Assembly: GCA_014240065.1 (NCBI GenBank)
Contig: JAAZXR010000004.1
Span: forward strand, 1-64,000
DNA from: Myxococcales bacterium
GTDB taxonomy: Bacteria; Myxococcota_A; Polyangia; Nannocystales; Nannocystaceae
Direction: 5' to 3'
Length of the DNA stretch: 64,000 nt
Shown: positions 1 to 64,000 of the stretch, in pieces
How the letters are laid out: every line of letters begins with the position of its first letter
Position numbering within the stretch: the stretch's first letter is position 1
Program-made: the position numbers and the translations under genes
The notes under the pieces: model-generated
The model's database searches: none
What the model was told of the DNA's origin: nothing
The model's input: the letters and a program-made list of their open reading frames with translations, nothing else

Positions 1-2
1 AG

Positions 3-1478
3 GTGGCTCGCGTCCACGAGCTGCCTCTTCCTCCCGGTACGGCTTTAATGGATGGGTCCGCCCCCCCCGAAGCCGCCGCGCCCGACGACCCGGGAGCGCC
101 CGCGCCACCACCCGAAGCCGCGTCGTCCACCGACCCGGCGACTCACGCGGCGCCGCCGGAGCCTGCGCGAGAGCGCGACGGCTTTGCCGACGCGCCCGAC
201 GCCCAAACCGAGCCCGCAGCTGTCGCCGCGCCGCTGGCAGCCGACGCGCTCCGGCTGGCACCCGAGGCCGTCCAGGAAACCGCGTCCGAACCACTCTTCG
301 CCCCACCGAAGGCGAAGCCCGCGCCTCCGGGATCCCTCGGCCTCCCGCCCCTCAACCTCCCTCAGCGTCCCCCCGCCACACCGGGCGTCGCGACCCCCGT
401 CGCGCCCGCCTCCGCGCCCGCCTCCGCGCGCGCCGCCGAGACCAGCCCTCCGACCCCAGCGCCGCTCGCCGCGCCCGTCCCCGTCGAGCTTCCCCAAGCG
501 AAGCCGAAGCCCGCCCGCGATCCGAAGGAAGAGCAGCGGCGCGTCCGCGAGGGCTTGTCGCGCACCCGCAAGGGCTTCGTCGCGCGGCTCGCAGAGCTGG
601 TGCGGGGTCGGCCCAAAGTCTCCGACGACCTCAAAGACGACATTGAAGAGGTCTTGTTCACCGCGGACATCGGCGCCAAGACGGCCCAGAAACTCCTCGA
701 CGGGGTCACCGACGCGCTCGACCGCGACGAGGTCGCCGATCCCGACGTCGTGTGGAGCGTCATCCACAGCGCGGCGCTCGATATTTTGCGGGCCCCGCAC
801 GAAGCCCGGCCCGCGACCCCCGTCCCGGTGGACGAGCCCCCCTACGTGCTCTTGATGATCGGCGTCAACGGCGTGGGAAAAACCACCACGCTCGGGAAGC
901 TGGCCTCCCGGCACGCGGCAAAGGGGCGGCGCGTCCTCCTCGTCGCCGGAGACACGTTCCGAGCGGCCGCCCGCGAGCAGCTCGACGTGTGGGCGCGGCG
1001 CGTCGGCTGCGAGATCCATTTCGGGAAACAAGGAGCGGATCCTTCCTCGGTGATCTTCGACGGCATCGCCCACGCGCGGACCCACGGCCACGATGTCGTC
1101 TTGTGCGACACCGCCGGGCGCCTCCACACGAAGAAGGAGCTGATGGACGAGCTGGCCAAGATTCGGAGATCGGCCGGCAAGGCGATGTCGCAGGGTCAAT
1201 CGACCGAACGATGGCCGCACGACACCTTCTTGGTGTTGGACGCCACGATCGGGCAAAACGCGCTGTCGCAGGCGGTCCTGTTCAAGGAAACCATGGAGTT
1301 CACCGGGCTCGTCCTCACAAAACTCGACGGAACCGCCAAAGGTGGCGTCGTGCTGGGCGTCTGTGACGAGCTCCAGGTCCCGATCCGCTACATCGGAATC
1401 GGTGAGGGCATCGAAGACCTGCGGGTATTTGCCCCTGAAACCTTTGCGGACGCGCTCTTTGCCCGCGGCGAAGAGTGA
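3..1478 (+). CDS. ftsY: Signal recognition particle receptor FtsY
   Basis: FtsY is the GTPase receptor that docks SRP-ribosome complexes at the inner membrane for co-translational insertion. The first ~165 residues are a low-complexity Ala/Pro/Glu region in place of the acidic A domain, followed by the helical N domain (about 170-260) and the GTPase G domain. Visible GTPase motifs: P-loop GVNGVGKTTTLGKLA (~287), DTFRAAAREQL (~317), DTAGRLHTK (~367), TKLDGTAKGG (~440), and the family C-terminus GIGEGIEDLRVF. The GTG at position 3 is the first in-frame start in the window, but the frame is open to the edge, so the true start may lie upstream. The 3' end is intact. Identification is secure; only the N-terminus is uncertain. 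Confidence 0.95.
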   Translation: MARVHELPLPPGTALMDGSAPPEAAAPDDPGAPAPPPEAASSTDPATHAAPPEPARERDGFADAPDAQTEPAAVAAPLAADALRLAPEAVQETASEPLFAPPKAKPAPPGSLGLPPLNLPQRPPATPGVATPVAPASAPASARAAETSPPTPAPLAAPVPVELPQAKPKPARDPKEEQRRVREGLSRTRKGFVARLAELVRGRPKVSDDLKDDIEEVLFTADIGAKTAQKLLDGVTDALDRDEVADPDVVWSVIHSAALDILRAPHEARPATPVPVDEPPYVLLMIGVNGVGKTTTLGKLASRHAAKGRRVLLVAGDTFRAAAREQLDVWARRVGCEIHFGKQGADPSSVIFDGIAHARTHGHDVVLCDTAGRLHTKKELMDELAKIRRSAGKAMSQGQSTERWPHDTFLVLDATIGQNALSQAVLFKETMEFTGLVLTKLDGTAKGGVVLGVCDELQVPIRYIGIGEGIEDLRVFAPETFADALFARGEE

Positions 1479-1911
1479 GGGCCCGGCACCGAGACGGTCG
1501 CGTGGGCGCGAGGTCCTGCAGCGCGACCTCGCCCCTGCGCGCGTTTTATGGGCTGAAATCCGTGTATGCGAGGCAGCCCTCGATCGCACACACGCTCCCG
1601 ATAGGTGCCCGGGATCGCCACATCTGAGCGAACCCACGCGGGGCCGACCCTGCGCTCGATCCTCTCCAAAATTGGCACTAGACGGCGCTCAAGGCCTGCG
1701 CTCGCGGCTTTTGCTGTCGGGCATGCCCTGTTGTGACCGCGCGATTCCTTGTGTTAGTGTCCGCCGGCCCAGGGAGAAAGGCACTGCAACGCAGGCCCCT
1801 GTGCACCGCTGAGTTTCACCAATCCTTCCTTGTCATTTATTCGGCTCCGACCCACGTCAGCGCCGATCGACGTTACTACCGCGAACCACACGAACGCCCC
1901 CTGAGGTGAGA
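1479..1911. other. Intergenic region with terminator-like hairpin
   Basis: These 433 nt between ftsY and the first beta-barrel gene contain no convincing gene. An inverted repeat (GCGAGGTC at 1508-1515 with GACCTCGC at 1525-1532) is followed after GC-rich sequence by a TTTT at 1544-1547 and could terminate ftsY. The distal half (about 1730-1905) is less GC-rich and should hold the promoter for the following genes, but I see no clear -35/-10 pair. Confidence 0.45.
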
Positions 1912-2955
1912 ATGCGAAGACATCTAACTGGCCTCCCCGCTCTGCTCGCGGCCTGCTGCCTCCTGACTGCTCCGGCGGTCGCGAGCGCGTCAGGCGAGAC
2001 CGCAACCATCGACCAGCGATTCGCCGAGCCCCCTGCCGACGATGACGACGACGAGCTGGTCCTCGACGACGACGACATGGAGGCCGAGCCCGAGGTCGCC
2101 CCCGAGGGATCGCTCGATCCCTTCGGTGAAGGCGGCGACGATCCTCTCGCGGCGTCGAAGGATCCGCTGGCCGACACGGACGCCGGCGCCGCCGACACCT
2201 TGGAGGTCGCCACCATCGATCCCGAGGAGCAAGAGAGGCTCGACGAAAAGCTCATCACGGTCACGCAGCGTCAGTCGTTCTTGAACGTCTACAAAGACGA
2301 CGAGGGCAAAACTGTTCGGCGCTTCGAGATCCAACCGGTCTTCGCGCTGAGCATCAACGACCCCTTCGTGAAGCACTACGCCGTGGGCGCGGAGCTCGAC
2401 TTTTGGATCACGAACCGCTTCGCCATCGGCGTCACGGGGGCCGGCTTCTTCGGCCGAAAAACCCCGGCCTATGATCGCATCCGGTACCAAACGAGCCTGC
2501 TGCTCACCGCCAACGAGGTGCTCTGGGAGGCGAGCGGCACGCTGCTGTACGAGATGATGTACGGCAAGGTCGCGCTGTTCAACCGCTTCCTGCTCCATTG
2601 GGAAGCCTATATTCAAGGTGGCGGCGGCGTCATCTCGACGCGCGTGCTCCCGCGCTACGAGGCGATCCATGAGCCGTTCACCAACTACCGCGGTCAAGGC
2701 AACTTCGCCATCGGCAGCCGGTTTTACGTGAGCGGTCTCAAGTGGATGTCGTTCAATTTCTCAGTCCGCAACTTCGTCTACTCTGACAAGTACGAGCCCC
2801 CCAATCGGACGCCGAAAGAGGCAGCTGGCGCGGGGGTGTTCTCAGCGAAGGGCGCCAAAGCACAATCCGTGAACAAGTTGACGTTCAACTCCCTGCTGTA
2901 CATCGGTGTCAGCTTCTACATCCCTCCCACCTTCCAATACTCCACCCGCCGCTAA
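1912..2955 (+). CDS. Outer-membrane beta-barrel protein (myxobacterial type), first of a pair
   Basis: Predicted 347-residue exported outer-membrane protein. It has a signal peptide (about 1-26, ending AVASASG), then a strongly acidic segment (about 42-65, several runs of 4-5 Asp), a linker, and from about residue 115 a beta-barrel region opening with FEIQPVFALSINDPFVKHYA, a pattern I associate with the myxobacterial 'outer membrane beta-barrel domain' family that includes gliding-complex porins GltA/GltB. The ATG at 1912 is preferred over the GTG six bases upstream because GAGG lies 5-8 nt before it and the signal peptide then starts MRRHLTG. The next gene follows at once and encodes a similar protein, so the two are probably co-transcribed. 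A GltB/GltA role is an inference from pairing and fold only. Confidence 0.8.
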   Translation: MRRHLTGLPALLAACCLLTAPAVASASGETATIDQRFAEPPADDDDDELVLDDDDMEAEPEVAPEGSLDPFGEGGDDPLAASKDPLADTDAGAADTLEVATIDPEEQERLDEKLITVTQRQSFLNVYKDDEGKTVRRFEIQPVFALSINDPFVKHYAVGAELDFWITNRFAIGVTGAGFFGRKTPAYDRIRYQTSLLLTANEVLWEASGTLLYEMMYGKVALFNRFLLHWEAYIQGGGGVISTRVLPRYEAIHEPFTNYRGQGNFAIGSRFYVSGLKWMSFNFSVRNFVYSDKYEPPNRTPKEAAGAGVFSAKGAKAQSVNKLTFNSLLYIGVSFYIPPTFQYSTRR

Positions 2956-2970
2956 GTGACGAATACGACC

Positions 2971-4146
2971 ATGCGCAATACGACAAAGTTCAGTCTCGTC
3001 GCCTCGTCTCTCGTCGTGGCTTGTACGGTGGCGCTCGCGCCCTCCCAAGCCCACGCCAAGAAGCCCGGTGTGCTTGAGAAAAAACCCATTGTTGAGAACA
3101 AGATCGAGCTGAGGAAGCTGCGCTTCCAGGTGACCCCGCGCGCGGGCATCACCTTGTCGCAGCCCTACGTGCACCAAGGGCTCGCCGGCGCGGAGCTTCG
3201 CTTCGACTTCCTCGACTTCCTCGGCGTCCGGGTCACGGGCGCGTACGCTGTCCTCGGGGTGGAGAGCGCGGTGCTCGACGACCTCAACGGAGGCTCACTC
3301 CCCGTCGGACTCGCCGTCGAGGGAACCGCCGCCCCGGAGGGATGCGAGCCTGGGTTGCCCTGCCGTCAAGGCAGCGACCAAGACAACCCTGCGGCGCTGC
3401 TCGGAGACTTCAGAGCCGGCCTCACGGAGCTTCGATGGCAGGCGAGCGCGGACGTCACGTTCACGCCACTCGCCGGGAAGCTCGGCATGTTCAGCTCCAT
3501 CTTCACGGAGTACGACCTGTACCTGTTTGGCGGACTCGGTGTGACCGCGTGGGAGCGGCGTTACCCCACCGCTCCGAGCACCTCGGAGCTCTACGGTATC
3601 GAGAACTCCACCGACCCGGACGGGGTCGATCCGAACACCGGCGAATCAAACTACTGCGAGCTTCCTGCTGGCCTCGGCAACGCCGGGACCACCAACAACG
3701 AGTGCCTGCTCCACCCGGTCAAAGCGGACGATGGAATCCGCGTCGGACCGAGCTTCGGCGCCGGCTTGCACCTGTTCATGACCGATTGGATGTCCATGAA
3801 TCTTGAGGTGCAAGACATCATGGTGAAGCAGAATATCGTCGGCCTCAACGCCACAGTGGAGGACCCGCTCCCCGTCGTCAACAAGGCGGATCGGGTGTGG
3901 ACCCACAACGTATCCACCACCATCGGGCTCACCTTCTACCTGCCGCCGCGGGCCAAGCGGACCTTCGTGGGTCGCCCCACGAACACGATGCCAGTGAGCG
4001 CGGCAGCGAGCACGAATAATCCGGATCCAACCGAGGCGCCGCTGACCGAGGAGGCGCCGGTCGCCGAGACGGACCCGGAGATCGACGATACGGAAGAGGT
4101 CCTCTCGGACGACGACGACGAGCTGGAGCTCAGCGACGACGAATAA
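2971..4146 (+). CDS. Outer-membrane beta-barrel protein, second of a pair, with acidic C-terminal tail
   Basis: Predicted 391-residue exported beta-barrel protein. The signal peptide (about 1-24) ends in SQAHA; the barrel starts near RFQVTPRAGITLSQPYVHQG, parallel to the start of the preceding protein. Cys residues occur in an extended loop (CEPGLPC), with more near the middle (YCELP, NNECL). After the last strand (about 330) comes a Thr/Pro/Glu-rich tail ending in a run of Asp and Glu (DDDDELELSDDE). The first barrel protein carries a similar acidic block at its N-terminus instead. A GTG at 2956, directly after the previous stop, is an alternative start that would add five residues. A GltA-like role in a trans-envelope complex is possible but not shown. 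Confidence 0.8.
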   Translation: MRNTTKFSLVASSLVVACTVALAPSQAHAKKPGVLEKKPIVENKIELRKLRFQVTPRAGITLSQPYVHQGLAGAELRFDFLDFLGVRVTGAYAVLGVESAVLDDLNGGSLPVGLAVEGTAAPEGCEPGLPCRQGSDQDNPAALLGDFRAGLTELRWQASADVTFTPLAGKLGMFSSIFTEYDLYLFGGLGVTAWERRYPTAPSTSELYGIENSTDPDGVDPNTGESNYCELPAGLGNAGTTNNECLLHPVKADDGIRVGPSFGAGLHLFMTDWMSMNLEVQDIMVKQNIVGLNATVEDPLPVVNKADRVWTHNVSTTIGLTFYLPPRAKRTFVGRPTNTMPVSAAASTNNPDPTEAPLTEEAPVAETDPEIDDTEEVLSDDDDELELSDDE

Positions 4147-4165
4147 CGCGCCGCGTGTCTCCTAG

Positions 4166-4198
4166 AAAAGAGGGCGCCTCTCGGGGGGTCCTCTTTTT
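4166..4198. terminator. Bidirectional Rho-independent terminator
   Basis: AAAAGAGG at 4166-4173 pairs with CCTCTTTT at 4190-4197, and an inner GAGGGCGCCTC hairpin sits inside. The flanking A and T tracts let it act in both directions, between the convergent beta-barrel gene (+) and the lipoprotein gene (-). Confidence 0.75.
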
Positions 4199-4248
4199 CG
4201 TCTTGCCGCCGGCGCGACGCGGAACCTCGTGAACTGCGCGGCCGCCGG

Positions 4249-4740
4249 TCAGCAGCCCACGCCCCATGAATCGAGGCATACGCACGCGCCGAGAGAATCT
4301 TGGGCGGAGCACAGCGCGCCGCCGCAGGCTTCGTCCACCGCGACCTGCACCTTCATCGCCGATATTTGTCCGAAGGTGTCCGTGGTGCCGTCGTACTCGC
4401 TGAGCTGCAGGCAATTGCCAGGGAGGTTCACCACCACCTCTTCGAAGACGAACGCGCCGGTGTCGTCGGGGTATTCGAAGCGTCCATCGTCGGTCACGAT
4501 CTCGTACAACAGCACAAACCCGTCTGGGGACGGATCGCTCACGATCTCCCCTTCGATCGTCACGCCGATCTCCGTCGCCTCCGCGAAGCTCGGAGGCGGC
4601 AAGGGCACAGTGATCCCGCGGACGAACGGCGGCGGGCTGGGCAGCTCGACCGTGGTGCATCCGGCCAGCGCCGTGACGAGGAGGGCAGCGCCCCGCGCCG
4701 CTGTCGATCCGCTCGCTCCCGCGCGTCGACGGCTCCTCAT
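4249..4740 (-). CDS. Small exported lipoprotein, function unknown
   Basis: Predicted 163-residue lipoprotein. The N-terminus MRSRRRAGASG is followed by a hydrophobic stretch and lipobox ALAGC (Cys at about 27). The mature part is Pro-rich, then forms a beta-rich domain (FEYPDDTGAFVFEEVVVNLPG) and ends in a Cys-rich tail with six Cys (CGGALC, CVCLDSWGVGC), which suggests disulphides outside the cytoplasm. The ATG at 4740 is chosen because a strong GAAGGAG lies 6-12 nt upstream and the signal peptide begins there; the open frame continues upstream without a plausible start. A TGCTACCAT extended -10 lies about 22 nt upstream. I do not recognise the family. Confidence 0.75.
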   Translation of the reverse strand: MRSRRRAGASGSTAARGAALLVTALAGCTTVELPSPPPFVRGITVPLPPPSFAEATEIGVTIEGEIVSDPSPDGFVLLYEIVTDDGRFEYPDDTGAFVFEEVVVNLPGNCLQLSEYDGTTDTFGQISAMKVQVAVDEACGGALCSAQDSLGACVCLDSWGVGC

Positions 4741-4761
4741 GTGCGCTCCTTCATGGTCCCT

Positions 4762-4767
4762 ATGGTA
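4762..4767 (-). promoter_or_regulatory. Extended -10 element for the small lipoprotein gene
   Basis: On the minus strand the sequence reads TGCTACCAT (4770 down to 4762), an extended -10 of the TGnTAnnnT type. Transcription would start near 4755, giving a leader of about 15 nt that contains the GAAGGAG ribosome binding site. No -35 hexamer is evident. Confidence 0.4.
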
Positions 4768-4933
4768 GCAAGCAGCATTCCCGCGCGCAGGGCCGCTCTC
4801 GTCCCTAAAATCCATTTTGATCTCATGGTGATACGATGGAAGGCCCGCGACGGCACGCCACTTGACCCGCCAACGAAGCCCGCCCCGGGCCGCGGGATCG
4901 CCAACACGGTTGACGGGAGCGCGCTCGCGCAAG

Positions 4934-7900
4934 TCACGCCTCCCCCTCCGCCTCGTCGCGCGCGAGCTCGTCGAGGCGTTTGATCTTCTTTTGTAGCCCG
5001 TAGCGGCTCAAGCCGAGCAGCTTCGCGGCGTGGGTGAGGTTGCCGTCCGTCCGCCCGAGCGCGCGCTCGATGAGGGTGCGCTCGAGGTGCTCGGTGTGGG
5101 CGCGGATCCGCAGGTCGTCGGGATCGAGCCCGTGTCCTTCGCCGTGCCCCTCGATGTGAGGGCTGAGGTCACCGACCGCCACCGAGTCTTCGCACAGCGC
5201 GATCCACCGCTGCACTTCATTCTCAAGCTCCCGCACGTTGCCCGGCCACGGATACTGCACGAGCCTCCGGGTCGCGGCCGCCGACACCGCGAGCTCGTCG
5301 GCGCCATAGCGCTCGAGGAAATGGGCGATCAGCAAGGAGATGTCCTCACGCCGCGCGCGCAATGGCGGCAGCTCCAACCGAACGACGCAGAGCCGATAGT
5401 ACAGATCCTGACGAAACGTGCCGGCGGCGACCATCGCCTCGATATCCCGGTGCGTCGCCGCGAGAACCCTCGTGGAAATCGCCCGAACACGCTGCTCCCC
5501 GACGCGACGCACCTCCCCCTCCTGCAAGACGCGCAACAGCTTGGCCTGCATCCCCGCGCTCATCTCCCCGATCTCATCGAGAAAAATGGCGCCCCCGTCC
5601 GCCGCCTCGAACAAGCCAGGGCTCGCGGCGTGCGCTCCAGTGAACGCCCCCTTCGCGTGCCCGAACAGCAAGCTCTCGAGCAAGCCCTCAGGGACCGCCC
5701 CGCAGTTCTCCGCGACGAACGGCCCCGACCTCCGCGGGCCCGCGGAATGGAGCGCGCGCGCGATCAGCTCCTTGCCGGTGCCGCTCTCTCCCGTGATCAC
5801 CACGGGCATGTCGGTGCGGGCCACCCGCTCCACCAAGCGAAAGACGTCCCGCATGGCGGCGCTCTTGGAGACGATCCCGTAAAACTCCTCCTCTCGTCCC
5901 GGCGTGGCCGTCTTGGACCGAGCGCGCAGCCCCGCGATCTCCACCTCGGACTCGTCGAGGCGACGCTCCAGCGACGCCCGGGCCTCGTCGAGCTGGCGCG
6001 CCTTGTCTTCCAACCGCGCCAGGCTCACGGAGTGGGCGACAGAGAGCGCGGCCAAGCTCGCAAATTCCTCCACCTGGGCCAGGTCCTCCGTGGTGAAGGC
6101 GCCCCGCCTCAAGCGATGGTCTACGTAGACCGCCCCCATCACTCGCCCACGAAACGACAGCGGCACCGCGAGCACAGAGCGCAGGTTGAGATGCGCGACA
6201 GATCCCGCGGCCTCAAAGCGTGCGTCGCTCGCCGCGTCCACGCTGAGGACGGGCTCCCCAGTGTCCATCACTCGGCGCATGATCGAACCCGAGTACGCCT
6301 TGGCCCCCTGCTCACCCTCGATCTCGCGGCTCACCTCGATCGACTCTCCGTCCGCCTTGCGCACGACGGCGGTACCACGCTCCGCGTCCGTCAGCTCCAT
6401 CATCGCCTCCACGACCTGCTCGAGCACGCGCGGGAGCTCATCCTCTCGCGAGAGCCTCCGATACGACCGCAGCAGAGAGTCGAGGTGCTCCCCCCGCGCT
6501 CGCCTCGCGTGCGCAGACGCTGCCCCGGGCGCCTGCGCTCCCGCGTCGTCGTCATGGCGTCCGCGAGGTGCCGGCGGGCTCACCTCAAGCTCCGCTCCAA
6601 ACGCCCGCTCGAGCGAGTCATCGATCCCGGCCCGTCGCTGCAGGTGCTCCACCATGGTGTCGCGCTCTTGTTTCGTCAGTTCCTTCATACATCCCTCCAG
6701 ATATTGGCGCCCCGCGCCCCACCGCACCTTCGCCACGTCCGTCGCCCCCCACCGCGCCGCCAACAAGGCCTGCGCGAACATCACCTCCACCGCCAAGATC
6801 CGCCGCCCTGAAGACCACAACGCAGAGACCTCCGGGAGCGCTCGCGCGGCGATCACCGCGGGGCCGTCGCGGGAGCCAAGCGACACCGCGCGCTCCAGGG
6901 TGAGCGCCCACGCGAGCTCGACGTCAGGCGCGTCGCCCGCCCACGCGACCGCGAGCGTCAGCGCCTCCCCGTGCTCGCTCGACGGAGAGACGCCCCCGCG
7001 CGAAGTCTTCGCCGCCTCCAGGGCGAGCGCGGCCGCCTCCGCGCTCATGGACGCCTGGTGGTGCGCGCGAGCCAACCCGCACCACGTCTCCGCTGCGACG
7101 TGGGTTCCGTGCGCCGCGTCCATATAGAGTTGCGCCGCCCGCACCCGCAACAGCGCGACCTCGGCCCCCTGCTGCTCGCACGACGCGCGCAGCACCTCCA
7201 CGCGCCGCCGCCCCTCTCGCGAGTGTCCGAGCGCGACGAGCGGGCGCCACAGCCCCAACAAGATCGTCGCGGCCGCTTCCAAATCTCCCGCGCCAAACGC
7301 CTCGTTAAACGCGCGGCGCCCCCGATCCAAGGCCATGGCTGGCGCGCCCACGGCCCACGCGAGGGAGGCCAGCGTGCCGTCGATGGCTCGCAAGCCCTCG
7401 CGCTCCCCCGCCGCCTCGAACGCGCCGCCCGCCTGCTCCAGCAGCCAGACCGCCTCGGACAACGCGCCGGTCTGTACCGCGGAGGTGGCCTGCAGCTGGA
7501 GCGCGCGCGCGTCCACACCGAGCGCGCGCAGCCCACCCAAGCCGGCGACCCACGCGCGACCTGCATGCAACCACCTCCCGGCGTCCACCTCCTCCCCCCC
7601 CATGAGCGCGACGTAGGCACCCCACAAGAACAGCTCCGCCGTCGCGAGGCGAAGCTCCTCCGGCTCCTCTCCCGGCGTGACCGCGACGTCGGCGAGCGCG
7701 ACGCGCACCGCGTCCGCGCGCTCGCCTCGGGTCCCATCCCCCGCGGTCAGGCGCCACCGCAGCGCTGTCGCCCGCCGCCACATCGCCCCATGCACCGGGG
7801 CGTGGGACGCCGCGCGCGTGAGGGTCTGCACCGCCTCCTCGCGCCGCCCCTGGCGTTGCAAGGCTCGAGCGCGGCTGACCGCCAGCCTCTCGCGCCCGCT

Positions 7901-9826
7901 CGAGAGGCGCACCGCCTCGGCGACCTCACCGTCGCGCACACACTGATCGGCGCACGCCTCAAGAAGCGCGTCGGGGAGGCCCGCTCCGCCGCGTTCGACC
8001 ACCCAGCGCATCAACTGCGGATCTACCTGTCCCTCCAGCCGCGCGTGCGCGAGTCCGTAGGTCACGATCGCGTCGGCGTCCTCCGCGTCGAGGGCCACCG
8101 TGAGCGCGGCGAGGTGCGCCTGCGCGGTGATCAACGCGGGCGCCTGGGCCGCCAGCAGGCGGAGGGCCTCCCGCGCCATCGCCCGCCGCGAGGTCGCCCC
8201 TAAGCGCTCCCGCGCGGCGCGGCGCACCCACCCCAAGACGCGACCCCCGTCACACCAATGGACCGGCACGCGCGCGGCGGGGTCTCCCCATTCGAAGCTC
8301 ACGACCTCCCGCGCCATCGCCAACGACAGCGGCGGGTGCTTGATCTGCGTCAGGGATCCCACGCGAGGATCCCTCGGCGATCGCAGATCGAGGGCCCGCG
8401 CCTGCATCAGCGAGGTGACCAAGTCCCCGGCCCAGCCCCCCGTGGATCGCAGCAACGCCTCCGCCCAATCTTCCGCGTCCCTCGCCCCCCCCTTGATCTC
8501 CTCCACGAGCGCGAGCACGGAGGCTCTGTCCACCGGTCGCAGCGCATGGATGTGTACGTCTGGGCTCCCGAGCTCAACGAGCGCCTCCCCTAACGCGGGG
8601 CTCGCGACGACCACCAAGGCGCTACGAGCCAGCGGAGCGCTGTCACCTAAAAACTGCGCGACCACGGACGCGTCAGCCCCCAAGCAAGCATCAAAACACG
8701 TGACAACCACCGCGTCTGAGACGGCGCGCTGGGCCAGCCAAGCGCGTCGCACCCGCTGCATTCGCGACGTGAGCGCCTGCGACGACGGGCGCTTGTGAGC
8801 GTCGAGCCAGCGCACCTGGGCCATCGTCCGCCCTTCGTGCTGGAGCGCGAGCTCGCGTGCTGCCCGCCCCCGCCCGGATCCGTCGGGACCAGAGATGACG
8901 ATGATCCTCCCTGGGGCGGCGCCCCCGAGAGCGTGGAGCGGCACCTCAAGCGAGGCCCCAAGCCACGGGATATGTGTGGGCATCGACCAGCGAGAGGCCT
9001 CGGTCGGCGCCTTAGAATCCCCCGCCAGAATCCGCTCCAGGCGGGCACACACCTTGAGCCCCACGGCGTCCCGCACCTCCGGTCGGGGGTCCAACAAATC
9101 TGCGAGCAAGGCCGCGACTCCCTTCGGCCACGACGCCAACGCCCCCCGCTCCATCTCCTCCACCCGCGCGCGGGCGTCATGAACCGAGCACCCGGCGACC
9201 TGCTCCGGCCGGCGCCACGGCACCTCGCCCGTCAACCGCAGACTCAACAGCGCCCCGAGTCCAAACCAATCCGCCGCCGCCCCCCCGGACCCCGCCAGCA
9301 CCTCCGGCGCGAGGAAGCCCGGCGTCCCGGTCCCGCGCTGACCGAGGCAGCCGAAGTCGATCAGACGCACGCCGCCCCCCGATGTGCCGACCACGTTGGC
9401 GGCGCTCACATCGCCATGGTGCGTGCCACAGGCGTGAATCTTCGCCAAGGCGTACGCCACCCCCAACGCCTCCTCGCACGCGCACCGCGGATCTACCGGA
9501 CCGGGCCGAAGCGGCGCCCCCTGCACGTAGTCGCTGACCATCCACCAGCCGCCGTGATCGTCGCGGGCGAGCGCGCGCGGCATGGCGATGTGCTCGCTCG
9601 CGATGCCCCGCAGCAGCACCATCGACGTCGCCACAGCTCGCACGCTGTCTCCGTCGATGAACTTAAACGCGAGCGCGGGCCCTCGCCCGGCAGACGACTC
9701 GCTCGCCTCGACACCCGCGCCGTGCCCCACGTACACGGCCGCTTCGCTGCCTTCGCCGGCTACGGCTCGAATCTGGTAGCCAACAATATTAGGAAGGCCG
9801 CTAACTAAGTTGATGGACACTGACAA
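4934..9826 (-). CDS. Giant protein kinase-ATPase-TPR-GAF-sigma-54 activator fusion
   Basis: This 1630-residue protein joins a PknK-like sensor to a bacterial enhancer-binding protein. Residues ~15-270 are a Ser/Thr kinase fold: Gly loop GEGSEAAVYVG, Lys in ALAFKFID, catalytic loop HHGDVSAANVV (no Arg before Asp, so a non-RD type), and IDFG. A STAND/AAA-like NTPase follows at ~300, with a degenerate P-loop (GPDGSGRGR, Arg for Lys), then an alpha-helical TPR-like region (~600-1090), a GAF domain (~1150-1300) and an intact sigma-54 AAA+ module (GESGTGKE, GAFTGA, AIFLDEIGEM) with a Fis-type HTH at the C-terminus (~1595-1618). It should activate RNA polymerase-sigma-54 in response to a ligand or phosphorylation. 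The TTG at 9826 is the longest start; GTG at 9820 is an alternative. No strong ribosome binding site is seen, and an inverted repeat covers the start. Confidence 0.92.
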   Translation of the reverse strand: MSVSINLVSGLPNIVGYQIRAVAGEGSEAAVYVGHGAGVEASESSAGRGPALAFKFIDGDSVRAVATSMVLLRGIASEHIAMPRALARDDHGGWWMVSDYVQGAPLRPGPVDPRCACEEALGVAYALAKIHACGTHHGDVSAANVVGTSGGGVRLIDFGCLGQRGTGTPGFLAPEVLAGSGGAAADWFGLGALLSLRLTGEVPWRRPEQVAGCSVHDARARVEEMERGALASWPKGVAALLADLLDPRPEVRDAVGLKVCARLERILAGDSKAPTEASRWSMPTHIPWLGASLEVPLHALGGAAPGRIIVISGPDGSGRGRAARELALQHEGRTMAQVRWLDAHKRPSSQALTSRMQRVRRAWLAQRAVSDAVVVTCFDACLGADASVVAQFLGDSAPLARSALVVVASPALGEALVELGSPDVHIHALRPVDRASVLALVEEIKGGARDAEDWAEALLRSTGGWAGDLVTSLMQARALDLRSPRDPRVGSLTQIKHPPLSLAMAREVVSFEWGDPAARVPVHWCDGGRVLGWVRRAARERLGATSRRAMAREALRLLAAQAPALITAQAHLAALTVALDAEDADAIVTYGLAHARLEGQVDPQLMRWVVERGGAGLPDALLEACADQCVRDGEVAEAVRLSSGRERLAVSRARALQRQGRREEAVQTLTRAASHAPVHGAMWRRATALRWRLTAGDGTRGERADAVRVALADVAVTPGEEPEELRLATAELFLWGAYVALMGGEEVDAGRWLHAGRAWVAGLGGLRALGVDARALQLQATSAVQTGALSEAVWLLEQAGGAFEAAGEREGLRAIDGTLASLAWAVGAPAMALDRGRRAFNEAFGAGDLEAAATILLGLWRPLVALGHSREGRRRVEVLRASCEQQGAEVALLRVRAAQLYMDAAHGTHVAAETWCGLARAHHQASMSAEAAALALEAAKTSRGGVSPSSEHGEALTLAVAWAGDAPDVELAWALTLERAVSLGSRDGPAVIAARALPEVSALWSSGRRILAVEVMFAQALLAARWGATDVAKVRWGAGRQYLEGCMKELTKQERDTMVEHLQRRAGIDDSLERAFGAELEVSPPAPRGRHDDDAGAQAPGAASAHARRARGEHLDSLLRSYRRLSREDELPRVLEQVVEAMMELTDAERGTAVVRKADGESIEVSREIEGEQGAKAYSGSIMRRVMDTGEPVLSVDAASDARFEAAGSVAHLNLRSVLAVPLSFRGRVMGAVYVDHRLRRGAFTTEDLAQVEEFASLAALSVAHSVSLARLEDKARQLDEARASLERRLDESEVEIAGLRARSKTATPGREEEFYGIVSKSAAMRDVFRLVERVARTDMPVVITGESGTGKELIARALHSAGPRRSGPFVAENCGAVPEGLLESLLFGHAKGAFTGAHAASPGLFEAADGGAIFLDEIGEMSAGMQAKLLRVLQEGEVRRVGEQRVRAISTRVLAATHRDIEAMVAAGTFRQDLYYRLCVVRLELPPLRARREDISLLIAHFLERYGADELAVSAAATRRLVQYPWPGNVRELENEVQRWIALCEDSVAVGDLSPHIEGHGEGHGLDPDDLRIRAHTEHLERTLIERALGRTDGNLTHAAKLLGLSRYGLQKKIKRLDELARDEAEGEA

Positions 9827-9833
9827 CTTAGTT
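9803..9833. repeat. Perfect 10-bp inverted repeat spanning the regulator's start codon
   Basis: AACTAAGTTG (9803-9812) and CAACTTAGTT (9824-9833) are exact reverse complements separated by 11 bp. The candidate TTG start (9824-9826) lies inside one arm and the GTG alternative (9818-9820) in the loop. It could be an operator for autoregulation or an mRNA hairpin limiting translation of the 1630-residue regulator. Confidence 0.75.
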
Positions 9834-10146
9834 TTGCATGCTCATTTCTTGATTGCAAACGTGTAGCGGCGCCAACTCCTGTAGCGCTCCATGTCTCACC
9901 TCATATTCTGTTTACTCAATGATTTTAGATATTTATAGATCTTAAGATCATCTCCGAGAGAGGATCGTGGGCTGTGGCATGCACCATCGAGTCCTGCCTC
10001 GTCGATGATGCGTCACCCAAGATCGGCACATGATCCGATCAGCGTACGGAGATCTTGGCCGCAACGATCAGCCGCGGGGAGCCGACCGCCATCCGAAGTT
10101 GTCGGTCAACTCGGTCACCAAACGCCCTGCGGCCGCAGACAAAGGC
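9827..10146. promoter_or_regulatory. AT-rich upstream region of the giant regulator, with a 12-bp palindrome
   Basis: This 320-nt gap carries no gene I can support. The part at about 9827-9955 is strikingly AT-rich compared with its surroundings and contains the perfect palindrome GATCTTAAGATC (9938-9949). It probably holds the promoter and operators for the minus-strand regulator gene. I searched for a sigma-54 -24/-12 element on the minus strand and found no good match. Confidence 0.45.
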
Positions 10147-11097
10147 CTACCAGTGGACGACAACCGCAGAGCGGAACTGGGCCATATGCCCGACCGTCTG
10201 CCGCAAGAACACGGCCCGATAGTCGAAGGATAACTCCAAGCTCACCGTGGGCGCGATCCAATAGTCGATCCCCGCTCCAGCTCGGACGTGAGCCCCGATT
10301 CGCTCTGGCCGCACCGGAAATAGCTCGTACGAGGCGATGCCACCCGAGACCAGCCCGAAGGGCTGGACGACCCCCCGCACCGGAACGAAGAATCGCGCCG
10401 CTACAAAGTCCCACGTCACCAAGGTCGGACGCGATTGGAGCAGCGCCAGCTCGTTGCTGAACTCGACGTACGATTCGTAGATCGCGTGGGGCTGGGCTTG
10501 CAAGCCCATGCCCAGCGCGAATAATTCGTGGACGCGCAGCCCAGCCTCGATGCCACCACCAAGCGACAGCACATTCCCGCGCGCCGGGGCCTCGCCGGCG
10601 AGCGGCCCGGCCAGGGAGAGCGAGGCCGCGAAGTAGCCCTTTCCACGCCAAGGATGGGGCTTGAGCGCCGACGCAGGCTCGGCCGATGGCGGCGCCGGCA
10701 GCGGTTGAGGAGCCCCCGCGCGTGCCCCCCCCTCCGCCGCGCTCGGTTGTCCTCCGCTGACGGGCGTCGCAGCGCGTCCGCCGGTCGCTGGAGGTCGCGA
10801 CGCAGGAGCCCCCAGTGGATCCGGCGCTGGATAGGCCTCCCCAGAGGCGCCTGGCGCGGCGAATGGATCGGCGAACGGATCGGCGACCGAGGGCGCGTCG
10901 CCGCGGTCACCAGCCGTTGGCGGCTCGCCACCACGAGGAGGAGATTTCTGCTTGTTCGGCGTCGCCGGCCCTTTCTCCTCGTTCGGCGTCGCGGGGGCGC
11001 TCCGGTGCACCGCGGCGGGGGTCGTCTCGAGGCGCGCGGCCATGTCATCGGCGGCGGCGAAGCCGGTCCAGAGCATCAACAGTGCGTAGGTCGTCAT
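10147..11097 (-). CDS. Outer-membrane beta-barrel protein with Pro/Ala-rich linker
   Basis: Predicted 316-residue exported protein. A short signal peptide (MTTYALLMLWTGFAAAD) leads into about 120 low-complexity residues rich in Pro, Ala and Gly (including PFADPFAAP), then a beta-barrel-like domain of about 170 residues with alternating aromatic/hydrophobic strands (AGAGIDYWIAPTVSLELSFDY) ending in VVVHW. A terminal aromatic residue is the usual outer-membrane-protein assembly signal. The ATG at 11097 overlaps the TGA of the preceding HEAT-repeat lipoprotein gene (ATGA) and has GGAGA about 5-9 nt upstream, so the two are translationally coupled. The open frame extends far upstream, but the alternative starts do not yield a signal peptide. 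The precise function is unknown. Confidence 0.75.
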   Translation of the reverse strand: MTTYALLMLWTGFAAADDMAARLETTPAAVHRSAPATPNEEKGPATPNKQKSPPRGGEPPTAGDRGDAPSVADPFADPFAAPGASGEAYPAPDPLGAPASRPPATGGRAATPVSGGQPSAAEGGARAGAPQPLPAPPSAEPASALKPHPWRGKGYFAASLSLAGPLAGEAPARGNVLSLGGGIEAGLRVHELFALGMGLQAQPHAIYESYVEFSNELALLQSRPTLVTWDFVAARFFVPVRGVVQPFGLVSGGIASYELFPVRPERIGAHVRAGAGIDYWIAPTVSLELSFDYRAVFLRQTVGHMAQFRSAVVVHW

Positions 11098-12041
11098 GGG
11101 GTTCTCCAGTGTCCGCGTGCGGCGGCGGTCGGTGGCTCGAGCGAGTTGGCGCCCGGCTCCCCGGGGCGACCCCGAGAGTGTAGCGCACGTCGAGCCGCCG
11201 ATCTCAACGCGGGGTCCTCTTCGTTGCGCGCCGCGAACCCTAAGAACGCCGCGGCCTCTCCTCCCCCGAGGCGGCCGAGGGTCTCGTAGAGCCGGAAGGA
11301 CGAGGCTATCTGCAGCCGCGGCGCCTGACGGAGAATCGCCCCTACGTGGGATGCGTCGCCGATGCGGCCGAGGGTCTCGACGGCCGAGATCGCGACGTCG
11401 GGGTGCGGATGTTCGAGCGCGGCCACCACCGGAGCCAAGAACTCCGCGCGCTGACGCTGGCGAACCCACGCCAAGGCCAGCAACACGATCTGGGGGTCTG
11501 CGGAGCGAAGCAGCGCGGGGATCCGCGCCTCCTCTCCGCGCTCCAGCACCACCTGGGCGTCGAGAATCCCGAGCGCCAACGACAGCGCCTGAGCCACCGC
11601 AGCGTCGTCGGACGCGCCCGCCTCCGCCTGCGAGTCTACCTGCACCATCGCCTCGAGCGCGCGACCTGGACCGCCGGGAGACACCCGTGCTTCGCGCGCG
11701 ATGGACAACGAGAGCTCCACGCGCCGCGCGCCCTTTGCGGTGGTCTCCACGTCGAACCACAGCGCGCCTTCGACCCCCTCGCCCGCCACGTGGCTCCGAC
11801 GAAATCGACCCGCGGTGGCGAAAGGCGCCGCGACGATCGCGTCGATCCGCGGCTCAGACACCCTGTCCCCCCGAGCGCCATGCGTGACGCGGACGAGGGA
11901 CACCTCGATCTCCTCCGCGGGTGCCCGCGACTTGGGCGCACAGCCTGCGCCCATGGCGATCACCACCAGCGCACAGCAGCGGGCGCTCCAACCCAGGCAT
12001 CGTCGTATGCGCCCCGCGGCGGCCTGAGCTTCAACCTCCAC
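11094..12041 (-). CDS. HEAT-repeat lipoprotein
   Basis: Predicted 315-residue lipoprotein: a hydrophobic signal segment with lipobox AMGAGC, an N-terminal beta-rich part of about 100 residues, then alpha-helical HEAT-like repeats. One is clear: PHPDVAISAVETLGRIGDASHVG; a second is near the end (ALRSAARRALHSRG). HEAT repeats normally form a protein-interaction solenoid, here probably periplasmic. The start is chosen at GTG 12041, which gives a normal signal peptide and clears the upstream lipB gene; TACCCT lies 7 nt upstream and there is no good ribosome binding site, consistent with a leaderless message. The gene is coupled (ATGA) to the downstream beta-barrel gene, so the two may form one outer-membrane complex. 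Confidence 0.7.
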   Translation of the reverse strand: MEVEAQAAAGRIRRCLGWSARCCALVVIAMGAGCAPKSRAPAEEIEVSLVRVTHGARGDRVSEPRIDAIVAAPFATAGRFRRSHVAGEGVEGALWFDVETTAKGARRVELSLSIAREARVSPGGPGRALEAMVQVDSQAEAGASDDAAVAQALSLALGILDAQVVLERGEEARIPALLRSADPQIVLLALAWVRQRQRAEFLAPVVAALEHPHPDVAISAVETLGRIGDASHVGAILRQAPRLQIASSFRLYETLGRLGGGEAAAFLGFAARNEEDPALRSAARRALHSRGRPGEPGANSLEPPTAAARGHWRTP

Positions 12042-12048
12042 AAGGATC

Positions 12049-12054
12049 AGGGTA
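12049..12054 (-). promoter_or_regulatory. Start-proximal -10-like element (possible leaderless transcript)
   Basis: The minus strand reads TGCTACCCT, then 7 nt, then the GTG start at 12041. The expected transcription start falls on or next to the start codon. No Shine-Dalgarno sequence is present. Confidence 0.35.
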
Positions 12055-12087
12055 GCAGATAGTGACGGGATGTCCGGCAGGTCCCGA

Positions 12088-12747
12088 CTAGCCCCATCGC
12101 AGCCCGTATCCGGCGGCCTGTGCATATCGCTCGGCCCACTCCCGCGCCAGCGACTCCAAAGACAACGACGCCGCGGGCGCGAAGTCTCCGAGACTCACCA
12201 GGGACATCGTGGGCGCCCCACACGAGACGAGCGACCCGAACAGCGCGGGATCCACCGCCACATTGATCGAGATTCCTTGCACGGTGACGCCACGACTCAC
12301 GTGAATTCCGATGGACGCGATCTTTCCACGCGGCGTGAACACGCCGGGCGTGTCCATCCGAAACTCCGCGTCCGCGACCCCGTGATCGCGCAGCACCTCC
12401 ATGGTGACATCGGCGAGGCGCACGATGTGGGCTCTGATCTGGCGCCCGACGGAGACGATGGGGTAGCACACCAGCTGCCCCGGCGCGTGCAGGGTGGCCT
12501 CGCCGCCCCGCGGCGTCTCGCACACCTCGACACCGCGCGCCGCGAGCTCCTCGCTGCTCCACAGCACATCTGAGGCGTCCGCGCGGCGACCGAGGGTGAG
12601 CGTCGGAGGATGCTCCACCAAGAGCAGCGTCGCGGGGCCGTCACCTCGCACGACGGCCTCTCTCGTCTCAAGCTGCTCACGCAGGCACGCCGCGAACGAG
12701 GTCCGCCCGCACCAGCGCGCCACCAACGGCTCAGGTGTCGAGGCCAC
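12088..12747 (-). CDS. lipB: Octanoyltransferase LipB
   Basis: LipB moves the octanoyl group from octanoyl-ACP to lipoyl-domain lysines, the first step of de novo lipoate assembly in the cytoplasm. At 219 residues it is of normal length. The signature RGGEATLHAPGQLVCYP (consensus RGG..T.HGPGQ; here Ala for Gly), the catalytic Lys in GKIASIGIHVSRGVTVQG and the thiol Cys in VSCGAPTMS are all visible. The start is GTG 12747, which overlaps the end of the upstream HARE-HTH gene by 17 nt, so the two are probably co-transcribed. LipA is not in the window. The assignment is firm. Confidence 0.93.
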   Translation of the reverse strand: MASTPEPLVARWCGRTSFAACLREQLETREAVVRGDGPATLLLVEHPPTLTLGRRADASDVLWSSEELAARGVEVCETPRGGEATLHAPGQLVCYPIVSVGRQIRAHIVRLADVTMEVLRDHGVADAEFRMDTPGVFTPRGKIASIGIHVSRGVTVQGISINVAVDPALFGSLVSCGAPTMSLVSLGDFAPAASLSLESLAREWAERYAQAAGYGLRWG

Positions 12748-14185
12748 GAATCGACTCGATCACCCGCGCCTCAAGCACGGGCGCCTCCAGGGTCAGTCGC
12801 CGCACGCCAACACCGGTCCGGATCATCCACTCGCAAAACTCGCGAGCCGAGATCACCCGACTGTCGAGCGCGGCCTCGTCGTCGGCGTCCCCCATGACAA
12901 AGGCGATCACGCCGGCGCAGTTCGCTCGCTCGGCCTCCGACTCCATCACACGCATCTCGAAGGCAGATTTCTTCGGCGCGACCACGGCGAGATAGCGGTC
13001 CTCGTCACCGTCCTCATCCTCCACCACCATGCGGCAGATACCGCGGGCGGGCACCATGGTGGAACGCACGCGGTAGCCCTCGCGCTTGAGGTACATGCGA
13101 ACCAATGTCTCAAGCCCCCGCGGCCCGAGGCTGGTCAGCCACCCCCGCAGCTGCAAATCGGTCTGTTTCTCGACCTCGCTCTGGGCGCTTCGAAGCGCCT
13201 TCTCCGCGGCCCACGCGGCGGCGGGGAGCCGGACGCCACGAGCCTCGTAACGGGCCTCTCCACTGGCGATGAATCGAGAGTTGGCGCCGTGCTCATGGAC
13301 GTCCGTGAGGATCTGCGCGGTGACGCTGCGCTCGATCTCTGAGATGTCGCCGCCGAGGAGCCCCTCCTTCGCGAGCGACTCTGCGAGCTGACGAATATGC
13401 ACGGAGCGCGCGCCCGCTGCCTCGAGCACGCTCGCGGCTTTGTCGAGCAGGTCGCCCTCGCCCTCCCCGACCTCGCGGGGCTCGACGCCGTTCGCGCCCC
13501 ACTCCGCCTTGCGGGATTTCCTCCTTCGGCGGCGCTTGCGTTTCGAGGATCCGCGCTCTTCGTTGTCTCCGCCTCGCGGCTGCCGGTCACCGCGAATCCG
13601 CCCTTTGACCTTGTGGACGACGGTTGGCCCGTCCCCTTGCGCCCGCGCCTGCGACGCTTCGAATTCTTGCTTGAGCTCCGGCCGCGCCTCGGCGAGTCGA
13701 GACATCGCGTTGGCCATGACGAGCGCGACGTCGGTCACCCCTTCGAGCCCGGAGCCTTCCGGCGCCTCGAACTCGACCGCCGTGCCGCCGGCCTCGGGCG
13801 CCTCCGCCTCGGGCGCCGCGGCCACCACCTCCGCGGGAGCGGATGCAGCCTCCGCGCCCTCCGCTTCACGCGACCTGCCGCGCCGTGTACGTTTCGCGCG
13901 CTTGGGCGGCGGCGGATCTTCGGTGGGCGCCGCGGCCGGGGGCGTCGCGCGGACCGGGAGATCTGCCCCCTCGCGAATCTGGTAGTGGGCGGGCTTGGCC
14001 CGCGCGAGCAGGGCCTCGTCACCCGCACGCACCGCGCTCGTGAGGCACTTTTGCATGGCGGCCTCGGGGTCGCGCCCGACGTGTGAGAGGAGCTTGCGTT
14101 GCACGGCCTGCTTCGCGATGGCTGAGTAGTGGAGCGGTTCGGGTGCGTCACGCAGCACCTCGATTGCAGCTTCGAGAAAAGTCAT
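12731..14185 (-). CDS. HARE-HTH protein with basic linker and Mrr-like C-terminal domain
   Basis: A 484-residue protein. Residues 1-75 match the HARE-HTH winged-helix fold (TFLEAAIEVLRDAPEPLHYSAI), also found in RNA polymerase delta and eukaryotic ASXL proteins. A long low-complexity region follows, with two very basic patches (KRAKRTRRGRSRE and KRKRRRRRKSRK), a second HARE-like helical unit (about 245-315), and a C-terminal domain (about 345-484) starting RGWLTSLGPRGLETLVRMYL, typical of the helix that opens Mrr-type restriction-endonuclease folds. The usual D...QxK catalytic set is not clear (AVVAPKK stands at the QxK position). A nucleic-acid-binding role linked to DNA modification or chromatin state is an inference. 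The ATG at 14185 is preferred, since upstream starts add 25 unstructured residues. Confidence 0.75.
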   Translation of the reverse strand: MTFLEAAIEVLRDAPEPLHYSAIAKQAVQRKLLSHVGRDPEAAMQKCLTSAVRAGDEALLARAKPAHYQIREGADLPVRATPPAAAPTEDPPPPKRAKRTRRGRSREAEGAEAASAPAEVVAAAPEAEAPEAGGTAVEFEAPEGSGLEGVTDVALVMANAMSRLAEARPELKQEFEASQARAQGDGPTVVHKVKGRIRGDRQPRGGDNEERGSSKRKRRRRRKSRKAEWGANGVEPREVGEGEGDLLDKAASVLEAAGARSVHIRQLAESLAKEGLLGGDISEIERSVTAQILTDVHEHGANSRFIASGEARYEARGVRLPAAAWAAEKALRSAQSEVEKQTDLQLRGWLTSLGPRGLETLVRMYLKREGYRVRSTMVPARGICRMVVEDEDGDEDRYLAVVAPKKSAFEMRVMESEAERANCAGVIAFVMGDADDEAALDSRVISAREFCEWMIRTGVGVRRLTLEAPVLEARVIESIRGLDT

Positions 14186-14380
14186 CTGTATATTGTTCCG
14201 TTGGGAGTTATGGGATGCACCGGGCGAACCGTCTCGCACGAACACAGCTCGTTCGAACATGCAGCCTGCGAAAAAGGCTCCGGTGACCGACGTCGCGTCC
14301 GCGTCTCAGATCGCGTCGCCAGCCTGTGAATTATCAGAGAATTTGGCCCCATTTTTCAAGCCCTGATACTGACTGAACCT
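14186..14380. promoter_or_regulatory. Divergent promoter region, HARE-HTH gene / Ddl-like gene
   Basis: This 195-nt divergent gap is less GC-rich near both ends. On the plus strand GATACT (14365-14370) lies 10 nt before the ATG of the Ddl-like gene and is a plausible -10, with TTGGCC 16 nt upstream as a weak -35. On the minus side the sequence next to the start contains AACAATATACAG. No terminator or RNA gene is seen. Confidence 0.4.
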
Positions 14381-15316
14381 ATGGACTCCCTCACAGTTGG
14401 AATTTTGGTGTCTCGTGACCTGCAGCGCGCTCGTCTGGACACCTCAGGCTGCGATCTCGCCTCTGGGGTCGCGGTCGCTGAGGCCCTGGGTGAGCTTGGA
14501 CACCGCCCTCGCATGCTCTACGTGGACGAAAACCTCGATCTCGCGCTTCGCGCGGGGCACCTCGACGCCGCCTTTTTGTGCCTCCACGGCCGGGTCGGCG
14601 CCCAAGGAGGCGTTCAGGCCGCGCTCCAACTGCGCGGGATTCCCGTGTACGGCCCCGACGCGTCCTCGGCGAGCCTCGCGTTCGATAAGTCACGATCCCG
14701 CAAGACCTTGGCCTTTCACAACCTCCCGGTGCCGACCTCCGTGGACCTCGTGTCCGGCCAAGATGCGGACGCCCGGGCGCTCGGGATGCTCGGGTGGCCC
14801 TGCATCATCAAGCCCCGCCGGGGCGCACACGGGATCGGTGTATCGCGGGTGGAGTCTCCCCGCGACGTGTACGCAGCCATCGATCACGCCATGGCGATCG
14901 ACGAGAACATCATCGTCGAACGAGCCCTGGTCGGGGACGAGGTGCAAGTCATGCTGATCGACAACGAGCTCCTCGGGTTGGCGAGTGTGTCGCGAACACA
15001 AGGTTCGTTCACCTACCCGGCCGCCATCGACCGCGGCCGCCAAGACAGCATCGCTCGCCTCGCCGTCCGCGCCGCAGGGGTGCTCGGGCTCTCCGACTCT
15101 CCGTGCCGCGTGGACCTCCTCGTCGATCCCGAAGGCAACGAGTACATCCTTGAGGTCGAGCCGCTGCCCCCCTTCCACGCCGACGGTGCGCTCCAACGCA
15201 TGCTCCGAGCCGAGGGGATCCGGTTCTCCGAGTTTATCAACACGGCGCTTCAGTCGTTGGAGGCGACCCCCACCGTCGTCGAGCGGGCGGCCTTCTCCCA
15301 AGTCGCGCTCCACTGA
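14381..15316 (+). CDS. ddl: Divergent D-alanine-D-alanine ligase-like ATP-grasp enzyme
   Basis: A 311-residue protein with the Ddl layout: N-terminal Rossmann-like domain, central and C-terminal ATP-grasp domains. Recognisable features are LCLHGRVGAQGGVQAALQL (Ddl: hGxxGEDGxxQG), GIPVYGPDASSASLAFDK (family: G.pY.G....s.l..DK), CIIKPRRGAHGIGVSRV for nucleotide binding, and VDLLVDPEGNEYILEVEPLPP. Two normally invariant elements differ: the N-terminal GGxSxEhxVS substrate loop is absent (VSRDLQRARLDTSG), and the metal-ligand motif LExNxxPG reads LEVEPLPPF, with Glu for Asn. It may ligate a substrate pair other than two D-Ala. It lies 5 nt upstream of a GT51 glycosyltransferase gene, which supports a cell-wall role. 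Confidence 0.8.
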   Translation: MDSLTVGILVSRDLQRARLDTSGCDLASGVAVAEALGELGHRPRMLYVDENLDLALRAGHLDAAFLCLHGRVGAQGGVQAALQLRGIPVYGPDASSASLAFDKSRSRKTLAFHNLPVPTSVDLVSGQDADARALGMLGWPCIIKPRRGAHGIGVSRVESPRDVYAAIDHAMAIDENIIVERALVGDEVQVMLIDNELLGLASVSRTQGSFTYPAAIDRGRQDSIARLAVRAAGVLGLSDSPCRVDLLVDPEGNEYILEVEPLPPFHADGALQRMLRAEGIRFSEFINTALQSLEATPTVVERAAFSQVALH

Positions 15317-15321
15317 CTCCC

Positions 15322-17574
15322 ATGCGCCCCTCTCCCCACCGCACGCTTTTTTCATGGCTCTTGGGCCTGGGCGTCGTCGCGGCCTCGGCCATCGCCGAGA
15401 CCTCCGCGGCCTCGCGCTTGGAGGTCGGCGTGTGCCTCGACGACGTGGACACCTGCATCTCAGCGTCGCATGTGGGCCTGCGACCCGACGGCCTGTGGAT
15501 CCGCTCGGTTCACGCGTACCGCGGCGCGCACGAGGTCTCACTCGAGAGTCTCCGCGTGCACGTCGACGGTGTGAGGGGGATCTGGCTCGAGGCCCGGGGG
15601 ATGAGCGGCGTGCTCGTCGCCGTGGACGACGTCCCCCCCGCGGTCGCCAAATACCACGCGGAGAAATCCGCGCGCGCGGGCGCGCAGACGGAGCCCGTGG
15701 AGGAGCGACCGCCGCCGCAGACCGAGCGCGAGGGCGAGGCCGCAGCGCTCGGGCGGCTGCTCGCGCCCATGCGGAAAGCGGCCGCCCGCGTCGGGCTGCC
15801 CGTATCCGCGTCGGTTGACGGTGAGCTCAAGATCACGCTCGGACACCACGCCTCCATGATCGCTCAGCGCGTCGACGCGACGGTGAGCCCGGAGGGTTCG
15901 GCCCGCGCCCGAATCGAGGGGGAGGCTCGGATCGCCCAAGACACCGTCGCGCGCACCTCCGCCCTCCTGTTCACCTCGACCGCGGAGGCCGGCACGCTGA
16001 TGCGAAGTGAGGTGGACATGGCCGGCGCCCGGCTGCGCGTCAACGGGCGGGTGCGAGGCCGCGAACTTCAGGTTCGCGTGACAGACGAGCGTGACGGCCG
16101 CCTTCAGCTCTCGCTCCCGTCACTGCGCACCCCTCGCAACTTCTCCATCGAGAGCGAGGACTTCCGGGTTCCCGCGGGGATCGGCGCGCTCGCCCGACTG
16201 GTGGCTCCGCGCGTGCAGCTGGACGTTGAGACCACCCGAATCAGCGGCGCGGTTAAGGTCGCCCTCGGCAAAGATAACGCGACGGTGACCCTCGATGATT
16301 TTGCGGTCGACGGCCTCACCGTGCGCAGCGACGCCCTCGCCCGCGAGCCCGTCACGCTGGGGCCGTGGCGCGCGAGCGGCGTCCTCGAACGCAGCGACCG
16401 CGCCCGGGCTGCGAGGGTCGTCCTCGCTCACGGCGATGTTCGTTTCCATCTCGACGCCGCGTGGAGCCCCCAGCACGCCCAGATCGACGCCGAGCTCGAG
16501 GAGACCTCCTGCGAGGAGCTCCTGCGGGCAATTCCCCCTGCCATGTCCAACGTCGTCCGCGGCGCAACGCTCGAGGGGCGCCTCGGCGGCCGCGCCCGAC
16601 TGCACTTTGACCGCGAGTCGTTGACGCGGGCGGGAGAGATCGAAGACCGCACCGGAATTCCCCAACCAGATCCCGGCCTGCTCGAGTTTGACCTCCCGAT
16701 CGAGCGGGCCTGCGCCGTGACGTCGCTCCCCCCCGAGATCGACGTCGCGGCCCTCGCTCGCCCCTACGTACATCGCTTTCACGACGGCGATCGATCCTTG
16801 CGTCGAAAGATCTTCGACACCTCGGATGACGACTTCGTCGCGCTCGGGCAGGTCCGATCGTTGGGACATGCCTTCGTCGCGCTGGAAGACCTCAACTTCA
16901 AGCGTCACCGCGGCTTCGATCGCGAGCAAATCCGCCGCGCCGTGTGGCACAACCTCACCGAGCGGAGGTTCTCGCGAGGAGCGAGCACCATCACGCAACA
17001 AACGGCGCGCAACCTCTGGCTCGGCATCGATCGCTCGCTCGGCCGAAAACTCCAAGAGGCCCTGCTCACGAGGGAGCTTGAGGAGCATCTGACCAAAGCA
17101 CGTATCCTCGAAATTTACATCAATATCATCGAGCTCGGACCGGGAGTGTACGGCGTAAAGGAGGCCGCGGAATTCTACTTTGGGCGCGCGCCCGAACAGC
17201 TCAACTTGCTCGAGCGTATCCACCTGGCCTCGCTCGCCCCGGCGCCCTCGGCCTACAGCAAAAAGTGGCGGGCAGGTGCCGTCGACGACACCTGGATGCA
17301 GACCCTCCGCCGCCATGTTCGCCGCATGCGCCGCATGGGCTACATCTCGCATGCGCAGGCCGCGGCCGCCGCCCGGTCTCCCCTTCGGCTGCTCGACCGC
17401 ACGCCGAAAGACGCCACCCGATCAACAGCACCTTCCGACGCGAGCGCTGCGAATCCGGAGGTCGTCGACCCGGAGGTCGCGACGCCGCCTCCATCCGTCG
17501 CGAGGGAATCCACCGACGGCGCCACCTCTCGGCAGGCGACGCGCCCGTCGCTGCGAGGCGCCGCGGCTCCCTGA
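15322..17574 (+). CDS. Monofunctional GT51 peptidoglycan glycosyltransferase with long N-terminal extension
   Basis: A 750-residue membrane-anchored transglycosylase polymerising lipid II into glycan strands. The N-terminal hydrophobic segment (about 8-27) is an anchor or signal. Residues ~30-490 form a mostly beta-structured region without a motif I recognise. The GT51 catalytic domain occupies about 495-680: EDLNFKRHRGFD (catalytic Glu), SRGASTITQQTARNLWL, the RKLQEALLTRELE helix and EIYINIIELGPGVYGVKEAA. No transpeptidase motifs (SxxK, KTG) follow, only a low-complexity tail. Typical monofunctional enzymes (MtgA) have about 240 residues, so the extension is exceptional. The ATG at 15322 lies 5 nt after the Ddl-like gene, implying an operon. 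Confidence 0.88.
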   Translation: MRPSPHRTLFSWLLGLGVVAASAIAETSAASRLEVGVCLDDVDTCISASHVGLRPDGLWIRSVHAYRGAHEVSLESLRVHVDGVRGIWLEARGMSGVLVAVDDVPPAVAKYHAEKSARAGAQTEPVEERPPPQTEREGEAAALGRLLAPMRKAAARVGLPVSASVDGELKITLGHHASMIAQRVDATVSPEGSARARIEGEARIAQDTVARTSALLFTSTAEAGTLMRSEVDMAGARLRVNGRVRGRELQVRVTDERDGRLQLSLPSLRTPRNFSIESEDFRVPAGIGALARLVAPRVQLDVETTRISGAVKVALGKDNATVTLDDFAVDGLTVRSDALAREPVTLGPWRASGVLERSDRARAARVVLAHGDVRFHLDAAWSPQHAQIDAELEETSCEELLRAIPPAMSNVVRGATLEGRLGGRARLHFDRESLTRAGEIEDRTGIPQPDPGLLEFDLPIERACAVTSLPPEIDVAALARPYVHRFHDGDRSLRRKIFDTSDDDFVALGQVRSLGHAFVALEDLNFKRHRGFDREQIRRAVWHNLTERRFSRGASTITQQTARNLWLGIDRSLGRKLQEALLTRELEEHLTKARILEIYINIIELGPGVYGVKEAAEFYFGRAPEQLNLLERIHLASLAPAPSAYSKKWRAGAVDDTWMQTLRRHVRRMRRMGYISHAQAAAAARSPLRLLDRTPKDATRSTAPSDASAANPEVVDPEVATPPPSVARESTDGATSRQATRPSLRGAAAP

Positions 17575-17665
17575 CTGCACCACGCATCAGAGCGACGCTC
17601 GCCGCCGCATCACTCCATCGTTTGTCGCGCGCGACGACCCAACGTTCGTCCGGGTCGCCTCGTGC

Positions 17666-17671
17666 TACAGT
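17666..17671 (+). promoter_or_regulatory. Extended -10 element for the GGDEF-EAL gene
   Basis: TGCTACAGT (17663-17671) matches an extended -10. Transcription would start about 40 nt before the ATG at 17719, leaving room for the GAGG ribosome binding site at 17710-17713. The -35 region is poor. Confidence 0.4.
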
Positions 17672-17718
17672 GTAGCGGCAAGGGTTGTAAGAGCCCTCCC
17701 GGTCGCGACGAGGCTCCA

Positions 17719-19917
17719 ATGACATCTCCCACGTCGAAACTCGCTGATCTCCCGAAGAAGACCAAGGAATCAGTGATCGAGCCCCAGGACGGCGAGGCGC
17801 TCAAGGTGCTCTTCGCCGTGGATCGCTCCTCGGCGCCGGCGCTCCTCAATTCATTCGTCGGCTTGTCGCGTCCTCCATGCGCGCTCACCCACGCCACGGA
17901 GATCGCGAGCGTGGGTATGGAGGTGCTCCGCGACACCCACGACGTCTTCGTCATCGACGGACGCACCGACCTGAGCGGGTTCGCGAGCCTGTTCACCGAG
18001 CGTGGCACCAACCTCTTGCGACGCGTGGTCCTCGTCGCGGTCGACAGCAGCGCGCCCGCGTGGAGCCTCCCACACGGCGCCGTGCGAATCCCGGTGGACG
18101 AGGTCACCGTCGACACCCTCGAGTCCATCCTAGAGCTCGCGCTTGAGCGCACGGCGTTCGCTCGCGACCTCGCTCAAGCCCAGGCACGCTACGGTCACAC
18201 CGCCCTATCTTGCAGTGACGGGCTGTGGTTTTGGGACGTCCGCCGCGACGTCTGCGATTTCTCCGACCGCTGGCGCAAGCTCCTCGGCCTCCCGGCGGGC
18301 GGCGGCGGCGCCTCCATCAACGAGTGGCTCGAGCGCGTGCACCCCGACGACATCGAAGGGCTCCGCGCCAACCTCGACGCCCACCTCGAGGGGCTGTCGC
18401 CTGGCCACATCTTCGAGCACCGCATCCGGCATCGAAATGGTCGGTGGCGATGGGTCGTCACCCGCGCCATCGCCGAGCGCAACGACATGGGGCAAGTGAC
18501 GGAGGTCGCGGGCTCGCTCACCGACATCACCCGCAGGAAGTCCTCGGAGTCGCTGCTCCAAACGGACGCCACCACGGGACTCGCCAGCCGCATGTGGCTC
18601 ATGGAGAGCCTCGGCGAGGCCATTGAAGCGCTCCGCCGGGTGCCCCACCCGGAGTTCGTCCTGCTGTTCCTCAACGTCGACGGGTTCAAGGTCGTCAACG
18701 AGTCCATCGGCCTCGACTCCGGCGACCGAATCTTGAGCCAGCTTGGGGAGCGGCTGCTCGGGAACGTCTCCTCCAATCACTTGGTGTGTCGCTACGGTGG
18801 GGACGAATTTGCGATCCTCATGCGCGGCGACGCCACAGTCCAGGACGCAGAAGAGCTGAGCGCGATCATCCAAGACGGGCTCAACCGTCCCTTCGTCATT
18901 GACGGGCAGGAGGTGTTCACGTCGGTCAGCGCGGGGGTGACGTCGAGCGCGATCGGATACGAGCGCCCCTCCGAGGTGCTCCGCGATGTCGGCATCGCGC
19001 TCACAGAGGCCAAGCGAAACCGCCGCGGCGGCTGCGTGGTGTTCCGACCAGATATGCGGAAGCAGGCGATGACGGCGCTGCGACTACAGACCGAGCTGCG
19101 GCAAGCCGTGGACCGAGATGAACTTGAGGTCTATTACCAGCCCATCATCAACCTCTCGACCTCGGTGATGAGCGGCTTCGAGGCCCTCGTGCGCTGGCGA
19201 CATCCCGTGCGGGGGATCGTGATGCCCGATGAGTTCGTGACCGTCGCAGAAGACACCGGGCTGATCGTTCCCATCGGCAAGATGGTGCTCGATCGCGCGT
19301 GCTGCCAGCTCGCCGTGTGGCTCGAGCGCTACCCCTCTCCCGACCCCTTGGCGATCAGCGTCAACCTCTCCACCGCGCAGGTTGTCTCCTCGAATATCGT
19401 GGAGGACGTCTCGTCGGCCCTGAAGAAGTCGAAGATCCCAGCGCACTGTCTGAAGCTCGAAATCACCGAGAGTATGCTCATCGAGGATACGGAGGACGCG
19501 AAGAAAGTCCTCGGAAAGTTGCGTGCCCTCGGCGTCCGACTCCTCATTGACGACTTCGGGACCGGCTACTCGTCGCTGACGTATCTCCACGAATTCCCGG
19601 CGAGCGGGCTCAAAATCGACAAGTCGTTCATCGACATGCTCGGGAAGACTGAGCGGCCGGGAGCGATCGTGCCCACCATCATCTCCCTCGCGCACACCCT
19701 CTCCCTCGACGTCGTCGCGGAGGGCGTCGAGACCCCCGAGCAGCGCGATCTGTTGCGGAGCCTATCTTGCGATGAAGCCCAAGGGTTTTTGTTCTCACCT
19801 CCGCTTGAGCACCAAGAGGCGACCCTCGCCGTGGCGAACCGCCACGACCAATACAGCGCGACCATGCCCCACACGGCGGCGCCCAATGACGGCACCGTCC
19901 GCAGGTACCGGCGCTGA
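17719..19917 (+). CDS. Pseudo-receiver-PAS-GGDEF-EAL cyclic-di-GMP enzyme, probably a phosphodiesterase
   Basis: A 732-residue cytoplasmic protein. Residues ~25-145 resemble a response-regulator receiver (VFVIDGRTDLSG at the phospho-Asp strand, but no C-terminal Lys: AVRIPVDE). A PAS domain follows (about 160-275, WFWDVRRDVCDFS), then GGDEF (about 290-450) and EAL (about 465-705). The GGDEF signature is intact (RYGGDEF), but the first metal-binding Asp of DxDxFK is Asn (LNVDGFKVVNES), and no RxxD inhibitory site precedes it. EAL retains FEALVRW, ISVNLS, LEITES, DDFGTGYSS, KIDKSF and AEGVET, so c-di-GMP hydrolysis is likely. The ATG at 17719 is supported by GAGG 6-9 nt upstream and replaces a frame opening 57 nt earlier. 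Confidence 0.9.
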   Translation: MTSPTSKLADLPKKTKESVIEPQDGEALKVLFAVDRSSAPALLNSFVGLSRPPCALTHATEIASVGMEVLRDTHDVFVIDGRTDLSGFASLFTERGTNLLRRVVLVAVDSSAPAWSLPHGAVRIPVDEVTVDTLESILELALERTAFARDLAQAQARYGHTALSCSDGLWFWDVRRDVCDFSDRWRKLLGLPAGGGGASINEWLERVHPDDIEGLRANLDAHLEGLSPGHIFEHRIRHRNGRWRWVVTRAIAERNDMGQVTEVAGSLTDITRRKSSESLLQTDATTGLASRMWLMESLGEAIEALRRVPHPEFVLLFLNVDGFKVVNESIGLDSGDRILSQLGERLLGNVSSNHLVCRYGGDEFAILMRGDATVQDAEELSAIIQDGLNRPFVIDGQEVFTSVSAGVTSSAIGYERPSEVLRDVGIALTEAKRNRRGGCVVFRPDMRKQAMTALRLQTELRQAVDRDELEVYYQPIINLSTSVMSGFEALVRWRHPVRGIVMPDEFVTVAEDTGLIVPIGKMVLDRACCQLAVWLERYPSPDPLAISVNLSTAQVVSSNIVEDVSSALKKSKIPAHCLKLEITESMLIEDTEDAKKVLGKLRALGVRLLIDDFGTGYSSLTYLHEFPASGLKIDKSFIDMLGKTERPGAIVPTIISLAHTLSLDVVAEGVETPEQRDLLRSLSCDEAQGFLFSPPLEHQEATLAVANRHDQYSATMPHTAAPNDGTVRRYRR

Positions 19918-19941
19918 CCGCCGCCCCACGCGCGCGAGTCG

Positions 19942-20676
19942 TCACACTCCTTGAAGCAGACGCGCCCCGAAGGAGTCGGCCAAGCGTTCGTCTTGGAAGA
20001 CGAGGCTCGCCGTCTTGCTGACATCATACTCGACCCGCTTGAACTCAAAGGTCTTTGCGTCCGTGTCGTAGATCGTATAGCTCGCGCGAGGGTCTTGGTC
20101 GCGCGGTTGTCCCACCGAACCGACGGAGATGATGTACTTGAACCCCTGTCGAATCGGGAACTCCCCCGTCAGCACCTCGTGGGCGCGCGCCGGCGCGAGC
20201 GCGAAGGAGCGACACAGATGCGAGTGTCCGATGAACGTAGCCGTCCCCATCTCCTCCAAGATCGGCAGGCACGTGCTCGCCTGCTCAACATTGAAGATAT
20301 ATTCGAACTCTTCAAGATCTACCGGGGAACCGTGACAAAAGTGGGTCGCTCCGTCGGCCTGCTTGTAGGGCAGTGACCGCAGCCATTCGAGGCTCTCTTC
20401 AGAGATCACCGAGGCGTGATAATCGAGGGCGTCGCGCGCGGCCTGATAGTAGTAGGCGTAGTCCATCCGGCCTGCCACCGCCGCGTCGTGATTGCCGAGG
20501 ATGGTGTAGTCGGCGTTGGCTCGGATCAGCTGACAACATTCCTCCGGCTGCGGCCCGTAGCCGACCGTGTCTCCGAGGCACGCCAACACGTCCACCTTCT
20601 CGCCTTCCAAACTCCGAAGGACCACCTCGAGTGCGGCGAGGTTCGCGTGCGTGTCACTAAAAATTCCGTAGCGCAT
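19942..20676 (-). CDS. Calcineurin-like metallophosphoesterase (YfcE/MJ0936-type)
   Basis: A 244-residue cytoplasmic metallophosphoesterase with all di-metal motifs: SDTHAN (~7), GDTVGYG (~35), GNHD (~61), CHGSP (~114) and GHSH (~151). Length and motif spacing match small YfcE/MJ0936-like phosphodiesterases of unknown physiological substrate. Its ATG overlaps the stop codon of the upstream CpXC/HEAT gene in a TAATG arrangement, so translation is almost certainly coupled and the two probably act together. Confidence 0.9.
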   Translation of the reverse strand: MRYGIFSDTHANLAALEVVLRSLEGEKVDVLACLGDTVGYGPQPEECCQLIRANADYTILGNHDAAVAGRMDYAYYYQAARDALDYHASVISEESLEWLRSLPYKQADGATHFCHGSPVDLEEFEYIFNVEQASTCLPILEEMGTATFIGHSHLCRSFALAPARAHEVLTGEFPIRQGFKYIISVGSVGQPRDQDPRASYTIYDTDAKTFEFKRVEYDVSKTASLVFQDERLADSFGARLLQGV

Positions 20677-22844
20677 TATAAGATCTCCAAGTCCGAAATG
20701 GTGAGCACCTGCGTGGGATCTGGAACCACCTTCATGCCCTCAGTTGAGGCGAGACGCAACCGTGCTCGGCGAGAGAACCTACATATTGGATCCGATGCGT
20801 CTATCTCGCCACTGGCATCGCCGAGCGTGGCGAGCGCGCGGCTCGCCGCGGCCCGAACGACGGAGTGCTCATGCGCACAAAGATCCGCGATGAGCTCCAC
20901 CCCGTGTCGCTGGCCCGCCTCCCGCAAAGCGACCACTGCCCGCTCGCCCTGGCGCTTCTCGCTCTTTGTGGCGACAATCTTGGCCACTTCGGCCACCGCG
21001 CTCGGGCCGATGTGTCCGAGCGCCTTTGCCGCGTCCCGCCAAGCGTCGCTGGGATCCCCAAACAGCATGCCACACAGGGCCGCGACAGCGCTGGGACTCC
21101 CCGCCTCCCCGAACGCGAGGGCGACGCATTGACGCAGGCTCGAATTCTCGGCGGACAATCCGCCGAGCAGCGCGCTTTTGTGGGCGCTGGTCGCGACGAC
21201 CATCGGCGGCAAGAGTCGAATTAGCTCGTCGTCCGAGAAGCCATCGAGGTGCTCGAGCAACACCGAAATGTCGCTCTCGTCGTAGCCGAGGAGGAGATCG
21301 GAGGCCACCTGCACCCGTCGCTTCCGGTCGTTGAGCCCCACCGCGACCTGCGGCGCACCGCTCCCCGCGCCAAGCGTGCCAGCGACAACCCCGCTGGAGG
21401 CTCCCGCGGCCGCAGGCCGTCGCTCGCCCAGCCCCTCGTACGCCTCGCTTGGCACCTCCAACCCTCGCGCCTCGCAAAATGAAATCAACCGTCGCCACGA
21501 CTCCGCCTTCGCCGTCGGATCGAGCGAGAGCGCCTCGTTCACGTCGGGATCCGCGGTCTCACCGCGCCGCGCTTCCACCAGCGCGTTCACGTACACCGCC
21601 GGGCTCTCGCACAGACCAGAGGCGATGACGCGACGCCAAAATCGGCGGGGGCAGCAGAGCCCAAACACGATGGAATGAGCCAAAATGCGATGGCGAAGGT
21701 GCTCGAATTCTCCCACCGGCATCCCGTCCACCTCGAGCAAGTGAGCCAAATTTGCGGTGCTCGACACGGCATCGAGATGCTCCAAGGCGCCCCAACTCTC
21801 CGTCGCCGAGATGATGTACTGATAGTCGCCTGCCCCAATTTGGACGGCCGCAGGCTTCAGCCTCTCCGACACTGTGCGGGCCGCGAGCTCTTCGATCGCG
21901 TCATCCCAAGCAGAGAGTGGAAACTCCCCGGCGGCGAGCACGGCGCGCGCGGACTCAAAACACAGCGCGGCGTTGCGCTGCAACCCTGGCGCGGTGACGC
22001 CACGGGCCACGGACGCGGCGCCCGCGTAGTCTCCGTCGATCTCCACGCGCACGCTCACCTCCTCACACAGACGATCGACGATCGCCGCGGCCTCGTTCGA
22101 AGAGGGGTCCACGACGCCGTCGATCACCGACACCCGCCCCAGATACGACGCCAACACCCGCACTCCGAGGATGGGGTATCCCATGTCTCGCAGGTGAACC
22201 GGACGCACCGACAGCGCCGCGGTCCCCCAGTGCGCGCGGTCCTCGTCGTCCATCGCCACGTGCAACGACACCTGATCGCCCTCCTTGAGGACGACCAAGC
22301 CTACATGGGAGGAGAGCTCGCCTTCTTGCGTCACGCCCGACAGCTCCATCCCAACCTGCACCGGCACCCCAGCCCCGACGCTCGCGCCTCTGGCGTTCCC
22401 GTGGTCGCCCCCCACGAGCCCTACATAGGTCCCAGAGTGAGCGCCGTGTTCGTGTCCCGCGCGTTCCCACGGAGCGAGGCCCTCCGCCTCGACGTCTGCG
22501 CGCGGCGTCGGGCTCACCAACCACGCTGGAAGCACGTCGTCATAGGACTCGACGGCCCGATGATGCCAGCGCAGCGCCTCCATGACCTCGCCCAAGCGCC
22601 CGCGCGGGAGGACCAGCCAGGCGCGCTCTGATTCGCGATCGCAGGCGACCCATGGCGCGTGGCCAAACGCGGGTTCTCCGCAGTCGGGGCACATCCCCTC
22701 GAGCGGCCCCTCGTCACGAACCCGCGCAGCGCGGGCGCCGTCGAGCGTCACGTCGATCCACGCCCAGCGCCGCGCCTTGAACAGCGCTCCGCACTCGCAC
22801 AAATAGGACGTCGTCACCACGCGACTGAGCGAATCATTTTCCAT
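20676..22844 (-). CDS. CpXC zinc-finger and HEAT-repeat protein
   Basis: A 722-residue protein with no signal peptide. Near the N-terminus CECGALF...(~30 residues)...CPDCGE resembles the CpXC domain, a predicted zinc ribbon found widely in bacteria without a settled function. The middle (~80-480) is mixed alpha/beta with no motif I can name. Residues ~510-690 contain HEAT-like repeats (SSLRQCVALAFGEAGSPSAV; WRDAAKALGHIGPSAVAEV; VRAAASRALATLGD), forming a binding solenoid. The ATG at 22844 is chosen because the CpXC segment starts just after it; the frame is open more than 1 kb upstream across the divergent gene, which is only a shadow. It is coupled to the downstream metallophosphoesterase by TAATG. 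Confidence 0.78.
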   Translation of the reverse strand: MENDSLSRVVTTSYLCECGALFKARRWAWIDVTLDGARAARVRDEGPLEGMCPDCGEPAFGHAPWVACDRESERAWLVLPRGRLGEVMEALRWHHRAVESYDDVLPAWLVSPTPRADVEAEGLAPWERAGHEHGAHSGTYVGLVGGDHGNARGASVGAGVPVQVGMELSGVTQEGELSSHVGLVVLKEGDQVSLHVAMDDEDRAHWGTAALSVRPVHLRDMGYPILGVRVLASYLGRVSVIDGVVDPSSNEAAAIVDRLCEEVSVRVEIDGDYAGAASVARGVTAPGLQRNAALCFESARAVLAAGEFPLSAWDDAIEELAARTVSERLKPAAVQIGAGDYQYIISATESWGALEHLDAVSSTANLAHLLEVDGMPVGEFEHLRHRILAHSIVFGLCCPRRFWRRVIASGLCESPAVYVNALVEARRGETADPDVNEALSLDPTAKAESWRRLISFCEARGLEVPSEAYEGLGERRPAAAGASSGVVAGTLGAGSGAPQVAVGLNDRKRRVQVASDLLLGYDESDISVLLEHLDGFSDDELIRLLPPMVVATSAHKSALLGGLSAENSSLRQCVALAFGEAGSPSAVAALCGMLFGDPSDAWRDAAKALGHIGPSAVAEVAKIVATKSEKRQGERAVVALREAGQRHGVELIADLCAHEHSVVRAAASRALATLGDASGEIDASDPICRFSRRARLRLASTEGMKVVPDPTQVLTISDLEIL

Positions 22845-22898
22845 GACCACGGCAGATAACAATAGCGCTCTGCCATTCTCAGTGTAAAGATCTTCCGA

Positions 22899-23591
22899 AT
22901 GTCGAAAGAGGATCTCTCCCCGACAAACGTCACCGACACCTCCGCCGGCCGCCCCGCCCTCGTGAGCGATTTGCACACCTCGTTCGCGGACCACATGCGG
23001 CGCGCGCTCGATTTTGCGGTGGACGACAGCGAGACCTCGCTGGCGTGGGTAGATCACTACCTCCAGACCCTCAGAGGCGAGACGCGCCGCCCTATCCTTG
23101 AGATCGTCGCCGCCGAAGCAGGGGCGTATTTTGGTGAGGTCGTGCGCAAAGAAATCGGCGCGCGCTGGATCGGCGATGGCAACAATCCACGCCGCCTGCG
23201 CCTCCTCCTCGAGCCGCAGTTCTTGCACTTCTCCCCGATCGACCAAGCCTACGAGGTATTGCTCGGCGAAGACGTGATCGAGAACGATCCCCGGCTCCCC
23301 GACACCGCCCCCCTGGATCCAGGCTTTCATCCGAACGACTCCGTGCCAGACGACGCCGCGACCGCGGCGCACGAATCCGCTCCAGCCTCGGACGCCCAGT
23401 GGCTGGCCAAGGCCCTTGAGAACCGGCCACAAGTAACCAGCCAAGAATACTACAGCCTCACTGGCAAGTTTGAAACGCTGCGACTCCTGCTCGAACTGCT
23501 CGCCCAAAAATGCGCGTCCGAGGGTCGCGAACCCCGCGAATATCAGCTCGCCGACTATGTTTCGGCCCTCGCCGACACAGAGGCCAACTAG
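22899..23591 (+). CDS. Conserved-looking hypothetical protein, 230 aa
   Basis: I do not recognise this family. It is a soluble 230-residue protein without signal or membrane segments: an alpha-helical N-terminal half (ILEIVAAEAGAYFGEVVRKE is an amphipathic helix with a glycine-rich turn), a short beta section (RRLRLLLEPQFLHFSP), an acidic Pro/Asp-rich linker (about 130-160) and a helical C-terminus. It is divergent from the CpXC/HEAT gene (54-nt gap) and 31 nt upstream of the giant TPR gene on the same strand. GTGTAAA lies exactly 10 nt before its ATG; the next gene has the same element at the same distance. Confidence 0.65.
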   Translation: MSKEDLSPTNVTDTSAGRPALVSDLHTSFADHMRRALDFAVDDSETSLAWVDHYLQTLRGETRRPILEIVAAEAGAYFGEVVRKEIGARWIGDGNNPRRLRLLLEPQFLHFSPIDQAYEVLLGEDVIENDPRLPDTAPLDPGFHPNDSVPDDAATAAHESAPASDAQWLAKALENRPQVTSQEYYSLTGKFETLRLLLELLAQKCASEGREPREYQLADYVSALADTEAN

Positions 23592-23608
23592 CCCACGCGA
23601 AGACCGTG

Positions 23609-23614
23609 TAAACT
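23609..23614 (+). promoter_or_regulatory. Start-proximal -10-like element, giant TPR gene 1
   Basis: TAAACT ends 8 nt before the ATG at 23623 and is preceded directly by TG. There is no Shine-Dalgarno sequence. The same heptamer GTGTAAA sits 10 nt before the start of both this gene (23606-23612) and the preceding gene (22882-22888). Confidence 0.35.
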
Positions 23615-23622
23615 TCAGTTCG

Positions 23623-26600
23623 ATGGCGACTTCGGTCGAAATGCCCTTGCAAGAGACCATGAGGGCGCTCGCGGGAACGCCCCCTACTGAGAAAGAACGG
23701 ATCGCTATCCTCTCTTGGGCCGCTGGCCGGTGGAATTTCTTGTCGGGGAAGCACCGTGAAGCGGAGCGCCTCTTGCGGCAAGCGCTCGAGGCCGCGCCCG
23801 AGCTTCGCCCTGCCATGCGCCTGATGTCCACGCTCCAGCGCGCGCGACGGGACGTGCGCGGCTTGGTCGAATTCATCGACACAGAGATCCGAGCCACTCG
23901 ACACCCAAAGGAAGCCGCGGCGCTCTACCGAGAGCGAGGCATGATCGTCGAGGCGCAGTTCGGCGACCTTGAGGCGGCGCTGGAATGTTACCGGGCCTCA
24001 CTGAACGCATCCGGCGGCGACCTCCCGTCGTTGCGCGCCGCGGAGCGCCTGTACCTCTCCCGCGGCGACCTCCCTGGGCTGACACAAAATCTCGAGGACC
24101 AGCTCGAGACCCTCGACGACGGACGGGCCCTCGCGCCGGTCTTGCACGAGCTCGCGCTCCTTGAGATGCACCGCGGCGGCAACAGCAACCTCGCCTCCGA
24201 TCTCCTCAAAGCCAGCCTCGATAGCGCTCCCGGGCACTTGGTGCTCGCGCTGGACCTGCTGCGGGCCAGCGAGATCATCGGCGACGACGTCGGGGCGATT
24301 CAGGCGCTCGACCACTCCGCCGAGCACCTCAGCGCCCATGGGCGCGCGCTGCTCATGGCGCGCGCCGCCGCCGTCCTCCGCGAGTCAGGGGAGAGAACGC
24401 GCGCCATCCCCCTCGCGCGCGCGGCCGCGTTCGAGCACGAGGACAACCTGAGCATGTGGAATAGTCTGCGGAATCATGCGGTCGCCGCCGGCGAATACGA
24501 GGTCGCCGTGGACGCATCCATCCGCATCGCGAGCCTGCTACACCCTGAGGATTCCACCGCCCGCGCCGAGGCATTCTACCAGGCGGGGAAGCTGGCCACG
24601 CGACGCACCGCGCGTGTCGACCTCGGCATCTCCGCCCTCCTCCGTGCCCTGCGCGAGGATCCAGATCACCTCCCCGCCCTCGAGGAGGCGGCCCGGCTCC
24701 TTTTCTCTGAGCGGCGCTACGCGCAGCTCCTTGAGGTGCTCGAGCATCAAGCGCAGACAGCCACCGGCCGCGGGCTGACCCGAAAAGAAGTGTCACTGGC
24801 GCACCTGCGTGTGGGTCAAGTCCTCGAACGTCACCTGTCTCGCCCCGAGGCCGCGCTGCGAGCCTACGAGCGAGCTGTTGACTTTGCGCCTGAGTTTCGC
24901 CCGCCAAAAGACGCCATCGAGCGCCTGCTGCACGTCCAGTCGGACACTCAAGGGCTGCTGAAGTTCTACGAGCGCGAGCTAGAATCGACGCCCGATCCCG
25001 CCCGCAAGAGCTTCCTTCACGCGCTCTCCGGGCAACTGTCGACGCGCGTGGGGGACAACAAGGTCGCCTCCAAGCACCTCGTCGCGCTGCTCAAGAGCCA
25101 TCCCGACCACATGATCGCGCTGCAGTCTCTCGCGCGACTGATGGCGAAGCAGGGCCGCAAACAAGACCTCCTCAAGATCACCGCACACGAGGCCGCGCTG
25201 ACCGAGAGCCCGTCGCGCAAGGCGAAGCTGCTGCACCGCTGCGGAGAGCTTCACCTAGAGGCCGACGACATCGATCGTGCGCGAGACTGCTTCGAGCAGG
25301 CCCTCGACGCTCGCGACGACTTTGTACCGGCCCTCGACATGCTCCATGAGGTGCTCAAGCGCCAAGCAGACCACCCCGCGCTCGTCGAGTCCCTCCACCG
25401 CCGCCTCCTCTACGCCCCCGACCGGCACTCTCGAGCCACGATCCACATCGAGATCTCGATGATCCTCGCCAGCGAGCTTGGCAAGCCAGAGGAGGCGCTC
25501 GACATCCTCGACGTCATGTTGAGTCGCTGGCCCGAACATCTCCCGGCGATCCACATGGCCTCGCGACTCGCGGAGTCGCTCCAAAATTGGCGCAAGCTCA
25601 CCTCCATCCTCGACGCCCACATCCTCGCCACTCGCAGCACCCGAGGTCGGGCGCTGTTGCTCCACCAGAGCGCGCTAATTCACGCGAGGCACCTCGGCGA
25701 CGACGAGACCGCCTGCCGTTTGCTGACCCGCGCGCTCTCCTTTTGGCCTGATCTCGGGGTCGCCCGCGCGAAGCTATTGCAGCTCTACGAGAAACTCGGA
25801 CGCAGCCGCGAGCTCCACTCGCTGGCCGAGGCCGCGCTCGACGTGGAGCGCAGCCCCGACGCGCGAGAAGCCCTCGCGCTCCAGCTCGCCGAGCTCACCC
25901 CCCGCGTCGAGGTGGCCATGCAGTACCTCGAGCCGGTCGCGGAGGCGCGTCCGGACGATTTTGTCACCCAACAGCGCCTGGCCAGGGCCGCGCTCTACGC
26001 CCGCAAGGACGTGCAAGAGGCGACGGCGCGGAGCAGGATCGCCGAGATCGTCCAGCGGGCCGACGAGCCAGACCTCAAAGAGGTCCACACCCAGACCTAC
26101 CTCGCAGGGTGCGCGCTCGAGCGCGCGAAGAGACTCGACGAAGCGGACGCGCTCTTCGCGAGCGTCCTCGACGCCGATCCGGAGTTTGTCGTGGCGGTCC
26201 GAGCCCGTCGACGTATCAAGCTGCTGCGCACCGAGCTCGCGTCTCCTGTGACTCAAGATCGACTCGATGCATCTGGGGATTCCTCGGACGCTGAGGCGGC
26301 GTCCCTCGCGAATATCGCCGCCGAGATTATGGAGCGGCGCGGACGCTACGACGACGCCCTCGAACACCTCAAGCGGGCCCGCACCCACGCACCAGACTAC
26401 CTGCCGGCCCTGCACACAGAGGCCCGCGTCCTGACCCGCCAAGGCGGCACCGCCGCGATCATTCGAGCGATCTCACTGGAGGAGCGGATCGCCGAGCACA
26501 CCTCATCTGGCCGGCATAAGAGCCGCGCCCTGGTCCGCGCGGGGCGCCTCGCCCTGCGACGATCCACGGAGGGGGCACCTGCCCCGGAGGCGTGGCGACT

Positions 26601-28401
26601 GCTCGGGCGGGCGTTGACCTGCGACCCCGCAAATGACGACGCCGCGATGTGGCTGATGAGGACGCTCTTGGAACATGGCGCCGAGGAGGCCCCCGACCTC
26701 ACGGTGGCCATCGCAGATCGCATCGAGGTCCTCGCCAAAGAGTCACGACTCCGCGCCGCCGACGTCCAGCTCGCGGGGCGCCTCGCGCTCGACACCGACG
26801 GTCCGGCCGCGTCGATCGACGTGTTTCAGCGCGCCTTGAAGCGCGGCGCCGACGTCGCGGCGCTCGCCCCGGAGCTCGCGAACCTGTACACCAAGGTCGG
26901 CGATTGGAAGCGCTCGGTGGAGACGCTGGAGACAATGCTCGAAGGAGCCCCGCCCGAGCGCGCCGCCGCGATCCACTTCTACATCGGAGAGGCGGAGCGG
27001 GCTCGAGGGAATCGACCGCGGGCGATCGCGTCGTTCATGGACGCGGGGGCGGGCGGATTCTACCCGCTCGTCTCTTTCTCTTCGGCCGAGACTCTCGCCC
27101 AAGAGCACGGCGATCACGCCGCGATCGTGGCGGCGCTTGAGCGCAAGCTCGAGGTGCTCCCCGGAGAGCAACGCCCCCAGGCGCTACGACAGCTCGCGCG
27201 AATCTACGCCGACGTCCTCGACGACACACCGCGCGCCATCGAGTTCCTGCGGCGCGTGGTGGCCTCCGAGCCCGACGACCTTGGCGCCATTCGAGACCTA
27301 CACAAGCGCTTGCAGGCGGCCGGCCAAACACAAGAAGCCAACGCCACTATCATGGGCGCGATCGCGCAGCACCGCGCGCGGATTCGAAGTCACGACTTCC
27401 TCAATTCCAACGATTCGCCCGCCTCCGAGATCGTCGCGAGGCTGGCCTTGCTCTACAAGATCTCGGGACAAAGCGACGGCGTCTTCCTCGCGACGGCCCT
27501 CCGTGAAGCGCTGGCGACGGCCCAAGGAGAGGAGGACTCCCTCCCCTTCACCTGCGACGACCTCGTCACCGTCCCGTGGCCGCTCCCGGTCGTGTCGCGG
27601 AGCCGAGGACTCGACGGGCTCATCAGCGATGTCTCGAACTCAACGGCGGTCGAGCTGCTGCATGAGGCGAGCTTTTGCGCCCCGCCGCCACCCAGCGCCT
27701 CCTCAAACGACGCGACGACTCCGAGCGGTCCACCGCTGCCCTCATCGAACAGCGCGATGATCGTCGTGACCCAGATCGCGGAGGTGCTCGGCGTGTCCGT
27801 GCCGAAGATCTTCTTGGATCCGACCGTCGAAGGCGTCGGCCACCTCGCGAGCAACAAAGATATATTGACCGTGGGTCGAGACGTCCACGCGACGCCGTCG
27901 TCGCCCCTCCACCGGAGCCTCTTCGGTCGCGCGCTCTTCACCGCAGCGGTCGGTGGGATCCACATCCGATCAGAGATCGGGGACGCGCAGCGTGTCGGCT
28001 ACATCATCGCGCTGCTCCGCGCCGCGAAGGTAGAGGTGCCAGAGGCCGTCGCGGCGACGTGCGACGATGACGACATCCCGGAGTTCGCAGAGGAACAGCT
28101 CGGGAATATTGGCAGCCTCGAAGAGGCTGGACGCGAAGTCGCCCAGTCAGTCAGCAACTCCCGCGAATCGTTCCACGCGGAGAGCATCTCGATAGCCCTC
28201 GACCGCGCCGAAGACCGCGTCGCCATTTTGTGCGCCGCGGATCCCCGGCCCGTGCTCCACGAGCTCCTCCGTTCTGGTGCGCTCGCCTCCCCGCGTGGCT
28301 TCGCGCTGCTCGATTTTCTGTTCTCCGATGAGCACCTCAGACTACGAGAATCTTGGGGATATCACGTGGTCCGCGAGGACGCCGATCAGGAGGCCTCATG
28401 A
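23623..28401 (+). CDS. Giant TPR protein 1
   Basis: A 1592-residue protein with no obvious signal peptide, built almost wholly from tetratricopeptide-like repeats (for example GKHREAERLLRQALEAAPEL, RPEAALRAYERAVDFAPEF and DDIDRARDCFEQALDARDDF). TPR arrays are scaffolds for protein complexes. The last ~350 residues change character to a mixed domain with VGVSVPKIFLD-like strands and LHRSLFGRALFTAAVGG, which resembles the region of M48-like peptidase domains found after TPRs, but no HExxH is present. The ATG at 23623 is preferred over an in-frame extension overlapping the previous gene. The stop overlaps the start of the second giant TPR gene (ATGA). Confidence 0.82.
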   Translation: MATSVEMPLQETMRALAGTPPTEKERIAILSWAAGRWNFLSGKHREAERLLRQALEAAPELRPAMRLMSTLQRARRDVRGLVEFIDTEIRATRHPKEAAALYRERGMIVEAQFGDLEAALECYRASLNASGGDLPSLRAAERLYLSRGDLPGLTQNLEDQLETLDDGRALAPVLHELALLEMHRGGNSNLASDLLKASLDSAPGHLVLALDLLRASEIIGDDVGAIQALDHSAEHLSAHGRALLMARAAAVLRESGERTRAIPLARAAAFEHEDNLSMWNSLRNHAVAAGEYEVAVDASIRIASLLHPEDSTARAEAFYQAGKLATRRTARVDLGISALLRALREDPDHLPALEEAARLLFSERRYAQLLEVLEHQAQTATGRGLTRKEVSLAHLRVGQVLERHLSRPEAALRAYERAVDFAPEFRPPKDAIERLLHVQSDTQGLLKFYERELESTPDPARKSFLHALSGQLSTRVGDNKVASKHLVALLKSHPDHMIALQSLARLMAKQGRKQDLLKITAHEAALTESPSRKAKLLHRCGELHLEADDIDRARDCFEQALDARDDFVPALDMLHEVLKRQADHPALVESLHRRLLYAPDRHSRATIHIEISMILASELGKPEEALDILDVMLSRWPEHLPAIHMASRLAESLQNWRKLTSILDAHILATRSTRGRALLLHQSALIHARHLGDDETACRLLTRALSFWPDLGVARAKLLQLYEKLGRSRELHSLAEAALDVERSPDAREALALQLAELTPRVEVAMQYLEPVAEARPDDFVTQQRLARAALYARKDVQEATARSRIAEIVQRADEPDLKEVHTQTYLAGCALERAKRLDEADALFASVLDADPEFVVAVRARRRIKLLRTELASPVTQDRLDASGDSSDAEAASLANIAAEIMERRGRYDDALEHLKRARTHAPDYLPALHTEARVLTRQGGTAAIIRAISLEERIAEHTSSGRHKSRALVRAGRLALRRSTEGAPAPEAWRLLGRALTCDPANDDAAMWLMRTLLEHGAEEAPDLTVAIADRIEVLAKESRLRAADVQLAGRLALDTDGPAASIDVFQRALKRGADVAALAPELANLYTKVGDWKRSVETLETMLEGAPPERAAAIHFYIGEAERARGNRPRAIASFMDAGAGGFYPLVSFSSAETLAQEHGDHAAIVAALERKLEVLPGEQRPQALRQLARIYADVLDDTPRAIEFLRRVVASEPDDLGAIRDLHKRLQAAGQTQEANATIMGAIAQHRARIRSHDFLNSNDSPASEIVARLALLYKISGQSDGVFLATALREALATAQGEEDSLPFTCDDLVTVPWPLPVVSRSRGLDGLISDVSNSTAVELLHEASFCAPPPPSASSNDATTPSGPPLPSSNSAMIVVTQIAEVLGVSVPKIFLDPTVEGVGHLASNKDILTVGRDVHATPSSPLHRSLFGRALFTAAVGGIHIRSEIGDAQRVGYIIALLRAAKVEVPEAVAATCDDDDIPEFAEEQLGNIGSLEEAGREVAQSVSNSRESFHAESISIALDRAEDRVAILCAADPRPVLHELLRSGALASPRGFALLDFLFSDEHLRLRESWGYHVVREDADQEAS

Positions 28402-31400
28402 GCGACCACGGCACCCCTCCCTCCATGGCGCAGGCGCTGCGCGGCGGCGCCAGCCCCGAGACGCCACCAGGCCTCGCGGACCGGCCATCCCTCCTGTGGG
28501 GCCTGTCCTCGGGCGTTCACTCCGGTCTGTTGTCCCTGAGGGAAGAGAGTTGGGACGCCACGTATTGGAAAGAACTCGCCCAAGAGTTCCTGCAAGAGAG
28601 CGCGGCGGACACGAAGGGCGCGGCCCTCGGGAGCGAGATGAAGTGCGAGGCAGGACGGATTTTAATCCAACGCCTCGGCCAGCCCGATGAAGGTCGCGCC
28701 GCGATCGAAGACAGCGCCTCCAAGGTTGGGGCGATCCTCCTCGACGCGCTCCCAGATGACCAAGACAACATCACGACCCAGCTCGAGCAGCTCAAGCGAG
28801 AGGCCAACGACGAGTCCCTCTCTCCCACTCGACGCACCGCCGCGCTCATTGAGCTTGGGATGCAGTGCCTCTACATCCTCGAAAACCCTACCCGCGCCCT
28901 CGCCGCCTTGGACGCCGCCTTGGACTTGACCCCGGAGCACCCAGTCGCGACCGTGCTGGCCGCCGATCTCTCCTTGATCTACGCGACACCCGTTCAAGCT
29001 GGCGCGCGGATCCGTCGGCGCAGGGACGCGGCCAGCTCCAAGGGGATCGTGACCGCGTCGTACCTCGATCTCGCCGAGGTCAGCGACGATCCGACGCATC
29101 GCATCGAGCACTTGCGGGCGGCTCACCGCTCCCTCCCCTCTGACGAGACCGCGTTGCGGAGGCTCATCCGCGCGACCGCAGCCATCGGCGACGACGACGG
29201 CTTGAGCGGCTTGTATACGAAACTCGCCGACCTGACCCAAGACCCGATCTCCAAGGCGACCGCCATTCACCTCGCGTTCTTGAACGGGCTCACCGGGCAG
29301 CACCCTCCGCACGCGCTCATCGAGAGGATCCTCGAAGAGAGCATCGCGGCCTCGGGGCCGGACAATCACTGGCTCGGACCTATGACCGAGGTCGCCATGT
29401 ATATGGAGCGCGAGCTGACCGTCGGGACCGCCGCGCCCGTCCTGTTCGGCGAGCAACTCCTCGACGCCGCCATCAATGTCATCGATGAGCCGCGCGAGGT
29501 CGCGGTCCTCATCAAACACGCGTGGATCCAGCGGATCCGGGCCGGCGTCTTCGCCGCCGCCGACAGTGACCTGAGCGGTCTTCGCGGCCGGCTCGAACGG
29601 GACCTGCGCTTCTGCATTCTTCACTTCCCGGAGGACAACTGGGCGCGAGAGCAACTCGAGCAGCTGTACCGAGAGACCGGAGACTTCCCATCCCTCGTGG
29701 CCCTCCTCGAAGAGTGGAGTCGCGTCCAAACCAATCGATCCAATCGCGCCTCGCTTCTGCTCCGCCTCGGTGAGGTGCACGAGCACATGGGGGGCGACTT
29801 GTCACGAGCCGCCGAGGTCTACGCCCAGGCGGCGGCAGAGGACCGCGACAACGCCGCCTGCCTCCGGGCGCTCGGCCGGAGCTTCGAGTCCCTGCGCCGC
29901 TGGCAGAGCGCGGCGGAGGCTTATCTCGCGCAAGCGGAAGAGAGCGACCATCAGCATGAGCGCTTGGTGACGCTGCGCCGCGTCGCGGAGATGGCTCAAC
30001 GAGAGCTCGCCGACCCCGACCTCGCGATCTCAGCGCTGCAAGAGATCACGAAGCACGCCTCCGACGATCTCCTGTCGCTATATCAGCTCGTCGCGCTCAG
30101 CCGTCTTCACCGCCGCACCGCGGTGCTACAAGAGGCGCTCAAGCTGCTCGTGGAACGCGTCACGGAGGGGACCTCCAAGGCGACCGCCCTCGTCGAGCTT
30201 GGTGAGGTGCTCGAGCACGGACTGAACCGGCGAAACGAAGCGCGGGACGCCTACTCAGGCGCGCTGAAGGCGTCCCCAGGCTACACCCCAGCCATCCAGG
30301 CCCTCGCTCGCATTCACCGCGAGGCCGGCGACTTTGAGGCGGTGCTCACGCTCTACGATCCCATCAGCGATCCCGTCACCGATCCGGCCGCCCTCGCGCT
30401 GAAGGCGGCGCGGGTCTGTTACGAGGAGCTCGGGGATCCCGGGCGGGCGATCATGTTCGCGAAGCAAGCCTACGAGACAAACCCGGACTTCGCCGCTGCG
30501 CGTTCGTTCCTCCTTCAGCTGCTGCGGTCCGAAGAGCGCGTCGCGGAGGCCTACGATCTCCTCCGGGCGCAGCCGCCTCCGGCGACACCGGCGTATCAAG
30601 CGGATCAAGCCTATCAGCTCGGGCTGTTCGCGGAGGCTTCCGCGCGATCAGCCGCGACCAGCGCCGCGCGAGCGTCGGCGCAAAACGCCTCGCTTCAACA
30701 CTACAGAACCGCCATTCAGCGGCAGCCAAACCACTCCTTGGCGTGGGAGCGAGCCCGTCGAATCCTGGTGGCCGCCTCCGACTACGACAACCTCGTGACA
30801 CATATCGATCAGCGCATCGGCGTCACCAACGGCGCAGAACAGGCCGTGCTTCACGTGAAGCGTGCGCGCGTGCTCGCGCTCACCAGCGAGGGGATCTCGG
30901 AGGCGAGGAGCAGCTACGAGCTGGCGCTCCAGCACATGCAAGACGATCCGATCATCACCCGCGAATACGCCACGCTGCTCCGTCACGTCTCCGACAGAGA
31001 GTCCCTCCCCTCGCTCTATCTCAACGCCGCCGAGAATATCGGCGACAAGAGCATGAGCGCTGCCTTGCTCATCGAGGCCTGCGAGAGCCTCCAAGATGGA
31101 GGCCAGGCCGAGGACACCGCGCTGGCCACCGACGCGGTCGTGCGCGCGCTCGGGCGCGACCCTGGCAACGCCTACGCTGTGCGACATCTTGAGCGGCTCT
31201 TGCTCGACGCTAAGGGCGTTCCGAATATCAACGACGCAGTGTCCGTACGAGCAGTGCGGGCGCAGTCTGACCTTGAGCGCGCCATCTTCTACCTGGAGAG
31301 CGCAGAGCTCCTCGAACAGTCTGGAGACTACGCCCTCGCGCGGAGGGCGTACCGGGCTTCGCTCGCCGCGGCGCCGAAGAACTTCCCGGCGGAGTCCGGC

Positions 31401-33335
31401 CTGTCGCGCACCTCGGAGCGTCGAGACGGACCTCCTCCCGTTCGCCGGCCTGTCAGCACCCAGGTCGTGCGTGCCTCGGTTCACGCGCTGCTCAACGAGG
31501 CGAAGCAGCGCGTCACCGCCGCCATCCAGGGCGAAGACCATGCGGCCGGTGAGCAGGCCGTCAAGCTGCTCCGAGAGATATTTAATCGCGATGGCAATCA
31601 CCGAGACGCGTTCCGTCTCCTCGAGCGGCTGATCTCATCTGTCAACGATCCCGGGACCGCGGTCGACCTGCTCCGGGAGTTCTTTTGGACACTGGGCGAC
31701 GCAGAGCTGCGGCATGAGCTCGGCCTGATCCTCGCCGAATTCGGGCGCGACGCCGACGAGTGCATCCGCGCGCTCCGTGCCGCGACCGACGCGAAGCCTG
31801 ACAGCAAGATCGCGCTTGAGCGGCTCGTTCGCGCCTACCGGGACGTCGGAGACAGCGACTCCGCGGCGCTGGTCACGGAGCAGCTGCTGAGCCTGTTCCC
31901 CGTCGGTGACGCCACGGGCTTCGAGCTGCGGCTCGGGCTCGCGCGCCACCTCGCGAGCAATTCGGACACCCTGGATCGCGCGCTGCATCACGGCGAACAG
32001 CTCCTCGCCCAAGCCCCTGAGAATCCACGCGCCATCTCACTGCTCGCGGAGGTCCTCGAGCAAGCGGGGCGGCCCCTCGACGCGGAGATCTACCTCCGCA
32101 AGCTCGCAGACCAGCAGCGGGAGCCCGCCGACCAGCGCGCCCTTCACCTGCGGCGCGCCCGACTGCTCGCGCGCTCGATGGCGCACACCTCCGCCGCCAT
32201 CGACGCGACCCGCCTCGCGTTCCGCGTGGACCCAGGGGACAGGGAGTCCTCGCAGATCCTCATCAAGCTCCACGAGCGACTCGGTGACATGAGCGGTCTG
32301 AGCGAATTTTTCGCCCCCGCGCGGACCGCCCTCATGCGCAAGTTTGCGATCGGAGACGTCTCCACCCGCGATCTGCAGGTCCTCACGCACATGGCGAAGG
32401 CGGCTTCGCGCCCGCTCGGTTACACGATCCAAGGGGTGCTGCACGCGGTGGACGCCAACTTTACCGCCCCTCCCGAGGAGCACTTCCGGCCGGCGCGAGC
32501 GGATGGGCTGGAGCGCACCCGCCAACCCGCCATCCTCACAAAGATCCTCCATCGTGGCGAGGGCCTGGAGCTCACGCGACTCCTCGCTTGCCTTGAACCG
32601 GCGATGGAGCGGCTGACAGAGTTCTTCCCGAAGTTCGATCGCGGCAAGACCTCCCCGATGCCATTCAACGTGAAGCCGGCGGTCCTCACCCCGGTGCTTC
32701 AGCAGTGGTGTCCCTCCGTGGGGCTCCCCGCGCCCAAGGTCGCCTCGACCATCGCCTCGAACGTCGTCACCGTGCTCCCGGGTAAGCAACCCATCGTTCA
32801 ATTTGGCGAGAACCTGTGGATGCAAGGCAACGAGCACGACTGGCGCGGCCTCGCCGCGGTCGCGCTCGCGCGATACGCCCTCGGCGCGAGTCAAGTTCGA
32901 TCTCTCGACCGAGTCGAGCTCGATCTCCTCCTCGCCGCGGCGTTCGAATCGGTGGGGGTCTTTAACGCCATCACGGCGGACCCCGATCCCGACCGACTGA
33001 GCGCGCTGACCTCACTCCTCAATCGCTCGCTGCCGCGAAAGGCACGAAAGATCCTTGAGCAGTGCTGTCATCAACTCTCCAACGAGAACTTCACCCCTGC
33101 GGAGACCGCTCGTCGTGTCTCCGTCGGAGATCTTCGCGTCGCGTATCTCTTGTCCGGTGACGTCGCAGGGATTTTGGGGGCCGCGTGCCTGATGGACGGG
33201 GTGTCCGGACCAGACCTCAAGACGCGCCTCCAAAAGTCTCGCCTCGGTCAACAGCTGCTCATTGACCTCGTGTCCGACCCCATCACCCAATGTCGCAGCA
33301 TCGCGACCGGGGAGGCCCCGCAGGGCGACGACTAG
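28398..33335 (+). CDS. Giant TPR protein 2
   Basis: A 1645-residue TPR protein paralogous in architecture to its upstream neighbour. Repeats are clear throughout (for example GDLSRAAEVYAQAAAEDRDN, NRRNEARDAYSGALKASPGY and RPLDAEIYLRKLADQQREP). The C-terminal ~250 residues are again a distinct domain (GLPAPKVASTIASNVVTVLPG; GLAAVALARYALGASQVRSL), parallel to the C-terminus of TPR protein 1, again without HExxH. A strong AGGAGG (28388-28393) precedes the ATG at 28398, which overlaps the upstream stop (ATGA), so the pair is made in matched amounts. Its stop shares CTAG with the stop of the convergent gene. Function unknown; large TPR proteins in myxobacteria serve motility and secretion complexes. 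Confidence 0.82.
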   Translation: MSDHGTPPSMAQALRGGASPETPPGLADRPSLLWGLSSGVHSGLLSLREESWDATYWKELAQEFLQESAADTKGAALGSEMKCEAGRILIQRLGQPDEGRAAIEDSASKVGAILLDALPDDQDNITTQLEQLKREANDESLSPTRRTAALIELGMQCLYILENPTRALAALDAALDLTPEHPVATVLAADLSLIYATPVQAGARIRRRRDAASSKGIVTASYLDLAEVSDDPTHRIEHLRAAHRSLPSDETALRRLIRATAAIGDDDGLSGLYTKLADLTQDPISKATAIHLAFLNGLTGQHPPHALIERILEESIAASGPDNHWLGPMTEVAMYMERELTVGTAAPVLFGEQLLDAAINVIDEPREVAVLIKHAWIQRIRAGVFAAADSDLSGLRGRLERDLRFCILHFPEDNWAREQLEQLYRETGDFPSLVALLEEWSRVQTNRSNRASLLLRLGEVHEHMGGDLSRAAEVYAQAAAEDRDNAACLRALGRSFESLRRWQSAAEAYLAQAEESDHQHERLVTLRRVAEMAQRELADPDLAISALQEITKHASDDLLSLYQLVALSRLHRRTAVLQEALKLLVERVTEGTSKATALVELGEVLEHGLNRRNEARDAYSGALKASPGYTPAIQALARIHREAGDFEAVLTLYDPISDPVTDPAALALKAARVCYEELGDPGRAIMFAKQAYETNPDFAAARSFLLQLLRSEERVAEAYDLLRAQPPPATPAYQADQAYQLGLFAEASARSAATSAARASAQNASLQHYRTAIQRQPNHSLAWERARRILVAASDYDNLVTHIDQRIGVTNGAEQAVLHVKRARVLALTSEGISEARSSYELALQHMQDDPIITREYATLLRHVSDRESLPSLYLNAAENIGDKSMSAALLIEACESLQDGGQAEDTALATDAVVRALGRDPGNAYAVRHLERLLLDAKGVPNINDAVSVRAVRAQSDLERAIFYLESAELLEQSGDYALARRAYRASLAAAPKNFPAESGLSRTSERRDGPPPVRRPVSTQVVRASVHALLNEAKQRVTAAIQGEDHAAGEQAVKLLREIFNRDGNHRDAFRLLERLISSVNDPGTAVDLLREFFWTLGDAELRHELGLILAEFGRDADECIRALRAATDAKPDSKIALERLVRAYRDVGDSDSAALVTEQLLSLFPVGDATGFELRLGLARHLASNSDTLDRALHHGEQLLAQAPENPRAISLLAEVLEQAGRPLDAEIYLRKLADQQREPADQRALHLRRARLLARSMAHTSAAIDATRLAFRVDPGDRESSQILIKLHERLGDMSGLSEFFAPARTALMRKFAIGDVSTRDLQVLTHMAKAASRPLGYTIQGVLHAVDANFTAPPEEHFRPARADGLERTRQPAILTKILHRGEGLELTRLLACLEPAMERLTEFFPKFDRGKTSPMPFNVKPAVLTPVLQQWCPSVGLPAPKVASTIASNVVTVLPGKQPIVQFGENLWMQGNEHDWRGLAAVALARYALGASQVRSLDRVELDLLLAAAFESVGVFNAITADPDPDRLSALTSLLNRSLPRKARKILEQCCHQLSNENFTPAETARRVSVGDLRVAYLLSGDVAGILGAACLMDGVSGPDLKTRLQKSRLGQQLLIDLVSDPITQCRSIATGEAPQGDD

Positions 33336-34348
33336 CCGCCGGGTTGGCCCATCCGCTGCATCTGCTGCATCGCGAGCGCGGCCACCTGCATCTGCACCAA
33401 GTCGGCGGCCCAGCCGATCGTCTCGCAGGCATCCGAGCTGCGGGCCTCATCGCCCATCTGCCGCAGTCGCTGCGCCTCAGCCCCATGCCCCTCCAACCAC
33501 AATGAGAGCGCTGCGTCCTCGAAGCGTGACAAGATGGGTCCGAGGATGCCCTCGCGGACGCGCTCGTCGTCGCGCACCGCGTCGAGGTAGATCGCCCGGC
33601 GCTCCTCCTCCGACATCTGAGCGTCGTCTTCGCCATCGCTGCGGTCCCCCGCGGTTGCGTTAAGCTTCTCGATCAGCCCGCTCGCCTCAAACATGATCGG
33701 CCAGCGTGGGACCCCCGCCGCGACGAGGGCGTCGACCGCTTCAACCTCTGCCGCGTCTACCCCCGCGAGGAGCGTCTCCACCGGCGAGGCTGGTACTTCA
33801 TCAGGGAGCGTCCCCATGCGCTCTTGGACCGCGTCGAATCCTTGGGGCACGCTGAATCCGAGCTCGATGGTCCGACGCCGCGACCATCCGAGGCGTGCCT
33901 TCACGTAGTCGACCGGGATCGCGCGCCCCTCAAAGCCGCGATCCCAGTCTCGGAGCATGCGCCCGCGTTGGCCGTCCGTCTGGTAGCCGGAAGAGAACTC
34001 CAGCAAGCGGCCGTCTGGTCCCACGAGCGCGATCATCAAGGACGCGCCCTCGTCTGGCTCTGCCTTGCTCAAGATCAGCCGCGTCGCGCCAGGAGCGGAG
34101 CGGACGTCCACCATGGCCCGGTCACTGAGGTCTCCGCGCAACGACTCGAGCCCCCCGACCGACCAGCTCGCCTCCTGCGCTCGCTCGGGCATGCTGACCC
34201 CCTTCGTCTTCAGCACATGCAGGGCTTTCTTGGCGGCCTTTCGCACCTTCTTGTCCGCGTGCGTCTCGAACGCAGCGAGTCCAGTGACGTCTCTAGACGT
34301 CGCCAAAGCATCGATCTTGGAGAGGAGCTCTGCGGTGGGCGCTGACAT
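33332..34348 (-). CDS. Hypothetical protein, 338 aa
   Basis: A soluble 338-residue protein I cannot assign. The first ~50 residues look like a single helical repeat (ADKKVRKAAKKALHVLKTKG). Residues ~70-170 are beta-rich (TRLILSKAEPDEGASLMIALVG), and the C-terminal half is helical and ends in a Met/Gln-rich segment (VAALAMQQMQRMG). The N-terminal basic helix is followed by a pattern seen in proteins that bind RNA or ribosomes, but that is speculation. It is the last gene of the long minus-strand run, 14 nt after the sulfatase-like gene reading frame begins upstream of it, and convergent with the giant TPR genes. Confidence 0.65.
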   Translation of the reverse strand: MSAPTAELLSKIDALATSRDVTGLAAFETHADKKVRKAAKKALHVLKTKGVSMPERAQEASWSVGGLESLRGDLSDRAMVDVRSAPGATRLILSKAEPDEGASLMIALVGPDGRLLEFSSGYQTDGQRGRMLRDWDRGFEGRAIPVDYVKARLGWSRRRTIELGFSVPQGFDAVQERMGTLPDEVPASPVETLLAGVDAAEVEAVDALVAAGVPRWPIMFEASGLIEKLNATAGDRSDGEDDAQMSEEERRAIYLDAVRDDERVREGILGPILSRFEDAALSLWLEGHGAEAQRLRQMGDEARSSDACETIGWAADLVQMQVAALAMQQMQRMGQPGG

Positions 34349-34362
34349 AGCCGCGCTTGTTA

Positions 34363-36720
34363 CTACATTCCGTGGTCGAGCGCGAACGCGGGCAACAAGT
34401 TCACCGCTGTCCCCCAGCGCAGCCGCTTCCAGCGACCAAATTCCAGCTGATGCCAGGTCGCCGCCGTGCGCATCATCCGCATTCCTACCCCGCCCCCCGC
34501 CTCCAGAGGGGCTCGCTCCCCCGGATCGAGGGAAAGATCATAGAGCCGGATACCATCGGGACCGACGGATGGACCTACCTGAAGCTTGAGGTCGTGCGCC
34601 CGAATCATGAAGCTCCCGTCTCCGAGTGAGGCCGCCGCGATCTGCGGAGGTGGCTGGGGGTCGTCGATGACGCTCACCCACGAGCGCCCCTGCCAATCGG
34701 TGGGGGCCTCAATTCCTACGAGGTCGAGGAGCGTCGGCGCCAAGTCGAGGAGGTCCACTGGAATCGACACCTCTCCGGGCGCGAGTAACTCCGGCGCGCG
34801 AATTAACACGGGCACCCGCAAGCTCTCCTCGAACAGCCGAAGGCCATGCCCCGCTCCATCGTGCTCGAGAAACTCCTCTCCATGGATTCCGACGACGACG
34901 ATCACGGCGTCCTTCAGACGGCCACTTGTGACCAGCGACTCCAGCGTATTGCCGAGCGCGACGTCCACGAGCTGCAGCTCACCACGATACAAGCTCCGGA
35001 CGTACCGACGCTCCTCCGCCCTCACGTCTCGTCCACGTCGGACCCGGCCGACCCACATATGGGTGAGGTGCTGGGCCGGCGCGCCCTCGGGCGCCGTGAG
35101 CCCGCGCAGGAACGCCTTTGGCGGATCGTACGGGGCCTGCGGATCGTTCATCACCATATACGACATCGCCGGGAACTTGCGGTCGTCCTCCTCCGGGAGC
35201 GCCGCCGCCACGACGTGGGTGGCGGTGTTGTTCCGGACCGGACCCGCGGTGAGGGTCTGCACCTCTCCCATCCCTTGCACGAGGCCCCGGGCCTGCGACA
35301 CGTAGGGGTTCGCGGTCACGAGCTGCGTGCGGTAGCCGGCGCGCTCGAGCACCTCGGCCAACACCGTCCATGACTGCGCGACGAAGGTCCCGGTCCCGGT
35401 GAGATGCGCCGCCGGGACCACCGACGACTGCAACGCGGCGTGGCTCGGCACCGCCGCCGCGCCAGGTGCATAGGCGACGCTGAATGACAGCGCCTCCCTA
35501 CGAAATTGTGACAGCGAGGGGAAGTCCCCCGAAGCCAAACGCTCGGGCGCGAGCTCGTCTCCGCGGAACCCCTCAACGGCGAAGATAACGATATCTCGCG
35601 GGGTGCGCTTTCGGCGATCGACGGGGATGCTCCTGCGCGCCCGCACCTCCAATTTCTTGAGCAGCGCCCCCGGTGCGTCGAGCCGCCGTGTGTCCCTTAC
35701 GCGCAGCTCGAGCCGAGTCGGCACGCCCCCATATCCCGACAGGTCCACCTCCAATTGCTGCCCCGTCGGCCGCAGCGCGGTCTGCGACAGCTGACGCGGG
35801 GCGCGTGCGTCAGCGTGATCAACGTCAGTGCTCGCGAGCACCTCCAGGCTGCCTTCCCCCGACGCCTCGATGACGAGCCGCCCACGCCGCGGCGGCACAA
35901 AGTAGTACGACAAGCTCCCTCCCGCAGCGAGCGAGAGGTTGACCTCCCCGTCTCGACGAGGAGTCACGTCGAGGACCTTCGGCGCCGGGATCGATGTTCG
36001 AATCATCTCGGTCGTCCCGACCTCCAGGAGTCCAAGGTCCGCCGTGCTGCCGCCGGCCGCCCCGGCCTTCCGAAAGTGCAATCGCAGACGATTCTCACCC
36101 GCCACCGCGTGCTCGAGCGGGATGGAAACCGTTCGGCGCCTCCACTCTGCCCCGACGGTGAGGTTGACGATCGGGTGCTCATTCCACAAAACAGTCATGA
36201 CTTGTCCTGCGAGATCGGAGCGGACCGTCAGCGCGATCGCCACCCCTTTGTCACCGACCAGCGCGGGGGATCGCGCTCCGTCGAGCGGCACGTAGATCGA
36301 GGCGCCGTGCTCGCGCAGCGACCCTGCTGCGCGACCCGCCGCGACCACCCCTAGCCCCCAGCGATGCAGCTCCGTGGGTGAGAAATGCCGGCGCGCGTCC
36401 TCATGAGCGAAATCGACGACCACCCGGCCATGCTTGCTGGTGACCGCGCTCGGGCGCTGCGAGATGAGATCGAGCCAGGCGTCCGTCGACACAACCGACG
36501 CCACCGGCGCGAGCGGCTCGCGCTCCTCTCGCGGCCCCTCCTCGCCGATCACCGTCGCGCGAGCACCCCCATCAGCGCCGGCGCCCACAACTTCACCCGC
36601 ACCAATCGAGTCGCCCGCCGACGGTCGGCCGCAGCCGCAAGCAGCGAGCGCGGCCCACAGACACAGCGTGTGGGGCCAGGTCTGAGCGGCACCTCGCGTC
36701 GGTCCCGGCGTCTGGGCCAC
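34363..36720 (-). CDS. Sulfatase-fold lipoprotein, probably catalytically inactive
   Basis: A 785-residue protein with a lipoprotein-like signal (LWAALAACGCG, Cys at about 28). Residues ~75-380 are beta-sandwich-like. Residues ~385-750 have the alkaline-phosphatase/sulfatase fold: DIVIFAVEGFRGDEL (normally NvlliviDtlRaDhl), VPSHAALQSS and VVVGIHGEEFLEHDGAGHG, LFEESLRVPVLIRAP. Residues usually required are changed: EG replaces the metal-binding Asp-Thr, Ala stands where the Cys/Ser/Thr nucleophile (CxPSR) belongs (AAVPSH), and Ile replaces Asp of sDHGE. It probably binds rather than cleaves. It starts with GTG 36720, one nt after the stop of the upstream membrane-protein gene. Confidence 0.82.
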   Translation of the reverse strand: MAQTPGPTRGAAQTWPHTLCLWAALAACGCGRPSAGDSIGAGEVVGAGADGGARATVIGEEGPREEREPLAPVASVVSTDAWLDLISQRPSAVTSKHGRVVVDFAHEDARRHFSPTELHRWGLGVVAAGRAAGSLREHGASIYVPLDGARSPALVGDKGVAIALTVRSDLAGQVMTVLWNEHPIVNLTVGAEWRRRTVSIPLEHAVAGENRLRLHFRKAGAAGGSTADLGLLEVGTTEMIRTSIPAPKVLDVTPRRDGEVNLSLAAGGSLSYYFVPPRRGRLVIEASGEGSLEVLASTDVDHADARAPRQLSQTALRPTGQQLEVDLSGYGGVPTRLELRVRDTRRLDAPGALLKKLEVRARRSIPVDRRKRTPRDIVIFAVEGFRGDELAPERLASGDFPSLSQFRREALSFSVAYAPGAAAVPSHAALQSSVVPAAHLTGTGTFVAQSWTVLAEVLERAGYRTQLVTANPYVSQARGLVQGMGEVQTLTAGPVRNNTATHVVAAALPEEDDRKFPAMSYMVMNDPQAPYDPPKAFLRGLTAPEGAPAQHLTHMWVGRVRRGRDVRAEERRYVRSLYRGELQLVDVALGNTLESLVTSGRLKDAVIVVVGIHGEEFLEHDGAGHGLRLFEESLRVPVLIRAPELLAPGEVSIPVDLLDLAPTLLDLVGIEAPTDWQGRSWVSVIDDPQPPPQIAAASLGDGSFMIRAHDLKLQVGPSVGPDGIRLYDLSLDPGERAPLEAGGGVGMRMMRTAATWHQLEFGRWKRLRWGTAVNLLPAFALDHGM

Positions 36721-36721
36721 C

Positions 36722-37654
36722 CTAGCTCGACTCCCCGCGTCTCACAGAGAGCCCGAGCGTCGCACCGATCCCAGCGATGATCGACAGCCACGCCATCGCG
36801 CCGAGAATCCCGGCGCCCGAAGTCCACGCGCCCGTCCGTGACGCCACATCGATCCACGCGAGCACCCCACCCCCCCAGCACGCGGTGAGCCCACAGATCC
36901 GTCCGAGACTCGGGCGACTCGCTGCCGCGCCCCCGCCGAACCGGAGCCCGAGGACGCCGACGCACGAGAGCGCCAAAATCAACCACAACCCCGTCGTGCC
37001 GTAGCTGCTCACCCGCCCGGCGAGCGCCGCGAGGCCGACGCCCTCCATCGACGAGAACCCCGAGCCGCCCCCGGCTCCCGACGCCGCGTGGATTGCTGCC
37101 CCGACCCAAAATCCCCCTTGCGCGCAGGCACCCGTGACGAGCGGCGCGAACCACTCGCCGCGGCGGCGCGTGGCGACCAACGCGCCGGCGACCAACGCGA
37201 GAATCGCGAGCGCGGGCCAAGCCAGCGTCCCCACGGACGTGGGTGTCGAGAGGTCCCAGGGCTCGCCGCTGCTCATGCTCCGGCGGCGGAGCGTGAGGTG
37301 AACAAACACCTGCCCTCCTCGCCCGAGTCGGCGGCCTATCAACGTGGCGTGTCGCGGCGAGGCGTCCGCCTCAAAGGCTCCGTCTCGCGCCACCGCTGCC
37401 GCGAGCCACTCGCCGTCAGTCGCGTCGATGGACGACTCGTCGAGGACCCGCACCTTGAGAGGATCCGCGCGATGTACGGGGCCGTAGAGTGTGGAGCGCA
37501 ACCCTCCAAGCACTGATATGCGCGCCAGCTGATACGACGCCATCGCGGTCGCCGAGCGCGCCCCGGCGCCTGGCTGCAGCCCCACCACGGAGAGCAGCGC
37601 GGCCAACGCGAGGAAGAGGAGGCGCTGCCGCCTCAGCGACGAGGGCGTGAACAT
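36722..37654 (-). CDS. Polytopic membrane protein, unknown function
   Basis: A 310-residue integral membrane protein. An N-terminal hydrophobic segment (about 10-30) is followed by a ~105-residue soluble, probably periplasmic domain containing a beta-rich HATLIGRRLGRGGQVFVHLTL, then about five membrane helices (around 142-165, 170-192, 215-237, 250-270 and 280-303). No transporter or enzyme signature is visible. It sits between a solenoid lipoprotein gene (58 nt upstream) and the sulfatase-like lipoprotein gene (1 nt downstream), suggesting a membrane component of the same complex. The start ATG 37654 is preceded by TACAAC at 5 nt, with no ribosome binding site. Confidence 0.72.
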   Translation of the reverse strand: MFTPSSLRRQRLLFLALAALLSVVGLQPGAGARSATAMASYQLARISVLGGLRSTLYGPVHRADPLKVRVLDESSIDATDGEWLAAAVARDGAFEADASPRHATLIGRRLGRGGQVFVHLTLRRRSMSSGEPWDLSTPTSVGTLAWPALAILALVAGALVATRRRGEWFAPLVTGACAQGGFWVGAAIHAASGAGGGSGFSSMEGVGLAALAGRVSSYGTTGLWLILALSCVGVLGLRFGGGAAASRPSLGRICGLTACWGGGVLAWIDVASRTGAWTSGAGILGAMAWLSIIAGIGATLGLSVRRGESS

Positions 37655-37712
37655 GTCCTGTTGTACGCGCTCTCCCTCTCACCCGCAACTTCGAGGGTGG
37701 CCCACGCGGCGA

Positions 37713-40304
37713 TCAGCGGAGCAGCGTGGTGTCGAGTCGCGGTCCCTCAAGATCGACCCACCCTGCGATGGACAGACCCAAGGCCAACCTCAAGTTCAGT
37801 TCCGAATTTGGGAACAGCTCCGCGGCGCTCGGTCCCCACCCGCCCGGCGAGTCCAACATCCAGAGGATCACCGCTTGGCGCCGCGCCGCCGGCAACTCAC
37901 TCAGCAGCGACTCCATCACTTGAGCGGCCTCCAGCGGGGTCGCGCCAAGGATCCGGCGGAGGCACCGCGCGGCGTCTCCGCCGGGCGCCGTCGCGGCTGC
38001 CGATTCAGCGCAGGCCGACATCGCATCCGAAGCGGTGGCGCGAGCTTGCGGTGCGCCCGCTCCCACAGCGAACGCCCGATCCATCGCCGCCGAATGCCGC
38101 TCCAACGGAGCGAGCGCCTGGAGCTCGCCCATCACCCGGAGTGCTCCGGGGAGCGTCGCCCCGGGAATTCGCAGGAGGCTGCGCATCATCCACTCCACAG
38201 TCGCCCACCGCGTCGCCTCTCCCGATAACTCGAGCAGCCGTTGGAAGGCGCGCCTGCGAACGCGCGCGTCGGTCTGTGGTGAGGGCCCCCCGCGGCCCAT
38301 GAGGAGGTCCCTCCACGGACCGAGTTCCAACAATCTCCGCGCGACCCGTGCCTCGCTCGGAGCCGAGTGCAGCACCACCTCTCGCAGCGCTCGCAGCGAG
38401 ACCTCCCGCGCCCCGATCGCGACCGACGAGACGTAGCCGCGCACCCACACAGCCCGCGGATCACGGCTCAGCGCGGCGGCCTGTTCGAGCCGCTGCAGCG
38501 CGCGCCGTGGGGCGCCCATCGCCAGCAACGTGGCGGCCTCGGACTCCGCCGCCATCGACGAGCCGTCGTCTGTCGCCCCCTCTCGTCGCCCCGCCAAGGT
38601 CTTGAGCGCCCCGACCGCGCCCAGCGCTCCCAAGCGCTCCGAGAGCAGCCTCGCCCGACATCCGAGGGCTGGATCTCGTTCCGACAACGCGACGATGGCG
38701 GCGGCATCCTCCCTGGAATCGCCCCCACCCACCTGGCGCACGAGGCGGCCCCACTCGCTGTCCGAGCCCACCGTTCGCCACGCGAGCCCGCAATCTGTCC
38801 GGTCCATTTCACCGACCGCGTCGCGACGGCTCGGAACGTTGAGCACCATGGAGTCGAGCGTGGCGACGGCGTCACGTCCCAAGAAGGCGGTGACGACCGC
38901 CCGATCTTCCATCTCACCGCACGCCCCACCGCAGAGCGCGTCGCGGAGACCTATCCAAGCCCAGCACGCCCGCGCCACGCGACGCCGCGTTTGCGGAGCG
39001 TCAATCTGCGACGCCAGATACAACGCCGACCACGGGCGCCCCTCCGCGAGGATCTCCACCACCTCTCGCTCGACGAGCGCCTCCGAATCCAGCGTCGCGC
39101 CGGCGGCCGCCGGGCTCCTGGCAGCCGCGAACACCGTCGCCCGCAGTCGGAGGGCCGACTCGCTGTCGCCTTTGCGCGCGAGCAGTCGGGCCAGCACCAG
39201 CAACAACCGGATGGAATCGTCCCGCACGGGGACCGCCTCCGCCCAATGCCCGCGCCGCGGATCATCCACCGACACCTCCTCGTTCCGCGACGGCGCCTCC
39301 GCTGACTTGGCCGCGCCTGGGTCCGCGAGCATCCGCCGCAATCGCGCGCCCACGTCGAACTGCGCGAAGGTGAAATCCCGTTCCAGCCACCGCAGCATCC
39401 AGCCGTGTGCCGAGGCGCTGCTCGACTCCTCCACACGCAGCCGCAGTTTCTTAGCCTCCACCGGCGACAGCGCCGCGTCTGTCCACACCCCGGATACCCG
39501 GAGGCGCACGTACGCCGCGACATCCTCGGGCACGTCACGCAGCGCGGCCTCGAGGTCCGCGCGCGAGGCGTGCCCGAGCTGGGCCTGCACCTCCTGGTCG
39601 GTGATCGGCGCGACCCCTCCCCGCCCCGCGAACTCACGGGTCGCTTGGGCGACGTAGGTCGAGACCTCACTCCCGGCCGCCGGCCCCTCGGCGTCACGGG
39701 GTTCGTGGACGTCGCCCCCCCATCTTTGGCATGGTCCGGGATCACAGCGGACGGGCGCGTTGCGAGCCACGACGTCTTGAACCGCCTGCCCGTAGCCCCG
39801 GTTCCTGCGCGCCGTCGCCTCTTCCCCGAGCACGCGGAGTTCCCCCTCACTGCACAGCGCCTCCACAAGCTCCAAGTCTGCATCGGCGGCCGCGAACTCC
39901 CCCCACGATTGCCGCGAGGCCCCGCGCGACAGCAACAGTCGACAGGCGCTCGGGTCGCTGTGAACCAACTCTGGAGCCAGCCGCGCGAGCATGCCCCAGC
40001 GAGCCGCGGCGATACCGTCGAGTCCCATGGACGACTCGAGGGCCGCGAGCGCGAAGAGCGACTTCACCTCACCTCCGCGGCGAAAGTCCGCCTGCAACAG
40101 GTCCCGCGCGTCCCCCAAGCGCGACAGCGCGACCTTGGCCTCCGCCACGGCTCGCGCGGTCGCACCTCGCACCGGTCGTCGCGCCGCCGCTGCGGCCGCC
40201 ACGCCCTCCTCGAACCTCTCGCTCCTCAACAGGCGCCGCACCCGATGGTGGGCGCAGCCGACCAGCGCCGCGCAGACGGCGATGATGAGGGCCCGCCTCA
40301 GCAT
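37713..40304 (-). CDS. Large alpha-solenoid lipoprotein
   Basis: An 863-residue lipoprotein (MLRRALIIAVCAALVGC, lipobox ALVGC). The mature protein is alpha-helical throughout with weak TPR-like repeats (for example MAAESEAATLLAMGAPRRALQRL; DSESALRLRATVFAAARS). Several Cys pairs (CDPGPC, CGGACGE) fit an extracytoplasmic, possibly disulphide-bonded fold. Upstream starts at 40313, 40334 and 40355 are possible; 40304 is chosen because GTAGGA lies 9 nt before it and the signal peptide is then standard. The longest start would overlap the preceding lipoprotein gene by 13 nt. Together with the next smaller TPR lipoprotein it probably forms a peri-membrane scaffold. Confidence 0.72.
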   Translation of the reverse strand: MLRRALIIAVCAALVGCAHHRVRRLLRSERFEEGVAAAAAARRPVRGATARAVAEAKVALSRLGDARDLLQADFRRGGEVKSLFALAALESSMGLDGIAAARWGMLARLAPELVHSDPSACRLLLSRGASRQSWGEFAAADADLELVEALCSEGELRVLGEEATARRNRGYGQAVQDVVARNAPVRCDPGPCQRWGGDVHEPRDAEGPAAGSEVSTYVAQATREFAGRGGVAPITDQEVQAQLGHASRADLEAALRDVPEDVAAYVRLRVSGVWTDAALSPVEAKKLRLRVEESSSASAHGWMLRWLERDFTFAQFDVGARLRRMLADPGAAKSAEAPSRNEEVSVDDPRRGHWAEAVPVRDDSIRLLLVLARLLARKGDSESALRLRATVFAAARSPAAAGATLDSEALVEREVVEILAEGRPWSALYLASQIDAPQTRRRVARACWAWIGLRDALCGGACGEMEDRAVVTAFLGRDAVATLDSMVLNVPSRRDAVGEMDRTDCGLAWRTVGSDSEWGRLVRQVGGGDSREDAAAIVALSERDPALGCRARLLSERLGALGAVGALKTLAGRREGATDDGSSMAAESEAATLLAMGAPRRALQRLEQAAALSRDPRAVWVRGYVSSVAIGAREVSLRALREVVLHSAPSEARVARRLLELGPWRDLLMGRGGPSPQTDARVRRRAFQRLLELSGEATRWATVEWMMRSLLRIPGATLPGALRVMGELQALAPLERHSAAMDRAFAVGAGAPQARATASDAMSACAESAAATAPGGDAARCLRRILGATPLEAAQVMESLLSELPAARRQAVILWMLDSPGGWGPSAAELFPNSELNLRLALGLSIAGWVDLEGPRLDTTLLR

Positions 40305-40342
40305 CTCCACCATTCCTACGCCGCCGGACTTCATCACCACTG

Positions 40343-40990
40343 TCACCCCGAGCACTGCAGCGACTCGTCCCCGCCCACTTCTGCGACGAGACGAATCAAC
40401 AGATCGCGCTCGGAGCCCTTCAGCGAGCGCTCTCCGCCGCGAGTTTGACAGAGCGGATCAATCGACGCCTCCACGTCGCCCAGCACAATATACGCCTCCG
40501 CCAAGCGGAGGTGGTTGCGCGGGTTGTCGGGAAACTGTCCCGCCAGATCCTCGAGCATCGCGAGCCCCGCCTCGGAATCGCCTTGACGCGTATACTGGCC
40601 CGCCATGACATACAGCGATCCGAGCAGACGCCGCGCCGCGCCATCGGAGTATGTTGGCGAGATCGAGATGCTGCGGAGGGCGTAGCGCTCCGCCTCTTTG
40701 ACCTGCTCGAGCCCCGTGACCCCGCGCTGCTCTGCCAGTCGAGCCGCGATCAAGGCCCGCGCGAAGCTGTAGGCCGCGGTCCCGTCGCGCCACGCCTGGA
40801 TCTTGTAGTGGGCGTACTCGCGGTCGGAGCGGGTGTCTCGCCCCTCTTCAATGAGCTGCTCGAGCGCGTCGGCGAGCTGTGTCGCGTCTTGGTGAGCGAC
40901 GGCTGTCTTCAACGTCGAATCAACGCGCCGTGTCGCGAAGCAACCCGCGAGGAGGAACGAAATGAACACCAGCGGTAAAGCGCGCCGCAC
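40343..40990 (-). CDS. TPR lipoprotein
   Basis: A 215-residue lipoprotein with signal MRRALPLVFISFLLAGC (lipobox LLAGC). Two or three TPR-type units are readable: the middle section (SISPTYSDGAARRLLGSLYVMAGQ) and EAGLAMLEDLAGQFPDNPRN, then LRLAEAYIVLGDVEASIDPL. The layout recalls small outer-membrane TPR lipoproteins that act as assembly pilotins. The GTG at 40990 is the only start giving a signal peptide. It lies 27 nt after the PhnD-like gene and 38 nt before the large solenoid lipoprotein. Confidence 0.78.
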   Translation of the reverse strand: MRRALPLVFISFLLAGCFATRRVDSTLKTAVAHQDATQLADALEQLIEEGRDTRSDREYAHYKIQAWRDGTAAYSFARALIAARLAEQRGVTGLEQVKEAERYALRSISISPTYSDGAARRLLGSLYVMAGQYTRQGDSEAGLAMLEDLAGQFPDNPRNHLRLAEAYIVLGDVEASIDPLCQTRGGERSLKGSERDLLIRLVAEVGGDESLQCSG

Positions 40991-41017
40991 CGCTAGACGC
41001 TAGCACGAATCAACGGC

Positions 41018-41842
41018 TCAGTAACTGCGGAACAGCCCCGCGTAGTCAGCGTCATTCGCCGGCGAGAGCGACGAGATGCCCGCCTCCTTGCAGGTCGCCT
41101 CTCCGCCACCAGCGCAGATCTTCGAGAGCCCCCTCTTAAAACGCGCGCGCGCCTTCGAGTCGACAGGAGCGAACGCGACCACGACCATCGGCGGCAACTT
41201 CTTGGACTTCCACACCGGCGCGAGCGCGCCACCGCCGTCGAGTCGTTTTGCGTATGCCAGCTGCGCGTCGTCGATCAGCGCGCACTTGGCCTCTCCCGAG
41301 AGCACCTTCTTGAGGGTCTGGACTGGCCGGCGCGACGGGACCTGGGTGAAATCGGAGACCTTAAAATCTCCACTCGAGACGATCTTCTCCACGAAGCGCA
41401 CGTCGTCGAGATGATCCGACGCCAGCGTGCTCCCTTTGCACTCGGCGAGCGATCGTGCCGCGGATGACACGATAAAATATTGTCGTCCTCCGGCCTGCGC
41501 GACGACAGCCTTCCCGATGACCGACAGGCCGTAGCGATCCCGTAGATGGAGGAAGGCCGCGAGCGAGACGATGCCAAAGCCGGGGTGCTCCGCGTCGATC
41601 CACTTCACAGCGCGCGAGCGGCTCGTGTAGAACACACCGCGAAGGCCTTTGATGTTCGCGATCTTCTCCACGCGCGCCATGAGCCGATCAACGAAGGTCT
41701 GGGCCTGCGCCGTGCCGCCCACGGCGTGCTCTTTTAAGATCAAAATGCCGGTCTGCGCGCCCGCCGTCGCGGCGGTTGGCGAAAGCAAGAGCAGAGCGCT
41801 CAGGGCGCATCGCGCGAGGGTTGGACTAAAACGTCGTCTCAT
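41018..41842 (-). CDS. PhnD-type periplasmic substrate-binding protein
   Basis: A 274-residue exported protein: signal peptide MRRRFSPTLARCALSALLLL...ATAGA, then a two-lobe binding-protein fold. Segments GFGIVSLAAFLHLRDRYGL, SSAARSLAECKGSTLASD and VLSGEAKCALIDDAQLAYAKRL match the pattern of PhnD-like phosphate/phosphonate-binding proteins. No ABC permease or ATPase gene accompanies it here, so it may act as a sensor or structural subunit rather than in transport. The start ATG 41842 gives the better signal peptide; ATG 41860 is an alternative. It heads a tightly spaced set of lipoprotein and membrane genes. Confidence 0.72.
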   Translation of the reverse strand: MRRRFSPTLARCALSALLLLSPTAATAGAQTGILILKEHAVGGTAQAQTFVDRLMARVEKIANIKGLRGVFYTSRSRAVKWIDAEHPGFGIVSLAAFLHLRDRYGLSVIGKAVVAQAGGRQYFIVSSAARSLAECKGSTLASDHLDDVRFVEKIVSSGDFKVSDFTQVPSRRPVQTLKKVLSGEAKCALIDDAQLAYAKRLDGGGALAPVWKSKKLPPMVVVAFAPVDSKARARFKRGLSKICAGGGEATCKEAGISSLSPANDADYAGLFRSY

Positions 41843-41983
41843 GAAGTCGGTCCCGGTCATCGGACGCAGGCACCTGTTAAGTATGCAACCAACCGCGCGA
41901 GAGACCGAGATGCTGGCATGCGCGATCTTCGCGCGTTGCGGGTTTTGCGCTAGTTGGCGCCGCTCCGCGGGCGAGCCCTCGCC

Positions 41984-43138
41984 CTACGAGATCACATCGA
42001 GGCGCCGGCGGGGGCGATCGACGTACGTGAATTGCTCTCCCTTAAAGTCGCGAAAAATCCAACGATCCCCGTCCACTCGCACCACTCTGTCAGGCGAAAG
42101 CGTCACTTTTCCTCCGCCGCCCGGCAAATCCACGGCGAACTGTGGGATCGCGAGTCCGCTGACTCTCCCCCGCAGGGCGTCGAGGATCGCGAGCCCCGTC
42201 GCGATGGGCGTGCGCAAGTGGGCGGTGCCGGCGACAGGATCGCACTGGAACATATAGTAGGGCCGGCATCGGTGGCGCACGAGCCAGCGATTCAAGCGTT
42301 CCACGATCATCGCGTCGTCGTTGATCCCCGCGAGCAGCACCATCTGATTTCCTACATTGAACCCGGCGTCGGCCAAGCGATTGAGCGCTTCGCCTGCCTC
42401 CGGCGTGCACTCGCTCGGATGGTTGAAGTGGGTGCTCACAAAAATCGGATGGAACGCCCGCAGCCGCTGCAACAGCGCCGACGTCAGACGGAACGGCAAG
42501 GTCACCGGGTTGCGAGTACACAGCCGGATCACCTCCACCGAGCTCACCGCCCGGACCATCTCCACCACGCGAACGAGCTTGTCGTCGGACAGGCTCAGGG
42601 GATCCCCGCCAGACAGCAGCACGTCCTTGATCTTGGGCGTCGCGCGCAGATAGTCCACGGCCGCCTCAAGCTCCGCCGCGGCCGGCGCGGAGGCGACGTC
42701 CCCAACCTTCCGCTGTCGCGTGCAGTGCCGGCAATACACGGGGCAAGAGTGGCTCACGTACATCAGCGCGCGATCCGGGTATCGATGGGAGAGGATCGGC
42801 ACGGGGCTGTGCTCCTCTTCGGCGAGCGGATCTCTCATATCCCATGGCTCCCTCTCAAGCTCCGCCGCCAGCGGCACCGCCTGACGTCGCACCGGGCACC
42901 GGGCGTCCCCAAACAGCGAAAGATAATAGGGGGTCACCGCCATCGGGAACGCCTCCGCGCGCCCTCGGAGCCCCCGGCGTTCCGATTCGGTGAGCGCGAT
43001 CAGCTCCCCGAGGTGCTCCTCGCTCGTCACCCGATGGCGAAGTTGCCACCGCCAGTCCCGCCACGTCGCCTCGTCCACGTCGCGCCACGCGGGATGCCGC
43101 GGAGTGCGATGGGCGCCGGGGTCGAGGGCTCCGTCCAT
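41984..43138 (-). CDS. Lysine 2,3-aminomutase-like radical SAM enzyme (KamA/EpmB family)
   Basis: A 384-residue radical SAM, PLP-dependent aminomutase. The cluster motif CPVYCRHC (CxxxCxxC), LLSGGDPLSLSD, the substrate-binding Asp in QCDPVAGTAHLRTP and the PLP-binding DLPGGGGKVTL are intact, so L-lysine to beta-lysine conversion is plausible. It is a little shorter than clostridial KamA (416) and longer than EpmB (342). No beta-lysine acetyltransferase (AblB) or EpmA gene is nearby; the product could feed an osmolyte, an antibiotic or EF-P modification. The ATG at 43138 is chosen; TACATT lies 7 nt upstream with no ribosome binding site. A 141-nt gap separates it from the PhnD-like gene. Confidence 0.9.
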   Translation of the reverse strand: MDGALDPGAHRTPRHPAWRDVDEATWRDWRWQLRHRVTSEEHLGELIALTESERRGLRGRAEAFPMAVTPYYLSLFGDARCPVRRQAVPLAAELEREPWDMRDPLAEEEHSPVPILSHRYPDRALMYVSHSCPVYCRHCTRQRKVGDVASAPAAAELEAAVDYLRATPKIKDVLLSGGDPLSLSDDKLVRVVEMVRAVSSVEVIRLCTRNPVTLPFRLTSALLQRLRAFHPIFVSTHFNHPSECTPEAGEALNRLADAGFNVGNQMVLLAGINDDAMIVERLNRWLVRHRCRPYYMFQCDPVAGTAHLRTPIATGLAILDALRGRVSGLAIPQFAVDLPGGGGKVTLSPDRVVRVDGDRWIFRDFKGEQFTYVDRPRRRLDVIS

Positions 43139-43145
43139 GGTCGCG

Positions 43146-43151
43146 AATGTA
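43146..43151 (-). promoter_or_regulatory. Start-proximal -10-like element for the aminomutase gene
   Basis: The minus strand reads TACATT, 7 nt, then the ATG at 43138. It is one of the closest matches to TATAAT among the start-proximal elements in this window, and no Shine-Dalgarno sequence accompanies it. Confidence 0.4.
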
Positions 43152-43182
43152 CGCGGGACCCCCCGCAAAGATCAATCTCTAC

Positions 43183-44184
43183 TTAACCCCTCGACCCCGA
43201 CGCGCGCAGCGCAGGAAACGAGACCCGCACCTCGTTCATGGATGGTCGCTGCTCATGGGAACCCAGCGAGATGTCGCCGCCCATCCCCAAGGCCAAGCTC
43301 CGCGCGTGATCCAGCGCTGTTCGAGGTGACGATCCAGGCGCGGAGAGGTCCTCCTCCAAGATCGCCGCGAACTCTTGGTCGGTCAGCGGCAGCCCTTCGT
43401 CCCACACCCCGAGATCCACGTAGGGCTCCACGGCGTCAAGTTGCAGCGCCATCCGGCGCCCGCCCCCCGTCCGCGTACGGGTGAATGCGTTCAGCACCAG
43501 GGCGAGGATCAGTTGTCTAGACATCCCCAGGTCAGCACCGATCACGAGCGAGGCGGTGTCACAATGCACCGCGAGCTCAACGCCAGCGAGTACGGGCTCC
43601 AGCGCGCGGCACATCTCGTTCGCGACCACGACCATGTCCACCGCGTGTTCGGTCGCCGCCAACGGGACCGGCCACGAGAGTAACTCCTTGAGCCGAGCCA
43701 TGTCGGGCCGGGCGTCCTCAACAACCTCCGCGCCCCCCGAGTCTTTCTCCGCTGCTCGAGCTGCGCCTGCGACGGCGACGTCCTCTGGGCACAGAGAGTA
43801 GAGCCTGGTCATGAGCGCCAACCGATCCACCAGACTCCCCGCGATCACCGGGGTGAACGTCTCCGTGGAGATCATGCAGAGGACAAGCGGGGGCTCGTCG
43901 TCGATACAAAATGGGAGGGCGTGCACCCCCGCCAACGGCAATTCACCGTCTTCGCGCTCCACCACACGCCGCCTGGTGGGCGCCGATTCCGAAGCCGCCT
44001 CCCACGTCGACGCCCCAAACTCCTGGGCGTCGATCTTCGCTCCAACCGACCATCGCGCCCGCCCCTGAGCATTGGCACGCAGCACGCGGCCGGTCTGCGT
44101 ACACACCAGCGACATCGACTGAGGCATCCGCTCAAGAACATCGAACGCTGCGGCGACGGCTTCCAGGCTCGCGGATTCCTTCAC
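43183..44184 (-). CDS. PAS-like protein with histidine-kinase ATPase domain lacking an H-box
   Basis: A 333-residue soluble protein. Residues ~8-110 look like a PAS fold (MPQSMSLVCTQTGRVLRANAQG). Residues ~200-325 match the GHKL ATPase domain of histidine kinases: N-box ILALVLNAFTRT, G1 VWDEGLPL, and a C-terminal ARSLALGMGGDISLGSHE. Between them, where the dimerisation helix should carry the phospho-acceptor His in an HExR/HDLN context, I see only DMARLKELLSW. It may be an anti-sigma-like kinase, a pseudokinase or a ligand-regulated ATP-binding protein. The start is GTG 44184 with GGAG about 9-12 nt upstream. It lies 13 nt downstream of the zincin-like gene. Confidence 0.72.
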   Translation of the reverse strand: MKESASLEAVAAAFDVLERMPQSMSLVCTQTGRVLRANAQGRARWSVGAKIDAQEFGASTWEAASESAPTRRRVVEREDGELPLAGVHALPFCIDDEPPLVLCMISTETFTPVIAGSLVDRLALMTRLYSLCPEDVAVAGAARAAEKDSGGAEVVEDARPDMARLKELLSWPVPLAATEHAVDMVVVANEMCRALEPVLAGVELAVHCDTASLVIGADLGMSRQLILALVLNAFTRTRTGGGRRMALQLDAVEPYVDLGVWDEGLPLTDQEFAAILEEDLSAPGSSPRTALDHARSLALGMGGDISLGSHEQRPSMNEVRVSFPALRASGSRG

Positions 44185-44197
44185 CGGGTAGATCTCC

Positions 44198-44887
44198 TCA
44201 CGGGATCTTGACCATTCTCACATCATCCACCATCGAATACCTCAACCACAGCTCATGTACTTCGTACCGCACTTGAATGTCCCGTTCCAGCAATACACCT
44301 ATTCGCCCCATCCACTCGGCGAGCTTTGCATACAGGTAGTCACATTTCCGCACCAAGTAATCGGCTTCCGAGCCCAGAAATGTGTCGATGGATTGTCGAA
44401 AAGAACCCAGATCGATTTCCGCTTGATAAAAGACCGGCTGAATCTCAATCTGCTCCGCGAACCAAGCGTCAACCGCGGCGTTGAGCTCCTTCGAATCGAG
44501 CTGCGCGCCACGCTCGATCCACAGCCGCGCGAGGACCGAACAACTCAGCGCGCAGCACACAAGCTCTTCTGCGAGCACCCGCCGCCCCTCGGCCGTCTCC
44601 GGGTCGTAGGGAATGGCGGAGTAGTCGAGGCCGTGATCGTCGTCGAGTCGATTCGCAAACAGCAGATGTCCGACCTCGTGTGCCAGGTTCGGGATCCCTT
44701 CCACAGCGACCCTGTGAGTCCACAGATGCAGACCGGATGGGTCCACCAGGCGGACACTATTTTCGGCGTGCGCGTCGAGCACGACCTGCCCACCTAACGC
44801 GGTGAAAACGCGGGCCAAGGCGCGGCCGGAGCCCTCCCAAGGGCCCGACTCCGGGGGCATCGCGGTGTCCGCTGCGGCATCTCGCAT
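44198..44887 (-). CDS. Zincin-like metalloprotein with HEVGH motif
   Basis: A 229-residue cytoplasmic protein with a zinc-peptidase signature: NLAHEVGHLLF (HExxH with the gluzincin/metzincin-like Gly), followed 40 residues later by LAEELVCCALS, which could supply a third ligand (Glu). Upstream is a hydrophobic beta strand (LWTHRVAVEGIP). The remainder is helical (YLVRKCDYLYAKLAEWMGRIG). The family is not one I can name. The ATG at 44887 is chosen because GGAGG lies 8-12 nt before it; a TTG 42 nt upstream is unlikely. First gene of the long minus-strand run, divergent from the Ser/Thr kinase gene. Confidence 0.7.
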   Translation of the reverse strand: MRDAAADTAMPPESGPWEGSGRALARVFTALGGQVVLDAHAENSVRLVDPSGLHLWTHRVAVEGIPNLAHEVGHLLFANRLDDDHGLDYSAIPYDPETAEGRRVLAEELVCCALSCSVLARLWIERGAQLDSKELNAAVDAWFAEQIEIQPVFYQAEIDLGSFRQSIDTFLGSEADYLVRKCDYLYAKLAEWMGRIGVLLERDIQVRYEVHELWLRYSMVDDVRMVKIP

Positions 44888-44966
44888 CTCGACGCCTCCA
44901 CGGTATCTCCAAACGACCAAATCCGCCAAGCTGGCCTTAGAACGGCGTGTTTCACGCTTTTGCTGC

Positions 44967-44972
44967 TACAAT
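44967..44972 (+). promoter_or_regulatory. Extended -10 element for the Ser/Thr kinase gene
   Basis: TGCTACAAT (44964-44972) is an extended -10 close to consensus, ending 10 nt before the ATG at 44983. The predicted leader is only about 4 nt and there is no ribosome binding site. Confidence 0.45.
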
Positions 44973-44982
44973 CCCCCCACCC

Positions 44983-46446
44983 ATGTCGGCCTTCCTTCAG
45001 CGGCGCGCGTTCCGGCTCGGACGATTCGACGTCGTCCGGCGGATCGCCAGCGGCGGCATGGCCACGGTCTACCGCGCCCGCAAGCGGGGCCGCGGCGGAT
45101 TCAAGCGAGACGTCGCCTTGAAAGTCATCCATCCGCATCTCTCCTCCATCGACGGCTTCATGGCCCGGCTCGTGGACGAGGCCAGCGTCGCCTCGCGGAT
45201 CCACCACCCGAACGTGTGCGCCGTCGTCGATATTGACGCCGCTCGCGGGTACCACTTCTTGGTGCTTGAGCTCATCGATGGCGTCACGATCCGTCAAGCA
45301 CAAAACTTCTCGCATACGCCGATGGTGATGCCCGCCGAAGAGGCCGCGCGAGTCATCGCAGACGCCGCTCGAGGGCTGGCAGCCCTCCACGCGCTGCTCG
45401 ACGACGAGGGCAGATCTCTTGAGGTTGTGCACCGGGACATCAGCCCCCACAACCTCATGCTCGACAAGGGGGGGCGCACGGTCCTCATCGACCTTGGGCT
45501 CGCCGCGGCCCGCGACCGTATGGGGCACACCCAAACAGGCGTGCTCGTGGGCAAGCTCCCATACATGAGCCCGGAGCAGACCCGCCTCGGCCGACTCGAC
45601 CCGCGCAGCGACATCTTCAGCCTGGGGGCGGTGCTCTTCGAGTTGATGACCGGGGCCCCGCCGTTCGGAGACGAGCACACGCCCGACACGCTCTCAAACT
45701 TGCGCGCGTGCGACAACGAACTGCTGCGAGGAATCCTCGACAACAACCGTTCTCCTCGGTGGATCACCGACGTCATCCTCGGCTGTCTTCACGCGTCCCC
45801 TGCAGACCGCTATCAAGACGCGGCCGCCCTCGCGACGGATCTCGAGGTGGGGATTCATCAGACGGGAATCGCAGAGCAGACGATCCGCTCACGAATCGCC
45901 GGCCGAGCCGAAGACACCCAAAAAGCCTATGGCACCGGGGAGCGACTCGACGAGCTGCCGCCGGCGATCTACGCGCCTCTTCGACGCACCCGCCCCTTCC
46001 ACACAGCGCTCGCGCTCGTCGGAGTCCTCGCGATCGCTGGACTCTCCATCGTCACGTTGACCAGCAAACGCGCGAGCGTCCGTGAGTCGGCGACCGTCGG
46101 GGGGCCGCAGACCTCCGACATGACCGCGACCCCTGAGGACGTCGGCAAGGCGCAGAGCGTGCGCCAAGCCCCCGCCCCTCGCAAAGACGCGGATCAGAGC
46201 GCGCCGTCAACCCCGGCTCCAGGCAGCGCCGACCCGGCGGACGACGATTCCACCGCCGACGGCTCGGAACAGGAGATGCCGCCCGGCGAGTCGGCGGCAG
46301 ACGATTCCACCACCGGCGCAGAGCTAGAACAGCCCCCCGCCGAACCGGCAAGAGCGAAATCTGCTGCTGGGAAGAAAAAGCGCCGCGCGCGTCGAAAGTC
46401 ACGATCGCCCCGCGCGCCCAAGTTAAAGGTTAATCCGTACGAATGA
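44983..46446 (+). CDS. Membrane-anchored Ser/Thr protein kinase
   Basis: A 487-residue eukaryotic-like kinase. The kinase domain (about 14-275) has ASGGMATVYRARKRG, VALKVI, VVHRDISPHNLML and LIDLGLAA (DLG in place of DFG; the metal-binding Asp is kept), MSPEQTRLGRLDPRSDIFSLG. It should therefore be active. A cytoplasmic linker, one membrane helix (about 343-363) and an acidic, then very basic extracytoplasmic tail (KKKRRARRKSRSPRAPK) follow. The basic tail may touch peptidoglycan or lipopolysaccharide. The ATG at 44983 is chosen over one 36 nt upstream. Its stop overlaps the start of the next gene (ATGA). Confidence 0.9.
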   Translation: MSAFLQRRAFRLGRFDVVRRIASGGMATVYRARKRGRGGFKRDVALKVIHPHLSSIDGFMARLVDEASVASRIHHPNVCAVVDIDAARGYHFLVLELIDGVTIRQAQNFSHTPMVMPAEEAARVIADAARGLAALHALLDDEGRSLEVVHRDISPHNLMLDKGGRTVLIDLGLAAARDRMGHTQTGVLVGKLPYMSPEQTRLGRLDPRSDIFSLGAVLFELMTGAPPFGDEHTPDTLSNLRACDNELLRGILDNNRSPRWITDVILGCLHASPADRYQDAAALATDLEVGIHQTGIAEQTIRSRIAGRAEDTQKAYGTGERLDELPPAIYAPLRRTRPFHTALALVGVLAIAGLSIVTLTSKRASVRESATVGGPQTSDMTATPEDVGKAQSVRQAPAPRKDADQSAPSTPAPGSADPADDDSTADGSEQEMPPGESAADDSTTGAELEQPPAEPARAKSAAGKKKRRARRKSRSPRAPKLKVNPYE

Positions 46447-47339
46447 CCGTGATGTTTGGGGCCGTCGTCGTAGCCTTGTCGCTCGCCTCCGCTGGACTCG
46501 ACCCCCCCCAAGTCTCTCCTCCGGTGCGCGAGCAGGCCTCCGCCCGATTTACCGCCGCGGTCGAAGCGTTCGCTGTGAAGGACTATTCGCAGGCCGCGGA
46601 GGACTTCGCCGAGGCGAACGCCCTGGCCTCCCATCCCAACACCATGATCAACCTCGCGCTCGCCTTGGAGCAGCTCGGAGACCTCTCCGGCGCGTGGTGG
46701 GTCCTCACGCGCGCGACGAGACGATTCAGCGACGAACCGCGCTCGCTCAAGCTCGCCAACAAGGAGCTGCGAAGCCTCGCGTCACGGACCTTCTTGATCC
46801 ACCTCCAAGCCCCCTCCTCCGCGCGAGTCTGCGTCGATGGCGTGCGGATCCCACAGGATCCCGCGGGGGATTACCGCATGGCCCTCCCGCCAGGTGCACA
46901 CACGGTGCGCGTCGGTGATGTGCGGCTCGGCGTCGACGGCGAAGCCGGCACGGAGCGCGTCCTGGGATTCGAGCGAATCGAAGAGCTGCTCGTGCCGCTC
47001 GAGCGAAGAGCTGTCACCGCGATGGCGGCGAGCGCGGCCGGCCTGGCTGCCTTGAGTACCGGGCTCGCGCTCGGCGCCGTCGCTGCGCATGGATCCCCGC
47101 GCACGCGGGCAGGCCTCGGCTACAGCGCGGCGGCTGTCGGTGTCGCCGCGACTGGCACGGCCATCGCGCTCGCCGTGCGCGCACGCAATCCAGAGCGACG
47201 AGCCCAGCGTGCGTCGGAGCGCCGAGAGGTCGAGCCGTGCGCCCCGTTCATCGACCCGGAGCTCGCCGGACAGCCCACGGGGCTCCAGCCAAAACCTGGC
47301 CCGTTCACGGACGCGGCCTCCAGCGGACCCGCGAGCTAG
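46443..47339 (+). CDS. TPR/PEGA-like membrane protein, kinase partner
   Basis: A 298-residue exported protein with signal peptide (about 1-18), a TPR-like N-terminal region (AAVEAFAVKDYSQAAEDFAEANAL; HPNTMINLALALEQLGDLSGA), a small beta domain resembling PEGA (RVCVDGVRIPQDPAGDYRM), and two C-terminal hydrophobic helices (about 180-200 and 215-238). This layout often accompanies Ser/Thr kinases in Myxococcota. The ATG overlaps the kinase stop, so the two are co-translated; it may be the kinase's sensor or target. It ends on CTAG shared with the convergent gene's stop. Confidence 0.75.
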   Translation: MTVMFGAVVVALSLASAGLDPPQVSPPVREQASARFTAAVEAFAVKDYSQAAEDFAEANALASHPNTMINLALALEQLGDLSGAWWVLTRATRRFSDEPRSLKLANKELRSLASRTFLIHLQAPSSARVCVDGVRIPQDPAGDYRMALPPGAHTVRVGDVRLGVDGEAGTERVLGFERIEELLVPLERRAVTAMAASAAGLAALSTGLALGAVAAHGSPRTRAGLGYSAAAVGVAATGTAIALAVRARNPERRAQRASERREVEPCAPFIDPELAGQPTGLQPKPGPFTDAASSGPAS

Positions 47340-48079
47340 AACCGCAGCTGCGCGGTGGTTCCGAGGTAGGTGCGGGACACCGCGGGCTGGACTCGGAGGC
47401 GCTTGCGTTGGGTTTCGCCCACGATGATCATGGCGATGCCCCCACCCAATATCAGCCCGCCCGGTATCGCCATGGTGGCCGCGGCGCGGTCACGCGCATC
47501 GGTGAAACAGTTATTCCCCGCTCCGAACGCGCAGCTGTCAGAGAACCGCATGGCGAGGCCACCAGCGATGAGCACGCCCCCAGCGACCACTCCGACGATC
47601 CCGGCGCGGACCCAACCTCGAGCCCGCCGAGCATCGAGCGCTCGCTCCTCAGCGTCAGCACCGGCGAGGTCCCTCAAGGCGGCGACGACCGCTGCCCCTG
47701 TGGTCGGGCCGAGCACTTCGGGCTCCGACCGCGTCCGAGATGACGGCCACTCGGGAACCTCCTCGTCCGTGAGCAGCGGGTCGGGAGGAGGACTCCAGGG
47801 CGCCGCGCTCGCGGGGCGCGACGCCGACTCGGCCGCAGCGACGGGGGCGGGAGCATCGGGAGGCGCCAGCGCCACGGCTGCGTCGCCTCCCTCGGCTCGC
47901 TCCGGTGCCTCGGTTCCAGGTCCACGGGCGCCGCGCGGCGCCTCGGCGGGGTTTTGGGCCAGGGACTCCGCCGCTTCCTCCGCCGGCGCGGATGCCCACG
48001 CCGGGCGACCGGACGCGAATAACACCGCGCAGGCGGTCACCGTCAGACGCAGAACCGAGGACGCCACGCTCACCGTCAT
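47336..48079 (-). CDS. Exported Pro/Ala-rich membrane protein, unknown function
   Basis: A 247-residue protein with a signal peptide (ends RPAWASA), ~100 residues of Ala/Pro/Glu-rich linker, and two hydrophobic helices (about 158-180 and 207-228) separated by a Cys pair (CAFGAGNNC). The C-terminus (SRTYLGTTAQLRF) ends in an aromatic residue. The ATG at 48079 overlaps the stop of the isoaspartyl-peptidase gene (ATGA); the open frame continues 68 codons further upstream inside that gene, which I take as a shadow. Layout resembles the kinase-partner protein encoded convergently, so it may belong to the same kind of membrane sensor. Confidence 0.65.
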   Translation of the reverse strand: MTVSVASSVLRLTVTACAVLFASGRPAWASAPAEEAAESLAQNPAEAPRGARGPGTEAPERAEGGDAAVALAPPDAPAPVAAAESASRPASAAPWSPPPDPLLTDEEVPEWPSSRTRSEPEVLGPTTGAAVVAALRDLAGADAEERALDARRARGWVRAGIVGVVAGGVLIAGGLAMRFSDSCAFGAGNNCFTDARDRAAATMAIPGGLILGGGIAMIIVGETQRKRLRVQPAVSRTYLGTTAQLRF

Positions 48080-49167
48080 CGCGCCGTCCAGCTTCCGCGG
48101 TCTCGCTCGATAATTCGATCCGCCTGCACCGAGCCCGCCGGGGAACGAGCGGCCCACGCCATCTGCGAAGTCGCCCGAGCGCCGTAGCCCCGCTTCGAAA
48201 TTGCGATCACGCCGACCCCCTCGTCGCGCCCGATATTCCACGTCGCCCTGCGAATGGACTCGTCGGGGTGAAGCCCGGCGCACATCAAATCGTAGACGGC
48301 TGACGCGACATGCTCACGGATGATCGCCTCGCCCTTGCCCGTCGCCGCGACCGCGCCGCACGGCCCCGCGAACAACCCTTGACCGTATTGCGGCACGTCT
48401 CCCACGCGGCCGAGCAGCGCCGTCGACGTCCCCCCGGTGGACAACGCGGCCGCATACCGCCCCTCACTGTCTCGCGCGATCACCCCCACCGTGTCCTTGG
48501 TGTCCTCGGTGACCTCCGCGCCGGACGCTGCCGGAGTGAGGGCGAGCGCGTCCGCGTACGGGAGCTCAAAGTTCCACAGCCGCTCCCACGAAGGATCGGG
48601 GCCGCCACGGGCGACCAGCGCCCGCGCGAGCTTCGCACGCGCCCTCTCACTCGCCTCGGCGCCCGCCTCGAGGCCGAGGGTTTGGCCGAGGGCGCGGGCG
48701 CCCTCGCCGGCGATCAGCAGATGAGGCGATGACGCCACGGCCTCCGCGAGCAAAATCGGGTTTTTAACGCCCCGGGCGCCGGCCACCGCGCCGAAGTCGC
48801 CCGTCCAGTCCATGATCGCCGCGTCGCACTCCACCGTCGTTCCGTCGAGCCGCACGTTCGCCCCCGTCCCCGCGTTGAATCGCTCATCATCCTCCATGAC
48901 CATCGCCCCCGCGATCACCGAACGCTTCGCGTCCCCTCCCCCCTCGAGCACCTCCCACGCGCGCCCCGCGGCCTCCGCGACGGCATGGGAGCGAGAAGCT
49001 GGAGACCCCTGCCCTCCGTGCGCCACCACCACGGGGCCGCCATCTGATCGCGCCTGCGCGGTCCGCCGCTCCCACGACACCGGCGCGGGGAGCTCACCGA
49101 AGGAGCTGCGCTCTTGACCGCACCCGGCGATCAGCACAGCGAACAACATTGGCAACGCCGCGCGCAT
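48076..49167 (-). CDS. Isoaspartyl peptidase/L-asparaginase family lipoprotein
   Basis: A 363-residue N-terminal nucleophile hydrolase that hydrolyses asparagine or beta-aspartyl peptides after self-cleavage before a Thr. The signature DTKDTVGVIARDSEG, followed by LSTGGTSTALLGRVGD, identifies the nucleophile Thr in DTVG. The AHGGQGSP and FNAGTGANVRLDG motifs are also normal. The unusual part is the N-terminus MRAALPMLFAVLIAGCGQE, a clear lipobox (LIAGC), placing a usually cytoplasmic enzyme in the envelope, where isoaspartyl dipeptides from cell-wall turnover or protein damage could be substrates. The ATG at 49167 is chosen. Confidence 0.88.
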   Translation of the reverse strand: MRAALPMLFAVLIAGCGQERSSFGELPAPVSWERRTAQARSDGGPVVVAHGGQGSPASRSHAVAEAAGRAWEVLEGGGDAKRSVIAGAMVMEDDERFNAGTGANVRLDGTTVECDAAIMDWTGDFGAVAGARGVKNPILLAEAVASSPHLLIAGEGARALGQTLGLEAGAEASERARAKLARALVARGGPDPSWERLWNFELPYADALALTPAASGAEVTEDTKDTVGVIARDSEGRYAAALSTGGTSTALLGRVGDVPQYGQGLFAGPCGAVAATGKGEAIIREHVASAVYDLMCAGLHPDESIRRATWNIGRDEGVGVIAISKRGYGARATSQMAWAARSPAGSVQADRIIERDRGSWTAR

Positions 49168-49240
49168 GGCGTTACTTTGCCCTTTCCGACGCCGGTTGGG
49201 AAGGGCTTGCAATCCGCGCGAGTCCTCGCGACGCTCTGTT

Positions 49241-50464
49241 ATGCGGCGTTTTGGGCAGCGGGTCGTAGAGTTCATCATCGCCGCCGCAGCTGTGGTCGCC
49301 GCGAGCGTCACCCCCGCGAACGCGGCGAGCGACGCGCCCCGCTGCGACCCCCCGCTGCTCTCTTTCGGTGCCGGCGCTCCCGTCGTCATCCTCGACATCT
49401 ACTTCGATCCGGCGGCGCCGCGAGCCGCCGGGATCCCACGCGCCGCGCGAGCGCTCACCGCAGCGCGCAAGCGATGGCTCTCGGTTCGGCTCAAGCCGCT
49501 GGTCCGTCGATCTGACAGCGCCTCCTCTCGGCGCCTCGTCTCGGAGGCGCTCGTCTCGGTCTCCGCGCGCGGGCGCGTCGACGCCGCCCTGCGGTGGGCG
49601 CAGGGGCGCGCCGCCGACGTGATGACCGCTCATATCGAAGACCCCGACCGCCGGCGCAGCGTGGCGCAGGCGCTGGGCGTGGACCGTGAAATCATCACCC
49701 CCAACGGCGACTCCATGCGATGTGCGAGCGCGCTGTTGGCGGATCATGCGGCGCAGCTGCGCGCGCTGTTGATCGAGCAGCACATCCTACCCAGCGACGC
49801 ACGCGGCAGGCTCCCGTTCGCGGTGATTCGTGGCGCCCGAGGGACCGTCGCCGCCGCGAGCGTCGACTCGGACTTGGCCAGGCTCGGTGGCCTCCTCGAC
49901 CGAGCCCATCAGCGGTCGCGCCGCGAGAGCGCTCACCCCGAGCTCGCGCCGCGCGGGGCGACCGGCGCCCGCGACGCCGCGCGCCTCGGCGCAGCGCGAG
50001 CAGAGCTTGAACTGACGAGCCCTCACGCGCGTCATCACGTCGAGGTCGTCGTCACTGGTGAGCGCTTCGACGAGAGCGTTGAACGCGTCCGCTTCGCCCT
50101 CCGAGTGCGGGCGCAGGCGCTCGGCGACGTGAGCTTGACGATCGACGCGTGGGGGGCGACCGGCGCGGCGGAGCTGCTGCGGAGGCGCGCGTGCCAGGCT
50201 GTCGCCGCGGGTCGGGTGTTGGACTACGCCCGCTACCTCGCGACACCCACCGTCGAGCGGGGAGCGCCACACATGCGCGCTCTGATCGAAGACCTCGACA
50301 CTCCGGCCATGGGCGCGGCGCCGTGTCCCTCCCAGCGCAGAGCCGTCGGCCCGCCGCCGGGGCTCCGCATCAACAGCGTGATCATCCCCCCAGGAGATAT
50401 GGAGGCGGCGCGGGGCGCCCTCCGGCGCCCGCTCGCCGTCGATTACCTGATCGCGCTGCCGTGA
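49241..50464 (+). CDS. Exported DsbA-like protein without CxxC, unknown role
   Basis: A 407-residue exported protein (signal peptide MRRFGQRVVEFIIAAAAVVAAS...ANAA). Residues ~40-210 resemble a thioredoxin-fold DsbA type: GAGAPVVILDIYFDP corresponds to the strand before the usual CPYC helix, helical inserts follow, and GRLPFAVI sits where the cis-Pro loop would be. But the CxxC pair is absent (FDPAAPRAAG). A second half (about 265-400) may be another such fold (HHVEVVVTGERFDESVERVRF). A redox role is therefore unlikely; it may be a binding protein. This reading rests on layout alone. Divergent from the isoaspartyl-peptidase gene (73-nt gap) and 55 nt upstream of the PP2C gene. Confidence 0.6.
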   Translation: MRRFGQRVVEFIIAAAAVVAASVTPANAASDAPRCDPPLLSFGAGAPVVILDIYFDPAAPRAAGIPRAARALTAARKRWLSVRLKPLVRRSDSASSRRLVSEALVSVSARGRVDAALRWAQGRAADVMTAHIEDPDRRRSVAQALGVDREIITPNGDSMRCASALLADHAAQLRALLIEQHILPSDARGRLPFAVIRGARGTVAAASVDSDLARLGGLLDRAHQRSRRESAHPELAPRGATGARDAARLGAARAELELTSPHARHHVEVVVTGERFDESVERVRFALRVRAQALGDVSLTIDAWGATGAAELLRRRACQAVAAGRVLDYARYLATPTVERGAPHMRALIEDLDTPAMGAAPCPSQRRAVGPPPGLRINSVIIPPGDMEAARGALRRPLAVDYLIALP

Positions 50465-50491
50465 CCGCGCGACATGGTCCGCCGATTGCAC

Positions 50492-50497
50492 TACACT
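50492..50497 (+). promoter_or_regulatory. Sigma-70-like promoter of the PP2C-fusion gene
   Basis: TACACT (50492-50497) is spaced 17 nt from GCGACA (50469-50474), which matches four of six bases of TTGACA. A leader of about 15 nt follows, with GGGAG in front of the ATG at 50520. Confidence 0.45.
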
Positions 50498-50519
50498 GCG
50501 AACACCGCGGGAGTGGTCC

Positions 50520-51785
50520 ATGGACATCGCGTACGGGGCAAGCACGGACATCGGGAAGAAGCGCGCGAACAATGAGGACAGCTACCTCATCGACGGCGCC
50601 ATGAAGTTGTTCGTCGTCGCTGATGGAATGGGAGGACACGCCGACGGATCCACCGCCAGCGCCCTCGCGATTCATACGATCCGCGGCGTCATCCAGCGAG
50701 AGTTCGACTTGTTCGACACGCTCGGGGAGTCTCCGAGCGCCCACCTTGAAGTTGGGAAGCTGCTGGAGTTTAGCGTGCACGCCGCCAACGACGCGATCCA
50801 GGCGGTGGCGCGGGAGAATCCCCTCAAGAGCGGCATGGGCACGACGGTGGTCACGCTCATACTCCACGAGGGGCACGGATATCTCGCCTACGTCGGAGAC
50901 AGCCGGGTCTACCTGCGACGCAACGGGGTCGTGTATCAGCTCACCGACGACCACAGCATCCTCAACGAGCTCTTGAGGCAGGGGCGCGTGACCAAGGAGA
51001 ACTTCGCCAACAGCCCGTTCGCGCGCTTTAAAAACGCGCTCGCTCGCGCCGTCGGTCCAGAGCCCATGGTGGACGTGGACACCCTCGACTTTGAACTCGC
51101 GCCCGGGGACACAATCTTGATGTGCAGCGACGGCCTCTACGAATACACCGACGAGGAGGAGCTGGTGGCGCTCCTCGCCGACCAGGACACCAAGGCGGCT
51201 TCTGAGAGGCTCGTCGCGCTCGCGAATGACCGCGGCGGCAAGGACAATATCACCGCGCTGGTCGTCGCCGTCGAAGGTGACGCCGAGGGGGACAGCGCCG
51301 ACAACGCCCTCGCGGTCCTCCGCGCCTCGGCGCTGTTTGAAGACCTCACGAGCGGGCAGCTCATGCGGCTGATGGCGATGTCGATGCCCTTCGCCCTCAG
51401 CGACGACCAGCCCCTGTTTGACGCGTTCGACGAGGCCGATGGGATGTACGTGCTGCTCGAAGGTGAGGTCACTGTGTCCCACGACGGTGAAGACCTCATG
51501 GTGCTCGAGCGCGGGGCCGCCGTGGGGGCGCTGGCGTTGTGCGTAGGCTACACCCATCCGGCGTCTGCGCGGGCGAGGGGCGACGTCCGTGTCGCGTTCA
51601 TCAGTCGCGCCGACTTTCAGGCTCGCGCCACCAAGGATCCCTCGCTGTCGCTGGCGTTGCTGCGGCGGATCACGGTGCAAGCGGCCCACTCCCTGCGGTC
51701 AAAGACTCGCATCCTCCTCGAGCCGAACGCGGACAGCTCCGACGCCGCTCCCGCGCCGATCCATCTCGACCCCATGGAGCTCTAG
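50520..51785 (+). CDS. PP2C protein phosphatase fused to a cyclic-nucleotide-binding-like domain
   Basis: A 421-residue soluble protein. Residues 1-255 are a PP2C (PPM) phosphatase with intact metal motifs: NEDSYLID, VADGMGGHADG, GTTVVTLIL, YVGDSRVYL, MCSDGLYEYTD, GGKDNITALVV. It should reverse Ser/Thr-kinase phosphorylation. Residues ~265-390 fold as a cyclic-nucleotide-binding beta barrel (LFEDLTSGQLMRLM; MYVLLEGEVTVSHDG). The phosphate-binding cassette, normally FGE(I/L)AL...PRxA, here reads VGALALCVGYTHPASA: the nucleotide-contacting Glu and Arg are missing, so it may bind another ligand or partner. Cytidine deaminase follows 10 nt later. Confidence 0.9.
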   Translation: MDIAYGASTDIGKKRANNEDSYLIDGAMKLFVVADGMGGHADGSTASALAIHTIRGVIQREFDLFDTLGESPSAHLEVGKLLEFSVHAANDAIQAVARENPLKSGMGTTVVTLILHEGHGYLAYVGDSRVYLRRNGVVYQLTDDHSILNELLRQGRVTKENFANSPFARFKNALARAVGPEPMVDVDTLDFELAPGDTILMCSDGLYEYTDEEELVALLADQDTKAASERLVALANDRGGKDNITALVVAVEGDAEGDSADNALAVLRASALFEDLTSGQLMRLMAMSMPFALSDDQPLFDAFDEADGMYVLLEGEVTVSHDGEDLMVLERGAAVGALALCVGYTHPASARARGDVRVAFISRADFQARATKDPSLSLALLRRITVQAAHSLRSKTRILLEPNADSSDAAPAPIHLDPMEL

Positions 51786-51795
51786 GCACGCCGTC

Positions 51796-52233
51796 ATGAC
51801 CCCCACCGATGAACAAATTGACGCGCTCGTCGAGGCCGCGCGAGCGGCTGCAGGCGCCGCTCACTGCCCATACAGCCGCTTCCCCGTGGGCGCCGCCCTC
51901 CTCGACATCCGCGGGCGCACGTGGACGGGCGCGAACGTGGAGAACGCCAGCTATCCGGAGGGCCTGTGCGCCGAACGGGTCGCGCTCACGCACGCCGTGA
52001 CCCACGGCGCCGCGCTCGATTCCTTCCTCGCCATCGCCGTCTGGACGGACACCCCGAGGCCCACCTCTCCATGCGGAGCCTGCCGGCAGGTGATGCACGA
52101 GCTCGCGCCGTCAGCTCGCGTCGTCAGCGGATGCGCCACCGACGAACGGATCGACGCCACGGTCGCGGTGCTCCTGCCCGCCGGCTTCGATCCATCGCTG
52201 CTCCCTCCGGCGCCCACCGACGGCGACGCCTAG
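51796..52233 (+). CDS. cdd: Cytidine deaminase
   Basis: A 145-residue cytidine deaminase converting (deoxy)cytidine to (deoxy)uridine in pyrimidine salvage. The zinc motifs are intact: ENASYPEGLCAERVAL (CAE) and SPCGACRQVMHE (PCxxC). Length matches the tetrameric class. It lies 10 nt after the phosphatase gene, with which it may be co-transcribed; there is no functional link I can see. The ATG at 51796 gives the standard N-terminus. Confidence 0.94.
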   Translation: MTPTDEQIDALVEAARAAAGAAHCPYSRFPVGAALLDIRGRTWTGANVENASYPEGLCAERVALTHAVTHGAALDSFLAIAVWTDTPRPTSPCGACRQVMHELAPSARVVSGCATDERIDATVAVLLPAGFDPSLLPPAPTDGDA

Positions 52234-52258
52234 CGTCGCCCCCCATCATCGCCGCCGC

Positions 52259-52870
52259 CTATGGTCCGAGCGGTCCAAGCCCCCGCTCGAGCACCCACAG
52301 GTAGCCCGCCACCCGAACCACGCGGATCAAAGAGATGAGCACGAAGCGGGTGTACGGCATGCCGATGGCGCCGGCGGCCCAACACGCGACGCTGTACGGC
52401 AACGGGGTGAGCGCCGCCGCAAAGAGGATCCACGCCCCACCCCGCTGGAAGCGCTCCATCATCCGTGATCCAACGCGATCAAAGTACCACTTCAAGCGCG
52501 CGACCCGCCCGACGAGATATTTCCCGATCAGCCACCCGACGCTGCCGCCCACGATGCTGCCCGCCGTGCCCCACGCCACCACGGCCATGAAGGTCATCCC
52601 GCCGACGCGGCCGACGAGCGCGAACGCGTCGTTGGGGATCGGCAAGGTGAACGCGTCCGGCAAGAAATACCCCAGCCCGATCCCCGCGCCGCCGAGGGTG
52701 TGCACGAACCACGCGCTCGCGGCGGTCACCTCCGGCTTGAACACTTGAAGCGTGGCGTAGACGGCCACGAAGAGCAGCGAGAAACTCACGAAGAACGACA
52801 CGAGCAGCCGCCTGAACTCAAGCACGGCCTTGCGCTCATCGACATCATCTTGTTCGTGAGAGTGACTCAT
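52259..52870 (-). CDS. VTT (SNARE-associated/DedA-like) membrane protein
   Basis: A 203-residue inner-membrane protein of the YqaA/DedA type, a group linked to lipid-carrier or phospholipid flipping. Hydrophobic helices occur around 25-48, 55-75, 90-115, 145-168 and 178-198. The core pattern PIPNDAFALVGRVGGMTFMAVVAWGTAGSIVGGSVGWLIG matches the family's re-entrant loop and helix (Gly-rich G...G...G.xxG), followed by the basic KWYFDRVGSRMMERFQR loop. GAGG lies 5-8 nt before the ATG at 52870. It is 57 nt downstream of the muramidase-like gene on the same strand. Confidence 0.82.
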   Translation of the reverse strand: MSHSHEQDDVDERKAVLEFRRLLVSFFVSFSLLFVAVYATLQVFKPEVTAASAWFVHTLGGAGIGLGYFLPDAFTLPIPNDAFALVGRVGGMTFMAVVAWGTAGSIVGGSVGWLIGKYLVGRVARLKWYFDRVGSRMMERFQRGGAWILFAAALTPLPYSVACWAAGAIGMPYTRFVLISLIRVVRVAGYLWVLERGLGPLGP

Positions 52871-52927
52871 CACAGCCTCGCCCGGGGGGAATAACGACCC
52901 TCAGCCCTCAGGTCAACGGCGAACACG

Positions 52928-54115
52928 CTAGGCGTAGCGTAAAAATCGACCGCGACGTGCGATGAACATTGCGCGCCCCGCTTCCTGACTCGACTCGATC
53001 TCGGCCGCGCTGGCCCCGTCCTCGACCATTTCGCGGAGCCACGCCCCCCCAGCGAGCAAGTCGATGGCGGGCCGATCCTCAACAAACTCGTAACGCTCCG
53101 TGCGCCAGCCGCAGGATTCGGGCCATTGCTTCCAGCACGCCGCGAGGAGCGCCCACGTGCTCTTGAGGCTGCGCACCTCACGGGCCGCCCGCACATGAAG
53201 TTGGATGCCACCGCACGAGCGGCCGCCGTGCTTTTGGAATGTGGGCTTGAAATGGACGGCGCGGAGCCCCAGGCCAGGGAAGTCCTCGGCGCGGAGCGCG
53301 GCCATCCAGCCTGCACCATCGACGAACGGGGCCCCGAAGAGCTCAAAAGGCCGCGTGGTCCCTCGCCCCTCGGAGAGGTTGGTGCCCTCCCACAAGCACT
53401 GGCCCGGATAGACCAACGCGGTCTCGAGCGTCGGCATATTGGGCGAGGGGAGGACCCAGGGCAACCCAGTGTCCGAGAACAAATCCTCGCGGCGCCACCC
53501 CGCACATTCGAGGACAGTCACGGCGTCCTCGAACCGAACGCCACGTTCGTGCAGCGACATGGTCACGATCTCTGCGAGGGTCATCCCGTGCCGTACGGCC
53601 ACGTCGTGATACCCCACGAAGCTCTCTTGCCCCCGCTCGACACCGGCTCCTTCGACCGAGCCATCCTCCCCGCCCAGAGGATTCGGGCGATCGAGAATGA
53701 GCACCTTTAAGTGAGCCTTCAACGCCTCCTCCACCGCCATAAGCGCGGTCCACACATAGGTGTAGTAGCGAGCGCCCACGTCTTGGAGATCGACCACGAG
53801 CCACTCCGCATCGTGAAACATGGAGTGGGTTGGGCGAAGGCTGTCAAAATCCTCGCCGTACAGAGAATAGACCGGGATCGCCTCGTCGGAATCGACCCCG
53901 CTGCCGACCCCCTCCATGTCTTGAGCCGCGGCGTCGATGCCGTGCTCGGGCCCAAGCAGGCTGACGATGCGCGCACCACGGCGCCTCAAAACCTCCAGCG
54001 TCGGAACAAGATCGCGATCCACCGAAGCCGGGTGGCACAACAGCGCCACCGGAGCAGACCGCAGGGGCGGCCCCTCACCTGCGGCGAGTCGGTCGATACC
54101 TGTTCGCACCTCCAC
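52928..54115 (-). CDS. namZ: Exo-beta-N-acetylmuramidase NamZ-like (DUF1343)
   Basis: A 395-residue protein of the NamZ/DUF1343 family, which removes MurNAc from the non-reducing end of peptidoglycan fragments during wall recycling. Motifs: LLCHPASVDR, LLGPEHGIDAAAQD (catalytic Glu in EHG), PVYSLYG, LVVDLQDVGARYYTYVWTA, ILDRPNPLGG, EGTNLSEGRGTTRPFE. All look intact. The chosen start GTG 54115 gives MEVRTGIDRL with no signal peptide, so this copy would act in the cytoplasm; the frame is open upstream but the extra sequence is Arg-rich and unlike a signal. Neighbours (VTT protein, PBP1A further on) also concern the envelope. Confidence 0.88.
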   Translation of the reverse strand: MEVRTGIDRLAAGEGPPLRSAPVALLCHPASVDRDLVPTLEVLRRRGARIVSLLGPEHGIDAAAQDMEGVGSGVDSDEAIPVYSLYGEDFDSLRPTHSMFHDAEWLVVDLQDVGARYYTYVWTALMAVEEALKAHLKVLILDRPNPLGGEDGSVEGAGVERGQESFVGYHDVAVRHGMTLAEIVTMSLHERGVRFEDAVTVLECAGWRREDLFSDTGLPWVLPSPNMPTLETALVYPGQCLWEGTNLSEGRGTTRPFELFGAPFVDGAGWMAALRAEDFPGLGLRAVHFKPTFQKHGGRSCGGIQLHVRAAREVRSLKSTWALLAACWKQWPESCGWRTERYEFVEDRPAIDLLAGGAWLREMVEDGASAAEIESSQEAGRAMFIARRGRFLRYA

Positions 54116-54410
54116 GACGCCAGCATGCCTGCTCCGCCGCCTGCGCGCCAGTGCTCTGCCACGAGCGCCGCCGGGCCACGCCGTCGCGGAACGATCTCTA
54201 CCAATCGGCGCCGGGACGCCGCTCGCGGACCGTCGCGAGCCGTCGATCCCCCCCTCCCGACCACCACATCTCACGCTGTGCGGCGCTCACTGCGACGAGG
54301 GGCGCTCCCCCATTGACCGCATGTGCATGGTTCTCTATGCTTCCGCCGTCCCGTCCGCGGGACCGAAAACCCCACTTTTTCACGATTTTCACCACGAGGG
54401 ATCTCAAGCG
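54116..54410. promoter_or_regulatory. Divergent intergenic region, NamZ gene / membrane-protein gene
   Basis: This 295-nt stretch lies between two divergent starts. The plus-strand frame of the following gene is open across it, but codons here are unlike the gene's own. An AT-richer patch at about 54365-54395 includes TTTTTCACGATTTTCACC and may hold the plus-strand promoter. GAGGG at 54396-54400 serves as ribosome binding site for a TTG start. No hairpin or RNA gene is seen. Confidence 0.35.
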
Positions 54411-55529
54411 TTGAGCGACACCAACAAGCCCAAAAAGAAGGACCTGAGCGACCTGCGCGCTCGTCTTGCGAAGAAATCTGCGCCCGAGCCGGCCGCCGCA
54501 CCCGCGATGCCAGCCGGAGCACCGCCTCCCGCACCCGGCCAAGCCGCCGGCGCACCACCGCCGGCTCCGGCGGCGCCTCCCGCGTCCGCGCCCGCCCAAG
54601 CCCCGGCCGGTGACAACCCCTTCGGTGGTGGCCCTGGCGTGTTCATGCCCGACGAGGACTTTGACGCCAGCTCCATCGACATGAGCGGCCCAAGCCAAAC
54701 GAAGTTCATCATCATGGTCGGCGCCGTCGCAGCGACCCTCGGTGTCGCGCTCGGCTGGGTGCTGCACACCAAGATTGACGGCGAGGAGAGACTCGCCGCG
54801 GCGCAGTCCAAGGGCGCGACCATGTACCAGGCGGTCAAAGAGGTCGCCGAAGTACGCGCGAAGGTCTCGCTCCGTATGGATGACCTCAAGAAGCAATTTA
54901 CCTCGGAGCCCGACGCCGCCATCACGAGCCTCACCGGGTTGCTTGAGAAAGAGTTCGCCGAGCAACCTCGAGTCGACGCCCTCTTCGGCTGGCAGCTCGC
55001 GGGTTTGCACCCCGACGCCATCAAAATTGTCTTCGACCTCTACCGCGCCGCGAACGCGCTGGACAATGACCTCCGCCAAACGACCGACTTCATCTCGAAG
55101 AACAAGGCGGCGCTCGCCAACGCCTCGAAGATGGGCCAATTGGGCGTCATCGCTTCGGGCGGCGGAGCCCAACTCGTCTTCATCTCCTCCACGATCTGTG
55201 ACATGGAGGCGGGGACCGCCTGCGACAAAAAGTCGAAGCCAGGCGACGCCCAAGGCTACTCCATCAAGACGAGCGCGACAGGAGAGTCCACGAACGTCGG
55301 GCTCGACGCCGTCCAGCCGCTGATCCCGAATGACGTCTTCAGCCTCGCCTTCGGAGAAAAACCGGAGAACAACGCCGTCCTCCGCGCGGCCCAGATGCTC
55401 GCCCAAGTCGAGGGCGACTTGGCGACCATGAACAAGAAAGAAAAGATCGCGATCGCGGCGCTGGAGCAGTACGAAGCCAGCCCCACGATCGACGCGGACA
55501 CCGCTCAGCCCGCGCCGGCAGGTGAGTGA
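54411..55529 (+). CDS. Single-pass membrane protein with Pro/Ala-rich N-terminus
   Basis: A 372-residue protein I cannot name. The N-terminus is basic (MSDTNKPKKKDLSDLRARLA), then a Pro/Ala-rich segment (about 24-66), a short acidic stretch (MPDEDFDASSID), a single membrane helix (about 98-118) and a ~250-residue extracytoplasmic domain, helical with likely coiled-coil character (EVAEVRAKVSLRMDDLKKQF). Two Cys (CDMEAGTAC) may pair. The TTG at 54411 is chosen from GAGGG 10 nt upstream and because the basic motif starts here. Overlap of 8 nt with the PBP1A gene implies a common message and perhaps a role in wall assembly. Confidence 0.68.
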   Translation: MSDTNKPKKKDLSDLRARLAKKSAPEPAAAPAMPAGAPPPAPGQAAGAPPPAPAAPPASAPAQAPAGDNPFGGGPGVFMPDEDFDASSIDMSGPSQTKFIIMVGAVAATLGVALGWVLHTKIDGEERLAAAQSKGATMYQAVKEVAEVRAKVSLRMDDLKKQFTSEPDAAITSLTGLLEKEFAEQPRVDALFGWQLAGLHPDAIKIVFDLYRAANALDNDLRQTTDFISKNKAALANASKMGQLGVIASGGGAQLVFISSTICDMEAGTACDKKSKPGDAQGYSIKTSATGESTNVGLDAVQPLIPNDVFSLAFGEKPENNAVLRAAQMLAQVEGDLATMNKKEKIAIAALEQYEASPTIDADTAQPAPAGE

Positions 55530-58008
55530 GCCCGCGGCACGAGCCTGGGTGACCAACCCCGTAAGAGCCGGCCTATTTGGCTGGCTCTTTCGCTATGGGC
55601 TCATCGCCGCGCTCATCACGACCCTCGCGCTCGTCGCCTCCGCCCGCGCCCTCTATCGTCACTACGACGGGCAGCTGCCCGAGCTCTCCTCCATCACCGA
55701 GTACAGCTCCTTGGCGCCCGGCGTCTCGTATCTTCACGACAAAGACGGCGCGGTCTTGTCCATCCTCGCCCGCGAGCACCGAGCCTATGCGCCGATCAAC
55801 GAGATCCCAGCGTCCCTGCGCCAAGCGTTCATCGCAGCCGAGGACCGCCGGTTCCCCACGCACTCCGGCGTCGACATTCGTGGCATCGCCCGCGCAGTCT
55901 TGGTGAACTATCGCGCCGGCACTATCGCCCAGGGCGGCTCAACCATCACGCAGCAGGTCGCGAAGTCGTTTCTGGGGACGGAGCAGACGCTTGAGCGAAA
56001 ACTAAAAGAGGCGATCCTCGCCGTGCGACTTGAGTCGCGGCTCAACAAAGATCAGATCCTCGAGATTTATCTGAACAAAATATTCCTCGGCAGTGGCGCC
56101 TACGGGGTCCGCGCCGCCGCCACGCGCTACTTCGACAAGACCCTCGACGAGCTGTCCATCGGAGAGCGCGCGTTGCTGGCGGGGCTCGCTCGCGCCCCGA
56201 GTCGAGACCACCCTCGCCGCAGCCAGCAGCGAGCGCGACGCCGGCGCGACCTGGTCTTGGAGGCCATGGCCGAAGAAGGCTTCGTCACACCCGCCGAGCT
56301 CAAGGCCGCGCGCGCCGAGCCGATTCAGCTCGCGGAGCCGACGTGGGATCCGTTTCGGTGGCGTCTCCCCTACTACGCGGAGCACGTCCGCAAGCAAGTC
56401 ACGCGAATCCTGGGGCCCGACGCCCCGCTGCGCAGGAGCCTCCAAGTCGAGACCTTCGCGGACCCGCTCGCCGGACACTACGCGCGCGAGTCGATGATGG
56501 CGGAAATTACGGCCCTCGATCGGCGCCAAGGATGGCGCGGCCCCGTCGCCCATCTGGAACGCGAGGACCACCGCGCCACGTTCCTCGAGCGTACGCGCCA
56601 AGCGTACGGACTCACTCCCCTGCGCAGCGAAGGCCAATGGTATCTCGGCCTCGTCGAGGACGTGGACCGCCGCGACGCGATGGTTCGGGTCGGTCCCGTG
56701 CTCGCGCGCATGACCATCGTCACCACCGCTTGGGCGGCGCCGTACGACACTCGCACGGGAGCCAACAACGCGACGGTCGACGCGCTCACCGAGGTGCTGG
56801 AGGTCGGCGATGTCGTGTGGGTCCGAGGGCGCTTCCAAGAGCGCCACAACGGCGCGCGAACGCTGCGCTTCGGGGACGAAGCGAAGCCCCTCGTCTCTCT
56901 CATGCAGCTCCCCCGGGTGGAGGGGGCGATCTTGGCCTCCGACACCAAGACCGGGGCGGTCGTGGCCATGGAGGGTGGCCTCGACTACGACCGCTCGCAG
57001 TTCAATCGAGCGACGCAGGCGTGCCGCCAGCCTGGATCGGTCTTCAAGGCGATCTACTACGCCCTCGCGCTCGACGGCGGCGACTACGAGATCGACTCCA
57101 TCCTCCACCATCGCGCGTGGGAGCCGGAGCCGGGCGAGAGCTGGAACCCCCAAGACATCGAGAAGACACCCGATGGGCGCCTGCTGTTTCGGACGGCCTT
57201 CATAAAATCGCTCAACACCCCCTCGATCCGACTGTTCTTGGATCTCGGGGCCGACGACGTCGTCGCATGGGCGCGACGCCTCGGGATCGCGTCGCCGCTC
57301 ATCGCCGACAAGGCCCTCTCGCTTGGCGCGAGCTGTGTCCTCATGACAGAGCTCGCCGAGACCTTCGGCGTCTTCGCGAACACCGGGAGGGCGTATCAAA
57401 CGCGAGCGCTCGCGCGGATCGTCGATCAAGCCGGGCACACCGTGTACGACGCGCGCCCCGTGGATACGCCGGGGATCGACGTCGCCGGCCGTCTGCGGGC
57501 GGCGGTGACCGCCGTGACCACGAAACAGCGGCAGGTGATCGACCCGAAGACCGCGTTCCTGACCACGAGCCTCATGCGTGATGTGGTCCGCGCCGGGACC
57601 GGGATCCGTGCCACGCGCTTGGGCGTCCCGACGGCGGGGAAGTCGGGCACCGCGAGCAAAGCGCAGTTCACCACCGACGCGTGGTTCGTGGGCTTCACCT
57701 CCCACCTGCTCACCGCGGCCTGGGTCGGGGACGACACCTACGCGCGCTCTCTTGGTGATCACGAGGCGAGCTACACCACGGCGACTCCAATGTGGACACG
57801 ATTCATGAGGTCTCTCTCACGAGGTCGGAGTCATCAGGAAATCCCGTGGGGACGTCCTCCTGGTGTTGAGAAACGTCTCATCGATGCGACGCTCGGTGGC
57901 CCCGCGATCCCAGGGCTCCCGAGCGCCTGGGTCCACTACGTGCCCGCGTGGTCCGCGAGGGCGAAGCGGCACGCCTTCCACCCCTTAGAGCCCTCAAGCC
58001 TACGCTAG
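55522..58008 (+). CDS. Bifunctional penicillin-binding protein 1A (class A PBP)
   Basis: An 828-residue class A PBP that polymerises glycan strands and cross-links peptides. N-terminal membrane anchor (about 24-43); GT51 domain with EDRRFPTHSGVD, GGSTITQQVAKSF, EIYLNKIFLGSGAYGV; an OB-like insert (about 280-470); transpeptidase domain with catalytic SVFK (in QPGSVFKA), SLN (KSLNTPS) and KSG (GKSGTASK). All catalytic motifs are present. The GTG at 55522 overlaps the upstream gene's end. This is the window's second GT51 enzyme, the other being the monofunctional one at 15.3-17.6 kb. Confidence 0.93.
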   Translation: MSEPAARAWVTNPVRAGLFGWLFRYGLIAALITTLALVASARALYRHYDGQLPELSSITEYSSLAPGVSYLHDKDGAVLSILAREHRAYAPINEIPASLRQAFIAAEDRRFPTHSGVDIRGIARAVLVNYRAGTIAQGGSTITQQVAKSFLGTEQTLERKLKEAILAVRLESRLNKDQILEIYLNKIFLGSGAYGVRAAATRYFDKTLDELSIGERALLAGLARAPSRDHPRRSQQRARRRRDLVLEAMAEEGFVTPAELKAARAEPIQLAEPTWDPFRWRLPYYAEHVRKQVTRILGPDAPLRRSLQVETFADPLAGHYARESMMAEITALDRRQGWRGPVAHLEREDHRATFLERTRQAYGLTPLRSEGQWYLGLVEDVDRRDAMVRVGPVLARMTIVTTAWAAPYDTRTGANNATVDALTEVLEVGDVVWVRGRFQERHNGARTLRFGDEAKPLVSLMQLPRVEGAILASDTKTGAVVAMEGGLDYDRSQFNRATQACRQPGSVFKAIYYALALDGGDYEIDSILHHRAWEPEPGESWNPQDIEKTPDGRLLFRTAFIKSLNTPSIRLFLDLGADDVVAWARRLGIASPLIADKALSLGASCVLMTELAETFGVFANTGRAYQTRALARIVDQAGHTVYDARPVDTPGIDVAGRLRAAVTAVTTKQRQVIDPKTAFLTTSLMRDVVRAGTGIRATRLGVPTAGKSGTASKAQFTTDAWFVGFTSHLLTAAWVGDDTYARSLGDHEASYTTATPMWTRFMRSLSRGRSHQEIPWGRPPGVEKRLIDATLGGPAIPGLPSAWVHYVPAWSARAKRHAFHPLEPSSLR

Positions 58009-58096
58009 GCCCTCAACCATCGCCGACGCAAAGAGCGGCAACCGCACGCACACACTGCACCGCCAAGACATCGATGACCGATCTCCGATAGACTGC

Positions 58097-58118
58097 GCGC
58101 GCGTTCCCCCTCGCGCGC
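58097..58118. terminator. GC-rich hairpin downstream of the PBP1A gene
   Basis: GCGCGCG (58097-58103) pairs with CGCGCGC (58112-58118) around an 8-nt loop. There is no T tract, so termination would be weak or Rho-assisted. It lies in the 160-nt gap before the sensor-kinase gene, which otherwise holds no recognisable feature. Confidence 0.35.
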
Positions 58119-58168
58119 TCCAGGGCTAGAAGCCGCGCTCGCTCGAGAACGCCTCCCCTCTACCGACG

Positions 58169-59899
58169 ATGAGTATCCCCTCCGACCGCAGTTCCGACCG
58201 CACCGCTGGCAGCGCGACGCGCTTCATTCTTGAGGTCGATGGAGAACAAGTCTCCATCGGACCCGAAGACATCGTCCGCATGGTAGAGACAGGCGCCGTC
58301 CCGTTGGAGACCCCAGTTTCGCTGTCCGGATCGACCCGTAAGGCGCCCTTGCGCCGCTGGATTCGAGAGCTCGTCTTCACGGCGGATGAACAAAATCGGA
58401 TTTCGGGGTTGTCAGAGGCCCCGTACCGCTCTTTGTTCGAGGTCGCCTTCGACGATGCACCGATCGGAATCGTGCTCTCCGACCTCAGCGGCCGAATCGT
58501 CCGATCAAATCGGGCCGCGGTCGAATTCCTCGGCCGGAGCGCCGACGATCTAACCGGGCGGGCCGTGGGCGAGCTGAGCTACGGGGAATCCCGCGAGGAA
58601 GAGATCGTGCTCGGTAACGAGCTCATCGCGGGGAAGATTAAGTCGTTCCAGGTGGAGAAGCAGTTTCTCCACTCATCTGGCGCGATCCTCGACGCGATCG
58701 TGGGGCTGTCGATACTCAAGAGCACTGTGAGTCGGCCTGCCAGGGTCATCGCACATATCACCGATACACGCGAACAAAAACAGCTGGAGAAGGCCGCCGC
58801 AGAGGCGGAGAAGCACCAAGCGATCTCCGACTTCGCCGGCGGCCTCGCTCACGATCTGAACAATCTCCTCACCTCGATCATTTCAAACACCGCGCTCGCG
58901 CGCGAAGCTCCCGAAGAGGTGTCCGACTCTCTACGCGGGATCGACGTCGCGGTCGCGACCGCAGAGCGACTCGTCGGACAATTGCAGTCGCTCGATTCGT
59001 CCGCGAGCGTTGAACCAGCTGAGCTTGACATCGACCAGTCGATCAGCGCGACGCTCCCGCTGCTCAACAGCCTCCTCCCGGCGGGCGCTGCGCTCGAGAC
59101 CTCTCTCCACTGCCCGTCCATGACGGTGATGATCAATGCCTCGCAATTCGAACAGGTGCTGTTGAACTTGGTCGTCAACGCGGGGCTCTCGCTCGTCGAC
59201 GGCATCGGCACCATCAGGATCCGAACAACCCAGACTTCGCCCCGTGAACACGGTGCTCCGACGCTCACGGTGGAGGTCGAGGACACCGGTGAAGGGATGT
59301 CTCAGTCGCTCATCGAGCAGATATTCCAGCCGTTTTTTAGCACCCGAAAGCAAGCGGGCGGGACCGGCCTCGGCCTCGCGACGGTCGCCACGATCGTCGC
59401 CCGATCTGGGGGGAAGATCAGCGTATCGTCGGTCCCAAACGAGGGATCCAACTTCAAGGTCCAGTGGCCGCTCTTTGATCGGAGCCGCGGCGACGCGCGC
59501 GCGCGCGGCGCCCAGCCACGGCCACGGCCACTGGAGGGGCTGCGAGTCCTCATCGTCGATGACCAGCCGGACATCGTTCGCATTCTTCGCAGACTCCTCC
59601 ACCGAGAGCGATGCGAGGTCGTCACGGCCACGTCAGTGAGTCACGCGAGGGAGCGGCTTCGAGCGCAGGGTCCATTCGACGTTGTCGTCTCCGATATTAT
59701 CCTCGACGATGGTCAAGGCACGGACCTCTACCTCTTCGCCCAAGCCGAGGAGATTGAAGGAAAGTTCGTGTTCATGTCTGGTTTTGGAGGCTCCCATATC
59801 GAGGATGTAATCGGCACCTCGGACTACCACTTCATGCGCAAGCCGTTCATGCCGAACGACGTCCGAGCGATCCTGATTCAGGCCGCCGGCCGGTCTTAG
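58169..59899 (+). CDS. Hybrid sensor histidine kinase with GYF_2-like, PAS and receiver domains
   Basis: A 576-residue soluble sensor. Residues ~15-70 look like a GYF_2-type fold (VDGEQVSIGPEDIVRMVETG...PLRRWIREL), unusual at the head of a kinase. PAS follows (about 85-205; DDAPIGIVLSDLSGRIVRSN). The kinase core has H-box FAGGLAHDLNNLLTSI with phospho-His, N-box LLNLVVNAGLS, G1 VEDTGEGM, F-box FFSTRKQ and G2 GGTGLGLATV. A receiver domain (about 455-570) shows VLIVDDQPD, phospho-Asp in VVSDIILDDG and KPF. The design is a cytoplasmic hybrid kinase whose output partner is not encoded next to it. Confidence 0.9.
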   Translation: MSIPSDRSSDRTAGSATRFILEVDGEQVSIGPEDIVRMVETGAVPLETPVSLSGSTRKAPLRRWIRELVFTADEQNRISGLSEAPYRSLFEVAFDDAPIGIVLSDLSGRIVRSNRAAVEFLGRSADDLTGRAVGELSYGESREEEIVLGNELIAGKIKSFQVEKQFLHSSGAILDAIVGLSILKSTVSRPARVIAHITDTREQKQLEKAAAEAEKHQAISDFAGGLAHDLNNLLTSIISNTALAREAPEEVSDSLRGIDVAVATAERLVGQLQSLDSSASVEPAELDIDQSISATLPLLNSLLPAGAALETSLHCPSMTVMINASQFEQVLLNLVVNAGLSLVDGIGTIRIRTTQTSPREHGAPTLTVEVEDTGEGMSQSLIEQIFQPFFSTRKQAGGTGLGLATVATIVARSGGKISVSSVPNEGSNFKVQWPLFDRSRGDARARGAQPRPRPLEGLRVLIVDDQPDIVRILRRLLHRERCEVVTATSVSHARERLRAQGPFDVVVSDIILDDGQGTDLYLFAQAEEIEGKFVFMSGFGGSHIEDVIGTSDYHFMRKPFMPNDVRAILIQAAGRS

Positions 59900-59939
59900 A
59901 CCCGTCCGTTTTGGGCTACTCTTCGCCCGCGCGGGGGCG

Positions 59940-59945
59940 TACACT
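59940..59945 (+). promoter_or_regulatory. Start-proximal -10-like element for the rhodanese gene
   Basis: TACACT, 6 nt, then ATG at 59952. A transcript starting 7 nt after this hexamer would begin at the A of the start codon. No ribosome binding site is present. Confidence 0.4.
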
Positions 59946-59951
59946 CGGCGA

Positions 59952-60401
59952 ATGGATCGCGCTCGCCTTTTCGTCTCCCTGGCGCTTTCGATGGGCCTCA
60001 GCTCCTGCGCGAAGGACGTTGGAGGATCCGCCGGACCGCTGCCGTCGGCCGAGGCCGGGCGCGTGGAGTCCCCCGCCGCAGGGCGCCTCCCCGACAGAGA
60101 CATCCCCCTCGCGAAGCGGCTCATCACCGAAGAGCGGGCGGTGGTCCTCGACGTGAGGAGCATCGAAGAGTGGAATTCCGCGCACTACGAGGGCGCGCTC
60201 CTTATCCCCCACACAGAAATCAAGGCGAGATTGAGCGAGGTCGTCCGCGCGGTTGACGGCGATCGACACCGCCCGCTCGTCCTCTACTGTCGCTCTGGTC
60301 GTCGAGCGGATCTGGCCCGCGCGGCGCTGGAGTCCGAGGGCTTCACGCGCGTCACAAACGCGGGGGGGCTCGTCGACCTGTGCCCGGACTGCGCGCGCTA
60401 G
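59952..60401 (+). CDS. Rhodanese-domain lipoprotein
   Basis: A 149-residue lipoprotein: signal MDRARLFVSLALSMGLSSC (lipobox GLSSC) followed by a Gly/Pro-rich spacer and one rhodanese domain. VVLDVRSIEEWNSAHYEGAL and the active-site loop LYCRSGRRADLA (persulphide-forming Cys) are intact; GGLVDLCPDCAR ends the protein with an extra CPDC pair. It may handle sulfur or thiols on the periplasmic face. The substrate is unknown. Confidence 0.86.
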   Translation: MDRARLFVSLALSMGLSSCAKDVGGSAGPLPSAEAGRVESPAAGRLPDRDIPLAKRLITEERAVVLDVRSIEEWNSAHYEGALLIPHTEIKARLSEVVRAVDGDRHRPLVLYCRSGRRADLARAALESEGFTRVTNAGGLVDLCPDCAR

Positions 60402-60487
60402 AGGGCCTCGAACACCTCGAGCGCGGTCGTCGGCCGGGCGCGACCCACACCCACAAGATTGGGCTCAGAGAGCCATGGGAGCCTGGT

Positions 60488-61522
60488 ATGGTGGAGGTGA
60501 TGCGAGGCGTTCGGGTTGTCGTAATCGGGGCAGGAGTCAGCGGTCTCACGGCGGCGAGCGAGCTAGTCTCGCGTGGGGCGCACGTGGAGATCTGGGCCAA
60601 GCAACGACATCCCCATACGACGAGTGATGTCGCGGCGGCGTTCTGGCACCCCTTCTTGGTAGAGGAGACTCCGCGAGTCGAGCGGTGGGCGACGGTGGCC
60701 TACCGGCGATTCTCGGAGCTCGCCGAGCGACACCCTGAATCGGGGGTGCGGATGGTGCCGGTGCGCGAGTTCTTCGGTGAGACCGCCGCGCCCCCCGCCT
60801 GGCTCCAGCGAGTCGAGGGACACCGACTCCTCAGTGACGAGGAGCTCCCGGTCGACCGAAGCACCGGGCGGGCGTTCGTTGCCCCCATCATCGAGACAAA
60901 CCTCTACCTCCCCTGGCTTGAGCGGCGACTCGACCGCGCGGGATGTGTCTTTCGCCGCCGACATCTCACCGAGATCGACGCGGCGTTTGAGTCGGCGACG
61001 CACGTGGTGAACGCGACTGGCATCGGCGCGGCCTCCTTGACAGGTGACGAATCGCTGCGACCCGTTCGCGGCCAGGTGGTCCGCGTCGACGGCTCGTCGC
61101 TTCACGGAGAGCGGAAGGTCACCCTCGACAGCGGGGACCCCTTGGGTCCGATCTATATCGTACCGCGAAGCCATGACGTGGTCATCGGCGCCTCGGCGGC
61201 TCCGTCCGCTGACACCGCCGCGCGGGAGTCGGAGACGGCGTCGCTGCTGCGGCGCGCCCGCGGCCTCTCCCCGGCGCTCGCCTCGTCTACGGTCACCGCC
61301 GTGGCCGTCGGCCTGCGACCGTGGCGGCCGACAATTCGCCTCGAACACGAGGAGCGCCCACGCGGCGCTGTGTTTCACTGCTACGGGCACGGTGGCGCGG
61401 GAATCACCCTGTCTTGGGGGTGCGCCGAGGCGCTGGTCGATCTCATGGAGGCAGTGACCGCGCTCACAGGCCCCGGCAAGAGCGCGCGCACCGACCAGGC
61501 ACCGCCCGCGACGTTGAGGTAG
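60488..61522 (+). CDS. FAD-dependent D-amino-acid-oxidase-like enzyme
   Basis: A 344-residue flavoenzyme. The Rossmann motif VVVIGAGVSGLTAASEL binds FAD; ATHVVNATGIGA, the Arg-containing GLRPWRPTIRLEHE (substrate carboxylate in D-amino-acid oxidase) and the closing YGHGGAGITLSWGCA match D-amino-acid/D-aspartate oxidases. Likely oxidises D-amino acids to 2-oxo acids, perhaps from peptidoglycan turnover. The ATG at 60488 is preferred: GGAG lies 6 nt upstream. A closer ATG at 60500 is possible. Confidence 0.85.
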   Translation: MVEVMRGVRVVVIGAGVSGLTAASELVSRGAHVEIWAKQRHPHTTSDVAAAFWHPFLVEETPRVERWATVAYRRFSELAERHPESGVRMVPVREFFGETAAPPAWLQRVEGHRLLSDEELPVDRSTGRAFVAPIIETNLYLPWLERRLDRAGCVFRRRHLTEIDAAFESATHVVNATGIGAASLTGDESLRPVRGQVVRVDGSSLHGERKVTLDSGDPLGPIYIVPRSHDVVIGASAAPSADTAARESETASLLRRARGLSPALASSTVTAVAVGLRPWRPTIRLEHEERPRGAVFHCYGHGGAGITLSWGCAEALVDLMEAVTALTGPGKSARTDQAPPATLR

Positions 61523-61558
61523 CGGCGGCAAGACCGCCGTGACACCGCCGCCAACTCG

Positions 61559-61585
61559 GCCACCCCCGCCACCCCCGCCACCTCC
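61559..61585. repeat. 9-bp tandem repeat, about three copies
   Basis: GCCACCCCC is repeated twice and a third copy reads GCCACCTCC. It lies in the 106-nt gap before the oxoamine-synthase gene. A small perfect hairpin (CGGCGG/CCGCCG, 61523-61539) directly follows the oxidase stop. Confidence 0.6.
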
Positions 61586-61611
61586 GCGATGCATCGCCTC
61601 GGCGTTCGATG

Positions 61612-61617
61612 TAGCAT
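61612..61617 (+). promoter_or_regulatory. Start-proximal -10-like element, oxoamine-synthase gene
   Basis: TAGCAT, preceded directly by TG, lies 11 nt before the ATG at 61629, and the sequence between has no strong ribosome binding site. A weak case on its own; it is listed because it fits the pattern seen at other genes here. Confidence 0.25.
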
Positions 61618-61628
61618 CCACGGGCGAC

Positions 61629-62978
61629 ATGACCTGGCTTCACGACAAAACCGAAGAGCTCCTCACCCGGGTCAATGAGGTGAAGGAGAAGCGAGCGTTC
61701 CCCTTCTTTCGACCATTCGAGAATATCGGCTCGCGCGTGCGGGTCGGCCGAGGGAGCTATATCAACTTCACCTCGAACGACTATCTCGGCCTGTCCCAAT
61801 CTCCCAAGCTCATCAAGCCCTCCCAAGCCGGCACCGCGGCCTACGGCACGGGCCTCGGGAGCGCGCGACTGCAAGCGCACAGCGTACGCCACGAGCTCCT
61901 CGAACAGCGCCTGGCGACCTGGCTCGGATACGAAGCGTGCTGCAACCTCACCACGGGCTACCAGGCCCTGGTTGGATTCCTCTCTAGCTACCTCGACGAC
62001 GACGTGACGGTGGTGTTGGATCGGCTCAACCACGCCAGCATCATCGACGGCGTCTTGCTCGCCAAGGGGCAACACCCCGATCTCGAGATTCGGTTCTTTA
62101 AGCACAACCGGATGAAGTCGCTGCGCAAGGTGCTCAAGACCGCCGAGCACAGCAAGAAGATGGTGGTCGTGGAGGGGCTCTACAGCGTCGATGGTGACTT
62201 CGGCAAGCTCGATGACATCGTCCAAGTGTGTCGAGAAGAAGGCGCGGTCCTCGTCGTCGACGACGCCCACGGACTCGGCACGCTCGGCCCCACCGGCAGG
62301 GGCGTCCCCGAGATGTACGGCGTCGAACGTGACGTGGACGTCCTGATCGGCACCTTCTCAAAATCCTTCGGCACCATCGGAGGGTTCGTGGTCGCGGATC
62401 AATCGATCATCGACTATATGAAGCTCACCGCCCGGGCGTTCATGTTCTCGGCGTCGCTGCCGATCGGCCTCGTGGAGGCGGCCCTCGCGGCCCTCGATAT
62501 CATCGAAGAAGATCGCACGCTCCAGCACCGGCTCGAAGACAACGCAAAATTCTTTCGAGAGGGGCTGGTAGACTTGGGCTTCGACCTCGGCGACAGCCAC
62601 ACGCACATCACCCCGATCTTCATTAACGACGAAGAAAAAGCGATGACCTTCGCCGCGTACCTCTACCACGGCGCCGGCGTCATCATGATGCCCTTCATCT
62701 CCCCGGGAGTGCCCGCGGGCACGGAGCGCCTGCGCTGTAACGTGACCGCCGCCCACACCCGCGCGGAGATGGGATACACCCTCGAGGCGCTGGCCGAGGT
62801 GGGCCGGCAGCTCGACATCATCCCTGGAGCGAAGAAGACCAACTTCTCATCGATGCAAAAGGCCATGTGGCTCGCCGAGCACAAGCTCCGCGGGCTGAAG
62901 TCTGGCGGGATCCCGTTCTTGGTGGACGAGATCGGCGACGCCGCGGAGCGCATCCAGCGCTGGCGTACGACCCGGTAG
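61629..62978 (+). CDS. Alpha-oxoamine synthase family PLP enzyme (serine palmitoyltransferase/AONS-like)
   Basis: A 449-residue PLP enzyme that condenses an amino acid with an acyl thioester with loss of CO2. Motifs: NFTSNDYLGLSQSPKL, GTGLGSARLQAHSVRHELLEQ, DRLNHASIIDG, VVEGLYSVDGDFGKLDDI, VVDDAHGLGTLGPTGRG and the PLP-Lys in GTFSKSFGTIGGF. The subtype cannot be told from motifs alone: biotin (AONS), threonine/glycine metabolism (KBL) or sphingolipid (SPT) synthesis. About 50 C-terminal residues (from ~405) exceed the usual length. A thioesterase-like gene follows 66 nt downstream, which would suit lipid or acyl-CoA chemistry. Upstream ATGs precede a Pro run and are unlikely starts. Confidence 0.85.
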   Translation: MTWLHDKTEELLTRVNEVKEKRAFPFFRPFENIGSRVRVGRGSYINFTSNDYLGLSQSPKLIKPSQAGTAAYGTGLGSARLQAHSVRHELLEQRLATWLGYEACCNLTTGYQALVGFLSSYLDDDVTVVLDRLNHASIIDGVLLAKGQHPDLEIRFFKHNRMKSLRKVLKTAEHSKKMVVVEGLYSVDGDFGKLDDIVQVCREEGAVLVVDDAHGLGTLGPTGRGVPEMYGVERDVDVLIGTFSKSFGTIGGFVVADQSIIDYMKLTARAFMFSASLPIGLVEAALAALDIIEEDRTLQHRLEDNAKFFREGLVDLGFDLGDSHTHITPIFINDEEKAMTFAAYLYHGAGVIMMPFISPGVPAGTERLRCNVTAAHTRAEMGYTLEALAEVGRQLDIIPGAKKTNFSSMQKAMWLAEHKLRGLKSGGIPFLVDEIGDAAERIQRWRTTR

Positions 62979-63032
62979 CCAGGGACAGCAGGGTCCGAGG
63001 CCGGCGCCGCCACACGCTGGGTTCTCCGCTGC

Positions 63033-63038
63033 TACACT
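63033..63038 (+). promoter_or_regulatory. Extended -10 element next to the thioesterase-like start
   Basis: TGCTACACT (63030-63038), 6 nt, then GTG at 63045: the geometry of a leaderless transcript. No ribosome binding site is visible. Confidence 0.45.
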
Positions 63039-63044
63039 CCCGCC

Positions 63045-63566
63045 GTGAGCGCCTCTCCCTTCTCCTTCTCGCGCATCGTCCCATCGCTCGACGGCGACAC
63101 CAACCTCGTCCGCGTGGCGTGGGATCGGCTCAGCCCTGCCCCCGGCGGGAAGGCGGTCTTCAGCAGGCTCGTAGGACGCATGGCGGCGTATACAGGGAGC
63201 GTCGGCGCGCGCGTCGAGATCCTCCGCCCTGGATACTCCGAAGTTTCCATGCGGGACCGCCCCTCCGTGCGCAACCACCTCAAGTCAATTCACGCCGTCG
63301 CGCTCGCCAACCTCGCGGAGCTGACCGGCAATATCGCGGTCGCCTACGGGATGCCGGACGACGCGCGGTTTATCGTCACCGGGCTGCACATGAGCTACCT
63401 GAAAAAGGCCCGCGGCACCGTCCGCGGCGTGTGTGAGGCGCCCGTGCCGACGACGAACGCGCGCGAGGAGATCGACGTGCACGTGCGGATCATCGACGCC
63501 TCCGGGGAGGTCGTGACCACGAGCATTCTCAATACGCTGATCGGCCCGAAGCCCTCCCGCTCGTGA
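63045..63566 (+). CDS. Hotdog-fold thioesterase-like protein (DUF4442 type)
   Basis: A 173-residue soluble protein with hotdog-fold features: a long central helix (SIHAVALANLAELTGNIAVAYGM) packed on strands such as ARFIVTGLHMSYLKKARGTV and EIDVHVRIIDASGEVVTTSILNTLIG. The last strand pattern is typical of acyl-CoA thioesterases and of DUF4442. No catalytic residue can be assigned with confidence. It sits after the oxoamine-synthase gene and may act on the same acyl substrates. The GTG at 63045 is the only start near the promoter-like TGCTACACT. Confidence 0.72.
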   Translation: MSASPFSFSRIVPSLDGDTNLVRVAWDRLSPAPGGKAVFSRLVGRMAAYTGSVGARVEILRPGYSEVSMRDRPSVRNHLKSIHAVALANLAELTGNIAVAYGMPDDARFIVTGLHMSYLKKARGTVRGVCEAPVPTTNAREEIDVHVRIIDASGEVVTTSILNTLIGPKPSRS

Positions 63567-63576
63567 GCCCGACGCC

Positions 63577-64000
63577 TCAGCTCGCGCTCTTCCAGATTCG
63601 TAGGATCCGGAGGGACACTCGATCGCTGCCGCGATACAGATCAAACTCAGGCTCGTACAAAAAACTCACCCTGTCTCCCGGGTTGATGGGCGCCGCCCCC
63701 TCCCCAAAGACGACCGCGCGATGCTCGGTGCCCGCCTGCTCCAACACCAACTCAAGGTGTTGCTCCGCGAACACCTTCCGCATCCGGACGCGCGCTCCTT
63801 CGCACAGCAACGCCGGGGCGGCGAACCCCTGACCGAAGGGCCCCGCGCGCCGAATGTCCCTCAGCAGCGCAGGGACCACGTCTCCCAGCCCGAACTCACC
63901 GTCGAAGTAGACCGCTGGATCCTCGACGAGGTCTTCTTTTTGGCGAGTCACAGCCTCCTCGACCGCCCGCGTAAACGCTCCTAGCTGGGCGCGCTCCAGC
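63577..64000 (-). CDS. recJ: Single-stranded-DNA exonuclease RecJ, C-terminal part (runs off window)
   Basis: The 3' end of a recJ gene; the frame continues without a stop to the window edge, so the N-terminal DHH/DHHA1 catalytic part is not visible. What is seen is the OB-like C-terminal domain: RRAGPFGQGFAAPALLCEGARVRMRKV, then EQHLELVLEQAG, AVVFGEGAAPINPGDRVSFLYEPEFDLYRG and SLRILRIW, the standard RecJ ending. RecJ degrades single-stranded DNA 5'-to-3' in recombination and mismatch repair. The gene ends 10 nt from the convergent thioesterase-like gene. Confidence 0.85.
   Translation of the reverse strand, partial: LERAQLGAFTRAVEEAVTRQKEDLVEDPAVYFDGEFGLGDVVPALLRDIRRAGPFGQGFAAPALLCEGARVRMRKVFAEQHLELVLEQAGTEHRAVVFGEGAAPINPGDRVSFLYEPEFDLYRGSDRVSLRILRIWKSAS

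What the first reader, a model, noticed from the sequence alone, without database searches (positions are those of the whole stretch)
12731..14185. Two HARE-like winged helices joined by basic linkers to an Mrr-like domain
HARE-HTH domains occur in RNA polymerase delta, restriction systems and eukaryotic chromatin proteins. This protein has one clear and one probable HARE unit, two strongly basic patches and a C-terminal fold resembling Mrr nucleases with an unclear active site. It looks like a DNA-modification reader or nucleoid protein and is linked to lipB, not to a restriction system.
Basis: partly seen in the sequence, partly recalled or inferred. Interest (0 to 1): 0.55.

Follow-up and report, generated by a model that had tools for sequence, protein, structure and literature searches.

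The report
Domesticated, dead restriction-enzyme relative
This bacterial gene encodes a DNA-binding-type protein that looks like a restriction enzyme which lost its cutting site long ago and was kept as a fixed chromosomal gene, often next to a lipoic-acid gene, probably to organise or regulate the cell's own DNA.

Summary
A 484-aa ORF on the minus strand (14185..12731) has a strong N-terminal HARE-HTH, a second HARE-HTH just above Pfam's cut-off (the only two in the genome), two Arg/Lys patches and a C-terminal domain. That domain hits no family directly, but it is an Mrr_cat (PD-(D/E)XK) relative: it is homologous to C-terminal domains of class relatives, 12 of 12 of which hit Mrr_cat, and its profile matches Mrr_cat far above shuffled controls. 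The catalytic Asp is replaced in all 92 family members aligned, while 22 Mrr-type relatives keep D, Q and K. The protein is in 28 of 29 genomes of its order; its C-terminal profile in 99 of 104 of its class. lipB lies directly downstream in 59 of 92 loci examined, and in 0 of 6 active-type loci. dN/dS is 0.10. Active HARE-Mrr enzymes match candidate defence family PDC-S02. Best reading: a HARE-Mrr restriction-type enzyme domesticated into a non-cutting chromosomal DNA-binding protein. Its function (nucleoid or regulatory, modification reader, or polymerase factor) is inferred, not shown. Structure prediction failed for lack of an allowed deep alignment.

The parts
12731..14185 (-). HARE-HARE-dead-Mrr protein, 484 aa, with stop codon
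   Evidence: same start motif in 27 of 27 order loci fetched
13973..14185 (-). HARE-HTH domain 1 (residues 1-71)
   Evidence: PF05066 51.4 bits
13868..13903 (-). first basic patch (residues 95-106) in a fast-evolving linker
   Evidence: sequence; linker dN/dS 0.19, highest of the six regions
13646..13777 (-). conserved middle motif (residues about 137-180, FEAPxGSGLxGxTDVALVMANAMSRL), no family known; seen in the own order only
   Evidence: A1; dN/dS 0.03; no HARE similarity (0.1)
13508..13543 (-). second basic patch (residues 215-226), Arg run conserved in the order
   Evidence: A1; K/R run of 5 or more between HARE1 and the C-terminal domain in 61 of 71 dead full-length proteins
13238..13450 (-). 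HARE-HTH domain 2
   Evidence: PF05066 26.6 bits against 25.9; hhalign
12770..13153 (-). catalytically dead Mrr_cat-like (PD-(D/E)XK) domain, about residues 345-472; catalytic Asp position is R385, Q-x-K not kept
12088..12747 (-). lipB, octanoyltransferase; overlaps the HARE gene by 17 nt
   Evidence: PF21948 E=7.1e-30
14381..15316 (+). divergent D-Ala-D-Ala-ligase-like ATP-grasp gene, conserved neighbour
   Evidence: PF07478 E=1.4e-23; neighbourhoods

Best explanation
It is a non-cutting chromosomal DNA-binding protein that descends from, or shares ancestry with, HARE-Mrr restriction-type enzymes. Shown here by sequence: the two HARE units, the Mrr_cat ancestry of the C-terminus, loss of the catalytic residues, wide presence in the phylum with conserved neighbours, purifying selection and the operon-like lipB linkage. 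Inferred: the two HARE winged helices touch DNA at two points, the flexible Arg-rich linkers hold it electrostatically, and the Mrr fold, no longer cutting, serves as a dimerisation and DNA-holding module. The protein would thus bridge or mark host DNA, acting as a nucleoid-associated or global regulatory protein expressed with a housekeeping gene, not as a defence gene.
For: HARE x2. Mrr ancestry: window C-terminal family v 21 Mrr_cat domains, hhalign probability 93.5, E 2e-7, against reversed 0.2 and best of 20 shuffles 5.6; class relatives with the same architecture hit both PF05066 and PF04471 in 12 of 12 scanned. Dead site: 16 of 16 Mrr_cat control domains and 6 of 6 active-type fetched proteins keep D, Q and K; 92 of 92 family members lack the D. 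Tree: 21 active rows form one side of a 100/99 branch, 92 dead rows lie on the other. Distribution: HARE or C-terminal domain in 28 of 29 order genomes; C-terminal profile in 99 of 104 class genomes, counted by hand from the listed rows, and 157 of 377 phylum genomes (a few hits are active Mrr enzymes, so upper bounds). lipB on the same strand in 59 of 59 loci where found; 56 of 59 gaps lie within -35 to +62 nt, 28 overlap. dN/dS 0.096. Active relative L201: PDC-S02 E=5.8e-138, with plasmid-borne relatives annotated restriction endonuclease; the dead relative L120 has no plasmid match.
Against: No DNA-binding, expression or phenotype data. The window C-terminal domain has no direct Pfam or PDB match. 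The AlphaFold2 model is poor (pLDDT 50.4) and its PDB search found no REase fold, so the fold rests on sequence profiles. HARE2 is barely above cut-off in the window. The protein's net charge is slightly negative (pI 6.3), less typical of a bulk nucleoid protein. 33 of 92 dead members show no lipB next door. The direction of change (active to dead) is not proven: the tree is unrooted. The catalytic Lys cannot be judged, since the alignment register there is unsure by one residue.
Confidence: 0.55

Rival explanations
1. It is a reader of DNA modification (m6A or m4C) that couples a conserved methyltransferase to transcription or replication, using its HARE domains as sensors.
For: HARE-REase fusions are proposed to recognise modified bases (PMC10853773 passages; PMC11037411 passages). 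PF01555 N6/N4 methyltransferases occur in 29 of 29 order genomes.
Against: No methyltransferase among the window neighbours scanned. 15 of 27 HARE-bearing order genomes have no PF00145 cytosine methyltransferase match, so 5mC is not the common signal. PF01555 is a broad family, so 29 of 29 is weak evidence.
Confidence: 0.2
2. It is an RNA-polymerase-associated factor in the manner of the delta subunit (RpoE), with HARE contacting polymerase and charged linkers competing with nucleic acid.
For: HARE is the delta N-terminal domain (recalled; PF05066 rings in the Bacillus subtilis and Lactococcus lactis controls). It is a core gene of the order.
Against: The NCBIfam delta model gives E=0.17 and 12.1 bits against a cut-off of 42. 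The linkers are Arg-rich, not an acidic tail, and delta has no Mrr domain (recalled).
Confidence: 0.15
3. It is a local regulator of lipB and lipoic-acid metabolism.
For: Tight same-strand coupling to lipB in 59 of 92 loci, often overlapping.
Against: The protein persists in 33 dead-type loci with no adjacent lipB, in families f11, f14, f22, f25 and f45 among others. The ddl and phosphoesterase neighbours suggest an old gene cluster, not a dedicated regulon.
Confidence: 0.08
4. It is still a nuclease with a relocated active site.
For: D390 is invariant in the 24 order sequences, a few residues from the canonical Asp site.
Against: D390 is not kept in most class relatives, and no E/Q-x-K partner is kept in the window.
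Confidence: 0.04

Closest known systems
HARE-Mrr (HARE-REase) modification-dependent restriction enzymes; PADLOC candidate PDC-S02
   Same: N-terminal HARE, middle region, C-terminal Mrr_cat; the end of the C-terminal domain is alike
   Different: Those keep D-Q-K, lack long K/R runs (0 of 2 full-length tested), have plasmid-borne relatives and lack lipB linkage (0 of 6); the window itself has no PADLOC hit
Mrr_cat family PF04471 (E. coli Mrr type)
   Same: C-terminal PD-(D/E)XK-like profile
   Different: Catalytic residues lost; no direct hit for the window protein
NA-iREase1 PF22722, inactive restriction endonuclease domain of NACHT proteins
   Same: Inactive REase fold; weak matches in relatives (E 4.3e-5 for L132, below its cut-off)
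   Different: No NTPase domain and no defence context seen here
RNA polymerase delta (RpoE) and eukaryotic ASXL and HB1 HARE proteins
   Same: HARE-HTH domain
   Different: No acidic tail and no eukaryotic chromatin domains (recalled); delta model not met

Membership tests
HARE-HTH (PF05066) | profile match over the gathering score | tested here: met
   51.4 and 26.6 bits against 25.9
Mrr_cat (PF04471) | direct profile match of this protein | tested here: not met
   no match at E<=1; not among the families matched by the 24 order members
Mrr_cat (PF04471) | homology through class relatives and profile-profile comparison | tested here: met
   12 of 12 class relatives hit; hhalign 93.5 against a best shuffle of 5.6
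Mrr-type nuclease | catalytic D and (E/Q)xK | tested here: not met
   D replaced in 92 of 92 family members; window has R at D and V at Q in the alignment
Mrr-type nuclease | PD-(D/E)XK three-dimensional fold | tested here: inconclusive
   model pLDDT 50.4, no significant PDB match
PDC-S02 defence candidate | PADLOC model match | tested here: not met
   window none; class relative L120 E=3.6e-7; active L201 E=5.8e-138
RNA polymerase delta | NCBIfam TIGR04567 cut-off | tested here: not met
   12.1 bits against 42
Nucleoid-associated protein | abundant, chromosome-wide DNA binding | not testable with these tools
   needs ChIP-seq and proteomics

The most novel reading that the evidence does not exclude
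A modification-dependent restriction enzyme was disarmed once, early in the history of this phylum, and became a core chromosomal protein, a chromatin-like DNA bridger or reader with HARE domains, fixed beside lipB. It would be a bacterial parallel to the use of HARE domains in eukaryotic chromatin proteins.
Probability: 0.4. Interest if true: 0.78.

Novelty: new variant of a known kind. Interest (0 to 1): 0.58.

Why it matters
HARE and Mrr domains are known from restriction, and HARE also from eukaryotic chromatin proteins. A widespread, chromosomally fixed, non-cutting HARE-Mrr protein is a candidate intermediate between defence enzymes and chromatin readers, and makes that route testable in culturable bacteria. 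It also warns that HARE/Mrr annotation alone does not mean restriction: such genes could be miscounted as defence.

Tried and rejected
Full-protein and full-alignment searches of genomes failed four times (the tool gave no usable answer). The Arg-rich linkers may be the reason, so I used the family PF05066 and the C-terminal alignment instead. PDB sequence searches with A1, A2, A4 and A7 gave nothing significant. AlphaFold2 on residues 243-484 with only two sequences gave pLDDT 50.4, and Foldseek on it gave no match at E<=0.001; its order of helices and strands resembles PD-(D/E)XK, but I do not rely on it. The longer 509-aa start was rejected, since M-T-F is the shared start. An active restriction enzyme was rejected for lost catalytic residues and fixed synteny. 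Literature: searches for HARE-HTH, HARE/Mrr/inactive, HARE/delta/myxobacteria, Myxococcus nucleoid/HARE-type, PDC-S02, domesticated inactive REase and lipB/Myxococcota: no description of this family appeared in the listings, which I read as listings only. Aravind and Iyer 2012, the key paper, is not held, so it may mention such proteins; I have not seen it.

Choice of loci: the 56 loci of the third set were picked from the listed hits by rank and contig room, not at random. The 21 Mrr_cat domains are a choice from the 33 hits listed. Five divergent ones (L071, L072, L079, L085, L086) were then left out of the joint alignments and the tree, although they are in the 21-row profile. L202 was dropped from the tree as a copy of Mrr_L078. 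L045, L055 and L056 (truncated or frameshifted) were left out of A1. lipB was not looked for around the other Mrr_cat loci. The 98 loci are related to one another, so the lipB counts are not independent.

Full report
WHAT IS THERE. The ORF runs on the minus strand from 14185 to 12731, 484 aa. HARE-HTH PF05066 matches twice and nowhere else in the genome: residues 1-71 at 51.4 bits and about 246-316 at 26.6 bits, cut-off 25.9. Between them lie two basic patches and, in the order, a highly conserved motif of unknown kind. The C-terminal 166 residues match no Pfam, NCBIfam or PDB entry significantly.

FAMILY IN THE ORDER. PF05066 is found in 27 of 29 genomes of the order and the C-terminal profile in 27 of 29; together 28 of 29, with G017 lacking both. 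24 full proteins were aligned; they share the start M-T-F-L-E-A-A-I and the C-terminal end. The nearest named relative is a Nannocystaceae MAG contig (L001, 85%), so the source is probably Nannocystaceae, Myxococcota. Selection between the window and L001: dN/dS 0.096 overall, 0.026 in HARE1, 0.029 in the middle motif, 0.091 in the C-terminal domain; lipB 0.115 for comparison.

THE C-TERMINUS IS AN MRR DOMAIN. A profile of it finds 18 further genomes of the class at E 1e-8 to 9e-4. Of these, 12 gave full-length proteins with the same layout of HARE, a second wHTH and the C-terminal domain. All 12 match both PF05066 and Mrr_cat PF04471, best E 1.8e-12. Profile-profile: window family v Mrr_cat 93.5, class relatives v Mrr_cat 98.9, window family v class relatives 99.0, reversed 0.2, best of 20 shuffles 5.6.

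THE ACTIVE SITE IS GONE. In a joint alignment 16 of 16 Mrr_cat controls and 6 of 6 fetched active-type proteins have D, Q and K (L202 among the 6 is the same protein as control Mrr_L078). None of 92 family members has the D; the window has R there and V at the Q. Some families keep the Q (f35) or a K (some of f22) alone. The register around K is uncertain by one residue in the window's order. A tree of 113 C-terminal domains puts the 21 active rows on one side of a branch with support 100/99, and the 92 dead rows on the other. The tree is unrooted, so one loss is consistent but not proven.

DISTRIBUTION AND SYNTENY. With a broader profile, 157 of 377 phylum genomes match, 99 of 104 in the class by my count of the listed rows, and 58 of 273 elsewhere. 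These are upper bounds, as the profile also finds active Mrr enzymes (G007:C3 for one). I examined 98 loci for lipB: found in 24 of 24 in the order set, 16 of 18 in the class set, 19 of 50 dead ones and 0 of 6 active ones in the third set. In all 59 cases lipB is on the same strand; 56 gaps lie between -35 and +62 nt and 28 are overlaps, by the nearest possible start codon. The divergent ddl-like gene and a metallophosphoesterase are further conserved neighbours. Loci without lipB, such as those of f14, f25 and f45, sometimes keep ddl or the phosphoesterase, as if an old cluster had eroded.

RELATION TO DEFENCE. The active relative L201 matches the PDC-S02 candidate defence family (E=5.8e-138) and has relatives in 11 plasmid records, annotated 'restriction endonuclease' in the 8 listed, none covering 80% of the query. 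The dead class relative L120 still gives PDC-S02 at E=3.6e-7 but has no plasmid match. Published passages describe HARE-REase fusions as effectors in Dnd and BREX contexts (PMC10853773, PMC12839542; passages read). A discussion passage cites the view that HARE domains more likely sense cytosine modifications (PMC11037411; passages read).

FUNCTION, INFERRED. Between HARE1 and the C-terminal domain, 61 of 71 dead full-length proteins have a K/R run of 5 or more, and 0 of 2 active ones (only two active proteins could be tested). Two winged helices, an Arg-rich tether and an inert nuclease fold suggest stable, non-cutting DNA contact on the chromosome. A 5mC reader role is disfavoured: 15 of the 27 order genomes with a HARE hit lack a PF00145 match. 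N6/N4 methyltransferases of PF01555 are in 29 of 29, so an m6A/m4C reader stays open. The delta-subunit rival fails its curated model.

LIMITS. No experiment, no good structure, no rooted tree, and a sample limited to one phylum. The key 2012 paper on HARE domains was not available.

Noticed in passing
window 4934-9826 (-): A 1630-aa ORF joins a Ser/Thr protein kinase, GAF domains and a sigma-54 activator with Fis-type HTH in one protein; similar genes lie near several order loci.
   Followed up: partly
L045 (from 6106) and L055 (from 6258): In two long-contig genomes of one genus (G014, G016) the HARE ORF stops after 129 and 128 aa in the proline-rich linker, while the C-terminal domain stays open in another frame: assembly error, real frameshift or recoding.
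   Followed up: no
L202 / G007:C3:718-2126: A HARE plus active-type Mrr locus appears split into two frames (open frames of 178 and 328 aa), perhaps a decayed restriction gene.
   Followed up: no
window 13646-13777 (-): The middle motif FEAPxGSGLxGxTDVALVMANAMSRL is nearly invariant in the order, but I did not see it in the class relatives read.
   Followed up: partly
window 14186-14380: About 195 bases between the HARE gene and the divergent ddl-like gene; a shared regulatory region is likely, not examined.
   Followed up: no
L031 / G015:C1:3894514-3894729: A second, different HARE protein (339-aa frame) in one order genome, apart from the family described.
   Followed up: no
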